In this document: positions 1 to 64,000 of the stretch, one piece after another
How positions within the stretch are numbered: the first letter of the stretch is position 1
How the letters are laid out: every line of letters starts with the position of its first letter
Source of the DNA: Buchnera aphidicola (Aphis nasturtii)
Lineage (GTDB): Bacteria; Pseudomonadota; Gammaproteobacteria; Enterobacterales; Enterobacteriaceae
Assembly (NCBI RefSeq): GCF_005083345.1
Contig: NZ_CP034888.1
Coordinates: 335,448-399,447 of the forward strand
DNA length: 64,000 nucleotides
Reading direction: 5' to 3'
Program-made: the position numbers and the translations under genes
The notes under the pieces: model-generated
What the model was told of the DNA's origin: nothing
What the model saw: the letters and a program-made list of their open reading frames with translations, nothing else
The model's database searches: none

Positions 1-35
1 ATAATTTTATAATAAAATTATATAGGTATTTAAAA

Positions 36-823
36 ATGAATATATGTATTAGAAAAAACATATTTCAACAATGCATTTTTGAATTTTTAGGAACAGGTTT
101 AATAATGTTTTTTGGAGTAGGATGTTTAGCGGCGTCAAAATTAACAAATATTTATTTTAACAGATACGAAATCAGTCTTATTTGGGGTTGTGCAGTATCT
201 TTATCAATTTATTTAAGCATTTCAATATCTGGCGCTCATTTAAATCCAGCTATTACTATTTTGTTTTGGTTATTCTATAAATTTAATAAAAATAAAGTAT
301 TTCCATATATTATTTCTCAAATTTCTGGTGCTTTTTTTTTTACAATGTTAATATATTACATGTATTACAACATCTTAATATCATTTGAAAACAAATATCA
401 TATTGTTCGAGGAACTAAAGAAAGTCTTCAATTAGCTTCGATTTTTTGTGTTTATCCTCGAAAAAATTATATTGTTATACATGAATTTATAATAAATATA
501 ATTATTTCGATAATTTTTGTTATTTTACTTATGAGGATTAACGATAAAAAAAAAATATTTTTATTAAATCAGAATTTAATCCGTGTTTGATAGGAATATT
601 AGTTACAATTATTAATATTTTTTTAGGGTCTAAAAATAATATTATTTTAAATCCAGCGCATGATATAGGTCCTAGAATATTTTTAAGTTTAATCGGATGG
701 GGTAAAATAGCTTTTACTGGTGAAAGTAATAGTTATTTTCCATATTTTTTAATACCAATAATTACACCAATATTAGGTATAAATTTAGGTGGATGGATAT
801 ATAAAAAATTTATGAGTAATTAA
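36..823 (+). pseudogene. glpF: Glycerol facilitator GlpF, interrupted by a one-base deficit in a poly(A) tract
   Basis: This is an inner-membrane aquaglyceroporin of the MIP family for glycerol diffusion. The first frame (36-590) encodes the N-terminal half with FLGTG, FFGVGC and the first NPA box (SGAHLNPA). The second frame (from about 548 to 823) carries LNPAHDIGP and GWGKIAFTG. The frames separate at a run of ten A's at 546-555. One more A gives GAT AAA AAA AAA AAT and a continuous 262-residue protein, close to the E. coli length of 281. No other lesion is visible. The second NPA box reads NPAH instead of the usual NPAR. The 3' end overlaps the convergent tpiA by 14 bases. It may be a true pseudogene, or it may be expressed at a reduced level by slippage on the A-run; the sequence cannot decide. 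Confidence 0.9.
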
Positions 824-1595
824 TTTGTTCACATGAAATTTCATGTGATATTTTAATAATTTTTAAAAATTCTTCATAGATTAAAGAAGCGCTACCAATT
901 AAAAGACCATCAATATTAGGTTGTTTAAGAAAACTTTTAGCATTTTTAGAATTCACAGAACCACCATATTGAACAATTATTTTTTCTAGATTATTTGCAC
1001 TTTGTTTATTAACATAATCTTTGATAAATTTATGTATTGATTCTACGTATATAGGATCTGCTGATAAACCTGTTCCGATAGCCCAAATAGGTTCATATGC
1101 AATTATTGTATTTAAAAATGCTTTTTTACCTAAATATTCGAAGATAGAATTTAACTGATTTTTTATAATTTCTTTAGTTTGATTTTGTCTTTTTTCGCTT
1201 TCACTTTCTCCAATACATAAAATAGGGATTAAATTTAAGCTTTTAATTAAACCAAACTTTTTTGCAATTAATTTATTGCTCTCATGATGGAATAAACGTC
1301 TTTCAGAATGCCCAACAATTACATATTGAACGCCAACATCTTGAAGCATTAATATAGATGTTTCTCCTGTAAAAGCTCCTTTTTTATTTATGCCTACATC
1401 TTGGGATCCAAGGAAAATATTTATATTTTTTATATTTTGATAAACTCTTTCAAGATATATCGTTGGAGGCGTAATTATAACAGTATTATATTTTAAATAA
1501 AGTGATATATTTAATTTTAAATTTTTTAAAAAAATAGTAATATTTTTAATATCACCATTTAATTTCCAATTTGCTACAATAAATTTTTTTTGCAT
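810..1595 (-). CDS. tpiA: Triosephosphate isomerase
   Basis: It interconverts dihydroxyacetone phosphate and glyceraldehyde 3-phosphate in cytoplasmic glycolysis. The 261-residue TIM barrel has the complete active site: Lys11 in NWKLNG, His96 in VGHSERR, the catalytic glutamate near residue 168 in AYEPIWAIGTG, and the phosphate-binding YGGSV loop. Length is close to the E. coli 255. The start is the ATG giving MQKKFIVANWK, which aligns with the family N-terminus. It is convergent with glpF, and the last 14 bases overlap. Confidence 0.97.
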   Translation of the reverse strand: MQKKFIVANWKLNGDIKNITIFLKNLKLNISLYLKYNTVIITPPTIYLERVYQNIKNINIFLGSQDVGINKKGAFTGETSILMLQDVGVQYVIVGHSERRLFHHESNKLIAKKFGLIKSLNLIPILCIGESESEKRQNQTKEIIKNQLNSIFEYLGKKAFLNTIIAYEPIWAIGTGLSADPIYVESIHKFIKDYVNKQSANNLEKIIVQYGGSVNSKNAKSFLKQPNIDGLLIGSASLIYEEFLKIIKISHEISCEQINYS

Positions 1596-1649
1596 GTTAG
1601 TATTCTTTAATAATATTTAAGTAATTTTTATATAAAATATAGTAAATTA

Positions 1650-1692
1650 TAGAAACTAAGTTTTTTATAAAAATCTATTTACTTAGTTTCTA
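1650..1692 (-). terminator. Hairpin downstream of ihfB
   Basis: A 12-bp inverted repeat, TAGAAACTAAGT (1650-1661) and ACTTAGTTTCTA (1681-1692), with a 19-base loop lies between the ihfB stop and the tpiA start. It probably ends the serC-to-ihfB transcript. The downstream side is AT-rich without a clean U-run, so its strength is uncertain. Confidence 0.5.
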
Positions 1693-1712
1693 AAATAGGA
1701 TGTTAAAATATG

Positions 1713-1996
1713 TTATTTATATATATTAGCTCGATCTCGTAATTGTTTACCTGGTTTAAAGTAAGGTACGTATTTTTCACTTAATTTAACTATTTCTCCA
1801 GTTTTAGGATTTCGACCTATACGAGAATTTTTGTAATGTAAAGAAAAGCTTCCAAATCCTCGAATTTCAATTCGTTTTCCATTAGCTAATGCAAGAGACA
1901 TATGTGCCAAAAGTTCTTTTATAGCAAGCTCTATTGTTTTTTTTTCAATATGAATTTTTTTTTAGCAATTATTTTGAGTAATTCTGACTTTATCAT
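1713..1996 (-). pseudogene. ihfB: Integration host factor beta subunit, one-base deficit in a poly(A) tract
   Basis: IHF-beta is a DNA-bending nucleoid protein of the HU/IHF family. The C-terminal 65 residues are open (1713-1910) and contain the DNA-binding arm, with [21 protein letters not shown] and [15 protein letters not shown]. Reading upstream, an ATG at 1996 begins [13 protein letters not shown], matching the family N-terminus, but in a different frame. The frames meet at a run of nine A's (coding strand, 1955-1963). Adding one A gives exactly 94 residues, the E. coli length, with no other defect. A second A9 run (1937-1945) lies 9 bases further on, and slippage there would also restore the frame. 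It follows rpsA, as in E. coli. It is either a pseudogene or a slippage-rescued gene. Confidence 0.9.
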
Positions 1997-2076
1997 ACAT
2001 CCTCTATTTTAAAAATGCATTTACTTTGGATTGTTTTAATTGTACATATAAAAAATATATTTTTATTTTTAAGTAA

Positions 2077-3750
2077 TTATTCAGTATTTTGAGCTGCTTT
2101 AAAAGCTTCTGTCATTACATTAGAGAATCTTTCGTCTTTTTGTTTATGATTCAATTTATTTTTTATATCTTTTTTATCATTGTTATCTACAATATGAATA
2201 TTTAAACTAATACTTCTGTTTTTGCGATCAAAATTAGATATCTTTACTGAAATATTATCATTAATTTTAAATATTTTTATAAAGTCTTCATATTGGATAG
2301 AAGAATCAGAAAATTTGACAGTTCCATCTACACCTTCTGATAATTGTACAATAACTTGTTTATTATCAAAAGATTTAATTTTACCATGAATGATGCTGCC
2401 TTTTTTATAGTTTGTAATATATGTATTAAAAGGATCTTCTTCTAATTGTTTTATACCCAATGAGATACGTTCTCTTTCTGCATCTACTTGTAATACTACT
2501 GCTGAAATTTCATCACCTTTTTTATAATTTTGAACTGCTTCTTCTCCAGAAAATTTCCAAGAAATATCAGATAAATGCACTAATCCATCAATACCTCCTT
2601 TTAAACCGATAAAAATACCAAAATCTGTAATAGATTTAATTTTACCAGCTACATGTACTCCTTTTTTATGGTTTTCAGAAAACTCTTGCCACGGATTAAT
2701 TTTACATTGTTTTAATCCAAGTGAAATACGACGACGATCTTCATCAATATCCAAAACGATAACATCTACTACATCATTCACAGCAACTACTTTTGAAGGA
2801 TGAATATTTTTATTAGTCCAGTCCATTTCTGATACATGAACTAATCCTTCTACACCTTCTTCAATTTCAACAAAACAACCATAATCTGTAAGATTAGTAA
2901 CACGACCACTTAATTTAATTCCTTCAGGATAACGTTTTGAAATAGCTACCCATGGATCTTCTCCTAATTGTTTTAATCCAAGAGATACACGTGTTTTTTC
3001 TTTATCAAATTTTAGAATTTTAACATTAATTTCATCACCAACATTTACTATTTCACTGGGATGTTTAACTCTTTTCCACGCCATATCTGTAATATGTAAT
3101 AATCCGTCTACACCTCCTAAATCTACAAATGCTCCATAATCTGTAAGATTTTTTACAATTCCCTTAATCTTCATGCCTTCTTGTAAGTTTGCAAGTAATT
3201 GATTTCTTTCGGCACTGTTTTCCGATTCAATAACAGCTCTACGTGAAACAACTACGTTATTTCTTTTTTGATCTAATTTTATTACTTTAAATTCTAATTC
3301 TTTACCTTCAAGATGAATAGTTTCTCTAATAGGTCTAATATCAACTAAAGAACCAGGTAAAAATGCACGTATATCGTTTAATTCAACAGTAAATCCGCCT
3401 TTAACTTTCCCGTTAATTACCCCAGTTACTGTTTTTGATGTTTCATGTGCTTGTTCTAAAACTAACCATGCTTCATGTCTTTTTGCTTTTTCACGAGATA
3501 AAAGTGTTTCTCCGAATCCATCTTCGATAGCATCTAACGCAACATCAACATAATCTCCAACTTTTACATCAATTAAACCTTGAGGATTTTTAAACTGTTC
3601 TAATGGAATTGAAGATTCAGATTTAAGACCAGCATCAACTAAAATTATATCTTTTTCTATAGAAACAATAATCCCTCTAATAATAGAACCAGGGCGTGTT
3701 TTAATTTCTTTTAGTGATTCTTCAAATAATTGAGCGAAAGATTCATTCAT
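2077..3750 (-). CDS. rpsA: 30S ribosomal protein S1
   Basis: This ribosomal protein binds mRNA and helps initiation on structured or weak leaders. The 557 residues equal the E. coli length and contain six S1 (OB-fold) repeats of about 70 residues. Repeats 3 to 5 are the most alike, each with the GxVxxxTDYGxFV...GLVHxS pattern (for example [14 protein letters not shown] and VSEMDWTNK). The first two domains, which dock on S2 and the ribosome, are intact. The start is the ATG giving [13 protein letters not shown]. It lies between cmk and ihfB as in E. coli. A small hairpin in its leader (3782-3806) might be a remnant of the autoregulatory leader. Confidence 0.98.
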
Positions 3751-3781
3751 ATTAATAATATTAACAAATTTTTATTAATGT

Positions 3782-3806
3782 TCATTTTAACTTCATGCCA
3801 AAATGA
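3782..3806 (-). promoter_or_regulatory. Possible hairpin in the rpsA leader
   Basis: TCATTTT (3782-3788) and AAAATGA (3800-3806) can pair in the transcript about 30 bases upstream of the rpsA start. The E. coli rpsA leader is known to fold into hairpins bound by S1 itself. Only position supports a similar role here. Confidence 0.2.
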
Positions 3807-3854
3807 GCTTGTTTTATATATCTTATAACAATCCTTATTATAGGAGTTTATTTT

Positions 3855-4520
3855 TTAGATTTTAATTTTTATATCATGTAATAATTGTTTTTTAATTTCT
3901 GTCATAGAGTATTCAATTACTTCAGAAAGTGTCATATTAGTAGAATCTAATATTATAGCATCTTTCGATGGGTATAAAGGAGAAATTAATCGATTTTGAT
4001 CACGTTCATCACGAATTTTTAGTTCTTTAAATAATTCTTTATAATTAGTAGATAATCCTATTGTTTTAAATTGTTTAATTCTTCTATAAACGCGCGTTTT
4101 TAAGTTAGCTTTTAAAAAAAATTTAATAATAGCATCGGGAAATACTATTGTACCCATATCTCTTCCCTCTGCTATCAAACCAGGTAATTTACGAAAATAT
4201 CTTTGCTTATAAAGTAAAATTTTTCGAATTTCAGAAAAAGTAGCTAACTTAGAAGCTGTTTCTCCAACTATTTGCAACTGAAGTATTTGAGAAGCATTAT
4301 GTTTTTTTAATAAAGAAAAATCTAAATTTTTTAAAAAAAAAATTATATTTTTTTCAATAATAGGAACATTCTTGTGTAATATGAACACTGCTAATAGTCT
4401 ATATATCATACCGGATTCTAGAACATGCCAGTTTAATTTATTTGCTATTATATTACACAAAGTACTTTTTCCAGCGCCACTTGGCCCATCAATTGTAATT
4501 ACAGGAATTTTATTATTCAT
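3855..4520 (-). CDS. cmk: Cytidylate kinase
   Basis: It phosphorylates CMP and dCMP to the diphosphates with ATP in the cytoplasm. The P-loop GPSGAGKST lies near residues 11-19, followed by ESGMIYR (nucleotide-monophosphate site), AEGRDMGT and the RDERDQNR lid region. The length is 221 residues, against 227 in E. coli. The ATG at 4520 gives MNNKIPVITIDG, which aligns residue for residue with the family start. An in-frame ATG at 4544 would add eight residues. Neither has a clear ribosome-binding site. It sits upstream of rpsA in the conserved serC-aroA-cmk-rpsA order. Confidence 0.95.
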   Translation of the reverse strand: MNNKIPVITIDGPSGAGKSTLCNIIANKLNWHVLESGMIYRLLAVFILHKNVPIIEKNIIFFLKNLDFSLLKKHNASQILQLQIVGETASKLATFSEIRKILLYKQRYFRKLPGLIAEGRDMGTIVFPDAIIKFFLKANLKTRVYRRIKQFKTIGLSTNYKELFKELKIRDERDQNRLISPLYPSKDAIILDSTNMTLSEVIEYSMTEIKKQLLHDIKIKI

Positions 4521-4589
4521 ATTTTTATATATAAAACATTTCAATAAAAAACATTACTTCTAAGCGTTTTATTTTAAAACTTTATTATA

Positions 4590-5873
4590 TTAGCTTTTAC
4601 AAATAGTTGAAAAATCTTGAAAATATTTTGGATACGTTTTTATAACACAACTAGGATTAATTATTTTAACACCTACCTTAGACAAACATAACAACGAAAA
4701 ACACATTGCCATACGATGATCATTATATGTATTAATTTCAGCTAATTTAAAACAATTTGGAGGAGTAATAGATAAAAAATCTCTTCCTTCTTTAACAATT
4801 GCACCAACTTTTTTCAATTCATTTGTCATGGCAGATAATCGATCTGTTTCTTTGACTCTCCAATTATATATATTTCTAATAATAGTAGTGCCTTTAGAAA
4901 ATAAAGCTACTATGGCAATAGTCATAGCTGCATCAGGAATGTGGTTCATATCTAAATCTATTGCGTTTAATTTATTTCGAGTAGATATAATAAAAGAATC
5001 ACTCCAAGTAATAATTGCTCCCATTTTTTCAAGAACATCAGCAAATTTTATATCACCTTGAATGCTTTGTTTTCCAATTCCAAGAATTTTAACCGATCCC
5101 CCTTTGATTGCAGAAGCTGCCAGAAAATATGAAGCTGAAGAAGCATCTCCTTCAATTGTATAATTTCCTGGTGTTTTATATCGTTGATTACCTGTAATAT
5201 AAAAAGCGGAATAAGAATCATGCTGAATATGTATACCAAATAATTTTATTAAGTTTATTGTAATATCTATATATGGTTTGGAAACTAAATTTCCTTTTAT
5301 AAATATAGTTGTATTTTTTAATGCTAACGGAGCTATAATTAATAATGATGTTAAAAATTGACTAGAAATACTTCCATCTAAAGTAATCGTGCCGCCTTTA
5401 AAACCGCCTTTTGTAGAGATTGGAGGATATCCTAAATTATTTTGGTATTCAATAACAGCACCACCTTGCTGTAAAGCATTAACAAGGTGTTTAATAGGTC
5501 TTTCATTCATTCTATTATTTCCAGTTAATAAAACATTATTTTTATACAAAGAAAAAACAGAAAGAAGTGGTCTAATAGCTGTACCTGCATTTCCTAAAAA
5601 TAACGAAATAGGATGCGATACTTTAAATTGTTTGTTATTGCCTTCGATATGACAAGTTGTGTTATTGTCTGATAAGGAATAACAAATTCCAATTTTTTTT
5701 AGAGCATCTAACATGTATTGAGTATCTTCACTATCTAGTAAATTATGAAGAGTAGTAACACCACTAGATAACGCTGCTAATAATAGCGCTCTATTTGAAA
5801 TACTTTTTGATCCAGGAATATAAACAACACCATTTATATAAGACACTGGATTTAATTTTAAAATTTTTTGCAT
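4590..5873 (-). CDS. aroA: 3-phosphoshikimate 1-carboxyvinyltransferase (EPSP synthase)
   Basis: It transfers enolpyruvate from PEP to shikimate 3-phosphate, the sixth step of the shikimate pathway to chorismate and aromatic amino acids. The 427 residues equal the E. coli length. Visible motifs are [15 protein letters not shown] near residue 21, [13 protein letters not shown] near 90 (PEP site), [24 protein letters not shown] and [13 protein letters not shown] near the end. It is the middle gene of serC-aroA, reflecting retained aromatic amino-acid supply to the host. Confidence 0.98.
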
Positions 5874-5913
5874 AATACATCAACACTCTTTATTTTAGAA
5901 ATAAATAATATTC

Positions 5914-6999
5914 TTATCCGTATTTCTGTTCAAAAAACAACATAAATTTTACTAATTTTTTTACACCCTCAAGAGGCATAGCATTGTAAATTGAAGCACG
6001 TATTCCACCAACTACCAAATGTCCCTTTAAAGCATATAAGCCATTTTTTTTTGATTCTTCTAAAAATATTTTATCTAATTCTGGATTAAATAAATGAAAA
6101 ACAACATTCATCTGAGATCTATTTTTTTTATTTATATTGTTAATATAAAAATCACTATTATCTATAACTTGGTATAATAAATCTGATTTTTCTTTATTTA
6201 ATTGTGCAATTTTTTTTATCCCACCTTGTTTTTTAAGCCATTTAAAAACCAACCCTGATAAATACCAAGCAAAAGTAGGTGGTGTATTAAACATGGAATT
6301 ATATTTATAAATGATGTTATAATTAAAAACAGATGGGCATAGTTTAGAAGCATATCCTATTAAATCTTTTCTAATAATAATAATTGTAATTCCTGAAGGG
6401 CCAATATTTTTTTGAGCACTAGCATAAATAAGTCCATATTGTTCAATATCAATTGGTCGAGACAAAATAAATGATGAAAAATCTCCGATCACTATTTTTT
6501 TATGAAAGCTAGGTTCTTCATATAACGACAATCCATCTATCGTTTCGTTAGGACAATAATGAATATACGCAGAAATATCACTAATATTCCATTGCGAAGG
6601 TTTTAAAAGATAAGTTTGATTATTTTTTATTTTTCTAATTAATATACTCTTAGAAGTACAATATTTTTTTGATTCTAAAAATGCAGAATTAGACCAATAA
6701 CCACTGTTAATATAATCAGCTCCTGAAAAATTTCTTATTAAATTCATAGGAATAGCTGAAAATTGACCTCTAGCTCCACCTTGACATAATAATATTGTAT
6801 AATTATCAGATATATTTAATAAATCTCTTAAATCTTTTTCTGCTTCTTTAATAACTTCATAAAACTCTTGAGTACGATGACTAATTTCCATAATGGAACA
6901 TCCTAAATTATTCCAATTTTTTAATTCTTTTTGAGCTTTACAAAGAACATCTTGAGGAATCATGGCTGGTCCGGCACTAAAATTGTAAATTACATTCAT
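5914..6999 (-). CDS. serC: Phosphoserine aminotransferase
   Basis: A PLP enzyme converting 3-phosphohydroxypyruvate to phosphoserine; it also acts in the E. coli pyridoxine route. The 361 residues match the E. coli 362. NFSAGPAM at the start, CQGGARGQFSAIPMN (cofactor phosphate site) and ASAQKNIGPSG (Schiff-base lysine) are intact. The ATG at 6999 is chosen over the one at 7020 because it aligns with the family N-terminus and has GGTGA seven bases upstream. It is followed by aroA 40 bases later, probably as one operon. Confidence 0.97.
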   Translation of the reverse strand: MNVIYNFSAGPAMIPQDVLCKAQKELKNWNNLGCSIMEISHRTQEFYEVIKEAEKDLRDLLNISDNYTILLCQGGARGQFSAIPMNLIRNFSGADYINSGYWSNSAFLESKKYCTSKSILIRKIKNNQTYLLKPSQWNISDISAYIHYCPNETIDGLSLYEEPSFHKKIVIGDFSSFILSRPIDIEQYGLIYASAQKNIGPSGITIIIIRKDLIGYASKLCPSVFNYNIIYKYNSMFNTPPTFAWYLSGLVFKWLKKQGGIKKIAQLNKEKSDLLYQVIDNSDFYINNINKKNRSQMNVVFHLFNPELDKIFLEESKKNGLYALKGHLVVGGIRASIYNAMPLEGVKKLVKFMLFFEQKYG

Positions 7000-7029
7000 T
7001 GTTTCACCAATAATTATCATTAAATATAA

Positions 7030-8313
7030 TTAATTTATAAATTTCATGTTTTTCATATATTTAGTTCGTAATATTTTTGGAATTTTTACTCGACCATCTT
7101 CTTGTTGGTAATTTTCTAATATTGCTGCTAATGTTCTTCCTATAGCTAAACCAGACCCATTTAATGTATGAACAAAATTATTATTTTTTTCTAGCTTGTT
7201 TCGATATCTCGTTTGCATCCGACGCGCTTGAAAATCACCCATATTAGAACAAGAAGAAATTTCTATATATCTATTTTCCGAAGGAAACCATACTTCTAAA
7301 TCATATGTTTTAGTTGCAGCAAAACTCATTTCTCCACCGCATAATAAAACTTTTCTATATGGTAATTCTAAAAGTTGTAAAATTTTCTCTGCATGATTAG
7401 TTAAAATTTCTAATGTTTGCATAGATAATTCTGGTTTAACAATTTGTACAAGTTCTACTTTATCAAATTGATGTAAGCGAATTAAACCTTTGCTATTACG
7501 CCCATAAGAAGAAGATTCTGATCTAAAACAAGGTGTACAAGCAGTTAACATAATAGGTAAATTTTTTTCATCTAATATTTCATTTCTAAATAAATTAGTT
7601 AAAGGAACTTCTGCGGTAGGTATTAATACGTACTTTTTTTTATCTATACTACTAATATGAAATAAATCATCACTAAATTTAGGTAATTGTCCTGTACCAT
7701 ATAAAGCATTATGATTTACTAAACAAGGAACATATGTTTCTATATAGCCATGTTGAGTAGTATGAAAATCTAGCATAAATTGACTTAATGCTCTGTATAA
7801 AAGTGCAATATTTCCCTGCATAACAACAAATCTTGAGCCTGATATTTTAACTGAAGATTTCCAATCTATTTGATTAATTTTTTCTCCTATTTTTACATGA
7901 TCTTGAACAATAAAATTATACTGTTTTTTCTCACCCCAATATTTGATTGCTTTATTATGATCTGATTTAGTTCCTTCCGGAACATCTTCAGATGGTATGT
8001 TAGGTATAGAAATAGAAAAATTATAAATTTTTTCTTTTAAAATACTCAATTTATCTTTTAATATATTTAAATTTTTAATAGATGTAGAAATCTTATTTTT
8101 TAAAGTTTCATTGCTTTCTTTTAAAATTTTTGATTTTTTGAACAAATCTGATAATAATTTATGTTGATATTGTAAATTCTCAGTTTGAACTTGTAATATT
8201 TTTCTTTCCTTTTCCATTTTAGATACTAGTGAAATATCTAGTTGAAAACCTTTTTTTAATAATTTTTTTGCAACTACAGATAATTCTTTGCGTAATAAAT
8301 AAGGATTTAACAT
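7030..8313 (-). CDS. serS: Seryl-tRNA synthetase
   Basis: A class II synthetase that charges tRNA-Ser. The 427 residues comprise an N-terminal long coiled-coil arm (about residues 25-105, rich in Lys, Leu and Glu) that recognises the long variable arm of tRNA-Ser, then the catalytic domain. Motif 2 (CFRSESSSYGRNSKGLIRLH) and motif 3 (NGSGLAIGRTLAAILEN) are present. It lies just upstream of serC. A tRNA-Ser gene in this window is damaged (see 25780-25844), which makes the substrate supply of interest. Confidence 0.97.
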   Translation of the reverse strand: MLNPYLLRKELSVVAKKLLKKGFQLDISLVSKMEKERKILQVQTENLQYQHKLLSDLFKKSKILKESNETLKNKISTSIKNLNILKDKLSILKEKIYNFSISIPNIPSEDVPEGTKSDHNKAIKYWGEKKQYNFIVQDHVKIGEKINQIDWKSSVKISGSRFVVMQGNIALLYRALSQFMLDFHTTQHGYIETYVPCLVNHNALYGTGQLPKFSDDLFHISSIDKKKYVLIPTAEVPLTNLFRNEILDEKNLPIMLTACTPCFRSESSSYGRNSKGLIRLHQFDKVELVQIVKPELSMQTLEILTNHAEKILQLLELPYRKVLLCGGEMSFAATKTYDLEVWFPSENRYIEISSCSNMGDFQARRMQTRYRNKLEKNNNFVHTLNGSGLAIGRTLAAILENYQQEDGRVKIPKILRTKYMKNMKFIN

Positions 8314-8565
8314 GGTTTTATATCTTTTTTAAAATGATAAAATTTTTTTAACTTTTTAACTAATAGATTATATTTTATAATTAACGATTTAATTATATTA
8401 ATCAAATAAATATTTAAAATTTTTTTCTTTAAAATTTTTTATAAAAAATCATAATAATATTAAAATGAAATGATAAAATTTTTTATGAATTTTATATAAT
8501 AATCATAAAAATAATTATATTAATAAATTTAATATTTTTAATTTTTATTAAAAAACAGGAATAAT

Positions 8566-9531
8566 ATGCAAACTAAAAAACATACTAAAGTAATTATTTT
8601 AGGATCAGGTCCAGCTGGATATACTTCAGCTATATATGCAGCACGAGCAAATTTACATCCTATACTAATTACTGGAGATAATAAAGGCGGTCAATTAATG
8701 AACACCAATGAGATTGAAAATTGGCCTGGAGATAAAAATAAAATTACTGGCTCAGAATTAATGAATCGTATGTATGAACATGCAATGAAATATCAAACAG
8801 AAATTATATACGATAAAATTGTTTCAGTAACATTTGATAAAAAACCATTTTTTTTATTAGGTGAACAAAATAAATATACAGCTGATTCGGTAATTATTGC
8901 TACTGGTTCAAACCCTCGTTATTTAGGATTAAATTCAGAAGATAAATTTAAAGGAAGAGGCGTTTCTACTTGCGCTATATGTGATGGATTTTTTTATAAA
9001 GATAAAGAAATAGCAGTAGTAGGAGGAGGAAACACAGCTATAGAAGAAACACTATATTTATCAAATTTTGCAAAAACAATACATTTAATACATCGAAGAA
9101 ATAATTTTAAAGCAGAAAAAATACTAATAAATCGATTGCTAGAATTAGTAAAAAATAAAAAAGTTGTACTTTATTTAAATTATACTATAAAAGAAATATT
9201 AGGAAACAGTTTAGGTGTAACACATGTAATAATAAATAATATTAACCCGATAAAAGCTATTCAAAAAAAAATAATTGTATCTGGATTATTTGTTGCAATA
9301 GGACATATTCCAAATACAGATATTTTTATAAATCAATTAGAAATAGAAAATGGATATATTAAAATTAAAAGAGAAAAACATGGAAACTACACACAAACAA
9401 GCATTCCAGGTATTTTTGCAGCAGGTGATGTTGCGGATCATGTATATAAACAGGCTATCACATCTTCTGCTACTGGGTGTATGGCAGCAATAGATAGTGA
9501 ACGTTACTTAAATTCTTGTAATCAAATATGA
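8566..9531 (+). CDS. trxB: Thioredoxin reductase
   Basis: This FAD flavoprotein reduces thioredoxin with NADPH in the cytoplasm. The 321 residues equal E. coli. FAD-binding [16 protein letters not shown] starts near residue 13, the redox pair is Cys136/Cys139 in CAICDG, the NADPH-binding GGGNTAIEE follows, and the C-terminal FAD motif is [15 protein letters not shown] about eight bases upstream of the ATG supports the start. It is divergent from serS across a 252-base AT-rich spacer that must hold both promoters. Confidence 0.97.
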
Positions 9532-9554
9532 GATCTTTTTATCTTTGGAAAAAC

Positions 9555-9577
9555 ATACTAGTCAAAATGACTAGTAT
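9555..9577 (+). terminator. Hairpin after trxB
   Basis: A perfect 10-bp inverted repeat, ATACTAGTCA and TGACTAGTAT with an AAA loop, lies 24 bases after the trxB stop. There is no strong T-run behind it, so it may be a weak terminator or a 3'-end stabiliser between trxB and infA. Confidence 0.55.
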
Positions 9578-9632
9578 CAGTTATAATTAAAATATAAAAT
9601 TTTTTTATAATTTGTCATTTTAGAGAAAAAAA

Positions 9633-9851
9633 ATGCCTAAAGAAGATAATATTGAAATGCAAGGAATAGTTATAGATACACTACCAAATACAATGTTTCG
9701 TGTAGAATTAGAAAATAAACATGTTATTACTGCTCATATATCAGGAAAAATGCGAAAAAATTATATTAGAATATTAACGGGTGATAAAGTCACTGTGGAA
9801 TTAACACCATATGATTTAACAAAAGGTAGAATTATTTTTAGAAGTCGTTAA
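9633..9851 (+). CDS. infA: Translation initiation factor IF-1
   Basis: It binds the 30S A site during initiation. The 72 residues form one S1/OB-fold domain and equal the E. coli length. [41 protein letters not shown] and [18 protein letters not shown] are almost unchanged. It stands alone between trxB and aspS; the genes found next to infA in E. coli (cyd genes, aat) are absent. Confidence 0.98.
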
Positions 9852-10050
9852 TTATAAACTTTTAATAATCATTTAATAAATCTCACAAAACTAAGTTGTA
9901 AATACATACTATATATATGATAATAATTAATTAAAAATTTTTAATTACATTTTTCATCGTTTCTTCTAAAAACTAATTTCATAAAAAATCAAAAATAAAA
10001 ACTATATTTTAATAAAATATTATTAAAAAATAAATTTTGACAGAGAATTT

Positions 10051-11811
10051 ATGCGTACTAAATATTGTGGAAATATTAAAATAATTGATTTACATAAATC
10101 CGTAATTATATCCGGTTGGGTAAACAAAATAAGAAATTTTGGTCAATTTATTTTTGTAGACATGAGAGATTGTACAGGTATTATTCAAGTTATTTTTGAA
10201 TTAAATAATCAATTTGTCTTTAAAAAAGCATTAAGTTTGAAAAATGAATCATGCATTCAAATTAAAGGAATTGTAAAAGAAAGAAACGTTAAAAATAAAA
10301 ATCCCAAATTAAATACCGGAGAAATAGAAATATTAGCTCAAGAAATAAATATTTTTAATATTTCGGATCCTATTCCATTAGATTATTTAAATAATAATAG
10401 TGATGATTTAAGATTAAAATATCGTTATTTAGACCTTCGAAAATTTACTTTAATTGAGAATTTAAAAATTAGAAACAAAGTTACTTATTTAATAAGAAAT
10501 TTCATGACAAAAAGACATTTCTTAGATATTGAAACACCAGTTTTAACCAAATCTACTCCTGAAGGCGCTAGAGATTATCTAGTTCCTAGTCGAAACTATC
10601 CAGGAAAATTTTATGCTTTACCACAATCACCGCAATTATTTAAACAATTATTAATGATTTCTGGAATTGATAAGTATTATCAAATAGTTAAATGTTTTCG
10701 TGATGAAGATCTAAGATCTGATCGACAACCTGAATTTACACAAATTGATATTGAAGCTTCATTTATGAATAGTAAAAAAATTCGTAATATTATAGAGCAA
10801 TTAATAAAAAAAATTTGGTTAAAAATATTAAAATATAATTTAAATAAATTTCCTACAATATCTTTTAATGAAGCAATAAAGCGCTATGGATCAGATAAAC
10901 CCGATTTACGTAACCCCATAGAAATAATTGATATATTGAATATTTTGAATAAAAAAAAATATTTTGATTTTTTTAAAATTAATTCATCAAAAAAAAATAG
11001 AATCGCTTTATTATGCTTTCCTGAAGGTGAAAAAATAAGTCGGAAAAAAATTGAAAAATATTGCAATTATGTCAACCAATTTGGTGCAAAAAATTTATTT
11101 TATATAAAAATTAAAAAATATGAAATGGGATTAGAAGGTATTCAAAGCTCGATAAAAAGCATTTTAAATGAAATAATTTTAAATAAAATTGTGAAAAAAA
11201 CAGGAGCTAAAAATGGAGATATTTTATTCATCGTAGCTGATATAGAAGAAGTTGTAAATAAATCTCTCGGTATGTTACGTATAAAACTAGGAAATGATTT
11301 TCAAATCTGTAAAAAAAATGTTTGGAAGCCATTATGGGTAATACATTTTCCTATGTTTAAAAAAGATAACTTTGGAAACTTTTCCTCTGTTCACCATCCT
11401 TTTACTGCATTTAAAAAAAATCACGAAAATAAAATTTTTAATGATTTAGAACATGCTATGTCAGATAGTTATGATTTAGTAATTAATGGGTATGAAATTG
11501 GTGGTGGTTCAGTTAGAATTCATAATGCTAAAACACAAAAAAACATTTTTAATGTTATTGGATTAAATAAAAAAGATCAAGAAGAAAAATTTGGGTTCTT
11601 AATAGAAGCATTAAAATATGGAGCTCCACCTCATGCAGGAATAGCTTTAGGATTAGACAGAATAGTCATGCTATTAAGACAAACAAATAATATTCGAGAT
11701 GTTATTGCTTTTCCTAAAACAACATCTGCTTCATGTCTTATGACTAAAGCTCCGAGTCGAATAGAAAATAAAGATTTAAATGATTTAGGTATAAAGATCT
11801 CTCAAGAATAA
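10051..11811 (+). CDS. aspS: Aspartyl-tRNA synthetase
   Basis: A class IIb synthetase of bacterial type, 586 residues against 590 in E. coli. It has an N-terminal OB-fold anticodon-binding domain (about 1-105, with GWVNKIRNFGQFIFVDMRD), the class II catalytic core with motif 2 (CFRDEDLRSDRQPEFTQID), the bacterial GAD insertion (about 290-420), and motif 3 (GIALGLDRIVMLL) near the C-terminus. The GAD insertion is the least conserved and most Lys/Ile-rich part. It ends five bases before the convergent znuB stop. Confidence 0.97.
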   Translation: MRTKYCGNIKIIDLHKSVIISGWVNKIRNFGQFIFVDMRDCTGIIQVIFELNNQFVFKKALSLKNESCIQIKGIVKERNVKNKNPKLNTGEIEILAQEINIFNISDPIPLDYLNNNSDDLRLKYRYLDLRKFTLIENLKIRNKVTYLIRNFMTKRHFLDIETPVLTKSTPEGARDYLVPSRNYPGKFYALPQSPQLFKQLLMISGIDKYYQIVKCFRDEDLRSDRQPEFTQIDIEASFMNSKKIRNIIEQLIKKIWLKILKYNLNKFPTISFNEAIKRYGSDKPDLRNPIEIIDILNILNKKKYFDFFKINSSKKNRIALLCFPEGEKISRKKIEKYCNYVNQFGAKNLFYIKIKKYEMGLEGIQSSIKSILNEIILNKIVKKTGAKNGDILFIVADIEEVVNKSLGMLRIKLGNDFQICKKNVWKPLWVIHFPMFKKDNFGNFSSVHHPFTAFKKNHENKIFNDLEHAMSDSYDLVINGYEIGGGSVRIHNAKTQKNIFNVIGLNKKDQEEKFGFLIEALKYGAPPHAGIALGLDRIVMLLRQTNNIRDVIAFPKTTSASCLMTKAPSRIENKDLNDLGIKISQE

Positions 11812-11816
11812 AAATA

Positions 11817-12614
11817 TTATAATTTTTTATAAAAAAAATTTTTTATAGTGCTTGATAAATAAAGAAAAGAAGAAAATAACACAATAGATGGACTTGTCGG
11901 AATATTAAAAAATATAGATAAAACTATTCCTCCTGTAATAGAAATAATACTAACTATAATTCCAATAATCACCATTTTTTCTGGAGAATTAGAAAAATAT
12001 TGCGCAGTAGCAGGGGGGATAACTAATAAAGAAGTTATTAATAAAGCTCCTACGAATTTAATTGCAATAGAAATAGTTAAAGCAGTCGTTAACATTAAAG
12101 TTAAACGTATATAAAAAAGATTAATACCATCAATTTGAGCCAATTCGGGATTAATTGTTACTAATAAAATTGAATTCCAACGAATAATTAAAACAATTAA
12201 AACTGTTAAACTTCCTAAAAAAATAACAAATAAGTCAGATATTTGCATGGACAATAAATCACCAAACAAATAATTATTAAAATTTATTTGTTTTGAATTA
12301 GAAACAAAACTAATCAATACCATACCTAAAGATAGTGAACTATGTGATATTATCGTTAATATAGTTTCTAACGAAATTGGTAATATTTTTTCTAAAAAAG
12401 CTAAAAAAATAGCAAGTAAACTCACAAAACCTAGAATAATATAAAATGAATTCGTTTGTAATATTATAGACATCGCTAATCCAAGTAAAGATGAATGCGA
12501 TAATGTGTCACCAAAAGATGACATACGACGCCAAACTATAAAAGAACCTAAAGGCCCTGTGGCAAAAGAAAGAAATACTCCAGACAACCATCCAGGGAAA
12601 ATTAATGCAAACAT
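11817..12614 (-). CDS. znuB: Zinc ABC transporter permease ZnuB
   Basis: This is the membrane subunit of the high-affinity zinc importer. The 265 residues form seven to eight hydrophobic helices, and FPGWLSGVFLSFATGPLGSF, RRMSSFGDTLSHSSLLG and KFVGALLITSLLVIPPATA match ZnuB. It lies 34 bases after znuC on the same strand. The periplasmic binding protein gene znuA, which in E. coli lies on the other side of znuC, is not present here. Confidence 0.95.
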   Translation of the reverse strand: MFALIFPGWLSGVFLSFATGPLGSFIVWRRMSSFGDTLSHSSLLGLAMSIILQTNSFYIILGFVSLLAIFLAFLEKILPISLETILTIISHSSLSLGMVLISFVSNSKQINFNNYLFGDLLSMQISDLFVIFLGSLTVLIVLIIRWNSILLVTINPELAQIDGINLFYIRLTLMLTTALTISIAIKFVGALLITSLLVIPPATAQYFSNSPEKMVIIGIIVSIISITGGIVLSIFFNIPTSPSIVLFSSFLYLSSTIKNFFYKKL

Positions 12615-12648
12615 AATGTAAAATACTCTAAAATTTTATTTAATAACT

Positions 12649-13365
12649 TTAATATTGATGAATATGATCATGATTATGATGATAAATTGCTATTTCTTGA
12701 ATTCGTTCTAAACCAAATATTGAAATAAATTCTAAATTTTTGAATACTGTTTTAGGACTACCAGAACAACAAATATGTTTGTTTAAACAAATGACATGAT
12801 CAGTTCGGGCCATAACAAAATTTAAATCATGAGACACTATTAAGATAGTACAATTTAATTCATCGCGTATAGAATGAATTAAATTATATAAATCTAGTTG
12901 ACCCATTACATCTACTCCTTGTATTGGTTCGTCTAAAACAAGTAAATTAGGATTATTTAATAAAGCTCTAGCTAATAAAACACGCTGCATTTCTCCACCA
13001 GATAATGTTTGCAATGAAAGCTGTCTAAGTGATTCTGCTTTTACGCGTTTTAATATTTTTAAAATATTTGTGGTTTTTTTTCGACAAGACAACTTCATAA
13101 ATCGTTCAACTGTAATAGGCAATAAATTATTAAGATATAATTTTTGAGGTACATAACCAATAGAGATATATGGAGAACGTAAGACTATTCCTGAATTAGG
13201 TTTTATTAATCCTAAAATAACACGTATTAAAGTAGACTTACCAGCTCCATTAGGACCAATTAATGTAATTATACGGTTGGCATTTAAAGATAATGATATA
13301 TTATGAAGAATAGGTCGATCAGAAAAATTAACATATATATTTTTTAAAACGATAAATTCTAACAT
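12649..13365 (-). CDS. znuC: Zinc ABC transporter ATP-binding protein ZnuC
   Basis: The ATPase of the zinc importer, 238 residues. Walker A GPNGAGKST lies near residue 38, the signature LSGGEMQR near 121, Walker B LLVLDEP follows, and the switch histidine is in IVSHD. The C-terminus is histidine-rich (HHNHDHIH), as in other ZnuC proteins, and may bind zinc. It is paired with znuB. Confidence 0.96.
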   Translation of the reverse strand: MLEFIVLKNIYVNFSDRPILHNISLSLNANRIITLIGPNGAGKSTLIRVILGLIKPNSGIVLRSPYISIGYVPQKLYLNNLLPITVERFMKLSCRKKTTNILKILKRVKAESLRQLSLQTLSGGEMQRVLLARALLNNPNLLVLDEPIQGVDVMGQLDLYNLIHSIRDELNCTILIVSHDLNFVMARTDHVICLNKHICCSGSPKTVFKNLEFISIFGLERIQEIAIYHHNHDHIHQY

Positions 13366-13792
13366 AATAAAATAAGCTTTTATATTATATTGTAATTTTT
13401 TATATTATAAAATATTTTTTTATAAATGAACATAATTTTTATTTTAAAAATAAAAAATTAAAAAATTCGTAATGTATATTTATAATTATAAACTTATACT
13501 TCAATATGATTTAAAGATATAATAATTTTAATCAAAAAATCATAAATAATTTATCAAATTGCATATAAAGTTGATATAATACTTCAAGTATATCTTTAAA
13601 AAAATTTTAAAAATTAAATAAATTTTATTTTTGATAAAATATGAAACAGAATAATAAAAGAAAAATTAAATATTTTGTTATTTTTGAGATATTTATATTA
13701 TTATATCTGTATTATTTAGTTATATTTTGAAATTTATTAAAATTTTCTAATCAACATATCATCTAATCAAAATTATTTAAGGAATTCAAGCA
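13366..13792. other. 427-base AT-rich spacer between znuC and mepM
   Basis: In E. coli the znuA gene lies between znuC and mepM. I see no readable znuA remnant in either direction. The spacer has a 12-bp inverted repeat, TTTAAAGATATA (13510-13521) and TATATCTTTAAA (13589-13600), and the palindrome ACTTCAAGT. It must hold the divergent promoters of znuCB and mepM. I do not recognise a Zur operator. Confidence 0.5.
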
Positions 13793-14872
13793 GTGCGGTA
13801 TATTTATAAAAAAATTTTTTTATATTTAAATGATTTAAATTTAAATTATATATTTAATTTTTATAATATATTTACATTTTTTATAAAAACTATCATTATT
13901 TCTTTAATTTTATTAGGTTTTAGTATTATACCAAAAGAAAAAAAAATATTTTTTAATCAATGTTTTAATCTTATAAAAAACAATCAACTAATAAATAATT
14001 CGCAAGAAAATATTATATTAAAAAAAAATAAAAAAATTAATGCTCAATGTAATAAAGACTCGAAAATCATTAAAAATGAATCTAATTTAATGCCATATTT
14101 ACCAAATAATACATTTTTTAAAAAAATAATTTATATTAAAAAAAATTCTAATTTTTTTCAAAGCGCACTTGAATCAGGATTAAATTTTTCTGATATTCAA
14201 ACTGTTATTAAGGCTATAGAATGGCAAATAAGTTTTCGTAAAATAAATGCTAATAGTATATTTAATTTAATTTTTTTAAAAACAAAAAAAAATTTAAATA
14301 TATTAGAAGCTATAAAATTAAATAACATAGGAAAAACATACTATGCTATACGAGCAATTAATGGAAACTTTTATGATATCAATGGTTGTAATAAATCAAC
14401 TATGGTGATGAATTTTTCATTTTTAAAAAAATATCGAGTATCTTCTTCCTTTAATTTACATCGTATTCACCCAATTACACATCGTATAAGTCGTCATTTG
14501 GGAATTGATTTAGCAATGCCCAAGGGAACTTTAGTGCTAGCTACTAGTAATGGTAAAATAATAAAAACGGGATTTAATCAAATCGCAGGTTTTTATATAG
14601 TTTTAAAAAATTTAAACCAATATATAACTAAATATATGCATCTTAAAAAAATATTAGTTCAAGTAGGTCAGGACATTAAAATAAACCAAAAAATTGCGTT
14701 ATCTGGAAATTCTGGAAGAACAACTGGACCACATTTACACTATGAAATATGGATTAAAAAACATGCGATTAATCCAATATATGCTCGATCTAATTTTATA
14801 GAACCACTGACACACAAAGAATTAATTTCATATTTGAAAATGTCTAAAATAATTTTATCAAAATTAAAATAA
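13793..14872 (+). CDS. mepM: Murein DD-endopeptidase MepM (YebA), shortened N-terminal part
   Basis: An M23 zinc peptidase that cuts peptidoglycan cross-links for wall growth. The 359 residues compare with 440 in E. coli. One N-terminal membrane segment (about residues 25-45) is followed by a shortened region in which no LysM domain is obvious. The catalytic domain (about 215-350) has the zinc ligands in HLGIDLAMP and in PHLHYEIW. The start is GTG with AAGGA 10 bases upstream. It is convergent with pykA. Confidence 0.93.
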
Positions 14873-14925
14873 TATTTTAACATACTTATATTAAATACTG
14901 ATATTTAATCAATGTAGATTAAAAA

Positions 14926-16371
14926 TTAATAGATAACCTTCAAAATTCTGGTGGTATTTGTTTTTCCTGTTTTTCCCATAATGTCTCCTTGCGTTACAAT
15001 TACTAAATCATTATTAAATAAAAAACCTCTTTTACATAACAATAATATAGCTTCATTAGCAGCCTCAACTCCATCATGTTGGCTATTGAAATAAATAGGT
15101 ACTACACCTCTATATAAAGTTGATAAATTTAACGTTTTTTTGTGTTTTGATAAAGCAAAAATAGGAAGTCCAGATGTAATACGAGAAGTCATTAAAGCAG
15201 TCTTACCAGATTCTGTCATAGTAATAATCGCTGTAATGCCATTTAAATGATTTGCTGCGTACATAGTTGACATAGCAATTGCTTCTTCTATATCATTAAA
15301 TTTTATATTAATACGATGTCTAGAAACATTAATACTAGGTATTTTTTCCGCGCCCATGCAAACTTTTGCCATATTTAAAACAGTTTCTGACGGATATTTA
15401 CCAGACGCAGTTTCAGCGGACAACATAACTGCATCACTTCCATCTAATACAGCATTTGCAACATCCATTACCTCTGCTCGAGTAGGTGATGGATTTAAAA
15501 TCATAGATTCCATCATTTGCGTTGCAGTAATAACTACTTTATTTAATTTTCTAGCGCTTCTAATTAAATTTTTTTGAATACCTACTAGCTCTGCATCTCC
15601 AATTTCTACTCCTAAATCTCCTCTAGCAATCATAATAGCATCGGAAGATAATATTATATCTTCTATTGCGTTTTGACTACTTACAGCTTCTGCACGCTCT
15701 ATTTTTGCTATAATTTTAGCTTTACTACCAGATTGATTTAATAAATATCTTGCTTTTTTCAGATCTTTTCCACATCTAGGAAAAGATACAGCTAAATAAT
15801 CTACATCTATTGTAGAAGCAAGTATAATATCCTTTCTATCTTTTTCCGTTAAAGCATGCGCTGATAATCCTCCACCTAATTTATTAATACCTTTGTTATT
15901 TGATAAAATACCTCCTATAATAACTTGAGTATATATTTCTAAATCTGTAACTTTTAACACTTTTAGTTGTATTTTACCATCATCTAAAAGTAAGATATCA
16001 TTAATATTTAAATCGTATGGTAATCTTTTGTAATCAATTCCTACTCTTTCTTGGTTGCCATCAGTGTCTTGTAAACTTGCATCTAATATAAAAATTTCAT
16101 TTTTCTGAAGTAAAACACTATTTGTTTTAAATTTAGAAATTCTAATTTTAGGTCCTTGTAAATCACCAAGTAAAGCAATATTACAATTTAAATCTAGCAT
16201 TATTTCTCTTGCTTTTTTAGCTCTGTTTATATGTTCGTTAGGATAACCATGAGAAAAATTTAAGCGAAGAACATTTGCTCCGGATTCAATAATTTTTTTA
16301 AGATTATCACCTTTATCTGTAGAAGGACCTAAAGTAGCAACAATTTTAGTTCTTCTTAAACGAGTCAACAT
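14926..16371 (-). CDS. pykA: Pyruvate kinase II
   Basis: It makes pyruvate and ATP from PEP, the last glycolytic step. The 481 residues match E. coli PykA (480) rather than Pyk[17 protein letters not shown] at the start, [25 protein letters not shown] (catalytic lysine), [22 protein letters not shown] and [12 protein letters not shown] are all intact. It is divergent from zwf. The E. coli regulator hexR, normally between them, is missing. Confidence 0.97.
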
Positions 16372-16651
16372 AAATACCTCTAATAATTTATTTTATTATA
16401 ATGTAATTAATTATCTTTTATTTTAAAAGCTACTCTAAAATACAATATAAATAGCATCAAATATTTATTTATATTTATTTATTTAGTAAAATTAATGAAA
16501 AATTTTATATTTAATAATCATGATAGCTGATATCAAATAAAAAATCTTAAACAAATTTATTTTAATACATAATTATTTTTAAAAATAGTTTATTAATTGT
16601 TTTACATTTTTAAAAAATATAAAATATTATATTCTAAAAAAGAGAAAATTT

Positions 16652-18121
16652 ATGATAAAAATCACTCAAGCTTGCGATTTAGTTATTTTTGGAACTAAAG
16701 GAGATTTAGCTCAAAGAAAATTATTACCTGCTTTATATAAATTAGAAATATTAAACAAAATACATCCTAATACGCGTATTATTGGAGCAGGTCGTGCTGA
16801 TTGGACTCAAGATGAATATATAAAAATAGTAAAAACAGCTATTAAAAAATTTTCAAAAGAAAATATAGATGAAAATACTTGGAATAAATTGAGTTCACGT
16901 TTACATTTTTGTAACATTGATGTTTTTAAAGAAGTGTTTTTTAAAAAACTAAAAAAAATATTACATCAAACAAAAAATACAATTATTTATTATTGCGCTG
17001 TGCCTCCAAGTGCATTTAATGCCATTTTTCAAGGATTAGGAAAAGTTAATTTAAATTCATTTCCTTCAAGGATAATAATAGAAAAACCATTAGGTGTATG
17101 CTTAAAAACATGTAAAAAAATTAACGATCAAATATCTAAGTATTTTTTAGAATCACAAATTTTTAGAATTGATCATTACTTAGGAAAAGAATCAATATTA
17201 AATTTACTTTCTCTACGATTTGCGAATGCATTATTTTTTAATAATTGGAATAATAAAATTATTGATCATATTCAAATTACTGTATCTGAAGAAATAGGTA
17301 TTGAAAACAGGTGGAACTATTTTGACGATATGGGACAAACAAAAGATATGGTCCAGAACCATCTTTTACAAATATTAACTATTATTGCAATGGATCAACC
17401 AAAAGATATTTCATCTAAACATATTCAAAATGAAAAAATTAAAATTTTACGAGCATTAAAAAATATTAATATAGAAAACATAAATACAAAAACTGTTCGA
17501 GGTCAATATACTGAAGGTAATATTCATGGGAAAAAAGTGCCTTCATATTTAGAAGAAAACGGAGCAAATTCAATTAGTCAAACTGAAACATATGTATGTA
17601 TTAAAGTTGATCTAAAAAATGATCAATGGTTTGGTGTACCTTTTTATTTAAGAACTGGTAAAAGATTAGCGCAGAAATATTCAGAAATAGTAATTGTTTT
17701 TAAAAAAATACCAATCAATCTATTTAAAGATTATAATCATAATTTATCTCAAAATAAATTAATTATACGATTAGATCCTAATGAAAATATTCAAATAGAT
17801 TTTTTAAAAAAACTATCAGGATTAAATGAAATATATCAATTAAAAAATGAAACAATGCAATCAAATTTGTCGATAGAAAAGCAACACCATCAAATTGATG
17901 CTTATGAGCGACTTTTATTAGAAGTAATGAAAGGAGCGCAATCTTTATTTGTATGTCGCGAAGAAATAGAAGAATCATGGAAATGGATTGATCCTATTAT
18001 AAATGCTTGGAAAAATAATAAAAAAAACACTCTTCAATTATATGCTGCAGGCACATGGGGGCCAAAACATGCAGATGAAATGATTATGAAAGATGGAAGA
18101 AATTGGCATAAATTTCGTTAA
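16652..18121 (+). CDS. zwf: Glucose-6-phosphate 1-dehydrogenase
   Basis: It oxidises glucose 6-phosphate with NADP, entering the pentose phosphate pathway and making NADPH. The 489 residues include the N-terminal Rossmann motif GTKGDLAQRKL (near residue 14), EKPLG, and the catalytic RIDHYLGKE near residue 174. The C-terminus ends WGPKHADEMI as in enteric Zwf. The 280-base spacer upstream is AT-rich, with a possible TTTACA/TATTAT promoter pair about 40 bases before the start. Confidence 0.97.
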   Translation: MIKITQACDLVIFGTKGDLAQRKLLPALYKLEILNKIHPNTRIIGAGRADWTQDEYIKIVKTAIKKFSKENIDENTWNKLSSRLHFCNIDVFKEVFFKKLKKILHQTKNTIIYYCAVPPSAFNAIFQGLGKVNLNSFPSRIIIEKPLGVCLKTCKKINDQISKYFLESQIFRIDHYLGKESILNLLSLRFANALFFNNWNNKIIDHIQITVSEEIGIENRWNYFDDMGQTKDMVQNHLLQILTIIAMDQPKDISSKHIQNEKIKILRALKNINIENINTKTVRGQYTEGNIHGKKVPSYLEENGANSISQTETYVCIKVDLKNDQWFGVPFYLRTGKRLAQKYSEIVIVFKKIPINLFKDYNHNLSQNKLIIRLDPNENIQIDFLKKLSGLNEIYQLKNETMQSNLSIEKQHHQIDAYERLLLEVMKGAQSLFVCREEIEESWKWIDPIINAWKNNKKNTLQLYAAGTWGPKHADEMIMKDGRNWHKFR

Positions 18122-18142
18122 AATATAATTAATTCATTTATC

Positions 18143-18171
18143 TTGACTTTTTTGAAAAGAATATGTTAAAT
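18143..18171 (+). promoter_or_regulatory. Candidate promoter of htpX
   Basis: TTGACT (18143-18148) and TTAAAT (18166-18171) are separated by 17 bases, a good sigma-70-type pair about 105 bases upstream of htpX. E. coli htpX is stress-induced; I see no clear heat-shock or CpxR element here. Confidence 0.45.
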
Positions 18172-18278
18172 TAAAAATATTTTTACATATTTAATTTAAA
18201 ATTAAATTTTTATATAACTATTATTTAAAAATTAATTTCAAAATACTATTTTTCCTGGATTGAGGAAGATAATATCTT

Positions 18279-19154
18279 ATGATACGTATTATTCTTTTCT
18301 TATTAACTAACTTAGCAGTTACATCAATATTTTCTTTAATTCTTGCGTTAACAGGAATTGCTTCGGATAGTATTTATGGTATATTTATTATGTCCAGTTT
18401 ATTTGGTTTTAGTGGATCTATTGTATCACTTCTTATATCTAAATGGATTGCATTGCGTTCAGTCAATGGAAGAATAATCAGATCTGCTAGTAATGATACA
18501 GAACAATGGCTAATTAAAACTGTGCGTAAACAATCAATTCAGAAAGGAATAAAAATACCTCAAATTGCAACATACGATGCTATAGATATTAATGCGTTTG
18601 CAACAGGTCCTCGACGTAACTCAGCATTAATTGCAGTATCGTCAGGACTACTAGAAAAAATGACTCGCGATGAAGCAGAAGCAGTTATTGGTCATGAAAT
18701 TAGTCATATTGCTAATGGAGATATGATTACAATGAGTTTAATACAAGGAGTGGTAAATACTTTTGTTATTTTTATATCTCGTATTATTTCACAAATATTG
18801 AATAGTGTACTATCAAGTAATAACGATGAAAACAACACGAATGAAAAAAATTCATTTGTTTTTTTTATAATTTCAACAATATTAGAAATAACATTTGGAA
18901 TGTTTGCAACTATTATCACTATGTGGTTCTCGAGGCATCGAGAATTTTACGCTGATGCTAGTTCTGCTAAACTAGTTGGTCGCGAAAAAATGATTTCTGC
19001 ATTAAATAGATTAAAATCAAGTTATGAACCACAAGAATCTGAGAGTATTATTGCTCTTTGTATTAACGGGAAGTCTAAATCAGTAAAATTATTCGCATCT
19101 CATCCTTCTTTAGATAAGAGAATACAAGCTTTGAAGAGCGGAAAATATATGTAA
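18279..19154 (+). CDS. htpX: Protease HtpX
   Basis: An inner-membrane zinc metalloprotease of family M48 that degrades damaged membrane proteins. The 291 residues compare with 293 in E. coli. There are two N-terminal membrane helices (about 4-26 and 34-56), the zinc motif HEISH near residue 140 followed by two more hydrophobic segments, and the third ligand region [18 protein letters not shown] lies about 10 bases before the ATG. The gene ends in a strong hairpin. Confidence 0.97.
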
Positions 19155-19169
19155 AAAAATCGCAAAAAA

Positions 19170-19203
19170 TTTCTCTTAGTAGAAGTATATCTATTAAGAG
19201 AAA
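19170..19203 (+). terminator. Hairpin terminator of htpX
   Basis: A 14-bp stem with one G-U pair, TTTCTCTTAGTAGA (19170-19183) and TCTATTAAGAGAAA (19190-19203), with a six-base loop starts 16 bases after the htpX stop. It separates htpX from the cspC unit. Confidence 0.7.
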
Positions 19204-19244
19204 ATATTAAAATAAAAATTATTTTTTATTAAATTCTTTTAAGC

Positions 19245-19273
19245 TTGTTTTTTTATATAAAAACGTTTATAAT
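19245..19273 (+). promoter_or_regulatory. Candidate promoter of the yobF relic-cspC unit
   Basis: TTGTTT (19245-19250) and TATAAT (19268-19273) with an exact 17-base spacer. Transcription from here would give a leader of about 175 bases before cspC, which includes the yobF relic. Confidence 0.55.
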
Positions 19274-19314
19274 CGTTATAAAAATTATAGTTGAAAAAAG
19301 CAACAATTCTGTTT

Positions 19315-19419
19315 ATGCATGGAATTTTAAAATTAAACAATTTTAGAGTAGAAGACGTTAAAAACTTTTCTTAAAAATCTTAAATTCATGTTTTACACAG
19401 TAATGTTTCTAATTTCTGA
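19315..19419 (+). pseudogene. yobF: Relic of the small YobF protein upstream of cspC
   Basis: In E. coli the 47-residue YobF is encoded directly upstream of cspC. Here one frame from ATG 19315 reads [19 protein letters not shown], a stop, KS, a stop, [11 protein letters not shown], then a stop. Against E. coli YobF, as I remember it, MxGI at the start, a VxV..FS stretch, an Ile, and SNVS line up in register with a single two-residue gap. The two in-frame stops (19372 and 19381) make it non-coding beyond 19 residues. The match is short and was done by eye, so position upstream of cspC is an important part of the case. Confidence 0.5.
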
Positions 19420-19456
19420 AAATAATCAAAAAATTAATAATTTTAAAGGAAAAAAG

Positions 19457-19666
19457 ATGAGCAAGATTAAAGGTCAAGTTAAGTGGTTTAACGAATCTAA
19501 AGGTTTTGGTTTTATTACTCCATCAAATGGAAGTAAAGATGTATTTGTGCATTTTTCATCTATTCAAGGAAATGGTTTTAAGACACTATCAGAAGGACAA
19601 CATGTCGAGTTTGAAATTCAAGATGGACAAAAAGGTCCCTCTGCAATTAACGTGTATTCTATATAA
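19457..19666 (+). CDS. cspC: Cold-shock-family protein CspC
   Basis: An RNA-binding, transcription-antiterminating protein of the cold-shock domain family, constitutive in E. coli. The 69 residues equal E. coli CspC, with KGFGFI (RNP1) and DVFVHFS (RNP2) intact. The start is the ATG at 19457 with AAAGGA seven bases upstream. An open frame extends further upstream to 19388 but is not supported by homology. A GC-containing hairpin terminator follows. Confidence 0.97.
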
Positions 19667-19689
19667 AAATAAATAAAAGATTTTATAAA

Positions 19690-19720
19690 GACCTCTGTTA
19701 AATACCAGAGGGCTTATTTT
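19690..19720 (+). terminator. Intrinsic terminator of cspC
   Basis: CCTCTG (19692-19697) pairs with CAGAGG (19706-19711) around a TTAAATAC loop, and TTATTTTT follows. It is one of the few GC-richer hairpins in the window. Confidence 0.8.
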
Positions 19721-19949
19721 TAAAAGATAAATTTAAACAACTAAAAACTGTTAAATAATTAGTCATCTATAAAAATTAAGTAAAAATATTTTAACTTCAC
19801 AGATAAATTCTCTCAAAATCTGTTCATTCAAACATATGATTTAGATGTATCTAAATTATTTTTTAATCTTCTCGAAAATAAAATATGTAATATTTATATA
19901 AAATAAATTAAATACTATGCTGTCCTATTTTTTTTACGGAGTTTTGCTG

Positions 19950-21503
19950 ATGGATTTTTTTTTAGAACCGTCAACTTGGGCCGGCTTATTAACACTAGTA
20001 GTTTTAGAAGTAGTACTAGGAATTGATAATTTAATTTTTGTAGCAATTTTATCAGAAAAGTTACCTCCCAATCAAAGAGATAAAGCTCGATTAATTGGAT
20101 TGGGATTAGCACTAGTAATGAGATTGGGATTATTATCGTTAATATCTTGGGTAGTAACTTTAACTACTCCTATTATTAATAATAGATTTTTTTCTTTATC
20201 AGTTCGTGATTTAATTTTACTGATTGGTGGTTTATTTTTATTATCCAAAGCAACAATCGAACTACATGAGAGATTAGAAAATGAAGATCATGAAAATACA
20301 GAAAATAAAAATTATGCTAGTTTTTGGGCTGTAGTTATTCAAATTATTGTACTAGATGCAGTGTTTTCATTAGATGCTATCATTACAGCGGTTGGAATGG
20401 TTAATCAGCTATTCATTATGATGATTGCAGTTATATTAGCTACGACGCTTATGTTATTAGCTTCAAAAGCATTAACTAATTTTATTAATTTACACCAAAC
20501 GGTGGTAGTTTTATGTCTTAGTTTTTTATTAATGATTGGATTTAGTTTGGTTTCAGAAGCGTTAAAATTTTATATTCCAAAAGGATATTTATATACAGCT
20601 ATAGGATTTTCGATTTTAATTGAAATATTTAATCAAATCGCTCGACATAATTTCATGAAAAATCAATCTAGAAAACCTATGAGGCAAAGAGCTGCTGAAG
20701 CAATTTTACGATTAATGATAAGAGAAAAAAATAAAAACAAAAATATAAAACACAAACCATTTAACAAAAATGAAAAAATACCTATTATTCCTTCATCAGA
20801 AACAGAAACTTTTAAAGATGAAGAGAAGTACATGATTAATGGAGTTCTTACATTAGCAGGGCGATCGATTAAAAGCATTATGACACCAAGAAGTAATATA
20901 TCTTGGGTTAATACAGAAAATAATACTAATGAAATTCGATCTCAATTGCTAGATACACCGCATAGCTTATTTCCAGTTTGTAAGGGTGAATTAGATGAAA
21001 TTATCGGTATTGTACGTGCTAAAGAATTATTAGTAGCTATTGAAAAAAAAATTGATGTTTATAAATTTGCTTCCCAAATACCACCTATCATTATACCTGA
21101 TACTCTTGATCCTATAAATCTTTTAGGCGTTCTTCGTCGTGCTCAAGGAAGTTTTGTAATTGTGAGTAATGAATTTGGTGTAGTACAAGGTCTTATTACC
21201 CCACTAGATGTATTAGAAGCTATTGCTGGAGAATTCCCAGATGCTGACGAAACACCAGATATTATAAAAGAACAGAATAGCTGGTTAGTTAAAGGAGAGA
21301 CAGATTTACATTCGTTACAACAATTACTCAACACAAAAGAACTTATTAAAGAAGATGATTGTGCTTCTTTAGGTGGTTTACTAATAGCTCAAAATGGGCA
21401 ATTACCTATCCCAGGAGAAATAATTAATATTAATTCTTTTTCATTTCATATCGTTAAAGCAACAGAATATCGTATTGATTTAGTTCGTATTATTAAAAAC
21501 TAA
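19950..21503 (+). CDS. yoaE: TerC-family membrane protein with CBS and CorC domains (YoaE)
   Basis: An inner-membrane protein of the TerC family, precise role unknown. The 517 residues match E. coli YoaE (518). The N-terminal half has about seven membrane helices with [16 protein letters not shown] and [15 protein letters not shown], whose acidic residues may bind metal. Two CBS domains follow (about 290-420), then a C-terminal CorC/HlyC domain. The ATG at 19950 with ACGGAG nine bases upstream is chosen; an open frame extends back to 19917 without homology. Confidence 0.92.
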
Positions 21504-21587
21504 AATATTTATGAAATTTAAAAATAGTTCTAATTTTACAAAAATTTCCAGTTATAAAACAAATAGATTTTTAATATTGAGAAAAGT

Positions 21588-22250
21588 ATGTCTAATACAA
21601 TTTTAGCAATTGATACTTCAATGAATTATTGCTCGGTAGCTATATATAGAAAAAAAATATATTCATTATCAGATCATTGTAATAAAGAACATACTATAAA
21701 AATATTACCAATGATTAAAAAAATACTATTACTTTCAAAAATAACGTTTAAAGATCTTAATTATATAACTTTTTCAAAAGGACCAGGTAATTTTACTGGT
21801 ATACGGATTGCTATAGGAATTGCTCAAAGTTTATCTTTAAGTTTAAATGTTCCTATTTTGGGAATTTCAACTTTAGCTATTATGGCTGAACAAGCATGGC
21901 GCAAGTATCATCAAAAAAAAATATTAGTTGCTGTTCGTGCTGGAGCTGAAAAAATATATTTTGCTCAATATATTAAAGATAAGAAATTATTATGGATTGG
22001 GGGAGAAACAGAATCTTTGATCAATTTTTATGAAATTGAAACAAAAATAAAGAATTTAAATAATGATTGGTTTTTCATCGGAAATGGACTTGAAAAATTT
22101 AATGATCAAAATTATTTGAACTTTAAAACAATAAAAATCATATCACCTCATGCACAAGATATAATCCCATTTTCTCTATTTAATATAAAAAACAAAAAAT
22201 TTTTATATACTACTGAAGTAGAGCTTAATTATTTAAATTGTATTTTTTAA
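21588..22250 (+). CDS. tsaB: tRNA threonylcarbamoyladenosine biosynthesis protein TsaB (YeaZ)
   Basis: TsaB partners TsaD in making t6A37 in ANN-decoding tRNAs. The 220 residues compare with 231 in E. coli. ILAIDTSMNYCSVAI at the start, GPGNFTGIRIAIGIAQSLS near residues 65-83 and the GISTLAIMAEQ segment are typical of the ASKHA-fold pseudo-protease. It ends in a hairpin shared with the convergent min operon. Confidence 0.95.
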   Translation: MSNTILAIDTSMNYCSVAIYRKKIYSLSDHCNKEHTIKILPMIKKILLLSKITFKDLNYITFSKGPGNFTGIRIAIGIAQSLSLSLNVPILGISTLAIMAEQAWRKYHQKKILVAVRAGAEKIYFAQYIKDKKLLWIGGETESLINFYEIETKIKNLNNDWFFIGNGLEKFNDQNYLNFKTIKIISPHAQDIIPFSLFNIKNKKFLYTTEVELNYLNCIF

Positions 22251-22256
22251 ATAATG

Positions 22257-22291
22257 TCAATACTGAAATACTAAAGATACTTCAGTATTGA
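22257..22291. terminator. Bidirectional hairpin between tsaB and minE
   Basis: TCAATACTGAA (22257-22267) pairs with TTCAGTATTGA (22281-22291), an 11-bp perfect stem with a 13-base loop, lying seven bases past the tsaB stop and between two convergent genes. Confidence 0.7.
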
Positions 22292-22366
22292 TCTCATCTA
22301 TTATTATCTATAATATCAATGAAATTTGATAAAACATTTTAATTTTTATATAATTATTTTCAGTTA

Positions 22367-22618
22367 TTAATCTGGCAAAACAACATTCAACTCTAATATC
22401 GAAATATCTTTATTTTTTTGTTCTAACTGTATTGTTACCATATTAGGATCTATGTTTACATATTTACAAATTACAGAAAGGATTTCACGTTTTAATTGTG
22501 GAAAATAATCTGGTTCATTTTGAAATTTTCTTCGTTCTGCAACAATAATTTGTAATCTTTCTTTAGCTACATGAGCAGTATTTCTGTTCCGGGATAAAAA
22601 AAAATCTAATAAAGCCAT
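22367..22618 (-). CDS. minE: Cell division topological specificity factor MinE
   Basis: It stimulates MinD ATPase and drives the pole-to-pole oscillation that keeps the Z ring central. The 83 residues (88 in E. coli) have the N-terminal membrane-targeting and anti-MinCD part ([30 protein letters not shown]) and the C-terminal dimer domain. It is the last gene of minC-minD-minE, two bases after minD. Confidence 0.97.
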
Positions 22619-22620
22619 AT

Positions 22621-23433
22621 CTATCTCCCGAATAAACGTCGTAAAAAACTTTTTTTTTCTTCTTCAATAAAACGAAATTTATGATTTTCACCTAACAATC
22701 GATTAACTGTATCAAAATAAGCACGTCCTGCATTTGAACTTTGATCTAAAATCACAGATTCTCCTTGATTTGATGCACGCAATACAGAAGTATCTTCAGG
22801 AATAACACCAATAATAGGTATACGAAGTATATCTAATACATCATTCATACTTAACATTTCACCATTTTTAACACGAGTCGGATTATAACGTGTTAATAAA
22901 AGATGCTCTTTAATAGGAGTTTTGTTCTGTTCAGATCTTTTTGATTTAGATGATATAATTCCTAATATTCGATCGGAATCTCGAACCGAAGAAACTTCTG
23001 GGTTTGTAGTAATAATAGCTTCATCTGCAAAATATAATGATAAAATTGCTCCTTTTTCAATTCCAGCAGGTGAATCACAAATAATAAAATCGAAATCCAT
23101 TTTAATTAGCTCATTTAAAACTTTTTCGACTCCTAAATATGTCAGAGCTTCTTTATCTCTAGTTTGAGATGCTGGTAAAATAAATAAATTTTTTGTTTTT
23201 TTGTCTTTAATTAAAGCTTGATTAATTTTCGCTTCACCTTGAATAACATTCACAAAATCATATACTACTCTACGTTCACATCCCATAATTAAATCTAAAT
23301 TTCTTAAACCTATATCAAAATCTATAACAACAGTTTTTTTCCCTTTTTTTGCAAAACCAGTTGCAATAGCAGCACTTGAAGTAGTTTTACCTACACCTCC
23401 TTTCCCTGAAGTAACTACAATAATCCGTGTCAT
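22621..23433 (-). CDS. minD: Septum site-determining ATPase MinD
   Basis: A membrane-cycling ATPase of the ParA/MinD family. The 270 residues equal E. coli. The deviant Walker [10 protein letters not shown] is at residues 10-18, and [16 protein letters not shown] and [12 protein letters not shown] follow. The C-terminal amphipathic membrane-targeting helix [11 protein letters not shown] is intact. It is the middle gene of the min operon. Confidence 0.98.
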
Positions 23434-23458
23434 ATAAAAAGTTCCTAAAAATACACTT

Positions 23459-24199
23459 TTAACTAAGAGAATTTATAGTTAAAATTTTATTACGTAAATA
23501 AATTTGAGCTGATTTTCCAACAAATTTTGTTGGTATTTGATCTGATAACCAATATTCACCGGATATTGATAATAATTCGGCAAATAATGCTGTACAAAAT
23601 ATATTACTTGTAATATCTCCGTTAGCACCTGCAAGTACTCTGCCTCGAACTGATCCGTAAACATGAATATTACCATCCGCAACTAATTCAGCTCCTGCGC
23701 TGACATTATTTGTGACGATCAAATCAGAATATTTAGCATATATTTTCTGTCCTGAACGTACAGGGGTGTTAATAATATGTGTTTTTTCTTTTTTTTTCTT
23801 TATTTTTTTATTAATTGTGTTTGTAAAATTATGAGTTTTATAAAAAAAACTAATATTTTTATTAATATGATTTTCTGTATTTTCTATTTTTTTTCCTTCT
23901 AATAATACAGGCAAACCTGAATCAACAATAATTTTTTTAAGATAGTTATCTTTACAACCGGTTACACCTACAATAAAAAAACTATGCGAAATAATAACTT
24001 CTTGTATTTTTATCCAATTTGTTTGATTTAATGATAAATCTGATATATTAAGAATAATAGGCGCATTTTTAAAAAATTGAGGATATTCTTGAATTTTTTT
24101 ATATAACGACTTATCAATTAAGTCTATATTATTACTTTTTAGATATAATACTAATAATGTAAAATTACTACCTTTTATTTCAATGGACGTTTTTTGCAT
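23459..24199 (-). CDS. minC: Septum formation inhibitor MinC
   Basis: It blocks FtsZ polymerisation away from midcell. The 246 residues (231 in E. coli) consist of the N-terminal FtsZ-inhibiting domain, a Lys/Asn-rich linker (about 120-140), and the C-terminal beta-helix domain with TPVRSGQKIYA, AELVADGNIHVYGSVRGRVLAG and the MinD-binding surface. It is the first gene of the operon, with minD 25 bases on. Confidence 0.95.
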   Translation of the reverse strand: MQKTSIEIKGSNFTLLVLYLKSNNIDLIDKSLYKKIQEYPQFFKNAPIILNISDLSLNQTNWIKIQEVIISHSFFIVGVTGCKDNYLKKIIVDSGLPVLLEGKKIENTENHINKNISFFYKTHNFTNTINKKIKKKKEKTHIINTPVRSGQKIYAKYSDLIVTNNVSAGAELVADGNIHVYGSVRGRVLAGANGDITSNIFCTALFAELLSISGEYWLSDQIPTKFVGKSAQIYLRNKILTINSLS

Positions 24200-24433
24200 A
24201 TATATTGCTCAAGTAATTTATATTTATATGCATATTAAATGTACATGTATTATCTTTTAAAAACTAAAAAAATGAATTTAATTAAATTATAGTATAAATA
24301 TCATTTGATAACAATTTCTATTTTTTAGAGTTTTTAGATAATTGAAAATATTTCAATACAACTAATATAAAATTTTTAATTAATAAAAAATATTAAATAT
24401 TTCAATATAAAATTTACAAGGAAAATTAAAATT

Positions 24434-25447
24434 TTGCTTTTTTCTCAAAATAGCCAACTTATATTACGTTATCAAAATATTTTTAAAAATAAAAAAATTT
24501 TTTTTTCAGGAAATATACAAGATGAATTACCAAGATATTTATCTAGTATAGAAACAAGCGTGCATGTTAGTGTAAAAAATGATTTCTATACGAATAAAAA
24601 AGATAAGATGAACAACATTCATATATATTATGATTTACTTATCTCAAAAAAAGCTGTAGAAAATTATAATACACTTATTTACTATTGGCCTAAAAACAAA
24701 TCAGAAGCAAGGTTTCAATTATGTAATCTATTATCTTGTTTTGATATCGGGACTGAAATTTTTATTGTAGGAAAAAATTCAAGTGGTGTAAAAAGCGCAA
24801 TCAAAATACTAAAAAAATGGACCAAACTAAACAAATTAGAAAGTGCAAAACATTCTATTTTATTTACAGGTACTCTCAAATACAACACGAAATTTATATT
24901 ACAAGATTTTTTTAAAACACATATTTGGAAAGGTTTGTACATCAAATGTTTACCAGGAGTTTTTGGTTATAAAAAAATAGATTTAGGTAGCCAACTACTT
25001 GCTTGTACTTTTTCCAAAAAGATGTATGGTGAAATATTAGATGTTGGATGTGGTTCGGGGTTTTTATCAGTATCTCTACTTAGCCAGTCACCAAATTCTT
25101 TTGTTACTATGGTAGACAATAAAGAATCTGCGATAATATCTAGCCGAGAAACACTTTTTTCTAATCAACTAACAGCAAAAATTTTGTCTAGTAATCTTTA
25201 CTCAAGTATATCTAATAAATTTGATTTAATTATATCGAATCCATCATTTCATAATGATTTAGAAGTAGATTTTAATACAATTACAAAGATTATACTTGGT
25301 GCTTCAAAACACTTAAAAAAAAGAGGTGAACTAAGATTTGTTGTTAATAGCTGTTTTAATTATGATATTCTTTTAAAGAAAAATTTTAAAAAATTTAATA
25401 CTATTAAAAAAACAAATTTATATAAAGTATATCAAGCTTTTTGTTAA
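24434..25447 (+). CDS. rsmC: 16S rRNA (guanine(1207)-N2)-methyltransferase RsmC
   Basis: It methylates G1207 of 16S rRNA in the 30S subunit. The 337 residues (343 in E. coli) have two tandem methyltransferase-like domains; the C-terminal one carries the SAM motif LDVGCGSGFLSV and the N2-G motif ISNPSFH (usually NPPF). Homology runs from the very first residues, so the start is TTG at 24434 (or the ATT before it), with AAGGA 11 bases upstream. No ATG is available. Confidence 0.93.
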   Translation: MLFSQNSQLILRYQNIFKNKKIFFSGNIQDELPRYLSSIETSVHVSVKNDFYTNKKDKMNNIHIYYDLLISKKAVENYNTLIYYWPKNKSEARFQLCNLLSCFDIGTEIFIVGKNSSGVKSAIKILKKWTKLNKLESAKHSILFTGTLKYNTKFILQDFFKTHIWKGLYIKCLPGVFGYKKIDLGSQLLACTFSKKMYGEILDVGCGSGFLSVSLLSQSPNSFVTMVDNKESAIISSRETLFSNQLTAKILSSNLYSSISNKFDLIISNPSFHNDLEVDFNTITKIILGASKHLKKRGELRFVVNSCFNYDILLKKNFKKFNTIKKTNLYKVYQAFC

Positions 25448-25452
25448 ATTTA

Positions 25453-25540
25453 TGGTACCCGGAGCGGGACTTGAACCCGCAAAGCTTTTAAAGCCGAGGG
25501 ATTTTAAGTCCCTTGTGTCTACCGATTTCACCATCCGGGC
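25453..25540 (-). tRNA. leuZ: tRNA-Leu(UAA)
   Basis: The minus strand folds into a class II tRNA with acceptor GCCCGGA/TCCGGGT, anticodon loop CTTAAAA (anticodon UAA), a long variable arm and GGTTCAAGTC in the T loop. CCA is encoded. It closely matches E. coli leuZ and follows tRNA-Cys by four bases, preserving the order of the E. coli glyW-cysT-leuZ operon without glyW. Confidence 0.97.
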
Positions 25541-25544
25541 GTTT

Positions 25545-25615
25545 AGGCGTATCCCGGAATCGAACCGGGTTATACGGATTTGCAATCCGCTACATAGCCA
25601 ATCTGTCAACACGCC
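25545..25615 (-). tRNA. cysT: tRNA-Cys(GCA)
   Basis: The minus strand has acceptor GGCGTGT/ATACGCC with discriminator U, anticodon stem-loop GCGGATTGCAAATCCGT (anticodon GCA) and T loop GGTTCGATTCC. CCA is not encoded, so it must be added by the CCA-adding enzyme. It is the first gene of a two-tRNA transcript. Confidence 0.96.
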
Positions 25616-25628
25616 TTTTATGTTTTTT

Positions 25629-25657
25629 ATTATAGAAAAAAAAAAATAAAATTACAA
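25629..25657 (-). promoter_or_regulatory. Candidate promoter of the tRNA-Cys/tRNA-Leu unit
   Basis: On the minus strand TTGTAA (25657-25652) and TATAAT (25634-25629) are 17 bases apart, 13 bases upstream of tRNA-Cys. Eleven of the 17 spacer bases are a single T run. Confidence 0.55.
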
Positions 25658-25779
25658 ATAAAATTTGATGAATATAAAAATATTTATATAAAAGTTTTAA
25701 TAAAATAAAAAATTATCTTTACATTCATCAACAGAATGTTTTAACATTGCAATGTTTCATAATTAAAATATATATTTTA

Positions 25780-25844
25780 GAAGGCAGCGGTCTTGAAAAC
25801 CGCCGATGAGAAATCATCCGAGAGTTCGAATCTCTCTCTCTCCG
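25780..25844 (+). pseudogene. serT: 5'-truncated tRNA-Ser(UGA)
   Basis: From GAAGGC onward the sequence is a normal class II tRNA-Ser: D-stem 3' strand, anticodon stem-loop GCGGT-CTTGAAA-ACCGC (anticodon UGA), variable arm GATGA-GAAA-TCATC, T arm GAGAG-TTCGAAT-CTCTC, and acceptor 3' strand TCTCTCC with discriminator G. CCA is not encoded. The 20 bases expected upstream, starting with a GGAGAGA acceptor strand and the D-arm 5' strand, are absent. They are replaced by AT-rich sequence ending in the 16-base palindrome TAAAATATATATTTTA (25764-25779). No matching 5' half is visible nearby. Annotation programs may still call it a tRNA, but as written it cannot fold. Confidence 0.75.
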
Positions 25845-25882
25845 AAAAATCAAACAACTAAAAATTTATACCTCAAAAAAAA

Positions 25883-26908
25883 TTATTGATCAGCAGAAAC
25901 TTCAATTTCTACACGACGATCGGGTGCTAAACAACTAATTAATAAAGGCCTACTCTCTATATCTTTACATATTTGATCAGTTAAAGGATATTGATTACCC
26001 ATTCCTTGGATATTTATTGTATTTTCAGGCACTCCATGAGAAGTAAAATAATTTTTAATACTATATGCACGATCTTCAGATAACTTTTGGTTATATTCTT
26101 TATTACCTATTCTATCTGTATGCCCTGAAAGTGTAATATAAACTTTTTTCGATTTAATATTATTTATTTCATCATTAATTTTTTTTAACTTGTCATAAGA
26201 TATAGGTCGTAATTCGGTACTGTTGAAAGGAAAATTAATATTTTCATTAAGTGCAATATATTGTTGATTCGATGTTTCTGGTGAATATGATGTAAACATA
26301 TCATTAATTTTAGACTTTCCAAATTTCCATGCAAAAGAAATCACTGCATCTCCTAAGGTAGGTTTTGATAAGTTCATTATTTTTTCAACACTACTTTTCC
26401 ATGTGTAATCAAATCTCGTAATAAATTCATCATTAAAAATATATTCGGCACCTAAAGATAAACTAGGGAATACACAACTATGCTTGGTAAAAGTCTTTTT
26501 TAAATCTTCTTTAGAAGCTAGATTTTCCCAAAACATCATTCCTCCTAATCGTGTATATAGTCGGAAATCATCTGTAATAGGATAAGATAATTTTGTTGAA
26601 ATTTGAACATTATTTGCTTGCATATTTTCTTTGGATTTTTGAAACATTAGATGCGGAGAAAATCCAGTTGTGTCATTTTCTATTTCCAAACCAAAATATG
26701 GATTAAATTCATATCCTAAAAATAATCCAAACATAGGAGCATTAGTGCTTTGCTCATTTTTTAAACCTTGAATTTCTTTATAGTGTAGAAGATTGAAATT
26801 CGACCATCCAACTTTAGCACCTAAGTACCATCCATCATTACTTTTTGATTGAACGCTACTGACTAAACTTACTAATAAAATTAGAATAGTAAGAGCTTTT
26901 TTTTTCAT
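25883..26908 (-). CDS. ompA: Outer membrane protein A
   Basis: An outer-membrane beta-barrel protein with a peptidoglycan-binding tail. The 341 residues begin with a signal peptide (about 1-21, ending VQS), then an eight-strand barrel beginning [13 protein letters not shown] and containing [11 protein letters not shown]-terminal OmpA/MotB domain (about 210-341) has the conserved [22 protein letters not shown] cysteine pair (near [20 protein letters not shown]) matches the E. coli disulfide region. It stands alone between tRNA-Ser and murJ. Confidence 0.96.
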
Positions 26909-27144
26909 TTGAAAACTCCGTTTTGAGATAAATTACTAATAATAAAAACAATTTAAAAGTCTAAAAAACTTAAAACAATCATGATAAATCAAATTATAAT
27001 ATAATCTATTATATAATAAATATTATATTAATAATATAAATCTATATATTTATATTATTTATATAACATTTATAATTTATATATATCTTAAATTATTTAT
27101 ATATATTTTAAATTAGTAAATTTATACATACTTGATTAATAATT

Positions 27145-28686
27145 TTATTTATTGTTAATAATATTACAATTATTTAAAAAAGATATACCTAAAAAATGTA
27201 GACTAATTAAATAAATTATTCCAGTAAAAAATAAGATTGTAAATAAACATATTATTTTAATAAAAAAAGAACTTATATCATACAGAGGTATAAAATATAA
27301 CATAAAAATTAAAAAAAATGTCATAGAAAATGTTGCAGTTAATAAACGAAAAATAAAAATTAATTGATTAAAATTAAAAGAAATTAACTTTTTTTGATAT
27401 AATTTCCAATATAATAAAAAAAAGTTGATCCATCCAGCTATGCTAAAAGATAAAGCTAAACCTGCATGTTGTAAATAATAAATTAGAAATGGATTTAAAA
27501 TTTGTGTTACAGATAAAGTAAAAAGTGCAATGCGTGTTGGGATCTTTATTTCTTGAGATGCATAAAAAGCTGAAGATAAAATTTTAACTAAAATAAATGC
27601 AATTAAACCAATAGAATATAATTCTAAGGCTTTTTGTGTCATTAAAACATCAAAATCTGTAAATTTTCCATGTTGGAATAGTATAATAACTAAAGGTTTA
27701 GCAAGAATAAATAATATGATAGAAGTAGGTAAAGATAAAATCAAAGCTATTCGACCCCCCCAATGGAGTAATTTTTTATATTCTTTAAATCTGTTTTTTG
27801 AATAACTTTTTGACAGAGATGTGAATAAAATTGTACTTAAAGAAACACCTAATACACCTATGGGAAATTCAATTAATCTATCAGCATAATACATCCAAGA
27901 TATCGAACCTGAATTTAACAATGAATTAAAAATAGCATTAAAAATCAAAGAAATTTGATTTGCAAAAGCTCCAATCAAAGATGGTCCTATTTTTTTTACA
28001 ACTTTTAAAAGACCAGCATTTTTAAAATTAAATTTTGGAATTATTAGCATTTTTATTTTCAACAAATATGGAAACTGATATATTAATTGGATAACTCCAC
28101 CTACGATAACAGACCATGCTAATATTAAAATTGGAGGATTAAAGAAATTATTAAAAAAAATAGAAAAAATAATCATAGTAATATTTAAAATACTTGGTGA
28201 CATCGCAGGAATAGAAAAATAATTCCAACTATTTAAAATAGTAGAATATAACGAAGATAGAGAAATTAATAAAACATAGGGGAACATAATTTCCAATAAA
28301 GTAAAAGATACTTGAAATTTGTGAAATGAATGAGTAAAACCTGGCGCACTGAATTCAATTAAATAATTAGAAAATATTATCCCTAATATTATTATAATAG
28401 ATAAAACTAAAATAATTAAACCTAACAAAGATGCGATAAAATCTTTTGTATGATTTATTTTTTCATTTGATTTATAATATATTAAAATAGGAATAAAAGA
28501 TTGTGAAAAAGCACCTTCAAAAAATAAGCGACGTAATAAATTTGGAATTTTAAAAGCTAAAAAAAAAGCATCAGTATAAATAGAAACGCCAAAAATATGA
28601 GCGATTACAAGATCTCTAAAAAAACCTAATATACGTGAAATTAATGTCATAAAACTAAGAGAAAATAAAGATTTTAAAATATTCAT
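27145..28686 (-). CDS. murJ: Lipid II flippase MurJ (MviN)
   Basis: It flips lipid II across the inner membrane for peptidoglycan synthesis. The 513 residues (511 in E. coli) are almost entirely membrane helices, about 14 by eye. SLSFMTLISRILGFFRDLVIAHIFG and FFLAFKIPNLLRRLFFEGAFSQSFIP are the MOP-superfamily signature with the essential arginines. It is divergent from pyrC. Confidence 0.97.
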   Translation of the reverse strand: MNILKSLFSLSFMTLISRILGFFRDLVIAHIFGVSIYTDAFFLAFKIPNLLRRLFFEGAFSQSFIPILIYYKSNEKINHTKDFIASLLGLIILVLSIIIILGIIFSNYLIEFSAPGFTHSFHKFQVSFTLLEIMFPYVLLISLSSLYSTILNSWNYFSIPAMSPSILNITMIIFSIFFNNFFNPPILILAWSVIVGGVIQLIYQFPYLLKIKMLIIPKFNFKNAGLLKVVKKIGPSLIGAFANQISLIFNAIFNSLLNSGSISWMYYADRLIEFPIGVLGVSLSTILFTSLSKSYSKNRFKEYKKLLHWGGRIALILSLPTSIILFILAKPLVIILFQHGKFTDFDVLMTQKALELYSIGLIAFILVKILSSAFYASQEIKIPTRIALFTLSVTQILNPFLIYYLQHAGLALSFSIAGWINFFLLYWKLYQKKLISFNFNQLIFIFRLLTATFSMTFFLIFMLYFIPLYDISSFFIKIICLFTILFFTGIIYLISLHFLGISFLNNCNIINNK

Positions 28687-28837
28687 ATTAAACTAAAACC
28701 TAAACAAATTAAAACACTATAATTTAGAAGATATTTTATTTAAATACAAAAAAATTTTCTTACTTATAAAATATTTACATACTATAAAAGCAAATGACTC
28801 TTAAACACATTTACTACATTTAAATTAAATTTGAAAA

Positions 28838-29881
28838 ATGTCTTGTTTAAAAAAAATAAAAATAATCAAACCTGATGATTGGCATGTTCATCTCAGAGAT
28901 GAGAAAATTTTAAAAAAAATTCTAAGATACACTGAAATGTTTTATCAACGTGCAATAATCATGCCTAATCTTAATCAACCGATTATAGATTATAAGAAAG
29001 CTATTTTCTATAAACATAGAATTATAAATGCGACTCAGTTAAATACTAAATTTGAACCATTAATGATTTGTTATTTAACCAAAGAAACATGTTTAAAAGA
29101 ACTACAATATGGTTTTTTACGAAATATATTTATAGGAGCAAAATTATATCCTAATCAATCCACAACAAACTCAAACACAGGTATAAGTAAAATCAGTGAA
29201 ATTTTTCACGTATTAGAATTGATGCAAAAAATGAAAATGCCATTATTAATACATGGTGAAGAAAGCAATATTAATATTGATATTTATGATAGAGAAGCTA
29301 AATTTATTGAAACAACGATGATCCCATTACGTAAAACATTTCCAGAATTAAAAATCATATTAGAACATATTACTACTAAAGAAGCTGTTGATTATATCGA
29401 AGAAAATAATTCATCATATTTAGCAGGAACTATCACACCACATCATTTAATGTTAAATCGAAATAATATGTTTATTAACGGAATTCAACCTAATCTATAT
29501 TGTTTACCTATTTTAAAAAGAAAAGTACATCAAAATGCTTTAAGAAAAGCTATATCTAATGGAAGCACAAGATTTTTTTTAGGCAGCGATAGTGCTCCAC
29601 ATCTTTATAAGCATAAAATTAATATATTTGGATGCGCAGGAATATTTAATGCTCCATCATCTTTGTTATGCTACATCACTGTTTTTGAAGAAATGAAAGC
29701 ATTAAAACATTTTGAATCTTTTTGTTCAAAAAATGGACCAAATTTCTATAATTTACCAATAAACCAAAAAACTATCACATTAATAAAAAAACCTTATAAA
29801 ATTTTAAAAAAAATCAGTATTGGGAAAGATTTTATCATGCCTTTTTTATCTGGAGAAACCTTGGAATGGTCTATTTTATAA
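28838..29881 (+). CDS. pyrC: Dihydroorotase
   Basis: It closes carbamoyl aspartate to dihydroorotate in pyrimidine synthesis. The 347 residues equal the E. coli type II enzyme. The zinc-binding HVH is in PDDWHVHLRD, the carboxylated lysine in GAKLYPNQSTTNS, further ligands in LIHGE and LEHITT, and the catalytic Asp in LGSDSAPH. It complements pyrD at 55.4 kb. Confidence 0.97.
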   Translation: MSCLKKIKIIKPDDWHVHLRDEKILKKILRYTEMFYQRAIIMPNLNQPIIDYKKAIFYKHRIINATQLNTKFEPLMICYLTKETCLKELQYGFLRNIFIGAKLYPNQSTTNSNTGISKISEIFHVLELMQKMKMPLLIHGEESNINIDIYDREAKFIETTMIPLRKTFPELKIILEHITTKEAVDYIEENNSSYLAGTITPHHLMLNRNNMFINGIQPNLYCLPILKRKVHQNALRKAISNGSTRFFLGSDSAPHLYKHKINIFGCAGIFNAPSSLLCYITVFEEMKALKHFESFCSKNGPNFYNLPINQKTITLIKKPYKILKKISIGKDFIMPFLSGETLEWSIL

Positions 29882-29936
29882 ATATTAATTCTTAAAATAT
29901 TACTCATACAATGTTTCAGACTTAATGACATTAATT

Positions 29937-30352
29937 CTATAATTCCCCATTAATATCATAAATAGTATTATTGTTATAAGATTTATAAAAATTTAAAAAA
30001 TTCTGATTTAAATAAAATTTATGTTTTATTAATTTTTTATTTTTGAGATTTATTTTATTTAAAGATATACATTTATTTTTTATCTTATTTACATAATAAT
30101 TTCTTGATTTATTAAATTGCAAATAAGAGGAAGTAATATGATATGTTTTTTCAAGAGATAGCTGTATTTTTTTTAAGCAATTTAATTTATTTAAAAAAAA
30201 TTTTTTTTTTCTACAATATAAGATAACTTTTTTATATCAGTATGAGAATTTAATAAAATTTCATGTTCTTCATGCATAATTTTATCTAATGTAAGAAGAA
30301 CATTATCTATTTTTTGAAATACATCAATTAATTTTTTCATTTTTCTATCCAT
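29937..30352 (-). pseudogene. flgN: Flagellar export chaperone FlgN, one-base deficit in a poly(A) tract
   Basis: FlgN is the secretion chaperone for the hook-filament junction proteins FlgK and FlgL. An ATG at 30352 opens a 53-residue frame starting MDRKMKKLIDVFQKIDNVLL and ending in TAA at 30193-30191. The rest is read in another frame down to 29937. The frames meet at the coding-strand run A10 followed by T8 (30210-30193). Adding one A (or one T) gives a single 138-residue protein, exactly the E. coli FlgN length. It follows flgA by 41 bases; flgM, which lies between them in E. coli, is absent. It is either a pseudogene or slippage-rescued. Identity rests on position, length and weak similarity. 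Confidence 0.82.
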
Positions 30353-30393
30353 CTTTTAATTTATATTATTACTAAAATATAATATTATTAATT

Positions 30394-31050
30394 TTATAAA
30401 ACAACTATTACCTCTCCATTATCATTAATTATTCCAGTAAAAATTTTCCTATCTTTAATTTGTACGCGTATTTTTTCTTTAATACCACCATTACCTAATG
30501 CTTTTCCAGTAGTAATAATTTCAAAATTTTTGCCTTCAAACTTAATAGTAACCTCTTTATTTAATGTAACTATCCAAAATGCACGCGTCATAGAAGATGT
30601 AATTGGTTGAAAAGGAAGAATATCGTGTAAATTTACTCTATTTATAACATCTTTTTTATTCAGATAAATTCCATTAGGAAGTTTATCTAAACGTCCAAAT
30701 ATAACTTTTAAATCTGATTCACTTATTTTTGTACCGCGAAAAATTTTTTTCTTCGCTACAATATAATGTCCCTTAACTTGTAATTCTAATTTTAAAAATT
30801 GATGTTGTTTCCCACAAACATATAAAATATCAAATAAACTAAAATTATAAAAATGATTTGATAATAAAAAATATGGTTTTTTACAAATTTGTTTTTTTTT
30901 AAAAGGGGTACGTATTAATATTTTAAAATTTTTTGGATTAAGAGAATATTCTTGCTTGAAAAATTCGTTTAAATGATTTATTAAATCATTAGCATTAATT
31001 TTAAAAGATAAAAAAAGTAATAAAATAAAAAAAATTTTTAATAATTTCAT
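30394..31050 (-). CDS. flgA: Flagellar P-ring assembly protein FlgA
   Basis: A periplasmic chaperone for FlgI assembly into the P ring. The 218 residues match the E. coli 219, with an N-terminal signal peptide (about 1-20, ending KINA). The C-terminal SAF-like domain has the conserved RGTKISESDLKVIFGRLDKLP and the final GKNFEIITTGKALGNG. It is divergent from flgB. Confidence 0.94.
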   Translation of the reverse strand: MKLLKIFFILLLFLSFKINANDLINHLNEFFKQEYSLNPKNFKILIRTPFKKKQICKKPYFLLSNHFYNFSLFDILYVCGKQHQFLKLELQVKGHYIVAKKKIFRGTKISESDLKVIFGRLDKLPNGIYLNKKDVINRVNLHDILPFQPITSSMTRAFWIVTLNKEVTIKFEGKNFEIITTGKALGNGGIKEKIRVQIKDRKIFTGIINDNGEVIVVL

Positions 31051-31341
31051 TTTTTTCCCTTATTAACTGAGAAAAACTAAAATTTAATCTATTAAAGTTA
31101 ATTAATAAGTATAATATGTTTTAAAATTTTATAAATTTTATTTTAATATGGAGAAGATTTAATAAAAGTTTAATATAAATCTATTTTAAGTTTAAATTTT
31201 TTAGGAATTTATAATATAATCATATTTACAAATTAAATTTTTAAATTTAAATTTTTACAAGTAATTTAAAATAAATTTTTAATACCACTAACAAATATAA
31301 TTTTAAAAATTTTAAATTCACAATAAAACAAGGATATAAAT

Positions 31342-31758
31342 ATGTTTGAAAAAATAAATAAAATGTTTAACTTAAATGAAAAATTATTGAATTTATATGC
31401 TACAAGAGAAGAAATTTTATCATCGAATATAGCTAATTCTGAAACACCTCAATACAAAGCAATGGATATTAACTTTAAAGACGCGTTTAAAAAAATACTA
31501 CAACAAAATAAATCTAATGCTTCAAAAGTTACATTACAAAAAACTTCTCAATATCATTTAACACCAAAACTTAAAAAAAATAATATTCCTTTATTCACAA
31601 TTAAACCTATTCAAACTAAAAATATTAAAATTGATGGGAATACAGTAGATATGAATCGTGAACGTGTGGAATTCATAAAAAATACTTTAAAATACGAAGA
31701 AAATTTAATGTTCATAAAAAATGAAATTAAAAACATCATGCATGTATTAAAAGGATAA
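31342..31758 (+). CDS. flgB: Flagellar basal-body rod protein FlgB
   Basis: A proximal rod subunit, exported by the flagellar type III apparatus. The 138 residues equal E. coli. The N-terminal rod motif [23 protein letters not shown] and the C-terminal [19 protein letters not shown] are present. It is the first gene of the long flgB-to-flgK run, with AAGGA upstream of the ATG and six bases between it and flgC. Confidence 0.96.
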
Positions 31759-31763
31759 AAAAT

Positions 31764-32174
31764 ATGTCTTTATTTAATATACTTAATATTGCAGGTTCAG
31801 CAATGACTGCACAATCAGAAAAAATAAATATTATTGCTACAAATTTAGCAAATGCAGATAGCATAATATATAAAAATGGAAAATATTATCCATATATTGC
31901 AAAAAAAGTTATTTTTAAAGCATCTAATGCAAATCAACAAGGAGTAGGAGGGGTTAAAGTAGCTTTAATAGTTAACGATAAAAATCCTATACAAATGATA
32001 TATGATCCTAATCATCCTCTTTCTAATGAAAAAGGATATGTTTTAAAATCTAACATTAATCCAATTACAGAAACAATAGATCATATTTCTGCTTCAAGAG
32101 CTTATCAAGCTAATATAGAAGTATTAAAAACAGCGAAAAATATGATATTAAAAACGCTTTCTATTGGAGAATAA
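31764..32174 (+). CDS. flgC: Flagellar basal-body rod protein FlgC
   Basis: A proximal rod subunit. The 136 residues (134 in E. coli) have the rod-family start FNILNIAGSAMTAQSEKINIIATNLANADS and the end SRAYQANIEVLKTAKNMILKTLSIG. It follows flgB within the operon. Confidence 0.96.
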   Translation: MSLFNILNIAGSAMTAQSEKINIIATNLANADSIIYKNGKYYPYIAKKVIFKASNANQQGVGGVKVALIVNDKNPIQMIYDPNHPLSNEKGYVLKSNINPITETIDHISASRAYQANIEVLKTAKNMILKTLSIGE

Positions 32175-32184
32175 GGAAGAAGAA

Positions 32185-32862
32185 ATGAATAATATTAATA
32201 CTAATTCTTCTATAAATAATAATGTTAATGAAAAAAAGACTAATGATTTTAATAACACTACAAATCCATTAGATTTACAAAATAATTTTTTAAGTTTATT
32301 AATTGCACAAATTAAAAATCAAGATCCTACTGATCCTATTAAAAACACTGAGTTAACATCACAGTTAGCCCAAATTAATACAGCAACTGGAATTGAAAGG
32401 TTGAACAATACCGTAGGAAATTTTTCCGATAAAATAAATCAGAATCAAAATATTCAAATCTCGTCATTAATTGGTCATCGAGTTATGATACCTAGTTCAC
32501 AAATTGTGCATACTAAAAATATGAATACAGAATTTGGAATAGATCTGATTAGCCAAGCAACATCAGTTGAAATAAAAATATTAGATGGAAATGAAAAAGT
32601 TTTACATGTAAAACAAATAAAAAATGTAACACCTGGAATATATAGCTTTACATGGGATGGTTTAGATTTAGACAAAAAAATTGTTTCTACTGGAAAATAC
32701 AATGTCAATGTAACAGCTAAGAATAAAGACAAAGATGTTCCTGTAGAAATTTTATGTGAAGCATTAGTACATAGTATTATTACGTCTTCTAGAGATCCTA
32801 TAATAGATTTAGGAGCAATGGGTACTACAACATTATCAAAAATTCGTAAAATTTTTAAATAA
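32185..32862 (+). CDS. flgD: Flagellar hook capping protein FlgD
   Basis: The scaffold at the tip of the growing hook. The 225 residues (231 in E. coli) have the N-terminal FLSLLIAQIKNQDPTDPIKNTELTSQLAQ region and a C-terminal Ig-like fold. The ATG at 32185, with AAGGAAG 12 bases upstream, is chosen; an open frame extends back into flgC from a TTG at 32164. The N-terminus is Asn-rich. Confidence 0.95.
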   Translation: MNNINTNSSINNNVNEKKTNDFNNTTNPLDLQNNFLSLLIAQIKNQDPTDPIKNTELTSQLAQINTATGIERLNNTVGNFSDKINQNQNIQISSLIGHRVMIPSSQIVHTKNMNTEFGIDLISQATSVEIKILDGNEKVLHVKQIKNVTPGIYSFTWDGLDLDKKIVSTGKYNVNVTAKNKDKDVPVEILCEALVHSIITSSRDPIIDLGAMGTTTLSKIRKIFK

Positions 32863-32912
32863 ACATTCATATATTTAAAAATTTTTAAGATTAATTATTA
32901 AGGAATAAAAAT

Positions 32913-34109
32913 ATGTCAACAATGGAAGCTATTAGTGGATTAATGGCAAATAGTAACAACATAGATGTTGTATCTAACAATATAGCAAATGCTTCTACTA
33001 TTGGGTTTAAATCTAGTACTCTTTCTTTTTTTGATATAGTATCTAACTCATTTTATTCTACTCAACTCATTGGATCTGGTGTCGGGGTCTCTAATATGAG
33101 GCAAAATTTTAGCAATGGAATATTAATGCAAACAGGTAGAGATTTAGACTTAGGTATTGTACAAGATGGTTTTTTTAGAGTATTAAATTCTAAAGGTTAT
33201 GTATATTATACGCGGAATGGACAATTTTTATTAGATAAAGATAAAAATATTGTAAATATGGATGGAATGTACTTAACTGGTCAAAATCAATTTGATTTAC
33301 AAAATAATTTAAACAATATATCTAAATTAGAACCTATTAATTTAAAAAAATCTGATATTCTTAAAGCAAAACAAACAAATACTATTACATTACATGCAGA
33401 TTTAATTGAAAATAATCATCCTTCTACTAATACTATAACAGGTTCTAATGATGATATATCAAATTCAGAAATAAATAATATTACTGTATATGATAATAAT
33501 GGACAAGCTCAAAATATAAATATTTCTATTGATAAAAACGAAAATGAATGGACTGTCAAAATTGAGTCAAATGATGAAAAAATAAATGATACTGTTCATT
33601 TAAAATTTGATTCTCAAGGCAAATTAATTTCTAATTCAAGTGTGCAGATTAAATCAAAAGCATTTAAAAATCTTGTGTTAAACATGGAATGTACATTAAA
33701 AAAATCAGAAAATGATAATAATACAATACAACTTTCTCAAAATGGATATCCAGAAGGTCATTTACAATCTTTTGAAATTTTAAACAATGGTGAAATTATA
33801 GGTCAGTATACAAATCAAAAAGTAGAAAAAATTGGACAAATATTTTTATCTAAATTTGTTAATCCAGAAAAACTAAAACCTGAAAGTGGAAACGTTTGGT
33901 CTGCTACTCAAGAAGCTGGTAATGAAAATATTGGCATTGCAGGAGACAAAGGATTTGGAATTATGATCTCCAAAACTTTAGAATCATCTAATGTTAATTT
34001 AAATAAAGAATTAATTAATATGATTGTAGCACAACGTAATTATCAATCTAGCGCACAAGCTTTCAAAACAGAAGATAAAATAATTAATACATTAATAAAT
34101 TTAAGATAA
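32913..34109 (+). CDS. flgE: Flagellar hook protein FlgE
   Basis: The hook subunit that forms the universal joint. The 398 residues (402 in E. coli) have the N-terminal rod/hook motif [28 protein letters not shown] and the C-terminal [30 protein letters not shown]. The central domain is variable and Asn-rich. The hook structure appears to be retained even though no filament gene is seen here. Confidence 0.97.
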
Positions 34110-34130
34110 TTTTAAAAATTAGGTATTTTA

Positions 34131-34871
34131 ATGGACAACACAATTTATCAATCAATGAAAGCAGCTATGCGATTATTAGAAAATCAAAATATTATTGCAA
34201 ATAATTTAGCAAACATATCCACTAATGGTTTTAAAGAAACATTTAATCTTTTTATAATCGATGAAAATGTAAAGAATTTATATAAAACTCGAACACAAAA
34301 ATATTATAATTTTTTAGAAGGTATGATAACTAATACGCAAAGAAAACTTGATTTAATTATTAAAAATAATGGTTGGTTAGTAATAAAAGATGCAAATGGA
34401 AAAGAAGCATATACAAAAAATGGACATTTACAAACAAATGCACAAGGACAGCTTACTATTCAAAACTATAAAGTAGTTGGCAACCAAGGAGATATAAAAA
34501 TACCAAACAATGTAAATATAAAAATTTTATCTAATGGTACTATTACAGAAATGCAAGAAAAACAAAATAAAATTTTTGAAAAAACAATAGGATCATTAAA
34601 ATTAGTATGTTTTAAAAAAAATGATCTTATTCAAAAAGATAATGGATTATTTTACTTAAAAAATAGTATGTTTAATCAGAATTTACAAGTACCACATGAT
34701 AAAACTGTACGTGTACAATCAGAAATGCTAGAAGACAGTAATGTTAATCCGACTAAAAACATGGTTGACATGATATCCAATGCTCGGCAATTTGAAATGA
34801 ATATGAAAATGATATCAATGTACGATCAAAACGTAGAACGTGCTAACCAACTATTTAATGTAAACAATTAA
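34131..34871 (+). CDS. flgF: Flagellar basal-body rod protein FlgF
   Basis: A proximal rod subunit. The 246 residues (251 in E. coli) start [35 protein letters not shown] and end with the [24 protein letters not shown] helix. It lies 21 bases after flgE and 12 bases before flgG. Confidence 0.96.
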
Positions 34872-34883
34872 AAGGATAAAAGT

Positions 34884-35666
34884 ATGATTCCTTCTTTATG
34901 GATTTCTAAAACAGGTCTTGATGCCCAACAAATTAATATGAACGTTATTTCAAATAACTTAGCAAACGTTAGTACAAATGGATTTAAACGGTCTAGAGCA
35001 GTTTTTGAAGATTTAATGTATCAAACAATACGACAAGCAGGAACAAATTCATCTATTGATACAACTTTACCTTCTGGATTGCAAATAGGTACAGGAGTAA
35101 GACCTGTTGCGACCGAAAGAATTCATAGCCAAGGAAACTTATCTAAAACAGATTCTTCAAAAGATGTCGCTATTAATGGACCAGGATTTTTTCAAGTACA
35201 ATTACCAGATGGAAATATAGCATATACACGAGATGGTTCGTTTCAATTAGATCAGAATGGTCAACTAGTAACTAATAGTGGATTTGCAGTAGTACCTGAA
35301 ATTAACATTCCTCCAAACTCTACAAATATTAATATAGCAAGAGATGGCATTGTTAGTGTTACTATACAAGGTCAAACACAACCTATTTCTATTGGTCAAT
35401 TAAATTTAATTAATTTTATTAATGATTCTGGACTAGAAAGTCTAGGAGAAAACTTATACCAAGAAACACAAGCATCTGGAAGCCCAATAGATACTACACC
35501 AGGTCTAAATGGTACAGGTTTGTTGTATCAAGGATATGTTGAAACATCAAATGTTAACGTTGCTGAAGAATTAGTAAACATGATTCAAACTCAACGAGCT
35601 TACGAAATTAATAGTAAATCTATAAATACTTCAGATCAAATGTTACAAAAATTATCTCAACTATAA
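34884..35666 (+). CDS. flgG: Flagellar distal rod protein FlgG
   Basis: The distal rod subunit that spans the periplasm to the hook. The 260 residues equal E. coli and are the best conserved of this set: [36 protein letters not shown] at the start, [20 protein letters not shown], and [24 protein letters not shown] at the end. Confidence 0.98.
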
Positions 35667-35738
35667 AAATTGATTTTAATACTAAAAATAAATTTAAAAT
35701 TTATATATTAAAATTTTTTTATTAAGGATTATTTTTCC

Positions 35739-36455
35739 GTGGTAAAGTTATTTAGTTATAAAATTAAATATTATTTAACTATTCTTGCTTTATTAGCTAT
35801 TCAAAGTTGCTCTTCTATGGAACATCAGCCTTTGGTTAGTGGAATTACTACTGCTATAGCTCCAAATGTTTTTCCTACAACTGCAAATGGCTCACTATTC
35901 CAAGAAACTACACCTATTAATTATGGTTATCAACCACTATTTGAGGATCATCGATCCCATAATATTGGAGATACAATAACTATTGTATTACAAGAAAATA
36001 TCAGTGCAAGCAACAGCTCTTCTTCTAATATGACTCGAAATGGTACAGCAAATTTAGGAATGACAATCACACCAGGACAATTAAATCCTATGTTAGGCTT
36101 TAATATTAATGAAAGTAAAACCGGGTTTGATAGTATAGGAAAAAATGATTTTTATGGAAAAGGTAGTCATTCAGCTAAAAACACATTTACTGGACTTATC
36201 ACTGTAACTGTAAAAAGAGTACTACCAAATGGAAACTTACAAGTAGTTGGTGAAAAACAAGTTGCTATTAATGAAGGAATAGAATTTATTAGATTTTCAG
36301 GAGTAGTCAATCCTCATAATATTAATAAAAATAATTTAGTTGCTTCAACTCAAATTGCGGATACACGTATTGAATATGTAAGTAATAGTCGTATTAATGA
36401 AACTCAAAAAATGGGTTGGTTACAACGATTGTTATTAAAAATTTCTCCGATTTAA
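35739..36455 (+). CDS. flgH: Flagellar L-ring lipoprotein FlgH
   Basis: It forms the L ring in the outer membrane. The 238 residues (232 in E. coli) begin with a lipoprotein signal whose lipobox is AIQSC (Cys near residue 24), and contain [20 protein letters not shown] and a C-terminal ISPI. The start is GTG at 35739 with AAGGA 11 bases upstream. A strong hairpin follows, before flgI. Confidence 0.95.
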
Positions 36456-36494
36456 TATTAAAAATTAAAAAATAAAATTCTTAATATCATTTAA

Positions 36495-36535
36495 ACTCAT
36501 AAAGGATTAAAAAATCCTTTATGAGTAAAATTTTT
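36495..36535 (+). terminator. Strong hairpin between flgH and flgI
   Basis: A perfect 14-bp stem, ACTCATAAAGGATT (36495-36508) and AATCCTTTATGAGT (36513-36526), with an AAAA loop is followed by AAAATTTTT. It looks like an intrinsic terminator inside what is one operon in E. coli. Confidence 0.7.
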
Positions 36536-36561
36536 GTATACAGTTAAAAATTATTGATAAA

Positions 36562-36590
36562 TGACATATTATATATTTTGTATATAATAT
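36562..36590 (+). promoter_or_regulatory. Candidate promoter for flgI-flgJ-flgK
   Basis: TGACAT (36562-36567) precedes TATAAT (36583-36588) by 15 bases, or TAATAT by 17, just after the hairpin and about 45 bases before flgI. It is weakly supported because such AT motifs are common here. Confidence 0.3.
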
Positions 36591-36635
36591 ATATTAAAAA
36601 AATAGAACTAATAAAGTAAATGTATAAGGTATTTT

Positions 36636-37745
36636 ATGTTTAAAATAATATCGTTATTAAAATTTATTATTTGTATTTTAATAAGTTTTTATTCTTTTGC
36701 TCATGCTGAAAAAATACGTGATTTAACTAGTATTGAAGGTATAAGAGATAATCAGCTAATTGGTTATGGTCTAATAGTTGGACTTGATGGAACTGGTGAT
36801 CAGTCCACACAAGCTCCATTTACTAATCAATCATTATATAATATGCTTTCTCAATTAGGTGTAACTATACCTCCAGATACTAACATGCATCTAAAAAATG
36901 TAGCAGCTGTAATAGTTACAGCAAAATTACCGCCATTTAGTCATGCAGGAGAACAAATAGATGTAGTAGTTTCTTCTATGGGTAATGCAAAAAGTCTTAA
37001 AGGAGGAACACTATTAATGACTCCTTTAAAAGGTACTGATAATCAAATTTATGCAATTGCTCAAGGAAATATATTAGTATCTGAAAAAATTAATTCTCAA
37101 AAAAAAAATAATTTCATTATGCTTAATCAAGTAAATTCAGGAAGAATTAATCATGGAGCTACTATTGAAAAAGAAGTGAATACTGATTTTGGTAGGAAAA
37201 AAATAATTAACCTACAATTAAATCAAGAAGATTTTAGCATTGCACAAAAAATAAGTGATATGATTAACACAAAGTATCCTGATACAGCTATAGCAATAAA
37301 TTCTAAAACAGTACAATTAAACACATATGCTAATAATACAATACAAGTTCATATGCTTTCTAATATTCAAGATATAGATATTTCTATACCATCACAAGAA
37401 GCTAGGGTAATAGTTAACCCTAGAACTGGTTCAATTGTAATGAACAAAGAAGTAAGGTTAGGAACATGCATTATTGCTCATAAAAATTTATCTATAATTA
37501 TTAATAAAATAATTAAAAAAAATAGTCATTTAAACTTTTTGCAATCAGTTCAAAATAACAAATCAGATTTATTAAAAAATATTAATAATAAAAATTATAT
37601 TGAAAATGAAACATATAATAATGATAGTTTAAACAACATAATACAAGCATTAAACGCTTTAGGAACAAAACCAGATGAATTAATATCTATTCTTCAATCA
37701 ATGAAAAGTGCAGGTTGTCTCCATGCTAAATTGGAAATTATTTAA
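36636..37745 (+). CDS. flgI: Flagellar P-ring protein FlgI
   Basis: The P-ring subunit around the rod in the peptidoglycan layer. The 369 residues (365 in E. coli) have a signal peptide (about 1-24, ending AHA), then KIRDLTSIEGIRDNQLIGYGLIVGLDGTGDQ, with GGTLLMTPLKG and VIVNPRTGSIVMNKEVRLG further on. The stop overlaps the flgJ start by one base (TAATG). Confidence 0.97.
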   Translation: MFKIISLLKFIICILISFYSFAHAEKIRDLTSIEGIRDNQLIGYGLIVGLDGTGDQSTQAPFTNQSLYNMLSQLGVTIPPDTNMHLKNVAAVIVTAKLPPFSHAGEQIDVVVSSMGNAKSLKGGTLLMTPLKGTDNQIYAIAQGNILVSEKINSQKKNNFIMLNQVNSGRINHGATIEKEVNTDFGRKKIINLQLNQEDFSIAQKISDMINTKYPDTAIAINSKTVQLNTYANNTIQVHMLSNIQDIDISIPSQEARVIVNPRTGSIVMNKEVRLGTCIIAHKNLSIIINKIIKKNSHLNFLQSVQNNKSDLLKNINNKNYIENETYNNDSLNNIIQALNALGTKPDELISILQSMKSAGCLHAKLEII

Positions 37746-38059
37746 TGAAAAATTATTTATCTTTATTTAATATAACAAATTACCATGCTAAATTAGTTGA
37801 CGATTTAAAATATCAAGTCAAAACCAATCCTAAAAAATATATTTTAGAAACAGCTAAACAAGTAGAAGGTATTTTTATTCATATGTTATTAAAAAGCATG
37901 CGATATTCTATCACAGAAGGAAATTTATTAGATAATAATCAAAGTCGCTTATATACTGAAATATATGATGAACAAATTTCAAAAGAATTAACTAAAAAAG
38001 GCATTGGATTAACAAATATTATTTTAAAACAAATCGAACAAAAAAAATTATATATATAA
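37745..38059 (+). CDS. flgJ: Flagellar rod-cap protein FlgJ, lacking the muramidase domain
   Basis: In E. coli the 313-residue FlgJ has an N-terminal rod cap and a C-terminal muramidase. Here only 104 residues exist, with the rod-cap motif AKQVEGIFIHMLLKSMRYSI and the segment LYTEIYDEQISKELTKKGIGL. It ends in a normal stop and flgK follows 21 bases later, so the C-terminal domain has been deleted cleanly. Confidence 0.93.
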   Translation: MKNYLSLFNITNYHAKLVDDLKYQVKTNPKKYILETAKQVEGIFIHMLLKSMRYSITEGNLLDNNQSRLYTEIYDEQISKELTKKGIGLTNIILKQIEQKKLYI

Positions 38060-38080
38060 CAATTTCTTAAGGGAGACTAT

Positions 38081-39712
38081 ATGAGTTCTATACTAACTGC
38101 TACTATTTCAAGTATTGATGCTATTAAAATATTAATTGACAATACATCAGAAAAAGTTTTAAATCCAAATTATAGAAATTCATCAGAACGTATTTCAATA
38201 GAAAATAATGTAGATTCATCTAATGCTAATGCAGGAGTAAAAATACAAAAGGTATATGATGAATATAACAATTTTATTGAAGAAGAAAAGCGAAGAACCA
38301 GTGAACGAGTGCAAGATGAAGAAACAAGAATTGAACAATATATAAAACTAGAAGATTTATTTGTTAAAAAAATACATATTTTTAATGACTTAATGAACAA
38401 ATTATATTCTTCTATTCAAGAAAATATTTCAAATCGAAATCAAAACGTATTTAATGAAGAAATAGAGAGAAATTTAAAAAATGTTGTAGATGAATTGAAA
38501 AATTTTAATACCGAATTAACATTTTTAGAAAATGACATTAAAAATATTATATCAGAGAAAATAAAAAAAGCAAATATCTTAATTAATCAAATTTATAATC
38601 TTAATATTGATATTCATTATTTTCCAGTCAAGCAAGCTCCTAACGGAATTTATAAATACATTGATCAAAGAGATAAACTAGTTGATGAATTAAATGACAT
38701 TATCGGTGTTACAGTAGTTAAAGAAAATGATAACTTTGAAGTACGTTTGAATAGTGGAATGTGTCTTATTAATAATGATAAAAAGAAAAATTTAATGATC
38801 CTTACATCTGATACTGACAAAAAATATATTAGTGTTGGATATTGGGATGATAACGAAAAAACACTGAAAAAAATGGAACATATGATTCCAAGCGGATCTT
38901 TAGGAGGTCTTCTTGCGTTTCGAAGAGAAGAATTACAAAATGCTAGAAACAAGCTTGGACAACTAACTGTAAATTTTGCTGACAGTATTAATGAAAATCA
39001 TACATTAGGGTATGATATGCTTGGTAATATTGGGAAACAAGTATTCAATATTAGTACACCTGAAATTATATCTAGCTCAAATAACAAATCTAATCCTTTT
39101 ACATCTATCCAATGGATATCCACAAGTAATGCACAAGATAGTAACTATATAGTATATATGAGAAATAATAATTGGACGGTGCAAAGATTAAGCGATAAAA
39201 CAACATTTGAACCAGAAATATATCACAATAACAATAATGTATATCTTACCTTTGACGGCATGGAGTTAAAAATTGAGGGAAATAATAATGAAGGTAATAT
39301 GTATATGATTAAACCATATGATAAAACATTAGATGAACTAGAGTTGTTAATTGTAGAAAATAGTCCATTTGCATTTTCTTCAACAGATGACGTAAGCCAG
39401 CAAAATAGAAACAATGCAATTATTATATATAATTTAAACAAAGATAAATTGGTAAATAAAAAAGATACGTTAGGTATGTCTTACCTGAAATTTTTAAAAT
39501 CTATATCTTATAAATGCAATGACCTTGAAGAAAAAGTTCCCTTTAAGCGTCAAATGATTCAAATATTAAAAAACAAAAAATTGTCAATGTCTGATGATAT
39601 CAATGAGGATTATCAAAATCTTAGTTACGAACAAAAATGCTATATTGCAAATGTTAAAATTTTAAAAATGGCTGAAAGTATTTTTAATGATATTATTGAT
39701 TGTTATAGTTAA
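38081..39712 (+). CDS. flgK: Flagellar hook-associated protein FlgK
   Basis: The first junction protein at the hook tip. The 543 residues (547 in E. coli) keep the rod/hook-type termini, but the start is poorly conserved (MSSILTATISSIDAIKILIDNTSEKVLNPNYRN), where E. coli has a GLNAAQAALNTASNNI-like sequence. GSLGGLLAFRREELQNARNKLGQL in the middle is typical. The C-terminal heptad part is divergent (MAESIFNDIIDCYS). flgL, the usual next gene, is missing. It shows more drift than the rod genes. Confidence 0.9.
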   Translation: MSSILTATISSIDAIKILIDNTSEKVLNPNYRNSSERISIENNVDSSNANAGVKIQKVYDEYNNFIEEEKRRTSERVQDEETRIEQYIKLEDLFVKKIHIFNDLMNKLYSSIQENISNRNQNVFNEEIERNLKNVVDELKNFNTELTFLENDIKNIISEKIKKANILINQIYNLNIDIHYFPVKQAPNGIYKYIDQRDKLVDELNDIIGVTVVKENDNFEVRLNSGMCLINNDKKKNLMILTSDTDKKYISVGYWDDNEKTLKKMEHMIPSGSLGGLLAFRREELQNARNKLGQLTVNFADSINENHTLGYDMLGNIGKQVFNISTPEIISSSNNKSNPFTSIQWISTSNAQDSNYIVYMRNNNWTVQRLSDKTTFEPEIYHNNNNVYLTFDGMELKIEGNNNEGNMYMIKPYDKTLDELELLIVENSPFAFSSTDDVSQQNRNNAIIIYNLNKDKLVNKKDTLGMSYLKFLKSISYKCNDLEEKVPFKRQMIQILKNKKLSMSDDINEDYQNLSYEQKCYIANVKILKMAESIFNDIIDCYS

Positions 39713-39735
39713 TGTTTATAAAATTTTTTAAAATA

Positions 39736-39769
39736 AAAACTTACTTTAAAAGTAAGTTTTTATTTTTTT
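39736..39769. terminator. Bidirectional terminator between flgK and rne
   Basis: AAAACTTACT (36-45 of 397xx) pairs with AGTAAGTTTT (39751-39760) around a five-base AT loop, followed by TATTTTTTTA. It lies between two convergent genes. Confidence 0.75.
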
Positions 39770-39850
39770 ATTTAATGCTTTATATAAAAAATTAATTTTT
39801 TAAACAATATTACATATAAAAATCATTAATCTATCAAAAAAATAATTTTG

Positions 39851-42574
39851 TTAAATTTTAGTAATAGGTGAAGTAGAAACATTAGTTGCAGAATGTGCTC
39901 CAGCAGAACTCTTTTTTTTATTTGATTTTTTTAAAAAAATTGAAGATTTTATTGTTTTTTTATTGTTACTAGAAAAAGTATTATTAAAAATTTTAGTAAT
40001 AGGTGCATGAGCTTTATTTTTTGTTGTTTCTTTTCTAAAATTTTGATTACTTAAAATTTTTTTTTGATTTAATATTAATATATGATTTTTCTTAAGAGAT
40101 AAGTGAAATTTTTTTCGTTTTCGAATTATGTTTTCATTTGTAAAGTTTTTTTTAATTTTATAAAAATGGCTTTTTTTATTTTCTTTTAAATTATTAATTT
40201 TTTTCAATGATATATTTTTTTGAATACTTTTATCGTTTATACAGATAGATGAAATATTTATTTTTTTTTTAATATTTAAGATGTATTTTTGATTTATCAT
40301 ATTCACTGTTATTAATGAATTGTTCAACCAAATTTTTTTCAGCGCTAATTCTAATAAAAAAATAATATTATTTATTTCTTTTGAAGAATTAATAAAATAT
40401 AAATCAATAAATTGATTTTTTAAAGATGTAATATTTTTAATATTATATTTTTGATAAGTTTTTAAAATAATAGCATTTTCATTTTTAATGAAATTAATAT
40501 TTTGATTTTTGTTATCACAAGCATTATTTTTCTGAGCAATAATATTTTTAAATAATTTCTCTTTTTTTAAAAAAATATTATTTTTTGTATTATACGAATT
40601 CAATTTAAAAAAATTAAATTGTTTTATATAATAAATAATATTATTTTTTTTTAAATACTTATTATTAAAAGGTAATTTATATTTATCATAAAACAAATTT
40701 AATTTATTTTCACAATCATTTTTATTATCTATATTTTTTTTAATTTTATTATTTTTAGTATTGTTTATTGAAAAATGCTTTTCTTTCTTAAAGAAAATGT
40801 TGTTTTTATAATTAAAAATATTTTTTTTTAATATTTCACTTTTGATAAAAATATTTTTTATAAAACAAGATTCTTTTATCCAAGATATAAAATTAATAAA
40901 AACATTATTGTTAATATTTTTTTTAGAAAGCTGGTTTTGAATAATTTTTTTTGAATTAACAGAATAATTAAATAATTTATGATTTTTTAAAAATGGTTTA
41001 GATTTAATTTTTTTTTCTACGATGTCCTTTTTATTAATTTTTAAATTTTTGTTCTTTTTAATGCCAGAAAGGTAATAACTCATTGATGGTATCTGTTCTC
41101 CTTTTCTAATTCTGGAAACAAGATAATGAGGAGTTTTCATATTTTTGTTAGGAACAATGATTGTTTTTCCACCTGCTTGTCGTTTTTCAATTGCATGTAC
41201 TGCGTCTCTTTTTTCATTTAATAAATAACAGGCAATTTCTATGGGAACAATCGCATGCACTTCATATGTATTTTCTTTTAATGCTTCTTCTTCAATTAAA
41301 CGTAAAATTGATAGAGACAAAGATTCATTATCTCTGATAGTACCTGTTCCTGTACATCTAGGGCAAATATGATGACTAGATTCACCTAAAGATGAACTTA
41401 ATCTTTGTCTAGACATTTCTAATAGGCCAAATCTAGAAATATTTCCAATTTGAATACGTGCTCGATCTTCACGAACAATCTCACGTAGTTTTTTTTCAAT
41501 AGCTTTTTGGTTACTTAAAGGAGTCATATCTATAAAATCAATTACTATTAAACCACCTAAATCTCGTAATCTCAATTGTCTTGAAATTTCTTCAACTGCT
41601 TCTAAATTTGTATTAAATGCAGTTGATTCAATATCTACACCACGTGTAGAACGAGCTGAATTAATATCAATAGCTGTTAAAGCTTCTGTACTATCTACCA
41701 TAATTGAACCACCAGAAGGAAGTCGTACTTTTCTTTGAAAAGCAGAATTTATTTGAGATTCAATTTGATAATAACTAAATAAAGGAACATCTCCAGTATA
41801 AAGTTTGATTTTATTAATAAAATCTGGACGCCCTAAAGCAGCAATATGTTCTCGAGCTATATTTAATATTGAAGGATTATCGATTAAAATTTCACCAATA
41901 TCTTGGCGTAAATAATCTCTAAAAGCACGAAAAATAACATTGCTTTCTTGGTGAATTAAAAATGGTGCAGATTTTTTTTCTGCAGCTTTTTGAATCGCAT
42001 CCCAATGTTTTAATCTAAGCGATAAATCCCATTGTAAGGATTTTATAGATTTTCCAACTCCTGCTGTTCTAATAATCAAACCCATATGTTTAGGTAATTT
42101 TAAAGATAATAGTAATTCTTTTAATTCGATTCGATCATTTCCCTCAATTCGTCTAGATATACCAGCAATATTAGGGTTGTTAGGCATTAAAACTAAATAA
42201 CTTCCTGCTAAAGCAATAAAAGTTGTTAAAGCTGCACCTTTATTACCTCTTTCCTCTTTATTTATTTGAACTATAAGTTCTTGTCCTTCTTGTAAGATAT
42301 TTTTAATATTTAAACGGATATTGCTATTATAATTTCTTGGAAAATATTTTTCAGAAATTTCTTTTAACGGTAAAAAACCATGCTTTTCTATTCCATAGTC
42401 TACAAAAGCAGCTTCTAAACTAGGTTCTATTCGGGTAATTTTTCCTTTATATATATTTGATTTTTTTTGTTCTGATCCAGTATTTTCTATATCAAGATCA
42501 TATAAACGTTGACCATCAACAAGAGCTACGCGCAACTCTTCCTGCTGAGTTGCGTTAATTAACATTCTTTTCAT
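39851..42574 (-). CDS. rne: Ribonuclease E
   Basis: An endoribonuclease for mRNA turnover and for rRNA and tRNA maturation, and the scaffold of the degradosome. The 907 residues compare with 1061 in E. coli. The catalytic half (about 1-520) is well kept: [22 protein letters not shown], the S1 domain, the DNase I-like part with IDFIDM, and the Zn-link CPRCTGTGT. The rest is a Lys/Asn/Ile-rich low-complexity tail with no recognisable RhlB or enolase sites. The last 20 residues ([18 protein letters not shown]) resemble the E. coli extreme C-terminus. The ATG at 42574 aligns with E. coli; an open frame runs 23 codons further up. Confidence 0.95.
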
Positions 42575-42883
42575 TATAACGTTTTCTCGCTTATTTTTAT
42601 AAATAAGTAAATGCATCAACAGCAAATATATACTTTTAAACAAATTAATATTTTTTATCTAACTATGATTTTTATTTAAAATATATATAAAAATAAGTTG
42701 TTTTAAAATATCATAAAAAATAACTTAAAATTAATGAATAAAATTTTTAAAAAATTAAAAAAATTATTTTTTATAATTTAAAATTATAAATAATTAAATT
42801 ATTTATACTAATATATTTATATATTTAATTATATTATAATTAATAAAAATTAAAAAAATGACTTAATTACAGAGATTTTTTTA
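42575..42883. other. 309-base AT-only spacer between rne and rluC
   Basis: The divergent spacer is almost entirely A and T. In E. coli rne has a long structured leader used for autoregulation. I see no comparable GC-bearing hairpin here, only AT palindromes, and no gene. It must contain both promoters. Confidence 0.5.
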
Positions 42884-43828
42884 ATGACATATAAAATATT
42901 ATCTTCATCTATTATATATATTAATGAAGACATGATAAATCAACGAATTGATAATTTTTTGAAAAAAAAATTTAAAAATATACCCAAAAGTATGATTTAT
43001 CGTATTATTAGAACAGGAAAGATTCGAATTAATAAAAAAAGAATTAAACCAAATTATAAATTAAAAATTGGCGATAATCTAAAAGTTCCTTCGATAAAAA
43101 TTTTTATAGAAGAAAAAAAATGCTTTTATATTAATAATTATGAAAAAAAATTATTAAATAATATACTTTATGAAGATAACTATTTATTAATTATAAATAA
43201 ACCTTCTGGTATTGCAGTACACGGTGGCAGTGGTATTAATTTTGGAGTTATAGAATATTTCCGAAGTATTCGTCCACTAGACAAATTTCTCGAACTTGTC
43301 CATCGTATTGATCGAGATACATCGGGTATATTAATTTTAGCAAAAAAAAGAACATCTCTTATATCGATGCATCAACAAATAAGAGAAAAAAAAATAAAAA
43401 AAGAATATATTGCATTAGTGCATGGTTTATGGCCTCATAATTTAAAAAAAATATCAGAACCTTTATTAAAAGTTTGTTTGAAAAATAAACAAAAAAAAAT
43501 GTTTATTAATAATAATGGAAAAATTTCTGAAACTTATTTTAAAATAAAAAAACAATATTCCTGTACAACATTAATGTCTATTTTCCCAAAAACAGGTAGA
43601 ACACATCAAATTCGAGCACATACATCGCATGTAGGGCATCCAATATTATTTGATCAGCGTTACGGAAATTCAAATTTAGATCAAATAATAAAAAATAAAA
43701 TAAATTCTACTAGACTTTTATTACATGCTTTTTCAGTTGATTTTGTACATCCAAGTAGCAGCAATATATTACATATAGAAGCGCCATTAGATATGAATGT
43801 TAGAAATTTTTTACAAAATCTTGTATAA
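42884..43828 (+). CDS. rluC: 23S rRNA pseudouridine(955/2504/2580) synthase RluC
   Basis: It modifies three uridines around the peptidyl transferase centre. The 314 residues (319 in E. coli) have an N-terminal S4 domain (about 17-80, with QRIDNFLKKKFKNIPKSMIYRIIRTGKIRIN), then the RluA-family catalytic core with HRIDRDTSGILILAK (catalytic Asp) and FPKTGRTHQIRAH. It is divergent from rne as in E. coli. Confidence 0.96.
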   Translation: MTYKILSSSIIYINEDMINQRIDNFLKKKFKNIPKSMIYRIIRTGKIRINKKRIKPNYKLKIGDNLKVPSIKIFIEEKKCFYINNYEKKLLNNILYEDNYLLIINKPSGIAVHGGSGINFGVIEYFRSIRPLDKFLELVHRIDRDTSGILILAKKRTSLISMHQQIREKKIKKEYIALVHGLWPHNLKKISEPLLKVCLKNKQKKMFINNNGKISETYFKIKKQYSCTTLMSIFPKTGRTHQIRAHTSHVGHPILFDQRYGNSNLDQIIKNKINSTRLLLHAFSVDFVHPSSSNILHIEAPLDMNVRNFLQNLV

Positions 43829-43889
43829 TGTATTACATATTAAAAAAAAAATTCATTTTAATTTATAAATATGTATAGAGAAAAATTAT

Positions 43890-44054
43890 ATGGCTGTTCA
43901 AAAAAATAAACCTACTCGCTCTAAAAGAGGAATGCGTCGATCACATGACAGTTTAAAATATATGACATTATCTATAGATAAATCGTCTGGAGAAACACAT
44001 ATTCGACACCATATCACTCAAAAAGGGTTTTATAAAGGTAAAAAAGTTATTTAA
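43890..44054 (+). CDS. rpmF: 50S ribosomal protein L32
   Basis: A 54-residue ribosomal protein, [20 protein letters not shown] at the start and [15 protein letters not shown] at the end, against 57 in E. coli. It lies 61 bases after rluC and upstream of fabD. In E. coli plsX and fabH lie between rpmF and fabD; they are absent here. A terminator-like hairpin follows it. Confidence 0.97.
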
Positions 44055-44065
44055 AAATATATAAT

Positions 44066-44092
44066 AACGGTATTTTAAAAAGTACCGTTTTA
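44066..44092 (+). terminator. Hairpin after rpmF
   Basis: AACGGTA (44066-44072) pairs with TACCGTT (44083-44089) around a ten-base AT loop, 11 bases past the rpmF stop, followed by TTATAAAA. It would partly separate rpmF from the fab genes. Confidence 0.65.
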
Positions 44093-44182
44093 TAAAAATA
44101 AATTATTCGATTATAATTTATTTTACTCATAAAATTTACTTACTTATTTTAAAAAAATTTTTTTCAATAAAAAGGTTATCTA

Positions 44183-45112
44183 ATGTATTTATTTGCTATG
44201 TTATTTCCAGGACAAGGTGTTCAATATGTAAATATGTTATCTTGTTTTTTAAAAAAAGAAAAAATTTTTCAAAATATCTTTGAAGAAGCATCAGAATACA
44301 TAGGATGTAATTTACTAAAATTAATCAAAGAAGGTCCATTAAACAAAATAAATCATAGTAAATATACACAACCAATAATATTAACTTCATCAATTGCTAT
44401 ATATAAATTTTGGAGAAAATGTAACGGAAAAAATCCATCATTTATGTCCGGGCATAGTTTAGGTGAATATTCTGCATTAGTTTGTTCTAAAGCTTTAAAA
44501 TTCAAAGATGCATTAAAAGTTGTTTCTTTACGTGGAAAATACATGCAAAAGGTAATTTTAAATAGATCATGCTTAGTAAAAGCCATAATTGGTTTGAATA
44601 AAGATACTATTAAAAAAATTTGCCAAAAATATATATCTAAAACTGTTTCTATTGCAAGCATAAACTCAGACAATCAAATAATAATTTCAGGAGATAAATT
44701 AGATGTATACCAAGCAAGTTTAGATTGTAAAAAACATGGGGCTAAATTTATCTTTAATGTTAACCTTGACATACCAGTACACAGCTATTTAATGAAGCCA
44801 GTTGCTAAAAAAATGGAAAATATACTAAAAAAAATAAAAATTCAAAAACCTAAAATACCAGTTGTTAATAATGTAGATGTAAAATGCGAAAATAATAGTG
44901 AAAATATTAAAAAAGCATTAATAAAACAAATATATAAAACAGTAAGATGGAAAGAAATAATAGATTTTATACAATCAAAAAGTGTTTTCACTATGCTAGA
45001 AATTGGACCAAATAATATTCTAACTAATTTAAATAAAAATAATATTAATTTAATCTCTCTTAATACAAGTAATAAACAATGTTTTTCACAAGCTTTTAAA
45101 ATAATTAACTAA
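44183..45112 (+). CDS. fabD: Malonyl-CoA:ACP transacylase
   Basis: It loads malonyl groups onto acyl carrier protein. The 309 residues equal E. coli. LFPGQGVQYVNML at the start, the catalytic serine in GHSLGEYSALVCS, the catalytic histidine in DIPVHSYLM, and LEIGPNNILTNL near the end are present. An AAGG motif precedes the ATG. fabG follows after six bases. Confidence 0.96.
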   Translation: MYLFAMLFPGQGVQYVNMLSCFLKKEKIFQNIFEEASEYIGCNLLKLIKEGPLNKINHSKYTQPIILTSSIAIYKFWRKCNGKNPSFMSGHSLGEYSALVCSKALKFKDALKVVSLRGKYMQKVILNRSCLVKAIIGLNKDTIKKICQKYISKTVSIASINSDNQIIISGDKLDVYQASLDCKKHGAKFIFNVNLDIPVHSYLMKPVAKKMENILKKIKIQKPKIPVVNNVDVKCENNSENIKKALIKQIYKTVRWKEIIDFIQSKSVFTMLEIGPNNILTNLNKNNINLISLNTSNKQCFSQAFKIIN

Positions 45113-45118
45113 AAAATA

Positions 45119-45850
45119 ATGAAGACTATTAAGAAAACAGCTCTAGTAACCGGTGCAAATAAAGGGATTGGAAAAGCAATAGCTATAAAATTAGCAGAAA
45201 AACGGATAAGAGTTATTGGTACATCTACTACTAAATATGGGGTAGAAATAATTAATAAATATTTAAAAAAAAACGGTTTTGGTTTGATTTTGGATTTAAA
45301 AGATACTGATTCTATCACAGAAACAATTAAAAAAATTTATAAAAAAAAATATTCTATTGATATATTAGTTAATAACGCTGGAGCAAAATCAGACAAATTA
45401 TTCATTAAGATGAATGATAAAGAATGGGAAGATATAATAAAAATTAATTTAACGTCTATATTTTATACTTCCAAAGCAGTTATTCGTTCTATGATTAGAA
45501 AAAAAGAAGGACGAATAATAACAATTAGTTCTATCATTGGTTATACAGGGAATAAAGGTCAAATTAATTATAGCGCTTCAAAAGCAGGCCTTATTGGATT
45601 TCATAAAACATTAGCGCTAGAGGTTGCTTCAAAAGGTATTACTGTGAATATTATTGCCCCAGGGCTTATTAAAACAGATTTCATTAAAGATTTAAACATA
45701 TTTCAATACAAAAATTATTTATCTAAAATTCCAATGAAACGATTGGGTACAGCGGAAGAAATAGCAGATGCTGTAATATTTCTATCTTCTCAAAAAGCAG
45801 CTTATATTACTGGACAAACATTACATATCAATGGTGGTATGTATATGTAA
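45119..45850 (+). CDS. fabG: 3-oxoacyl-ACP reductase
   Basis: An NADPH-dependent ketoreductase of fatty-acid elongation, short-chain dehydrogenase family. The 243 residues match E. coli (244). TGANKGIGKAIA (cofactor), NNAG, the catalytic YxxxK in INYSASKAGLIG and the C-terminal ITGQTLHINGGMYM are intact. It sits between fabD and acpP. Confidence 0.97.
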   Translation: MKTIKKTALVTGANKGIGKAIAIKLAEKRIRVIGTSTTKYGVEIINKYLKKNGFGLILDLKDTDSITETIKKIYKKKYSIDILVNNAGAKSDKLFIKMNDKEWEDIIKINLTSIFYTSKAVIRSMIRKKEGRIITISSIIGYTGNKGQINYSASKAGLIGFHKTLALEVASKGITVNIIAPGLIKTDFIKDLNIFQYKNYLSKIPMKRLGTAEEIADAVIFLSSQKAAYITGQTLHINGGMYM

Positions 45851-45892
45851 TGTAAAATATTATTTTATATAAAATATTTAAAAGTGAAAAAA

Positions 45893-46132
45893 ATGAAAAA
45901 TACTGAAAAAAAAATAAAAAATATTATTTCTCAAAAATTAGATATAAAAACAGAAAACATTACTAATAACGCTTCATTTTTAGAGGATCTTGGAGCTGAC
46001 TCATTAGATATTGTTGAATTAATTATGACTTTAGAGGAAGATTTTAATATAGAAATATCTGATCATGAAGCAGAAAAAATTAAAACTGTACAAAATGCCG
46101 TGGATTTAATTCATAGTAAAATTAAAAAATAA
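45893..46132 (+). CDS. acpP: Acyl carrier protein
   Basis: It carries growing acyl chains on a phosphopantetheine arm. The 79 residues (78 in E. coli) have the attachment Ser37 in [14 protein letters not shown]. The ATG at 45893 is chosen over a GTG at 45884 because it aligns with the family start. fabF, next in E. coli, is missing. Confidence 0.97.
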
Positions 46133-46182
46133 AATTATTAAATACCACTTAAAATGAATTTATATTAGATATCTTAAAAATA

Positions 46183-46818
46183 ATGATAAAAAATAAATTT
46201 ATTGTCATTGAAGGATTGGAAGGCGCAGGAAAAACACACGCATGTACTTATGTAAAAAAAATTCTAAAAAAACATAATATTAAAAATGTTATATTAGTTC
46301 GCCAACCAGGTAGTACGCCTGTTTCAGAAGAAATAAGAAAAATCATTAAAACATATTATACTGAAAAAATTACAAAAAAAACAGAGCTATTATTAATATA
46401 CGCAGCAAGAATGCAGCTAGTTGAAACAATTATAAAACCTGCATTAAAAAGAGGAGACTGGGTTATTTCAGATCGTCATGACTTGTCTTCATTAGCTTAT
46501 CAAGGAGGAGGATTAGGTATTAGTGAAAATATGATTAATCAATTAAAAAATTTATTATTAAAAGATTTTATCCCTGATTTAACATTATATTTAGATGTAA
46601 CACCTGAAATTGGTTTAAAGAGAGCATTCAAACGAAATACACTAGATAGAATAGAAAATCGATCTTTAAAATTTTTTAAAAAAACAAGAAAAAGTTATTT
46701 AAATAATGTCAAATTCGATAAAAAAGTTATTAAAATTGATGCTAATTTAGATATTAAAAATGTTAATCAAAATATTAAAAAACAACTATTAAAATGGCTT
46801 CAAAAACAGTCCACATGA
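46183..46818 (+). CDS. tmk: Thymidylate kinase
   Basis: It phosphorylates dTMP to dTDP. The 211 residues (213 in E. coli) have the P-loop EGLEGAGKTHA near residue 9, the RQPGSTPVSEEIR motif (the E. coli-type DR(E/Q)PGGT region) and SDRHDLSSLAYQGGG. It overlaps holB by four bases (ATGA), as expected for coupled translation. Confidence 0.96.
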   Translation: MIKNKFIVIEGLEGAGKTHACTYVKKILKKHNIKNVILVRQPGSTPVSEEIRKIIKTYYTEKITKKTELLLIYAARMQLVETIIKPALKRGDWVISDRHDLSSLAYQGGGLGISENMINQLKNLLLKDFIPDLTLYLDVTPEIGLKRAFKRNTLDRIENRSLKFFKKTRKSYLNNVKFDKKVIKIDANLDIKNVNQNIKKQLLKWLQKQST

Positions 46819-47798
46819 AATGCTATCCTTGGCTAATAAATCCATATAAAATAATTATCAAACAGCATCAAATTAAAAAAACACATCATGCATTTTTAAT
46901 AAAAACTATAAAAGGATTAGGAGTATACAAATTAGTTTGGAAAGTTAGCAAATGGTTGTTATGTAATCAAAAAGATGGAATTAAATATTGTAAAAAATGT
47001 CATAGTTGCGAATTAATGTCATCTGGGAACCATCCAGACTGGCATCATTATATTAAAAATAAAAATGAAATGATTACTGTTGATCATATTCGAGAAATTA
47101 ATGAAAAAACATTTAAATATCCAAAACAAGGAAAAAATAAAATAATATTTTTATCAAATATTAAAAAATTAACAGAATCTGCAAAAAATGCATTATTAAA
47201 AACCTTGGAAGAACCACCAGAAAACACTTGGTTTTTTTTAATAGATTATAGCAATATAACAGTAAATTCTACACTACATAGTCGTTGTTTGATATATCAA
47301 CTATTTCCTCCACGGGAAAAAAAGAGTTTACATTGGTTAAAAAATCAAAATTTATTGAATAAAAAATTGAATTTAATTTCATTACGTATCAATCAAGGCT
47401 CACCAATATCTGCTAAAAAATTTATTAATAACGGTCTTTGGGAAGAAAGAAAAAATTTATTTTTATGTTTTTTCAAATCTATTAAAAATCAAAATCTACT
47501 AAAAATATTACCAATCTTATCTATAAATAATACTTTAATAAAAATAGATTGGATTTGTCTATTGTTATTTGATGCTATACAACTATATTTTAATCAAAAA
47601 AAAAAATTAACTAATTTTGATGAACTAGAATTAATTCAATTTTTTTCCCATAATTATAATTATTCTACTTTAAATAAAAGTATTTATACATGGAATAAAT
47701 GTAGATATAGATTGTTAAATATACCTGGTATTAATAACGAATTATTATTATTAGAACAGTTGCTTAAATGGGAAAAAATTTTAAGTTTTATTGTTTAA
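46815..47798 (+). CDS. holB: DNA polymerase III delta' subunit
   Basis: A subunit of the clamp loader. The 327 residues (334 in E. coli) keep MKCYPWLINPYK at the start, the zinc cysteines in CKKCHSCELM, and SAKNALLKTLEEPPENTWFFL (SRC-like region with HSRCLIYQ). There is no functional P-loop, as is normal for delta'. The ATG at 46815 overlaps the tmk stop. An in-frame run of eleven A's lies at 47596-47606. Confidence 0.94.
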   Translation: MKCYPWLINPYKIIIKQHQIKKTHHAFLIKTIKGLGVYKLVWKVSKWLLCNQKDGIKYCKKCHSCELMSSGNHPDWHHYIKNKNEMITVDHIREINEKTFKYPKQGKNKIIFLSNIKKLTESAKNALLKTLEEPPENTWFFLIDYSNITVNSTLHSRCLIYQLFPPREKKSLHWLKNQNLLNKKLNLISLRINQGSPISAKKFINNGLWEERKNLFLCFFKSIKNQNLLKILPILSINNTLIKIDWICLLLFDAIQLYFNQKKKLTNFDELELIQFFSHNYNYSTLNKSIYTWNKCRYRLLNIPGINNELLLLEQLLKWEKILSFIV

Positions 47799-47839
47799 TT
47801 TTAATTTCTATATAATTTTTAAATGAAAGAGATAAAATT

Positions 47840-48613
47840 ATGTTTTTAATTGACTCTCATTGTCATCTTGATCAATTAAATTATCATTCATTACATAAAA
47901 ATATAGAAGATATGTTAAAAAAGTCAAATAAAAACTACGTAAAAAAATTTTTAACAATATCTACTTCTATTAATAATTTTTATAATATAAAAAAATTATT
48001 TGATGAATATAATTTCATTTTTTATTCCTGCGGTGTACATCCTTTACATTGTCAAGAGGAAATAAACAATTTTAATAAATTAGAATCACTATCAAAGAAT
48101 AATCGTGTTATCGCATTAGGTGAGACAGGTTTAGATTATTATTACTCATATGAAACAAAAAAAATACAACAATATTTTTTTCGGAAACATATACAAATTG
48201 CAATAAAATTAAATAAACCTATTATAGTACATACAAGAAATGCTATAAACGATACAATAAAAATATTAAAAGAAGAACATGCAGAGAAATGCGGAGGTAT
48301 TGTACATTCATTCACTGAAAATCAAGAAACAGCATTTAAATTATTAGATCTAGGATTTTATATTTCTTTTTCTGGAATTATTACTTTTAAAAATTCAATT
48401 GAATTACGAAATACATTAAAGCAAATACCATTAAAAAATTTACTAATCGAAACGGATTCTCCATACTTATCACCCATTCCATATAGAGGAAAAGAAAATC
48501 AACCGGCGTATTTAATTGATATAGCAAAATATATTTGTTTAATAAAAGCAATACATTTAGAGAAATTTGCTGAAATTATAAAAAATAATTTTTATACATT
48601 ATTTAGATTTTAA
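47840..48613 (+). CDS. ycfH: TatD-family metal-dependent hydrolase YcfH
   Basis: A TIM-barrel amidohydrolase/DNase-like protein. The 257 residues (265 in E. coli) begin with the metal motif DSHCHLD, followed by [28 protein letters not shown] and [19 protein letters not shown], all characteristic. The physiological substrate is not settled. It lies in the conserved tmk-holB-ycfH-ptsG order. Confidence 0.94.
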
Positions 48614-48670
48614 AATAAAATATATTATTTAATTAATTTTATATTTTATATATGCTTAGGAGTTTTTAAT

Positions 48671-50107
48671 ATGTTTAAAAATATATTTTCAAGCCTTCAA
48701 AAAATTGGCAAATCACTTATGTTACCTGTTTCAGTATTACCAATAGCAGGAATATTACTTGGTATAGGATCAGCTCATTTTAGTTTAATACCAGATACTA
48801 TTTCTGAAATTATGGCACAAACAGGAGGGTCTGTTTTTTCAAATATGCCATTAATTTTTGCAATTGGAGTCGCTTTAGGTTTTAGTAATAATGATGGCGT
48901 AGCAGCATTAGCCGCGGTAGTTGCATATAGTATTTTAATTAAGACTTTATCTGTAGTTGGATCCAATACTATATTACATGAAAATATTGATGCAATAAAA
49001 AATAACAATTTTTCTGATATAGGAATATTAGGAGGTATTATAGCAGGAGGAATTTCTGCATATATGTTTAATAAATTTTATAAAATTCAATTACCTGAAT
49101 ATTTAGGGTTTTTTGCGGGAAAAAGATTTGTTCCTATCATTTCAGGTTTGTCTGCGATATTTATAGGATTAATATTATCTTTTATTTGGCCATCAATTGC
49201 TAAAAAAATTCAAATATTCTCTCAATGGGCTGCCTATCAAAACCCAATTTTTGCTTTTTCTTTATATGGTTTGGTAGAAAGAGCACTAGTACCATTTGGC
49301 TTGCATCATATATGGAATGTTCCATTTCAAATGCAAATTGGAGAGTATACTAATTCTATTGGACAAGTATTTCACGGTGACATTGCAAGATATATAGCTG
49401 GAGATGCTACTGCTGGAAATTTATCAGGAGGATTTATTTTTAAGATGTATGGCCTTCCTGGCGCTGCTTTAGCAATTTGGCATGCAGCAAAAAAAGAAAA
49501 TAAAAAGAAAATAGGTAGCATTATGGTTTCTGCTGCATTAACGGCTTTTTTAACTGGAATTACAGAACCAATTGAATTTTCATTTATATTAGTTGCCCCA
49601 ATACTATATGTTATTCATGCTTTTTTAGCAGGTTTATCTTTTCCATTATGTATTTTGTTGGATATGCGCGCAGGAACTAGTTTTTCTCACGGATTTATAG
49701 ATTTTATAGTACTAAGTGGACATAGCAGTAAATTGTTTCTTTTTCCAGTTGTTGGTATTTTGTATGGTACTTTATATTATATTATATTTTATTTCTTAAT
49801 CATTACATTTAACTTGAAAACTCCGGGAAGAGAATATCATAGTAATAATACTGTTATAAAAAACAATATTGAGATAGCACCTTATATTATTAATGCTTTA
49901 GGGGGAAAAGAAAATATTAAAAATTTAGACGCATGTATTACTAGATTACGAATCACAGTATTAGAATCATCCAAAGTAAATACAGTTGCTTTAAAAGATC
50001 TAGGAGCAGCAGGAGTAGTAGTATCAGGATCAGGAATACAAGCTGTTTTTGGAACTAGATCTGAAAACATTAAAACAGCGATGGATGAATATATAAAAAA
50101 TAGATAA
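48671..50107 (+). CDS. ptsG: Glucose-specific PTS enzyme IICB
   Basis: It imports and phosphorylates glucose. The 478 residues (477 in E. coli) have the membrane EIIC domain (about 1-385, with [35 protein letters not shown] and the ITEPIEF loop), then the EIIB domain with the phosphocysteine in [12 protein letters not shown] and the final [16 protein letters not shown]-like AGGAG precedes the ATG. A GC-rich hairpin terminator follows. Confidence 0.97.
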
Positions 50108-50114
50108 AAAAAGG

Positions 50115-50155
50115 GGGTGAGTAACGCTTCACTCGCCCAATAACTAGTATTTTTT
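50115..50155 (+). terminator. Terminator of ptsG
   Basis: GGGTGAGT (50115-50122) pairs with ACTCGCCC (50131-50138, one G-U pair) around an eight-base loop, with a T-run at 50150-50155. It is the most GC-rich hairpin in the window, eight bases after the ptsG stop. Confidence 0.8.
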
Positions 50156-50188
50156 ATGCAAAACATATTTAAATAAGAATATTTTATT

Positions 50189-50533
50189 ATGAATAATGAT
50201 TTAATTTTTCAAAAAATTATAAAAAAAGAAATTGCGTCAAATATACTATATCAAGATAATATAGTAACCGCTTTTGACGATATACATCCAAAAGCTCCTA
50301 TACATATATTAATTGTGCCAAACTATTTAATAAAAACAGCAAATGATATAAATAAAAAAAATAAAAATATTATTGCACATATGTTTTATATTGCAGTTAA
50401 AATTGCTAAACAAAAAAATATTAGTGAAGATGGATATAAGATAGTTATTAATTGCAATAAAAATGGGGGACAAGAAATTAATTATTTCCATATGCATTTA
50501 TTAGGTGGAACTAAACTAAAAACATTATATTAA
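50189..50533 (+). CDS. hinT: HIT-family protein HinT (YcfF), with altered first HIT histidine
   Basis: A purine nucleoside phosphoramidase of the histidine-triad family. The 114 residues (119 in E. coli) keep the HIT fold: [34 protein letters not shown] and a C-terminal HMHLLGG. The triad HxHxHxx reads Tyr99-Phe-His101-Met-His103: the first histidine is Tyr (TAT), while the nucleophilic middle histidine is kept. The last five residues of the E. coli C-terminus are also missing. It is upstream of an lpoB relic. Confidence 0.93.
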
Positions 50534-50560
50534 AATATAATTTTTTTAAAAGGTAATAAT

Positions 50561-51090
50561 TTGAATGAAAATGTAGTATTTTATTTAATTATTTTATTTT
50601 TTACAAATAGCTGTTCACTTTTTTAAAAAGTAAAAAGTTTTTTAAAAAATAAATAGCACTGAAGAAAATACAAATTTTTTTTCTAAACTTTAAAAATGTT
50701 GTAAAAAGTATTATTTTAGAAATATCTCACAATAAAAAGTATCTTTTTTCTAAAAAAATATCGTTGTACATTAATATTTTAAAAAATAAAAGCAATATTT
50801 TTTTAGAAAATAAAAAATTAATAAATGCTATAAAAAAATTTTTAAAAAATCAATGTATGTCATATTATTGATAATAATTAAATTAATAAAAACAAAAAAA
50901 TAGGGTTATCTAAAAAATCAAGTTTTAAATACGAATACTATAATATCAATAGTTCAAAAAATAATAAGCCAACATAACTACCTTGATAAGTAGTATTTCT
51001 AGTAACAATCAATGATTATTGTTAACGATTCAATTAATACTGATAAAAACAGGAAAAATCATATTTCAAAAAAAATTTTTATTTTTTAAA
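50561..51090 (+). pseudogene. lpoB: Relic of lipoprotein LpoB (YcfM), activator of PBP1B
   Basis: In E. coli ycfM follows hinT after a short gap. Here a TTG at 50561, with AAAAGG upstream, starts a lipoprotein signal ending FFTNSCSLF and then a stop. From 50653 to 50871 another frame reads FKNVVKSII and LINAIKKFLKNQ, like the LpoB VSKML and LRNALANN parts. From 50891 a third frame reads NKKIGLSKKSSF, close to LpoB KQQLGLSPQDSL. From 51016 a further frame reads LTIQLILIKTGKIIF, close to LQMQLMLVQTGEIIW. The pieces are in the right order and roughly the right spacing, separated by stops and frameshifts. E. coli sequence is from memory. Confidence 0.78.
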
Positions 51091-51130
51091 ACATATATTG
51101 ATTGCATATCATTATTGTAATATTTAATAA

Positions 51131-51216
51131 AGTAGATCTTTCTACTGAAATACATGGTATAAAACATATATTCAGTATTTAAAAATATATTTTACTTATT
51201 ATAAATCAGTAGAAAG
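51131..51216. repeat. Overlapping inverted repeats downstream of the porin gene
   Basis: CTTTCTACTGA (51138-51148) can pair with TCAGTAGAAAG (51206-51216, 11 bp), with TTCAGTA (51171-51177), or partly with AGTAGA (51131-51136). The pairings are mutually exclusive. The site lies 70 bases beyond the porin stop, on its 3' side. It could be a terminator or a processed 3' end; nothing shows that it is regulatory. Confidence 0.45.
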
Positions 51217-51286
51217 TTCTAATTATTAATTATTAATACGAAAAATTTTTTAAAAAATTTAATTAAAAAATTACTTAATATAACAG

Positions 51287-52396
51287 TTAAAATTGATAAA
51301 CTAATCCAGCACCAATAATATTATCTGTAGAAATTTTATTTGTTTTAATAAAATTATTTTCTTTTAATAAATTAATTTTATAATTCATATAAGTTGAAAT
51401 ATTTTTATTAAATGCATAACGAGTTGAAATATTAATTTGTTTCGCTAAACCTAATTCACTTTTTCCAGAACCATGCATATTATAACCTTTAGAATCTAAA
51501 TAACTTAAAGAAGGACGAAATCCAGATTTAAAAGTATATTCCGCAATTGCTTCAATATTTTGTGTTTCATTGATATAACTACTACCACGCACATCGTGAG
51601 GTGTTAAATTTCTTGCAGCACCATAGAAAGCAGCAACATATACATTATTAGCATCATATTTAAAACCCAATCCATATGAGTTGACAGATTCATGTGTTAA
51701 ACTTTTATTATTTGTTGAAGAGTGAGTTCTTTTAGATGTAAAACAAGATCCAATAGCAGTTAATCCTGAATCACTTTCGTATTTTAAAGATGCACCCCAA
51801 CCTGAATTATTTTTTTGATTTGGCTGTCTATTTTTAGTTTCATCTTGATATTGCAACGCAAAACTAACACCATCAACTAAACCAAAAAAATTATCATTTC
51901 TATAAGTTAACAAACTACTATTTCTACCTACCATGTAATTATCATTATATGCAAAAACACTATCATTCGTAATGTATGGAGCATGATTAGTTAAAGACTC
52001 TACATCATGAATAACACCATAATTTCTACCATAATCTATGGATCCTAGATTACCATATTTTAATCCAGCATATCCTAAACGTATAGTACTGGGTTGTTGC
52101 TGATTCATTAATTCTTCAGGCATAAAAAAATCAGTTTTATATTCAATTTTAGCATAACTAGAAAGTTTATTAGTAATATTAATTTTTCCTGATAAACCTA
52201 AAACAGCGTTTGTATTATCTTCTTTGGAAGTAATTTTAGTAGATAAAAAACTATTAGAAAATTCATGATTAGGATTTATCATTCCATACAATTCTAATTT
52301 ATTACCATTTTTATTGAAAACTTCTGCAGCTTGCACTGCGCTGCTAGTGGCAAATAATATCGGTATTAAGATTGATAAAGATTTTTTTTTGTTCAT
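51287..52396 (-). CDS. ompF: OmpF/OmpC-like porin
   Basis: An outer-membrane general porin. The 369 residues have a signal peptide (about 1-23, ending VQA), then the mature start AEVFNKNGNKLELYG and many alternating beta strands, with LGYAGLKYGNLGSIDYGRNYG (loop 3 region) and the terminal phenylalanine in GAGLVYQF needed for barrel assembly. The name ompF follows the family; OmpC or PhoE ancestry cannot be separated by eye. asnS is upstream, as in E. coli. Confidence 0.93.
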   Translation of the reverse strand: MNKKKSLSILIPILFATSSAVQAAEVFNKNGNKLELYGMINPNHEFSNSFLSTKITSKEDNTNAVLGLSGKINITNKLSSYAKIEYKTDFFMPEELMNQQQPSTIRLGYAGLKYGNLGSIDYGRNYGVIHDVESLTNHAPYITNDSVFAYNDNYMVGRNSSLLTYRNDNFFGLVDGVSFALQYQDETKNRQPNQKNNSGWGASLKYESDSGLTAIGSCFTSKRTHSSTNNKSLTHESVNSYGLGFKYDANNVYVAAFYGAARNLTPHDVRGSSYINETQNIEAIAEYTFKSGFRPSLSYLDSKGYNMHGSGKSELGLAKQINISTRYAFNKNISTYMNYKINLLKENNFIKTNKISTDNIIGAGLVYQF

Positions 52397-52469
52397 ACTT
52401 TTAAATTACCTTATTAGTAAATGTAATATAAATTAAACAATTATAAAAATAATTTGATATAAAATTTAT

Positions 52470-53870
52470 TTAAAAATGAGAGTTTTTAACAGTACGTGGG
52501 AATGGAATTATATCTCTTATATTCGAAACCCCAGTAATATAAGAAACAAATCGCTCAAATCCCATACCAAAACCTGAATGTTGAACAGTACCATAGCGTC
52601 TCAGATCTCGATACCACCAATACTCTTCTTTTTTGAGCCCTAATTCCAATAAACGTAAATCTAAAACTGAAATACGTTCTTCACGTTGAGAACCACCTAT
52701 TAATTCACCAATAGACGGCACTAAAAGATCCATAGCTGCAACAGTTTTTTTATCGTCATTTAATCTCATATAAAATGCTTTTAATTCTTTAGGATAATCA
52801 GTTATTATTACAGGTCTTTTAAAGTGCTTCTCAACAAGAAAACGTTCATGTTCAGAATTTAGATCAATCCCTGCACAAACAATTTTATCAAATTTATTTT
52901 GAGAATTTATTAAAATATTTATCGCTTCAATATATTTTATACGTATAAAATCTAATGATATAAACTTTTGAAGACGATTAATTATATCACTATCAATATA
53001 ATTTTTAAGAAATTTAATATCTGTAATACAGTTTTTTAAAACAGACTTACAAACATATTTTAACATTTCTTCTGAAAATTGAGATATCTCATCTAAATTT
53101 AAAAAAGACGATTCAATTTCTAACATCCAAAATTCCGCTAAATGACGAATAGTATTTGAGTTTTCAGCTCTGAAAGTTGGTCCAAAAGTATATACTTTAG
53201 ATAAAGAACAAGCATATGTTTCTAAATTAAGTTGTCCCGAAACAGTTAAAAAAGATTCTTTTCCAAAAAAATCTTTTTTAAAATCAACGGAACCATTATC
53301 TCTTTTAGGAATATTTTTCATGTTTAATGTTGAAACATTAAACATTTCTCCAGCGCCTTCAGCATTAAAACTAGTGATGATAGGTGTCGGAATCCAATAA
53401 TAACCTTTATTATGTAAAAATTTATGTAATAATTGAAATACATGGTTCCGAATTCTTACTATAACCCCAATTAAATTTGTCCTACTACGTAAATGTGCTA
53501 CTTCTCTCAAATATTCTAAACTATGTTTTTTAGCAGAAATAGGATAAGTATCTGGATTTTCAACCCATCCTAATACTTGAATTTCTATAGCTGTGATCTC
53601 ATATTTTTGTTTACCTCCTAAAGATAAAGCAAGATTGCCTTTAATTAACACAGAACACCCAATAGTTAAACGAAGTATTTCTTTATAATAATTACATAAA
53701 ATATTCTTAGCAATAACTTGTATAGAATGAAAACAAGAGCCATCATAAACTGTAATAAAAGAAAACCCAGATTTTGAACTTCTACGACTTCGAACCCATC
53801 CACATACAGTAATTAAATCATTTAACATAATATCATTTTGATATATTTTTGATATTGATACTGTATTCAT
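52470..53870 (-). CDS. asnS: Asparaginyl-tRNA synthetase
   Basis: A class IIb synthetase, 466 residues, equal to E. coli. It has an N-terminal OB-fold (about 15-100, [23 protein letters not shown]), motif 2 ([21 protein letters not shown]) and motif 3 ([21 protein letters not shown]). The asparagine-binding region is intact. It lies between pncB and the porin, as in E. coli. Confidence 0.97.
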
Positions 53871-53939
53871 AATTTTTTCCCTTATACCTTATTTCTTAAA
53901 GAATAGCTATAGAAATAAGTTTAATCAAAATTACTAATA

Positions 53940-55142
53940 TTATTTTATATTTTTTAAAGGTAAATTAAATGCTTTAAATAAAGATTTCATAAATTCTTGA
54001 TCTAAACAAAACATTTTACCAGGGCTATCAGATATTTTTGCCACTGGTTTTCCATTACATTTAACTAATTTAATTACAATATTTAGCGGTTTTACATGTG
54101 GAATATCACAAGTTAATTTGGTTCCAATACCAAATATAATATTAATTTTCTTATCAAATTTTCTATATAAAGTTATAATTTTCTTAAAATTTAAATTATC
54201 TGAAAATAACAATGTTTTAGTAGAGGGATCGATACCCAAATTTGTATAATGCTTTAAAGCTTTTTCAGCCCATTGTATTGGATCACCTGAATCATGCCTC
54301 ATTCCTTGATATGATTTCGATAAAGATAAATTAAAGTCACGTAAAAAAGCATCCATAGTAATACAATCTGTTAAAGCAATACCTAAATGATTATTATATT
54401 GACATAACCATATTTTTAAAGCTAAAGATTGACTATGTTTTAAATTAGAACTAATTTGCTGATGTGCTTGAAACCATTCATGTGCTTGAGTTCCTACTGG
54501 GGATAATTTTAAAATACGAGAGATATGATAATTACTAGATCCAACTAAAAAAGGAAATTGTTTTTTTAATCTTTTAATAATAGAATATTGTACATCATAT
54601 GAAAACCTACGTCTTGTCCCAAAATCAATAATTTTCAAACGAGATAGATCCAAATTTTTAGTATAATTAAAAAATTTTTTTAACTTTACGTTTAAGTAAT
54701 CTACTGCAATATCTGGTGTGACTTTAGGATAATGATTTTTATGAAAAATTTCGCTAATTAAAGACAAAATAGGAACTTCCCATAAAATTACTTCTTTCCA
54801 TAATCCAGTAATTCGAATATGTAATTGACCATAATAATTATTTACTTTGACTTGTGTAATATTATAACGAAAATTTTTTAACCAATGTAAATATTCTTTT
54901 TTAAAGAATGGAAAAGAATTCATATATAGATATTCTTCATTACTCAGAGATAAAGACTCCATCATATTAATTTGATCCAATAAAACATGTGAATAAGACC
55001 CTAGAATATTAGGACCTCTACAAATAAATTCTGCAACAACATTAACATTTTTATAATAAAAAAATACAGCTTGCTGCATATGAAGTTTATATGCATCAGT
55101 GTCTAGCAATGTTTTTACTATTGGATAATTATATTTTTTCAT
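53940..55142 (-). CDS. pncB: Nicotinate phosphoribosyltransferase
   Basis: It makes nicotinate mononucleotide for NAD salvage. The 400 residues equal E. coli. [14 protein letters not shown] at the start, the phosphate and PRPP region [33 protein letters not shown] and MRHDSGDP are typical. It is divergent from pyrD across a 266-base AT-rich spacer. Confidence 0.96.
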
Positions 55143-55408
55143 AGTATATCTATTTTATAGTGCTTTTTTATATTACGATAATTACTATATAATCTTTAAT
55201 ATCAAATTATGTATAAATTCATATAAAAATATAACATAAATTAAAAAGTTATCAATTTTGAAAAAATATCTGTTCTATTATAATTTAATAATCATGTCAA
55301 ATTTTTAATGTTTATTAGAATTATAATAAAACAATTATAATTTTTTTCAATATCAATAAAAAATAGTTAAAAACACATATCTTATGTAATAATTAAAAAG
55401 GAATTATA

Positions 55409-56413
55409 ATGTTTTACTATTTAATACGTAAACTTTTATTTTTAATAGATCCTGAAAAGTCACATACATTAGTATTCAAATATCTTAATGTGAAGTATAT
55501 ACAAATATTAATAGGTTTATTTTTAAAACCTATTCCATCAATTCCTATTAAATGTATGGGATTAAAATTTCCTAATAAAGTTGGTTTAGCTGCTGGAATG
55601 GATAAAAATGGAGAATATATAAATTTTTTTTCTAAATTAGGGTTTGGTTTTATTGAACTAGGAACAGTTACGCCATTACCTCAAATAGGCAACCAAAAAC
55701 CAAGAATGTTTCGAATATTTCAATCGGAAGCAATTATTAATAATATGGGATTTAATAATCTTGGTATAGATAATCTTATTTATAATATTAAAAAATCAAA
55801 ATTTAAAGGCATAATTGGGGTAAATATAGGAAAAAATAAAAATACTTCTATTAAAAATGCAACAAATGATTATTTAATATGTATAGAAAAAATATATTAT
55901 TATGCTAGTTATATAGCTATTAACATTTCTTCTCCTAATACAAAAAATCTAAGAAATTTACAATATGGAATATTATTTAAAAATTTACTAAAAAATATTA
56001 AAATAAAACAAAAAGAAATGCATCAAAAATATTCTAAATATGTACCAATAGCTATTAAAATTTCACCAGATTTATCAAAAAATGAAATAATTTATATTTC
56101 TAACCAATTAATTAAATTTAAAATAGATGCAGTGATCGCAACAAATACAACTTCAGATCATTTATACAAAAAAAACAAAAAAAAAATTAAAGGAGGGCTA
56201 AGTGGTCTACCTTTACAAAAAAAGAGTAATGATGTAGTGTCAATACTTCACAAGCAACTCAAAAGAAAAATTCCTATAATTGGAGTTGGAGGAATTAATT
56301 CTTTACATTCAGCAAAAAAAAAAATTAAATTAGGAGCTGAATTAATACAAATATATTCTGGACTAATATATCATGGTCCAAAACTTATTAGAAATATAAT
56401 TAAAAAATTATAA
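55409..56413 (+). CDS. pyrD: Dihydroorotate dehydrogenase (quinone)
   Basis: It oxidises dihydroorotate to orotate at the membrane, passing electrons to quinone. The 334 residues (336 in E. coli) are class 2, with an N-terminal membrane-associated helix, [42 protein letters not shown] with the catalytic serine, and the FMN-binding GVGGI. AAGGA precedes the ATG. An in-frame run of eleven A's lies at 56314-56324. Confidence 0.97.
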
Positions 56414-56481
56414 AATATTTTATATTTAAAAAAATTATATTTTTTAAAAATAATTTATACTATAAAGAAACAAAAAAGATA

Positions 56482-58575
56482 ATGAACTATTTATATGCTA
56501 GTACAAATTTAGGATGTGAAAAATTATTAGAAAATGAACTTATTTTTTTAGGAGCAAAAAACTTACATATTATTAAAGGAGGTATTTATTATGAGGGTGA
56601 AGATTTATTATTATATCGAAGTTTAATATGGAGTCGAATTGCTTCTAGAATTTATCTATGTATTAAAAATTTTATTATTAATAGCAAAAGCGATTTATAT
56701 AGTAATATTGCTCAAATTAATTGGGATAAAATTTTATATTTGCATAATACATTTTTGGTAAAATTTAAAGGACAAAATAATATTATTAAAAATAGTTTAT
56801 TTGGATCATTAACTATAAAAGATGCAATTGTGGATCAATTTTACAAAAAATATTCCATGCGCCCTAATATTGACCTTATTAATCCTAATATTCGCATTAA
56901 AGCGTTATTAATTAAAAATAAAATAAATATTATGTTAGATTTATGTGGTAATTCTTTACATCAAAGATGTTATCGAAAATTTTCTCATATAACACCGATA
57001 AAAGAAAACTTAGGTGCAGCAATTGTATTAAGTTCGACGTGGACAAAAAATATTCCTTTAATAGATCCCATGTGCGGTTCTGGAACGTTGTTAATTGAAG
57101 CAGCAATGATTTACTCTGATAGAGCGCCAGGACTCAAAAGAGATAAATGGAGCTTTAAATTTTGGAAAGGATACAATAGTTTTTTATGGAATAAGATTCT
57201 TAACGAAGCAAATACAAAATTTAAAATAAGAATAAAAAAATGTAATAAAAATTTGTTTATAGGATACGATTATAACAATACAATTATAAAACAAGCAAAA
57301 GAAAATGCATTTAATGCCAATGTACTAGAAATTATTCAATTTTCAACATCTAATTTAAATAACCTTACTAATCCATATAAAAATAAGGAAATAGGAACAT
57401 TATTAAGCAATCCACCATATGGAGAAAGAGAGCACACTGAAAACTCACTAGTAGCATTATATGTTCAAATGGGATTTATATTTAAAAAACATTTTAAAAA
57501 TTGGAAACTATCAATATTTACTGCATCAAAATTTTTATCAAATTTTTTACAAATGCAAGCTTATGAAGAATTATTTTTTAAGAATGGTCCATTAAATTGC
57601 TTTTTAAAAAATTATAAAATATTTTCAGAGATACTAAATCAAGAAAATAAAGAATATGAAAATAGATTAAAAAAAAATATTCAAAAATTAAAAAAATGGA
57701 ATGACTTAAAGCAAATAGAATGTTTCCGTATATATGATAGAGATATACCTAATTATAATATTATTGTAGATATTTATAAAAATTGGTTAGTAATTCAAGA
57801 GTATCAAGCGCCGAAAAAAATAAATATACATTATTCTTACAAAAGACTATGTTATGCTATTTATTGCACTAAAGAAATACTATCTATTCCAATTAATAAT
57901 ATAGTATTTAAGACAAGAAAAAAACAAAAATATAAATTACAATATCAAAAGCTTTTTAATAGTAAAAAATTTTTTATAATTCAAGAATATCATGTCAAAT
58001 TATTAATAAATTTATTTGATTATTTAGATACTGGGATATTTTTAGAACATCGATGCACAAGAAAACTAATAAGTACAATGTCTCATAATAAAGATTTTTT
58101 AAATTTATTTGCATATACTGGTAGCGCAAGTGTTTATGCAGGACTAGGAGGTGCTAAAAGTACAACTACTGTAGATATATCTAATACATACATAAAATGG
58201 TCTATAAAAAATATGTCAATTAATAATTTAATTGGTAAGCAACATTCTTTTATTCAATCAAATTGTTTAGAGTGGATTGAGTCAAATTATCAAAAATTTG
58301 ATTTAATATTTATTAATCCACCAACTTTTTCAAATTCAAAAAAAATGAAAAAATTTTTTGAATTAAAAAAAGATTATCTTAATTTACTAAATAGTTTAAA
58401 AAAAAATCTACGAAAAAATGGTTACATTATTTTTTCAAGTTCTACAAATAATTTTAAACTAAATTTTAATGAAATTAATAAAATAAAACTGCATGTTAAA
58501 AACATCACTAATTCAGTTCAATCAAAAGATTGTTTTAACAAAAAGTATTACTCCTGGTTAATAAAACATATATAA
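56482..58575 (+). CDS. rlmL: 23S rRNA methyltransferase RlmKL (YcbY)
   Basis: A bifunctional enzyme: the N-terminal part makes m2G2445 and the C-terminal part m7G2069 in 23S rRNA. The 697 residues (702 in E. coli) have an N-terminal THUMP domain (about 45-155), the first methyltransferase with LIDPMCGSGTLLIEA and LSNPPYGER, and the second (about 500-697) with LNLFAYTGSASVYAGLGGA and FINPPTFSNS. uup follows 21 bases later, as in E. coli. Confidence 0.95.
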   Translation: MNYLYASTNLGCEKLLENELIFLGAKNLHIIKGGIYYEGEDLLLYRSLIWSRIASRIYLCIKNFIINSKSDLYSNIAQINWDKILYLHNTFLVKFKGQNNIIKNSLFGSLTIKDAIVDQFYKKYSMRPNIDLINPNIRIKALLIKNKINIMLDLCGNSLHQRCYRKFSHITPIKENLGAAIVLSSTWTKNIPLIDPMCGSGTLLIEAAMIYSDRAPGLKRDKWSFKFWKGYNSFLWNKILNEANTKFKIRIKKCNKNLFIGYDYNNTIIKQAKENAFNANVLEIIQFSTSNLNNLTNPYKNKEIGTLLSNPPYGEREHTENSLVALYVQMGFIFKKHFKNWKLSIFTASKFLSNFLQMQAYEELFFKNGPLNCFLKNYKIFSEILNQENKEYENRLKKNIQKLKKWNDLKQIECFRIYDRDIPNYNIIVDIYKNWLVIQEYQAPKKINIHYSYKRLCYAIYCTKEILSIPINNIVFKTRKKQKYKLQYQKLFNSKKFFIIQEYHVKLLINLFDYLDTGIFLEHRCTRKLISTMSHNKDFLNLFAYTGSASVYAGLGGAKSTTTVDISNTYIKWSIKNMSINNLIGKQHSFIQSNCLEWIESNYQKFDLIFINPPTFSNSKKMKKFFELKKDYLNLLNSLKKNLRKNGYIIFSSSTNNFKLNFNEINKIKLHVKNITNSVQSKDCFNKKYYSWLIKHI

Positions 58576-58596
58576 AAAATTTTAAATGAGAAAACT

Positions 58597-60369
58597 ATGA
58601 ATTTAATTAGCATGCAAGATGCTTCTTTATCATTTAGTAATTTAGAAATACTGAAAAACGCTTCTTTTTATTTAAACAAAAACGAACGCGTTTGTTTGAC
58701 TGGTAAAAACGGCGCTGGAAAATCAACTTTGTTGAAAGTAATTAATAAAAAACAAGACTTAGATAAAGGTTTTGTTGTATATAGAAAAAATATTAATATA
58801 TCATATTTATCACAAAATAATTTAAATGATTTAAATATTTCTATTTTTGAATTTATTAAAAAAAAATTTAAAAAAATTTACACCAATGAAACAATAAAAA
58901 TAGAAAAAATAATTGATGCATTAGAATGTAAAAAAGATACTTTACTTTCAGAATTATCTGGTGGATTTTTAAGAAAAGTTGCGTTAGGCGCTGCCTTAGT
59001 AAATCAACCTGATATATTGTTACTTGATGAACCTACTAATCATTTAGATATGAATACAATTCAATGGCTAGAAAATTTTTTAAAAAAATTTTCTGGAAGT
59101 ATTATATTCATATCACATGATAGATGTTTTATTCATAATATATGCACAAGAATTGTTGATCTTGATCGAGGAAAGTTAATGTCTTTCCCAGGAGATTATA
59201 AAAATTTTATTACATTAAAACAAAAAAATTATCATATTGAAAAAATTCAAAAAAAATTATTTGATCAAAAATTAGAAAAAGAAGAAATTTGGATTAAAAA
59301 AGGAATTAAAGCACGTAGCACAAGAAATGAAGGTAGAGTGAAAAATTTAGAAAAATTAAGAAAAGAAAATGAAAATTATAAAAAAATAGAAAAATTTCAA
59401 AATATTCAAGTTAACGAAACCCAAGATTATGCTGGAAAAATTATGTTTAATTTAAAAAACATAAATTTTTGTATAGCAAATAAAACTATTATTAAAAATT
59501 TTTCTTCAGTAATACAGTATGGTGATAAAATAGGATTAATTGGTAAAAATGGTTCTGGCAAAAGCACTATGATAAAAATACTTACAGGAGAAAATAAAAT
59601 TCAAACAGGATATTTTTATTCAGGTCAGAAACTAAAAATAGCATATTTTGATCAAAATCGATCAATATTAAACTCTCAAAAATCTATTTTAGATAATGTA
59701 AATGAAGGACAAAATAAAATTTTAATTCATGGAAAAGAACAATATTTAATAGGCTATTTAAAAAAATTTTTATTTCAACCAAATGAGTTAAAACGATTAG
59801 TAAAAACTTTATCTGGAGGAGAATGCAACAGGCTGCTTTTAGCCAAATTATTTTTAAAGGAAAATAATATATTAATTTTCGATGAACCTACAAATGATTT
59901 AGATTTAGATACATTAAAATTATTAGAAAAAATTATTATTCAATATTCTGGAACTGTTTTAATAGTAAGCCATGATAGAAATTTTATTCAAAATACGGTA
60001 AACAAATATTGGTTATTTAAAGGAAATGGATTAATTACTACACATTTAGGTATCTATAATGAATTAACAGAACAAGCAATTAATAAAAATAAAACCAAAA
60101 AAAATATATATAATTTAAATAAAAAATTAAAATTACCAAATAAAAGTACACTAAAGAAAGCAATAGAAAAAATATTATATCAAATTGAAAACATAGAAAA
60201 AAACATTAAAATTTTGCAAGATGAAATAAACGAACCTAAATTTTTTAAAAAAAATATTGTTAATAAATTGCCTCTATTAAAAGAACTAAATTCCGAAGAA
60301 AAGAAACTAAAACAAAAAATAATATGCTGGGAAAATTTAGAAAAAAATATCAGAAACTTAGATAGATAA
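58597..60369 (+). CDS. uup: ABC-F ATPase Uup
   Basis: A cytoplasmic ABC-F protein, linked in E. coli to ribosome function and to transposon excision. The 590 residues (635 in E. coli) contain two ATPase domains: GKNGAGKST and LSGGFLRKVALGAALVNQPDILLLDEPTNHLD in the first, GKNGSGKST and LSGGECNRLLLAKLFL...IFDEPTNDLDLD in the second. A linker and a Lys-rich C-terminal coiled coil (about 520-590) lie outside them. The C-terminal DNA-binding part is shortened. Confidence 0.95.
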   Translation: MNLISMQDASLSFSNLEILKNASFYLNKNERVCLTGKNGAGKSTLLKVINKKQDLDKGFVVYRKNINISYLSQNNLNDLNISIFEFIKKKFKKIYTNETIKIEKIIDALECKKDTLLSELSGGFLRKVALGAALVNQPDILLLDEPTNHLDMNTIQWLENFLKKFSGSIIFISHDRCFIHNICTRIVDLDRGKLMSFPGDYKNFITLKQKNYHIEKIQKKLFDQKLEKEEIWIKKGIKARSTRNEGRVKNLEKLRKENENYKKIEKFQNIQVNETQDYAGKIMFNLKNINFCIANKTIIKNFSSVIQYGDKIGLIGKNGSGKSTMIKILTGENKIQTGYFYSGQKLKIAYFDQNRSILNSQKSILDNVNEGQNKILIHGKEQYLIGYLKKFLFQPNELKRLVKTLSGGECNRLLLAKLFLKENNILIFDEPTNDLDLDTLKLLEKIIIQYSGTVLIVSHDRNFIQNTVNKYWLFKGNGLITTHLGIYNELTEQAINKNKTKKNIYNLNKKLKLPNKSTLKKAIEKILYQIENIEKNIKILQDEINEPKFFKKNIVNKLPLLKELNSEEKKLKQKIICWENLEKNIRNLDR

Positions 60370-60405
60370 TATATAATTAAATATATTATTTATCTTCATA
60401 AAATA

Positions 60406-61344
60406 TTATATATGTTGCATACAATTAAAAGAACAACAATTCTTAAAATTAATTGCGCAATTATGACATTGAATAAACAATGAATGACATAAATCAAAAG
60501 TACAATTGACATAATTATCTGAAGGTTTATTACATTGCTTACAAAAAGATAAAACATCTTCTGATATTTTTTCACGCATACGATTATCAAATACAAAATT
60601 ACTACCTTTAAATAAAATAGGTAATCCAATTTTTTTTGCTTGATTTACATATCCAATAATTCCGCCTTCTATATGATAAACATTCTTAAAACCATTGAAG
60701 ATCATCCAAGATGTTGCTTTTTCACAACGAATTCCACCTGTACAATACATTACTATACTTTTGTTTTTAGCATAACTCATAATTTTGATTACATTTGTTA
60801 ACTGTTCTCGAAAAGTATTACTTTTAATTTCTAAAGCATTAGGAAATCGACCTATTTTATATTCATAGGAATTTCTCATATCAACAAATATTGTTTCTTT
60901 ATCGTGCAACATTAAATTAACTTTTTTTGCATTAATATATACTCCAACATTTTGAAATTTAAATAAAGGATTTTTAATGCCATCGTTTACAATATTCTTT
61001 TTAACTTTTACAGAAAGAAGCCAAAATGCATGTATATTATTAAAATTAAATGTTTTATTAATACGTAAATTATTTAATTGTAGGTCAAACTGATATAAAA
61101 ATCTTTTAAAACTCGAATACATGTAAATAGGAATACTAATTTGAGCATTTATACCTTCATGAGCGATGTAAACTCTACCTAATATATTATATTGTACAAA
61201 ATTTTTATATATTTTATCCCTAAAATCTTTCGGTGTTTTAATATGAAAATACTTATAAAATGAAAGAATTAAACGAGGTTCATTTTTTAAAAACATATCA
61301 TTTTTTAATTTTTTTTTATTGTTATTATTATGCAAAGTTAGCAT
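60406..61344 (-). CDS. trhO: tRNA uridine(34) hydroxylase TrhO (YceA)
   Basis: A rhodanese-family enzyme that makes ho5U34 in tRNA wobble positions. The 312 residues (350 in E. coli) have SFYKYFHI, LGRVYIAHEGINAQIS, the rhodanese domain with catalytic Cys in MYCTGGIRCEKA, and a cysteine-rich C-terminal part (CKQCNKPS, CHNCAINFKNCC) that may bind metal. The basic C-terminal tail of E. coli is lost. The ATG at 61344 is preferred to a TTG at 61350. Confidence 0.93.
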   Translation of the reverse strand: MLTLHNNNNKKKLKNDMFLKNEPRLILSFYKYFHIKTPKDFRDKIYKNFVQYNILGRVYIAHEGINAQISIPIYMYSSFKRFLYQFDLQLNNLRINKTFNFNNIHAFWLLSVKVKKNIVNDGIKNPLFKFQNVGVYINAKKVNLMLHDKETIFVDMRNSYEYKIGRFPNALEIKSNTFREQLTNVIKIMSYAKNKSIVMYCTGGIRCEKATSWMIFNGFKNVYHIEGGIIGYVNQAKKIGLPILFKGSNFVFDNRMREKISEDVLSFCKQCNKPSDNYVNCTFDLCHSLFIQCHNCAINFKNCCSFNCMQHI

Positions 61345-61397
61345 GATCAACCTACAATTTTTTTCAAAATAAATATCGTATTTAATTAAAAGAGTAA

Positions 61398-64000
61398 TTA
61401 TTTTTCACTTTTATAAAATAAATTGTTAAAAATTTTTATTTTATGAGATAATTTTGAATATATTTGATGTAAATTTTTTAATTTTTCTTGTTCTTTTTTT
61501 ATAATATGTTGAGGAGCGCAACGTAAAAAATTTTTATTTAAAGTTCTTTCTTCTGTAGCTATAATTTTTAATTTTATCTTATTTATTTCTTTACTCAATC
61601 TTTTTAATTCTATTTTTTTATCTATTATTTCAAGCATAGGAATAAAAATTTCTACTTTATCAATTATTTTTTTTATAGATAATAAAGGTTCTTTATATTT
61701 TATAGAAACAATTTCAATTTTTTCTAAATAAGCTATGTTTTTTAATAATAAAAAATTTTCTTGAATAATTTTTTCTCGATCAAAAGAAACATTTTTTAAA
61801 AATAAAGATAACAATTTTTTGGAACCAATATTCATTTCAGACCTAATATTTCTTAAAAAAATTATTACTTTTTTTATCCAATCCATATGTAATAAAATTG
61901 TTTTATTAAAAAACAAATTATTATATTTTGGAAAAGGCTGAAGCATAATTGTTTTTTCTTTAATATTTTTAATTATTTTGATACGTTGCCAAATAGTTTC
62001 AGTAATAAAAGGAATAATTGGATGTAACAATTTCAAAAGTCGCTCTAAAATATCAACTAAAACATTTTTAGTGGAATACACATCTTTAGACGGATTAAAT
62101 TTTATAATTAATTTTACAAATTCTAAATACCAATCACAAAAAGTATTCCAAGTAAAATCATATAAAATATTTGCTGAAATATCAAATCGATAGCTATCTA
62201 ATGAATTTCTATATAATTTTATTACATTATTAAACTCTATTAAAATCCATTTATTTATAAAAAGCATATTATTATTTATTTTCAACTCGGAAAAATGATG
62301 ATTTTTTGTATTGATTAAAACAAATCGACTAGCATTCCAAAGTTTATTACAAAAGTTTCGATATCCTTTCAATCGACTCATATCCCATTTAATATCACGT
62401 GTATTAGAAGCCAGAGCACAAAACGTAAAACGTAATGCATCTGTACCTGTTGGGCTAATTCCATTAGGAAATTGATTTATAGTACGTGCTTTAATTTTCT
62501 CGGATAATTGTGGTTGTAATAAATTATTTGTTCTTTTTTTAATTAAATTATCTAATGAAATACCATCTATCATATCTAAAGGATCAATAACATTTCCTTT
62601 CGACTTTGACATTTTTTGACCTTCTTCATCACGTATTAAACCGGTAATGTAAACATTTTTAAAAGGTACCTGAGATATACCAAAATTATCTTTAACAAGA
62701 TACATAGTTAGCATAATCATTCTAGCAATCCAGAAAAAAATAATATCAAAACCACTAATTAATACATCAGTTGAATGAAAAATATTTAAAAATTTTGTTT
62801 TTTTAGGCCAACCTAATGTAGAAAAAGTCCACAATCCAGAAGAAAACCAAGTATCTAAAACATCTTCATCTTGAGTTAATTGTATATTATGTAATATATT
62901 GTAATTTTTTCTTATTTCACTTTCATTATGTCCAACATATATATTTTTTTTACAATCATACCAAACTGGAATACGATGCCCCCACCATAATTGACGTGAA
63001 ATACACCAGTCTTCAATATTATTCATCCAAGATAAATACATAGTTTCATATTGTGATGGAATAAAATTAATTTTTTTTTCTTTAACTGCAGAAATAGCTA
63101 AATTAGCTAATTTTGATGTTTTTAAATACCATTGATTAGTTAGCATAGGCTGAATAATTACACCACTTCTATCACTATGAGGTGTAAGAATCTCACATTC
63201 TTCTACTTTTTCTAAAAGTCCGATTTTTTTTATTTCCTTAATAACTTCTATTCTTGCAGCGATAATATCTAAATTTTGAAATTTAATTGGTACCAATGCA
63301 CTATATGTATCAGATATCTGACCTTTATAATCATAAATATCAAAATTATTTTTAATTTTTCCATTAAATGTAAAAATATTAATCATTGGTAACTTATGGC
63401 GTAATCCAACTTTATAATCATTAAAGTCATGTGCAGGTGTAATTTTTACACAACCTGTTCCTTTTGTTATATCCGCATATTTATCTCCGATAATAGGTAT
63501 AATTCTATTAACTAACGGACATACAACAAATTGACCAATGAACTGATTATAATTTTTATCTTTTGGATTCACAGCTAAAGCTGTATCACCTAGTAGTGTT
63601 TCAGGTCTAGTTGTAGAAACTGTTAAGTATTGGATCTTATTATTATTTTTTTTTGAGTTTAAAAAAATAGGATATCGAATAAACCATTTTTTACTTTTTA
63701 TTAAACGATGCTCTACTTCTAAATCTGAAATAACTGTTTCTAATATCGAATCCCAATGTACTAATCTTTTTTTTTGATATATTAAATTATTTTTATAGAA
63801 AATAATAAAAGCTTCTTTAACAGAATTACAAATATCAGGATCTAAAGTAAATTTTTCACGATCCCAATCCACAGAATTACCTAAACGTCGCATTTGTTTT
63901 GTAACAATTAAATTATATTTATTTTTCCATGACCATATTTTTTGAATAAAATCATCTCTATTATAATCTTTTTTAGTTTTACGTTCTGTACGATATATTT
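61398..64000 (-). CDS. valS: Valyl-tRNA synthetase (5' end outside the window)
   Basis: A class I synthetase with editing domain. The open frame continues past base 64000 (it still reads RTERKTKKDYNRDDFIQKIW there), so only the C-terminal about 867 residues are seen; E. coli ValS has 951. Present are MRRLGNSVDWDREKFTLD, the CP1 editing domain with VSTTRPETLLGDTA and HDFNDYKVG, the KMSKS loop in EEGQKMSKSKGNVIDP, the anticodon-binding domain, and a C-terminal coiled coil. The HIGH motif lies outside the window. Confidence 0.96.
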   Translation of the reverse strand, partial: IYRTERKTKKDYNRDDFIQKIWSWKNKYNLIVTKQMRRLGNSVDWDREKFTLDPDICNSVKEAFIIFYKNNLIYQKKRLVHWDSILETVISDLEVEHRLIKSKKWFIRYPIFLNSKKNNNKIQYLTVSTTRPETLLGDTALAVNPKDKNYNQFIGQFVVCPLVNRIIPIIGDKYADITKGTGCVKITPAHDFNDYKVGLRHKLPMINIFTFNGKIKNNFDIYDYKGQISDTYSALVPIKFQNLDIIAARIEVIKEIKKIGLLEKVEECEILTPHSDRSGVIIQPMLTNQWYLKTSKLANLAISAVKEKKINFIPSQYETMYLSWMNNIEDWCISRQLWWGHRIPVWYDCKKNIYVGHNESEIRKNYNILHNIQLTQDEDVLDTWFSSGLWTFSTLGWPKKTKFLNIFHSTDVLISGFDIIFFWIARMIMLTMYLVKDNFGISQVPFKNVYITGLIRDEEGQKMSKSKGNVIDPLDMIDGISLDNLIKKRTNNLLQPQLSEKIKARTINQFPNGISPTGTDALRFTFCALASNTRDIKWDMSRLKGYRNFCNKLWNASRFVLINTKNHHFSELKINNNMLFINKWILIEFNNVIKLYRNSLDSYRFDISANILYDFTWNTFCDWYLEFVKLIIKFNPSKDVYSTKNVLVDILERLLKLLHPIIPFITETIWQRIKIIKNIKEKTIMLQPFPKYNNLFFNKTILLHMDWIKKVIIFLRNIRSEMNIGSKKLLSLFLKNVSFDREKIIQENFLLLKNIAYLEKIEIVSIKYKEPLLSIKKIIDKVEIFIPMLEIIDKKIELKRLSKEINKIKLKIIATEERTLNKNFLRCAPQHIIKKEQEKLKNLHQIYSKLSHKIKIFNNLFYKSEK

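Follow-up and report, generated by a model that had tools for sequence, protein, structure and literature searches.

A tRNA-Ser(UGA) gene without its 5′ part in the deposited genome of Buchnera aphidicola from Aphis nasturtii

The genome of Buchnera aphidicola from Aphis nasturtii (RefSeq assembly GCF_005083345.1), which is reportedly the work of Chong et al. 2019, comprises a chromosome (630,331 bases) together with two plasmids, one of 7,595 and one of 3,102 bases. The larger plasmid has 52 matching records, all of them from Buchnera, the best, at 95.4% identity, being the pLeu plasmid of the Aphis urticata symbiont, and the smaller one is best matched (91.7%) by a second A. urticata Buchnera plasmid with anthranilate synthase genes. 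The stretch analysed here, called the window, comprises 64,000 bases of the chromosome (NZ_CP034888.1, positions 335,448 to 399,447), and coordinates are those of the window. Two intact tRNA genes on the minus strand, tRNA-Leu(UAA) (25453-25540) and tRNA-Cys(GCA) (25544-25616), are the only ones that ARAGORN detects within it. Beside them lie a truncated tRNA-Ser(UGA) gene on the plus strand (25780-25844) and an OmpA family gene on the minus strand (25883-26908, Pfam OmpA_membrane and OmpA), whose frame is unbroken; a related-locus search with the OmpA protein gave five loci, none of them named Buchnera. A promoter-like site on the plus strand (25718-25747; TTTACA, 18 bases, TAACAT, 9 of 12 matches) falls in a block upstream of the tRNA-Ser(UGA) gene which is conserved in an alignment of 10 genomes and is kept in the A. 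nasturtii symbiont, and such sites number six in 25600-25900 (301 bases, both strands) against 2.4 in shuffled sequences.

The initial annotation had described a tRNA-Ser(UGA) without its 5′ 20 bases, intact from the 3′ strand of the D stem to the discriminator base, and both statements are borne out. BLASTN against the close relative G016 gives a single 20-base gap directly before 25781, window positions 25781-25844 agree in 64 of 64 bases with positions 22-85 of a complete tRNA-Ser(UGA) gene, and the fragment (C1:361219-361284) scores 17.3 bits with the Rfam RF00005 covariance model run on the whole genome, below the cut-off of 29. If G25780 is taken for tRNA position 1, the bases that are missing are positions 2-21; a loss of 21 bases with one substitution is an equal reading. 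What is absent is the acceptor 5′ strand together with the 5′ side of the D arm; the anticodon arm with UGA (TGA at 25794-25796), the long variable arm, the T arm, the acceptor 3′ strand and the discriminator G are all intact and identify the gene as a tRNA-Ser(UGA). The same 64-base stretch is 100% identical in ten relatives in a DNA search of the genus.

As a functional tRNA, the fragment falls short both in its RF00005 score and in its acceptor stem, the 5′ strand of which is absent; when folded, the anticodon, variable and T arms form and the acceptor 3′ strand is left unpaired. It resembles the complete tRNA-Ser(UGA) found in other Buchnera (serT in E. coli) in its anticodon, in the 64 bases shared with the ten relatives, in similar flanks and in the conserved upstream block, and differs in lacking positions 2-21, so that no acceptor stem or D arm can form. 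The D arm is also missing from the D-armless mitochondrial tRNA-Ser, but these retain both strands of the acceptor stem, whereas the Buchnera fragment lacks the 5′ strand. Compared with a pseudogene, conserved parts are gone, yet the remaining 64 bases carry no substitution, and a very recent event or an artefact would look alike; these bases look as if they were still under selection.

Among the genomes of the genus that were searched, the truncation is peculiar to this one. The 3′ part of tRNA-Ser(UGA) occurs in 36 of 36 genomes of the genus search and ARAGORN finds the complete gene in 35 of them, the A. nasturtii symbiont being the sole exception. By the tRNA model this genome has 31 tRNA genes and 32 of the 35 others have 32, the remaining three having 30 (G007), 33 (G023) and 27 (G030). 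In G007 and G030 whole neighbouring groups of tRNA matches are absent by eye, unlike the one truncated gene here, and these groups may be missing because of unassembled stretches. When the search with the intact tRNA was extended to the Enterobacteriaceae, 294 of 295 genomes matched at E ≤ 0.001, among the matches listed; other tRNA-Ser genes can match too, so this search gives no frequency of loss for Ser(UGA).

Published tables also contain the deficit. In Table 1 of PMC11193766, rows 1-35 comprise 33 records with 32 tRNAs, one with 33 and one, CP034888.1, with 31, which is the sole record below 32 in those rows; over all 90 rows of that table 41 records are below 32, and 40 of them stand among the 55 rows 36-90, mostly smaller genomes, the table leaving the missing tRNAs unnamed. 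The counts in PMC11813355 give 30 tRNAs for CP034888.1 and 30 or 31 for six others among its 14 Aphis records as well, and because five of those six are listed with 32 in PMC11193766, its low counts are not specific. The two tables thus disagree for the same Buchnera records (for example, A. fabae has 32 and 30), and both give 32 for the symbiont of A. urticata, the closest named relative, a count that predicts an intact gene in its record CP048744.1. Since both use the deposited sequence, they are no independent support for the gap. Among the matches listed in the literature searched, no title or abstract opening describes the deletion.

SerT is described as the sole tRNA decoding UCA (PMC11805395), and in E. 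coli deletion of the serT unit succeeded only when a plasmid supplied a copy (PMC11480407). Loss of tRNA-Ser(UGA) should be lethal. UCA codons had been noted beforehand as common in the window. The 53 frames compared with two relatives, after 7 of 60 had been dropped for overlap, contain 378 UCA and 58 UCG, numbers that are slightly inflated because these are stop-to-stop frames. UCA makes up 0.369 of the TCN codons, and the two genomes most closely related have 0.364 and 0.351. At 270 sites where both relatives have UCA, the A. nasturtii symbiont has UCA at 203, UCG at 19 and UCU at 15, and the change from UCA to UCU (15 of 270) is similar to what other four-codon boxes show for A to T (12/169, 10/322, 11/255, 20/216 and 34/385). 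UCA use is unchanged, and nothing indicates that the genome has adapted to the loss of a tRNA.

A second tRNA-Ser(UGA) and a separately encoded 5′ half were among the four origins that the initial annotation had proposed, and the whole-genome searches speak against both. The 31 intact tRNAs of the whole genome include Ser(GCU) and Ser(GGA) and no second Ser(UGA), and a DNA search with the tRNA-Ser(UGA) sequence gives one match only in this genome. A split tRNA, in which a 5′ half encoded elsewhere is joined to the 3′ half at 25780-25844, would agree with the clean anticodon, variable and T arms, the clean acceptor 3′ strand and the retained upstream block, and its 3′ part standing alone recalls the split tRNAs of Nanoarchaeum, mentioned in PMC6581868; the A. 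nasturtii symbiont differs from these in having no detected 5′ part. No separate 5′ half was found in the window, a 5′-half pattern with up to three mismatches matched only tRNA-Ser(GCU) and tRNA-Ser(GGA) in the 641-kb genome, and a shorter pattern with one mismatch gave one match in the genome against four for its reversed control. For these two patterns, which would miss a 5′ half whose D arm is different, no candidate rises above chance, and we regard a split tRNA as hardly credible. The other two proposed origins, a very recent event and an artefact, remain.

Takeover of UCA reading by another tRNA was considered as well. Under standard wobble rules, an anticodon with G at position 34 does not decode UCA. 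An anticodon change in another tRNA-Ser is not seen in the tRNA set, and tRNA-Ser(GGA) has the same sequence as in the relatives G029, G022, G016 and G015. A D-stem mutant of the tRNA-Leu LeuZ can read UCA as leucine in Salmonella when serT is impaired, according to PMC11805395; a corresponding change was looked for in tRNA-Leu(UAA), which shows no D-stem difference from G016 and G029 and only one different base, in the D loop.

The immediate surroundings of the gap bear on how it may have arisen. In the alignment with G016 and G029 the deletion junction is at 25780/25781, and its ends share no letters by eye. Two perfect palindromes, which had been reported at the outset, were verified: one of 14 bases (25743-25756), which in the two closest relatives has the same arms around a 3-base spacer, and one of 16 bases consisting of A and T only (25764-25779), which adjoins the junction and is imperfect in the relatives. 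Palindromes of such length are common in the window beyond simulated expectation, with 53 at a minimum length of 14 bases and 16 at a minimum of 16 bases, against means of 21.5 (range 11-28) and 7.2 (range 2-13), respectively, in 30 first-order Markov simulations. Nevertheless, frames of at least 100 aa leave 7,419 positions uncovered, of which only 0.4% are at or one base from the edge of a palindrome of at least 16 bases and 0.9% from that of one of at least 14 bases, so a gap abutting the 16-base palindrome is uncommon, though it was noticed post hoc. Because imperfect forms of both palindromes, with small spacers or mismatches, sit at the same place beside the intact gene in the two closest relatives, the inverted repeats predate the gap. 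A hairpin at the palindrome could have favoured a real deletion or sequencing trouble. Slippage between direct repeats was rejected: TTTAAGG stands at both ends of the missing part in G016 and G029, but the letters at the junction, by eye, are not those of a slippage product. No long repeat flanks the gap, the sole repeat found being 19 bases common to tRNA-Ser(GCU).

The quality of the surrounding record was assessed over 67 kb, in which identity is 87.5% to G016 and 86.6% to G029. Among the relatives' frames of at least 150 aa only two are split in the A. nasturtii symbiont, shorter split frames (73 to 112 aa) being left out of this count, and an error-rich assembly is thereby unsupported. 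A glpF-like gene (Pfam MIP; 36-590 and about 548-820) has a frameshift at a poly-A run and is a single 263-aa frame in G016, and about 29940-30400 on the minus strand there are two frames, where G029 has one of 154 aa and 119 aa are matched in G016. Conversely, the counterpart in G029 (57526-59451 of a joined 69-kb stretch) of the 697-aa gene at 56482-58575 is in many pieces. An apparent break at the right edge of the window, in what we take to be valS, is an effect of the window end, and the full frame is intact. Gaps of at least 10 bases relative to G016 number eight, counted within aligned pieces only, and the tRNA gap is the only one placed outside frames of at least 150 aa, frames that extend between stop codons and include some spacer. 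Such a record tells against careless assembly and is compatible with one local error.

On balance, we lean towards regarding the gap as a property of one deposited consensus, that of Buchnera from A. nasturtii, rather than of the symbiont's genome as it works in life. Its cells would, very probably, carry an intact tRNA-Ser(UGA) at this locus, and the 20 bases would have been lost in assembly or in consensus making; we infer that the reads contain the intact gene. The intact gene in all 35 other genomes searched in the genus, and the failure to find an intact or split substitute, support an artefact. The unchanged UCA use, tRNA-Ser(GGA), upstream block and remaining bases, together with the essentiality of serT in E. 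coli, also fit a gene that continues to function in the symbiont. Against an error stand the otherwise good sequence with two broken frames in 67 kb, the lack of a long repeat flanking the gap and the abutting palindrome, at 0.4% of spacer positions, which could have promoted a real deletion. The many smaller-genome Buchnera with fewer than 32 tRNAs (40 of 55 in rows 36-90 of the table in PMC11193766) likewise tell against it, and the unsubstituted remainder fits a very recent true deletion as well. A consensus error of 20 bases would, moreover, be uncommon if the reads were short.

How recent a true deletion would have to be can be estimated roughly. The difference at fourfold sites is 12.9% from A. 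urticata (on pLeu) and 26.1% from G016; had the gene died at the A. urticata split, about 4 substitutions would be expected in 64 sites (half of 12.9%, a rough bound), and none is observed. Because UCA use is maintained and the rest of the gene is unchanged, an artefact or an allele that is not fixed is favoured. Buchnera cells are polyploid. The deletion may be real and recent, present on part of the chromosome copies or in part of the cells of the sequenced aphids; the tRNA would then come from the intact copies, and the short form would have become the consensus. This is a possibility to which we give limited weight: given that the 64 bases carry no substitutions and that UCA use has not changed, the event must be either very recent or tolerated, and the clean 20-base gap beside a palindrome in otherwise good sequence would suit it, but the short form must be in the majority of reads to become the consensus.

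Somewhat less probable, and in our view unlikely, is a very recent loss that is both real and fixed, with UCA and UCG being read in another manner, such as by a serine tRNA imported from the host or through near-cognate reading at a cost to fitness. The deposited sequence does show the gap in surroundings of good quality, the Salmonella LeuZ mutant offers a precedent for altered UCA reading, tRNA sets below 32 are listed for many smaller-genome Buchnera, and host tRNA import has been suggested in PMC6581868 for cicada symbionts with incomplete tRNA sets. The 378 UCA and 58 UCG codons, the unchanged tRNA-Ser(GGA), the unaltered D stem of tRNA-Leu(UAA), the retention of the gene in the 35 other genomes searched and the essentiality of serT in E. 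coli all weigh against it. Hodgkinia and Sulcia, whose incomplete tRNA sets the same paper mentions, are alike in having no intact gene for a tRNA that they would be expected to need, and differ in that the A. nasturtii symbiont has 31 of 32 tRNAs intact and a single small deletion. That a lineage of Buchnera whose tRNA set is otherwise complete has very recently lost its sole UCA tRNA, and that the aphid host supplies a serine tRNA as a first step toward organelle-like import, is improbable. A sequence error or a minority variant is more likely than a true loss, and we rank an error of assembly or consensus first, a minority allele in a polyploid cell second and a fixed, compensated loss third.

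The meaning of the finding differs with its origin. If it is an error, the deposited genome and the tRNA counts derived from it for comparative tables need correction. A real allele would provide a naturally occurring example of a polyploid symbiont with a break in an essential tRNA gene; were the loss fixed, the supply of tRNA from host to Buchnera would become directly testable.
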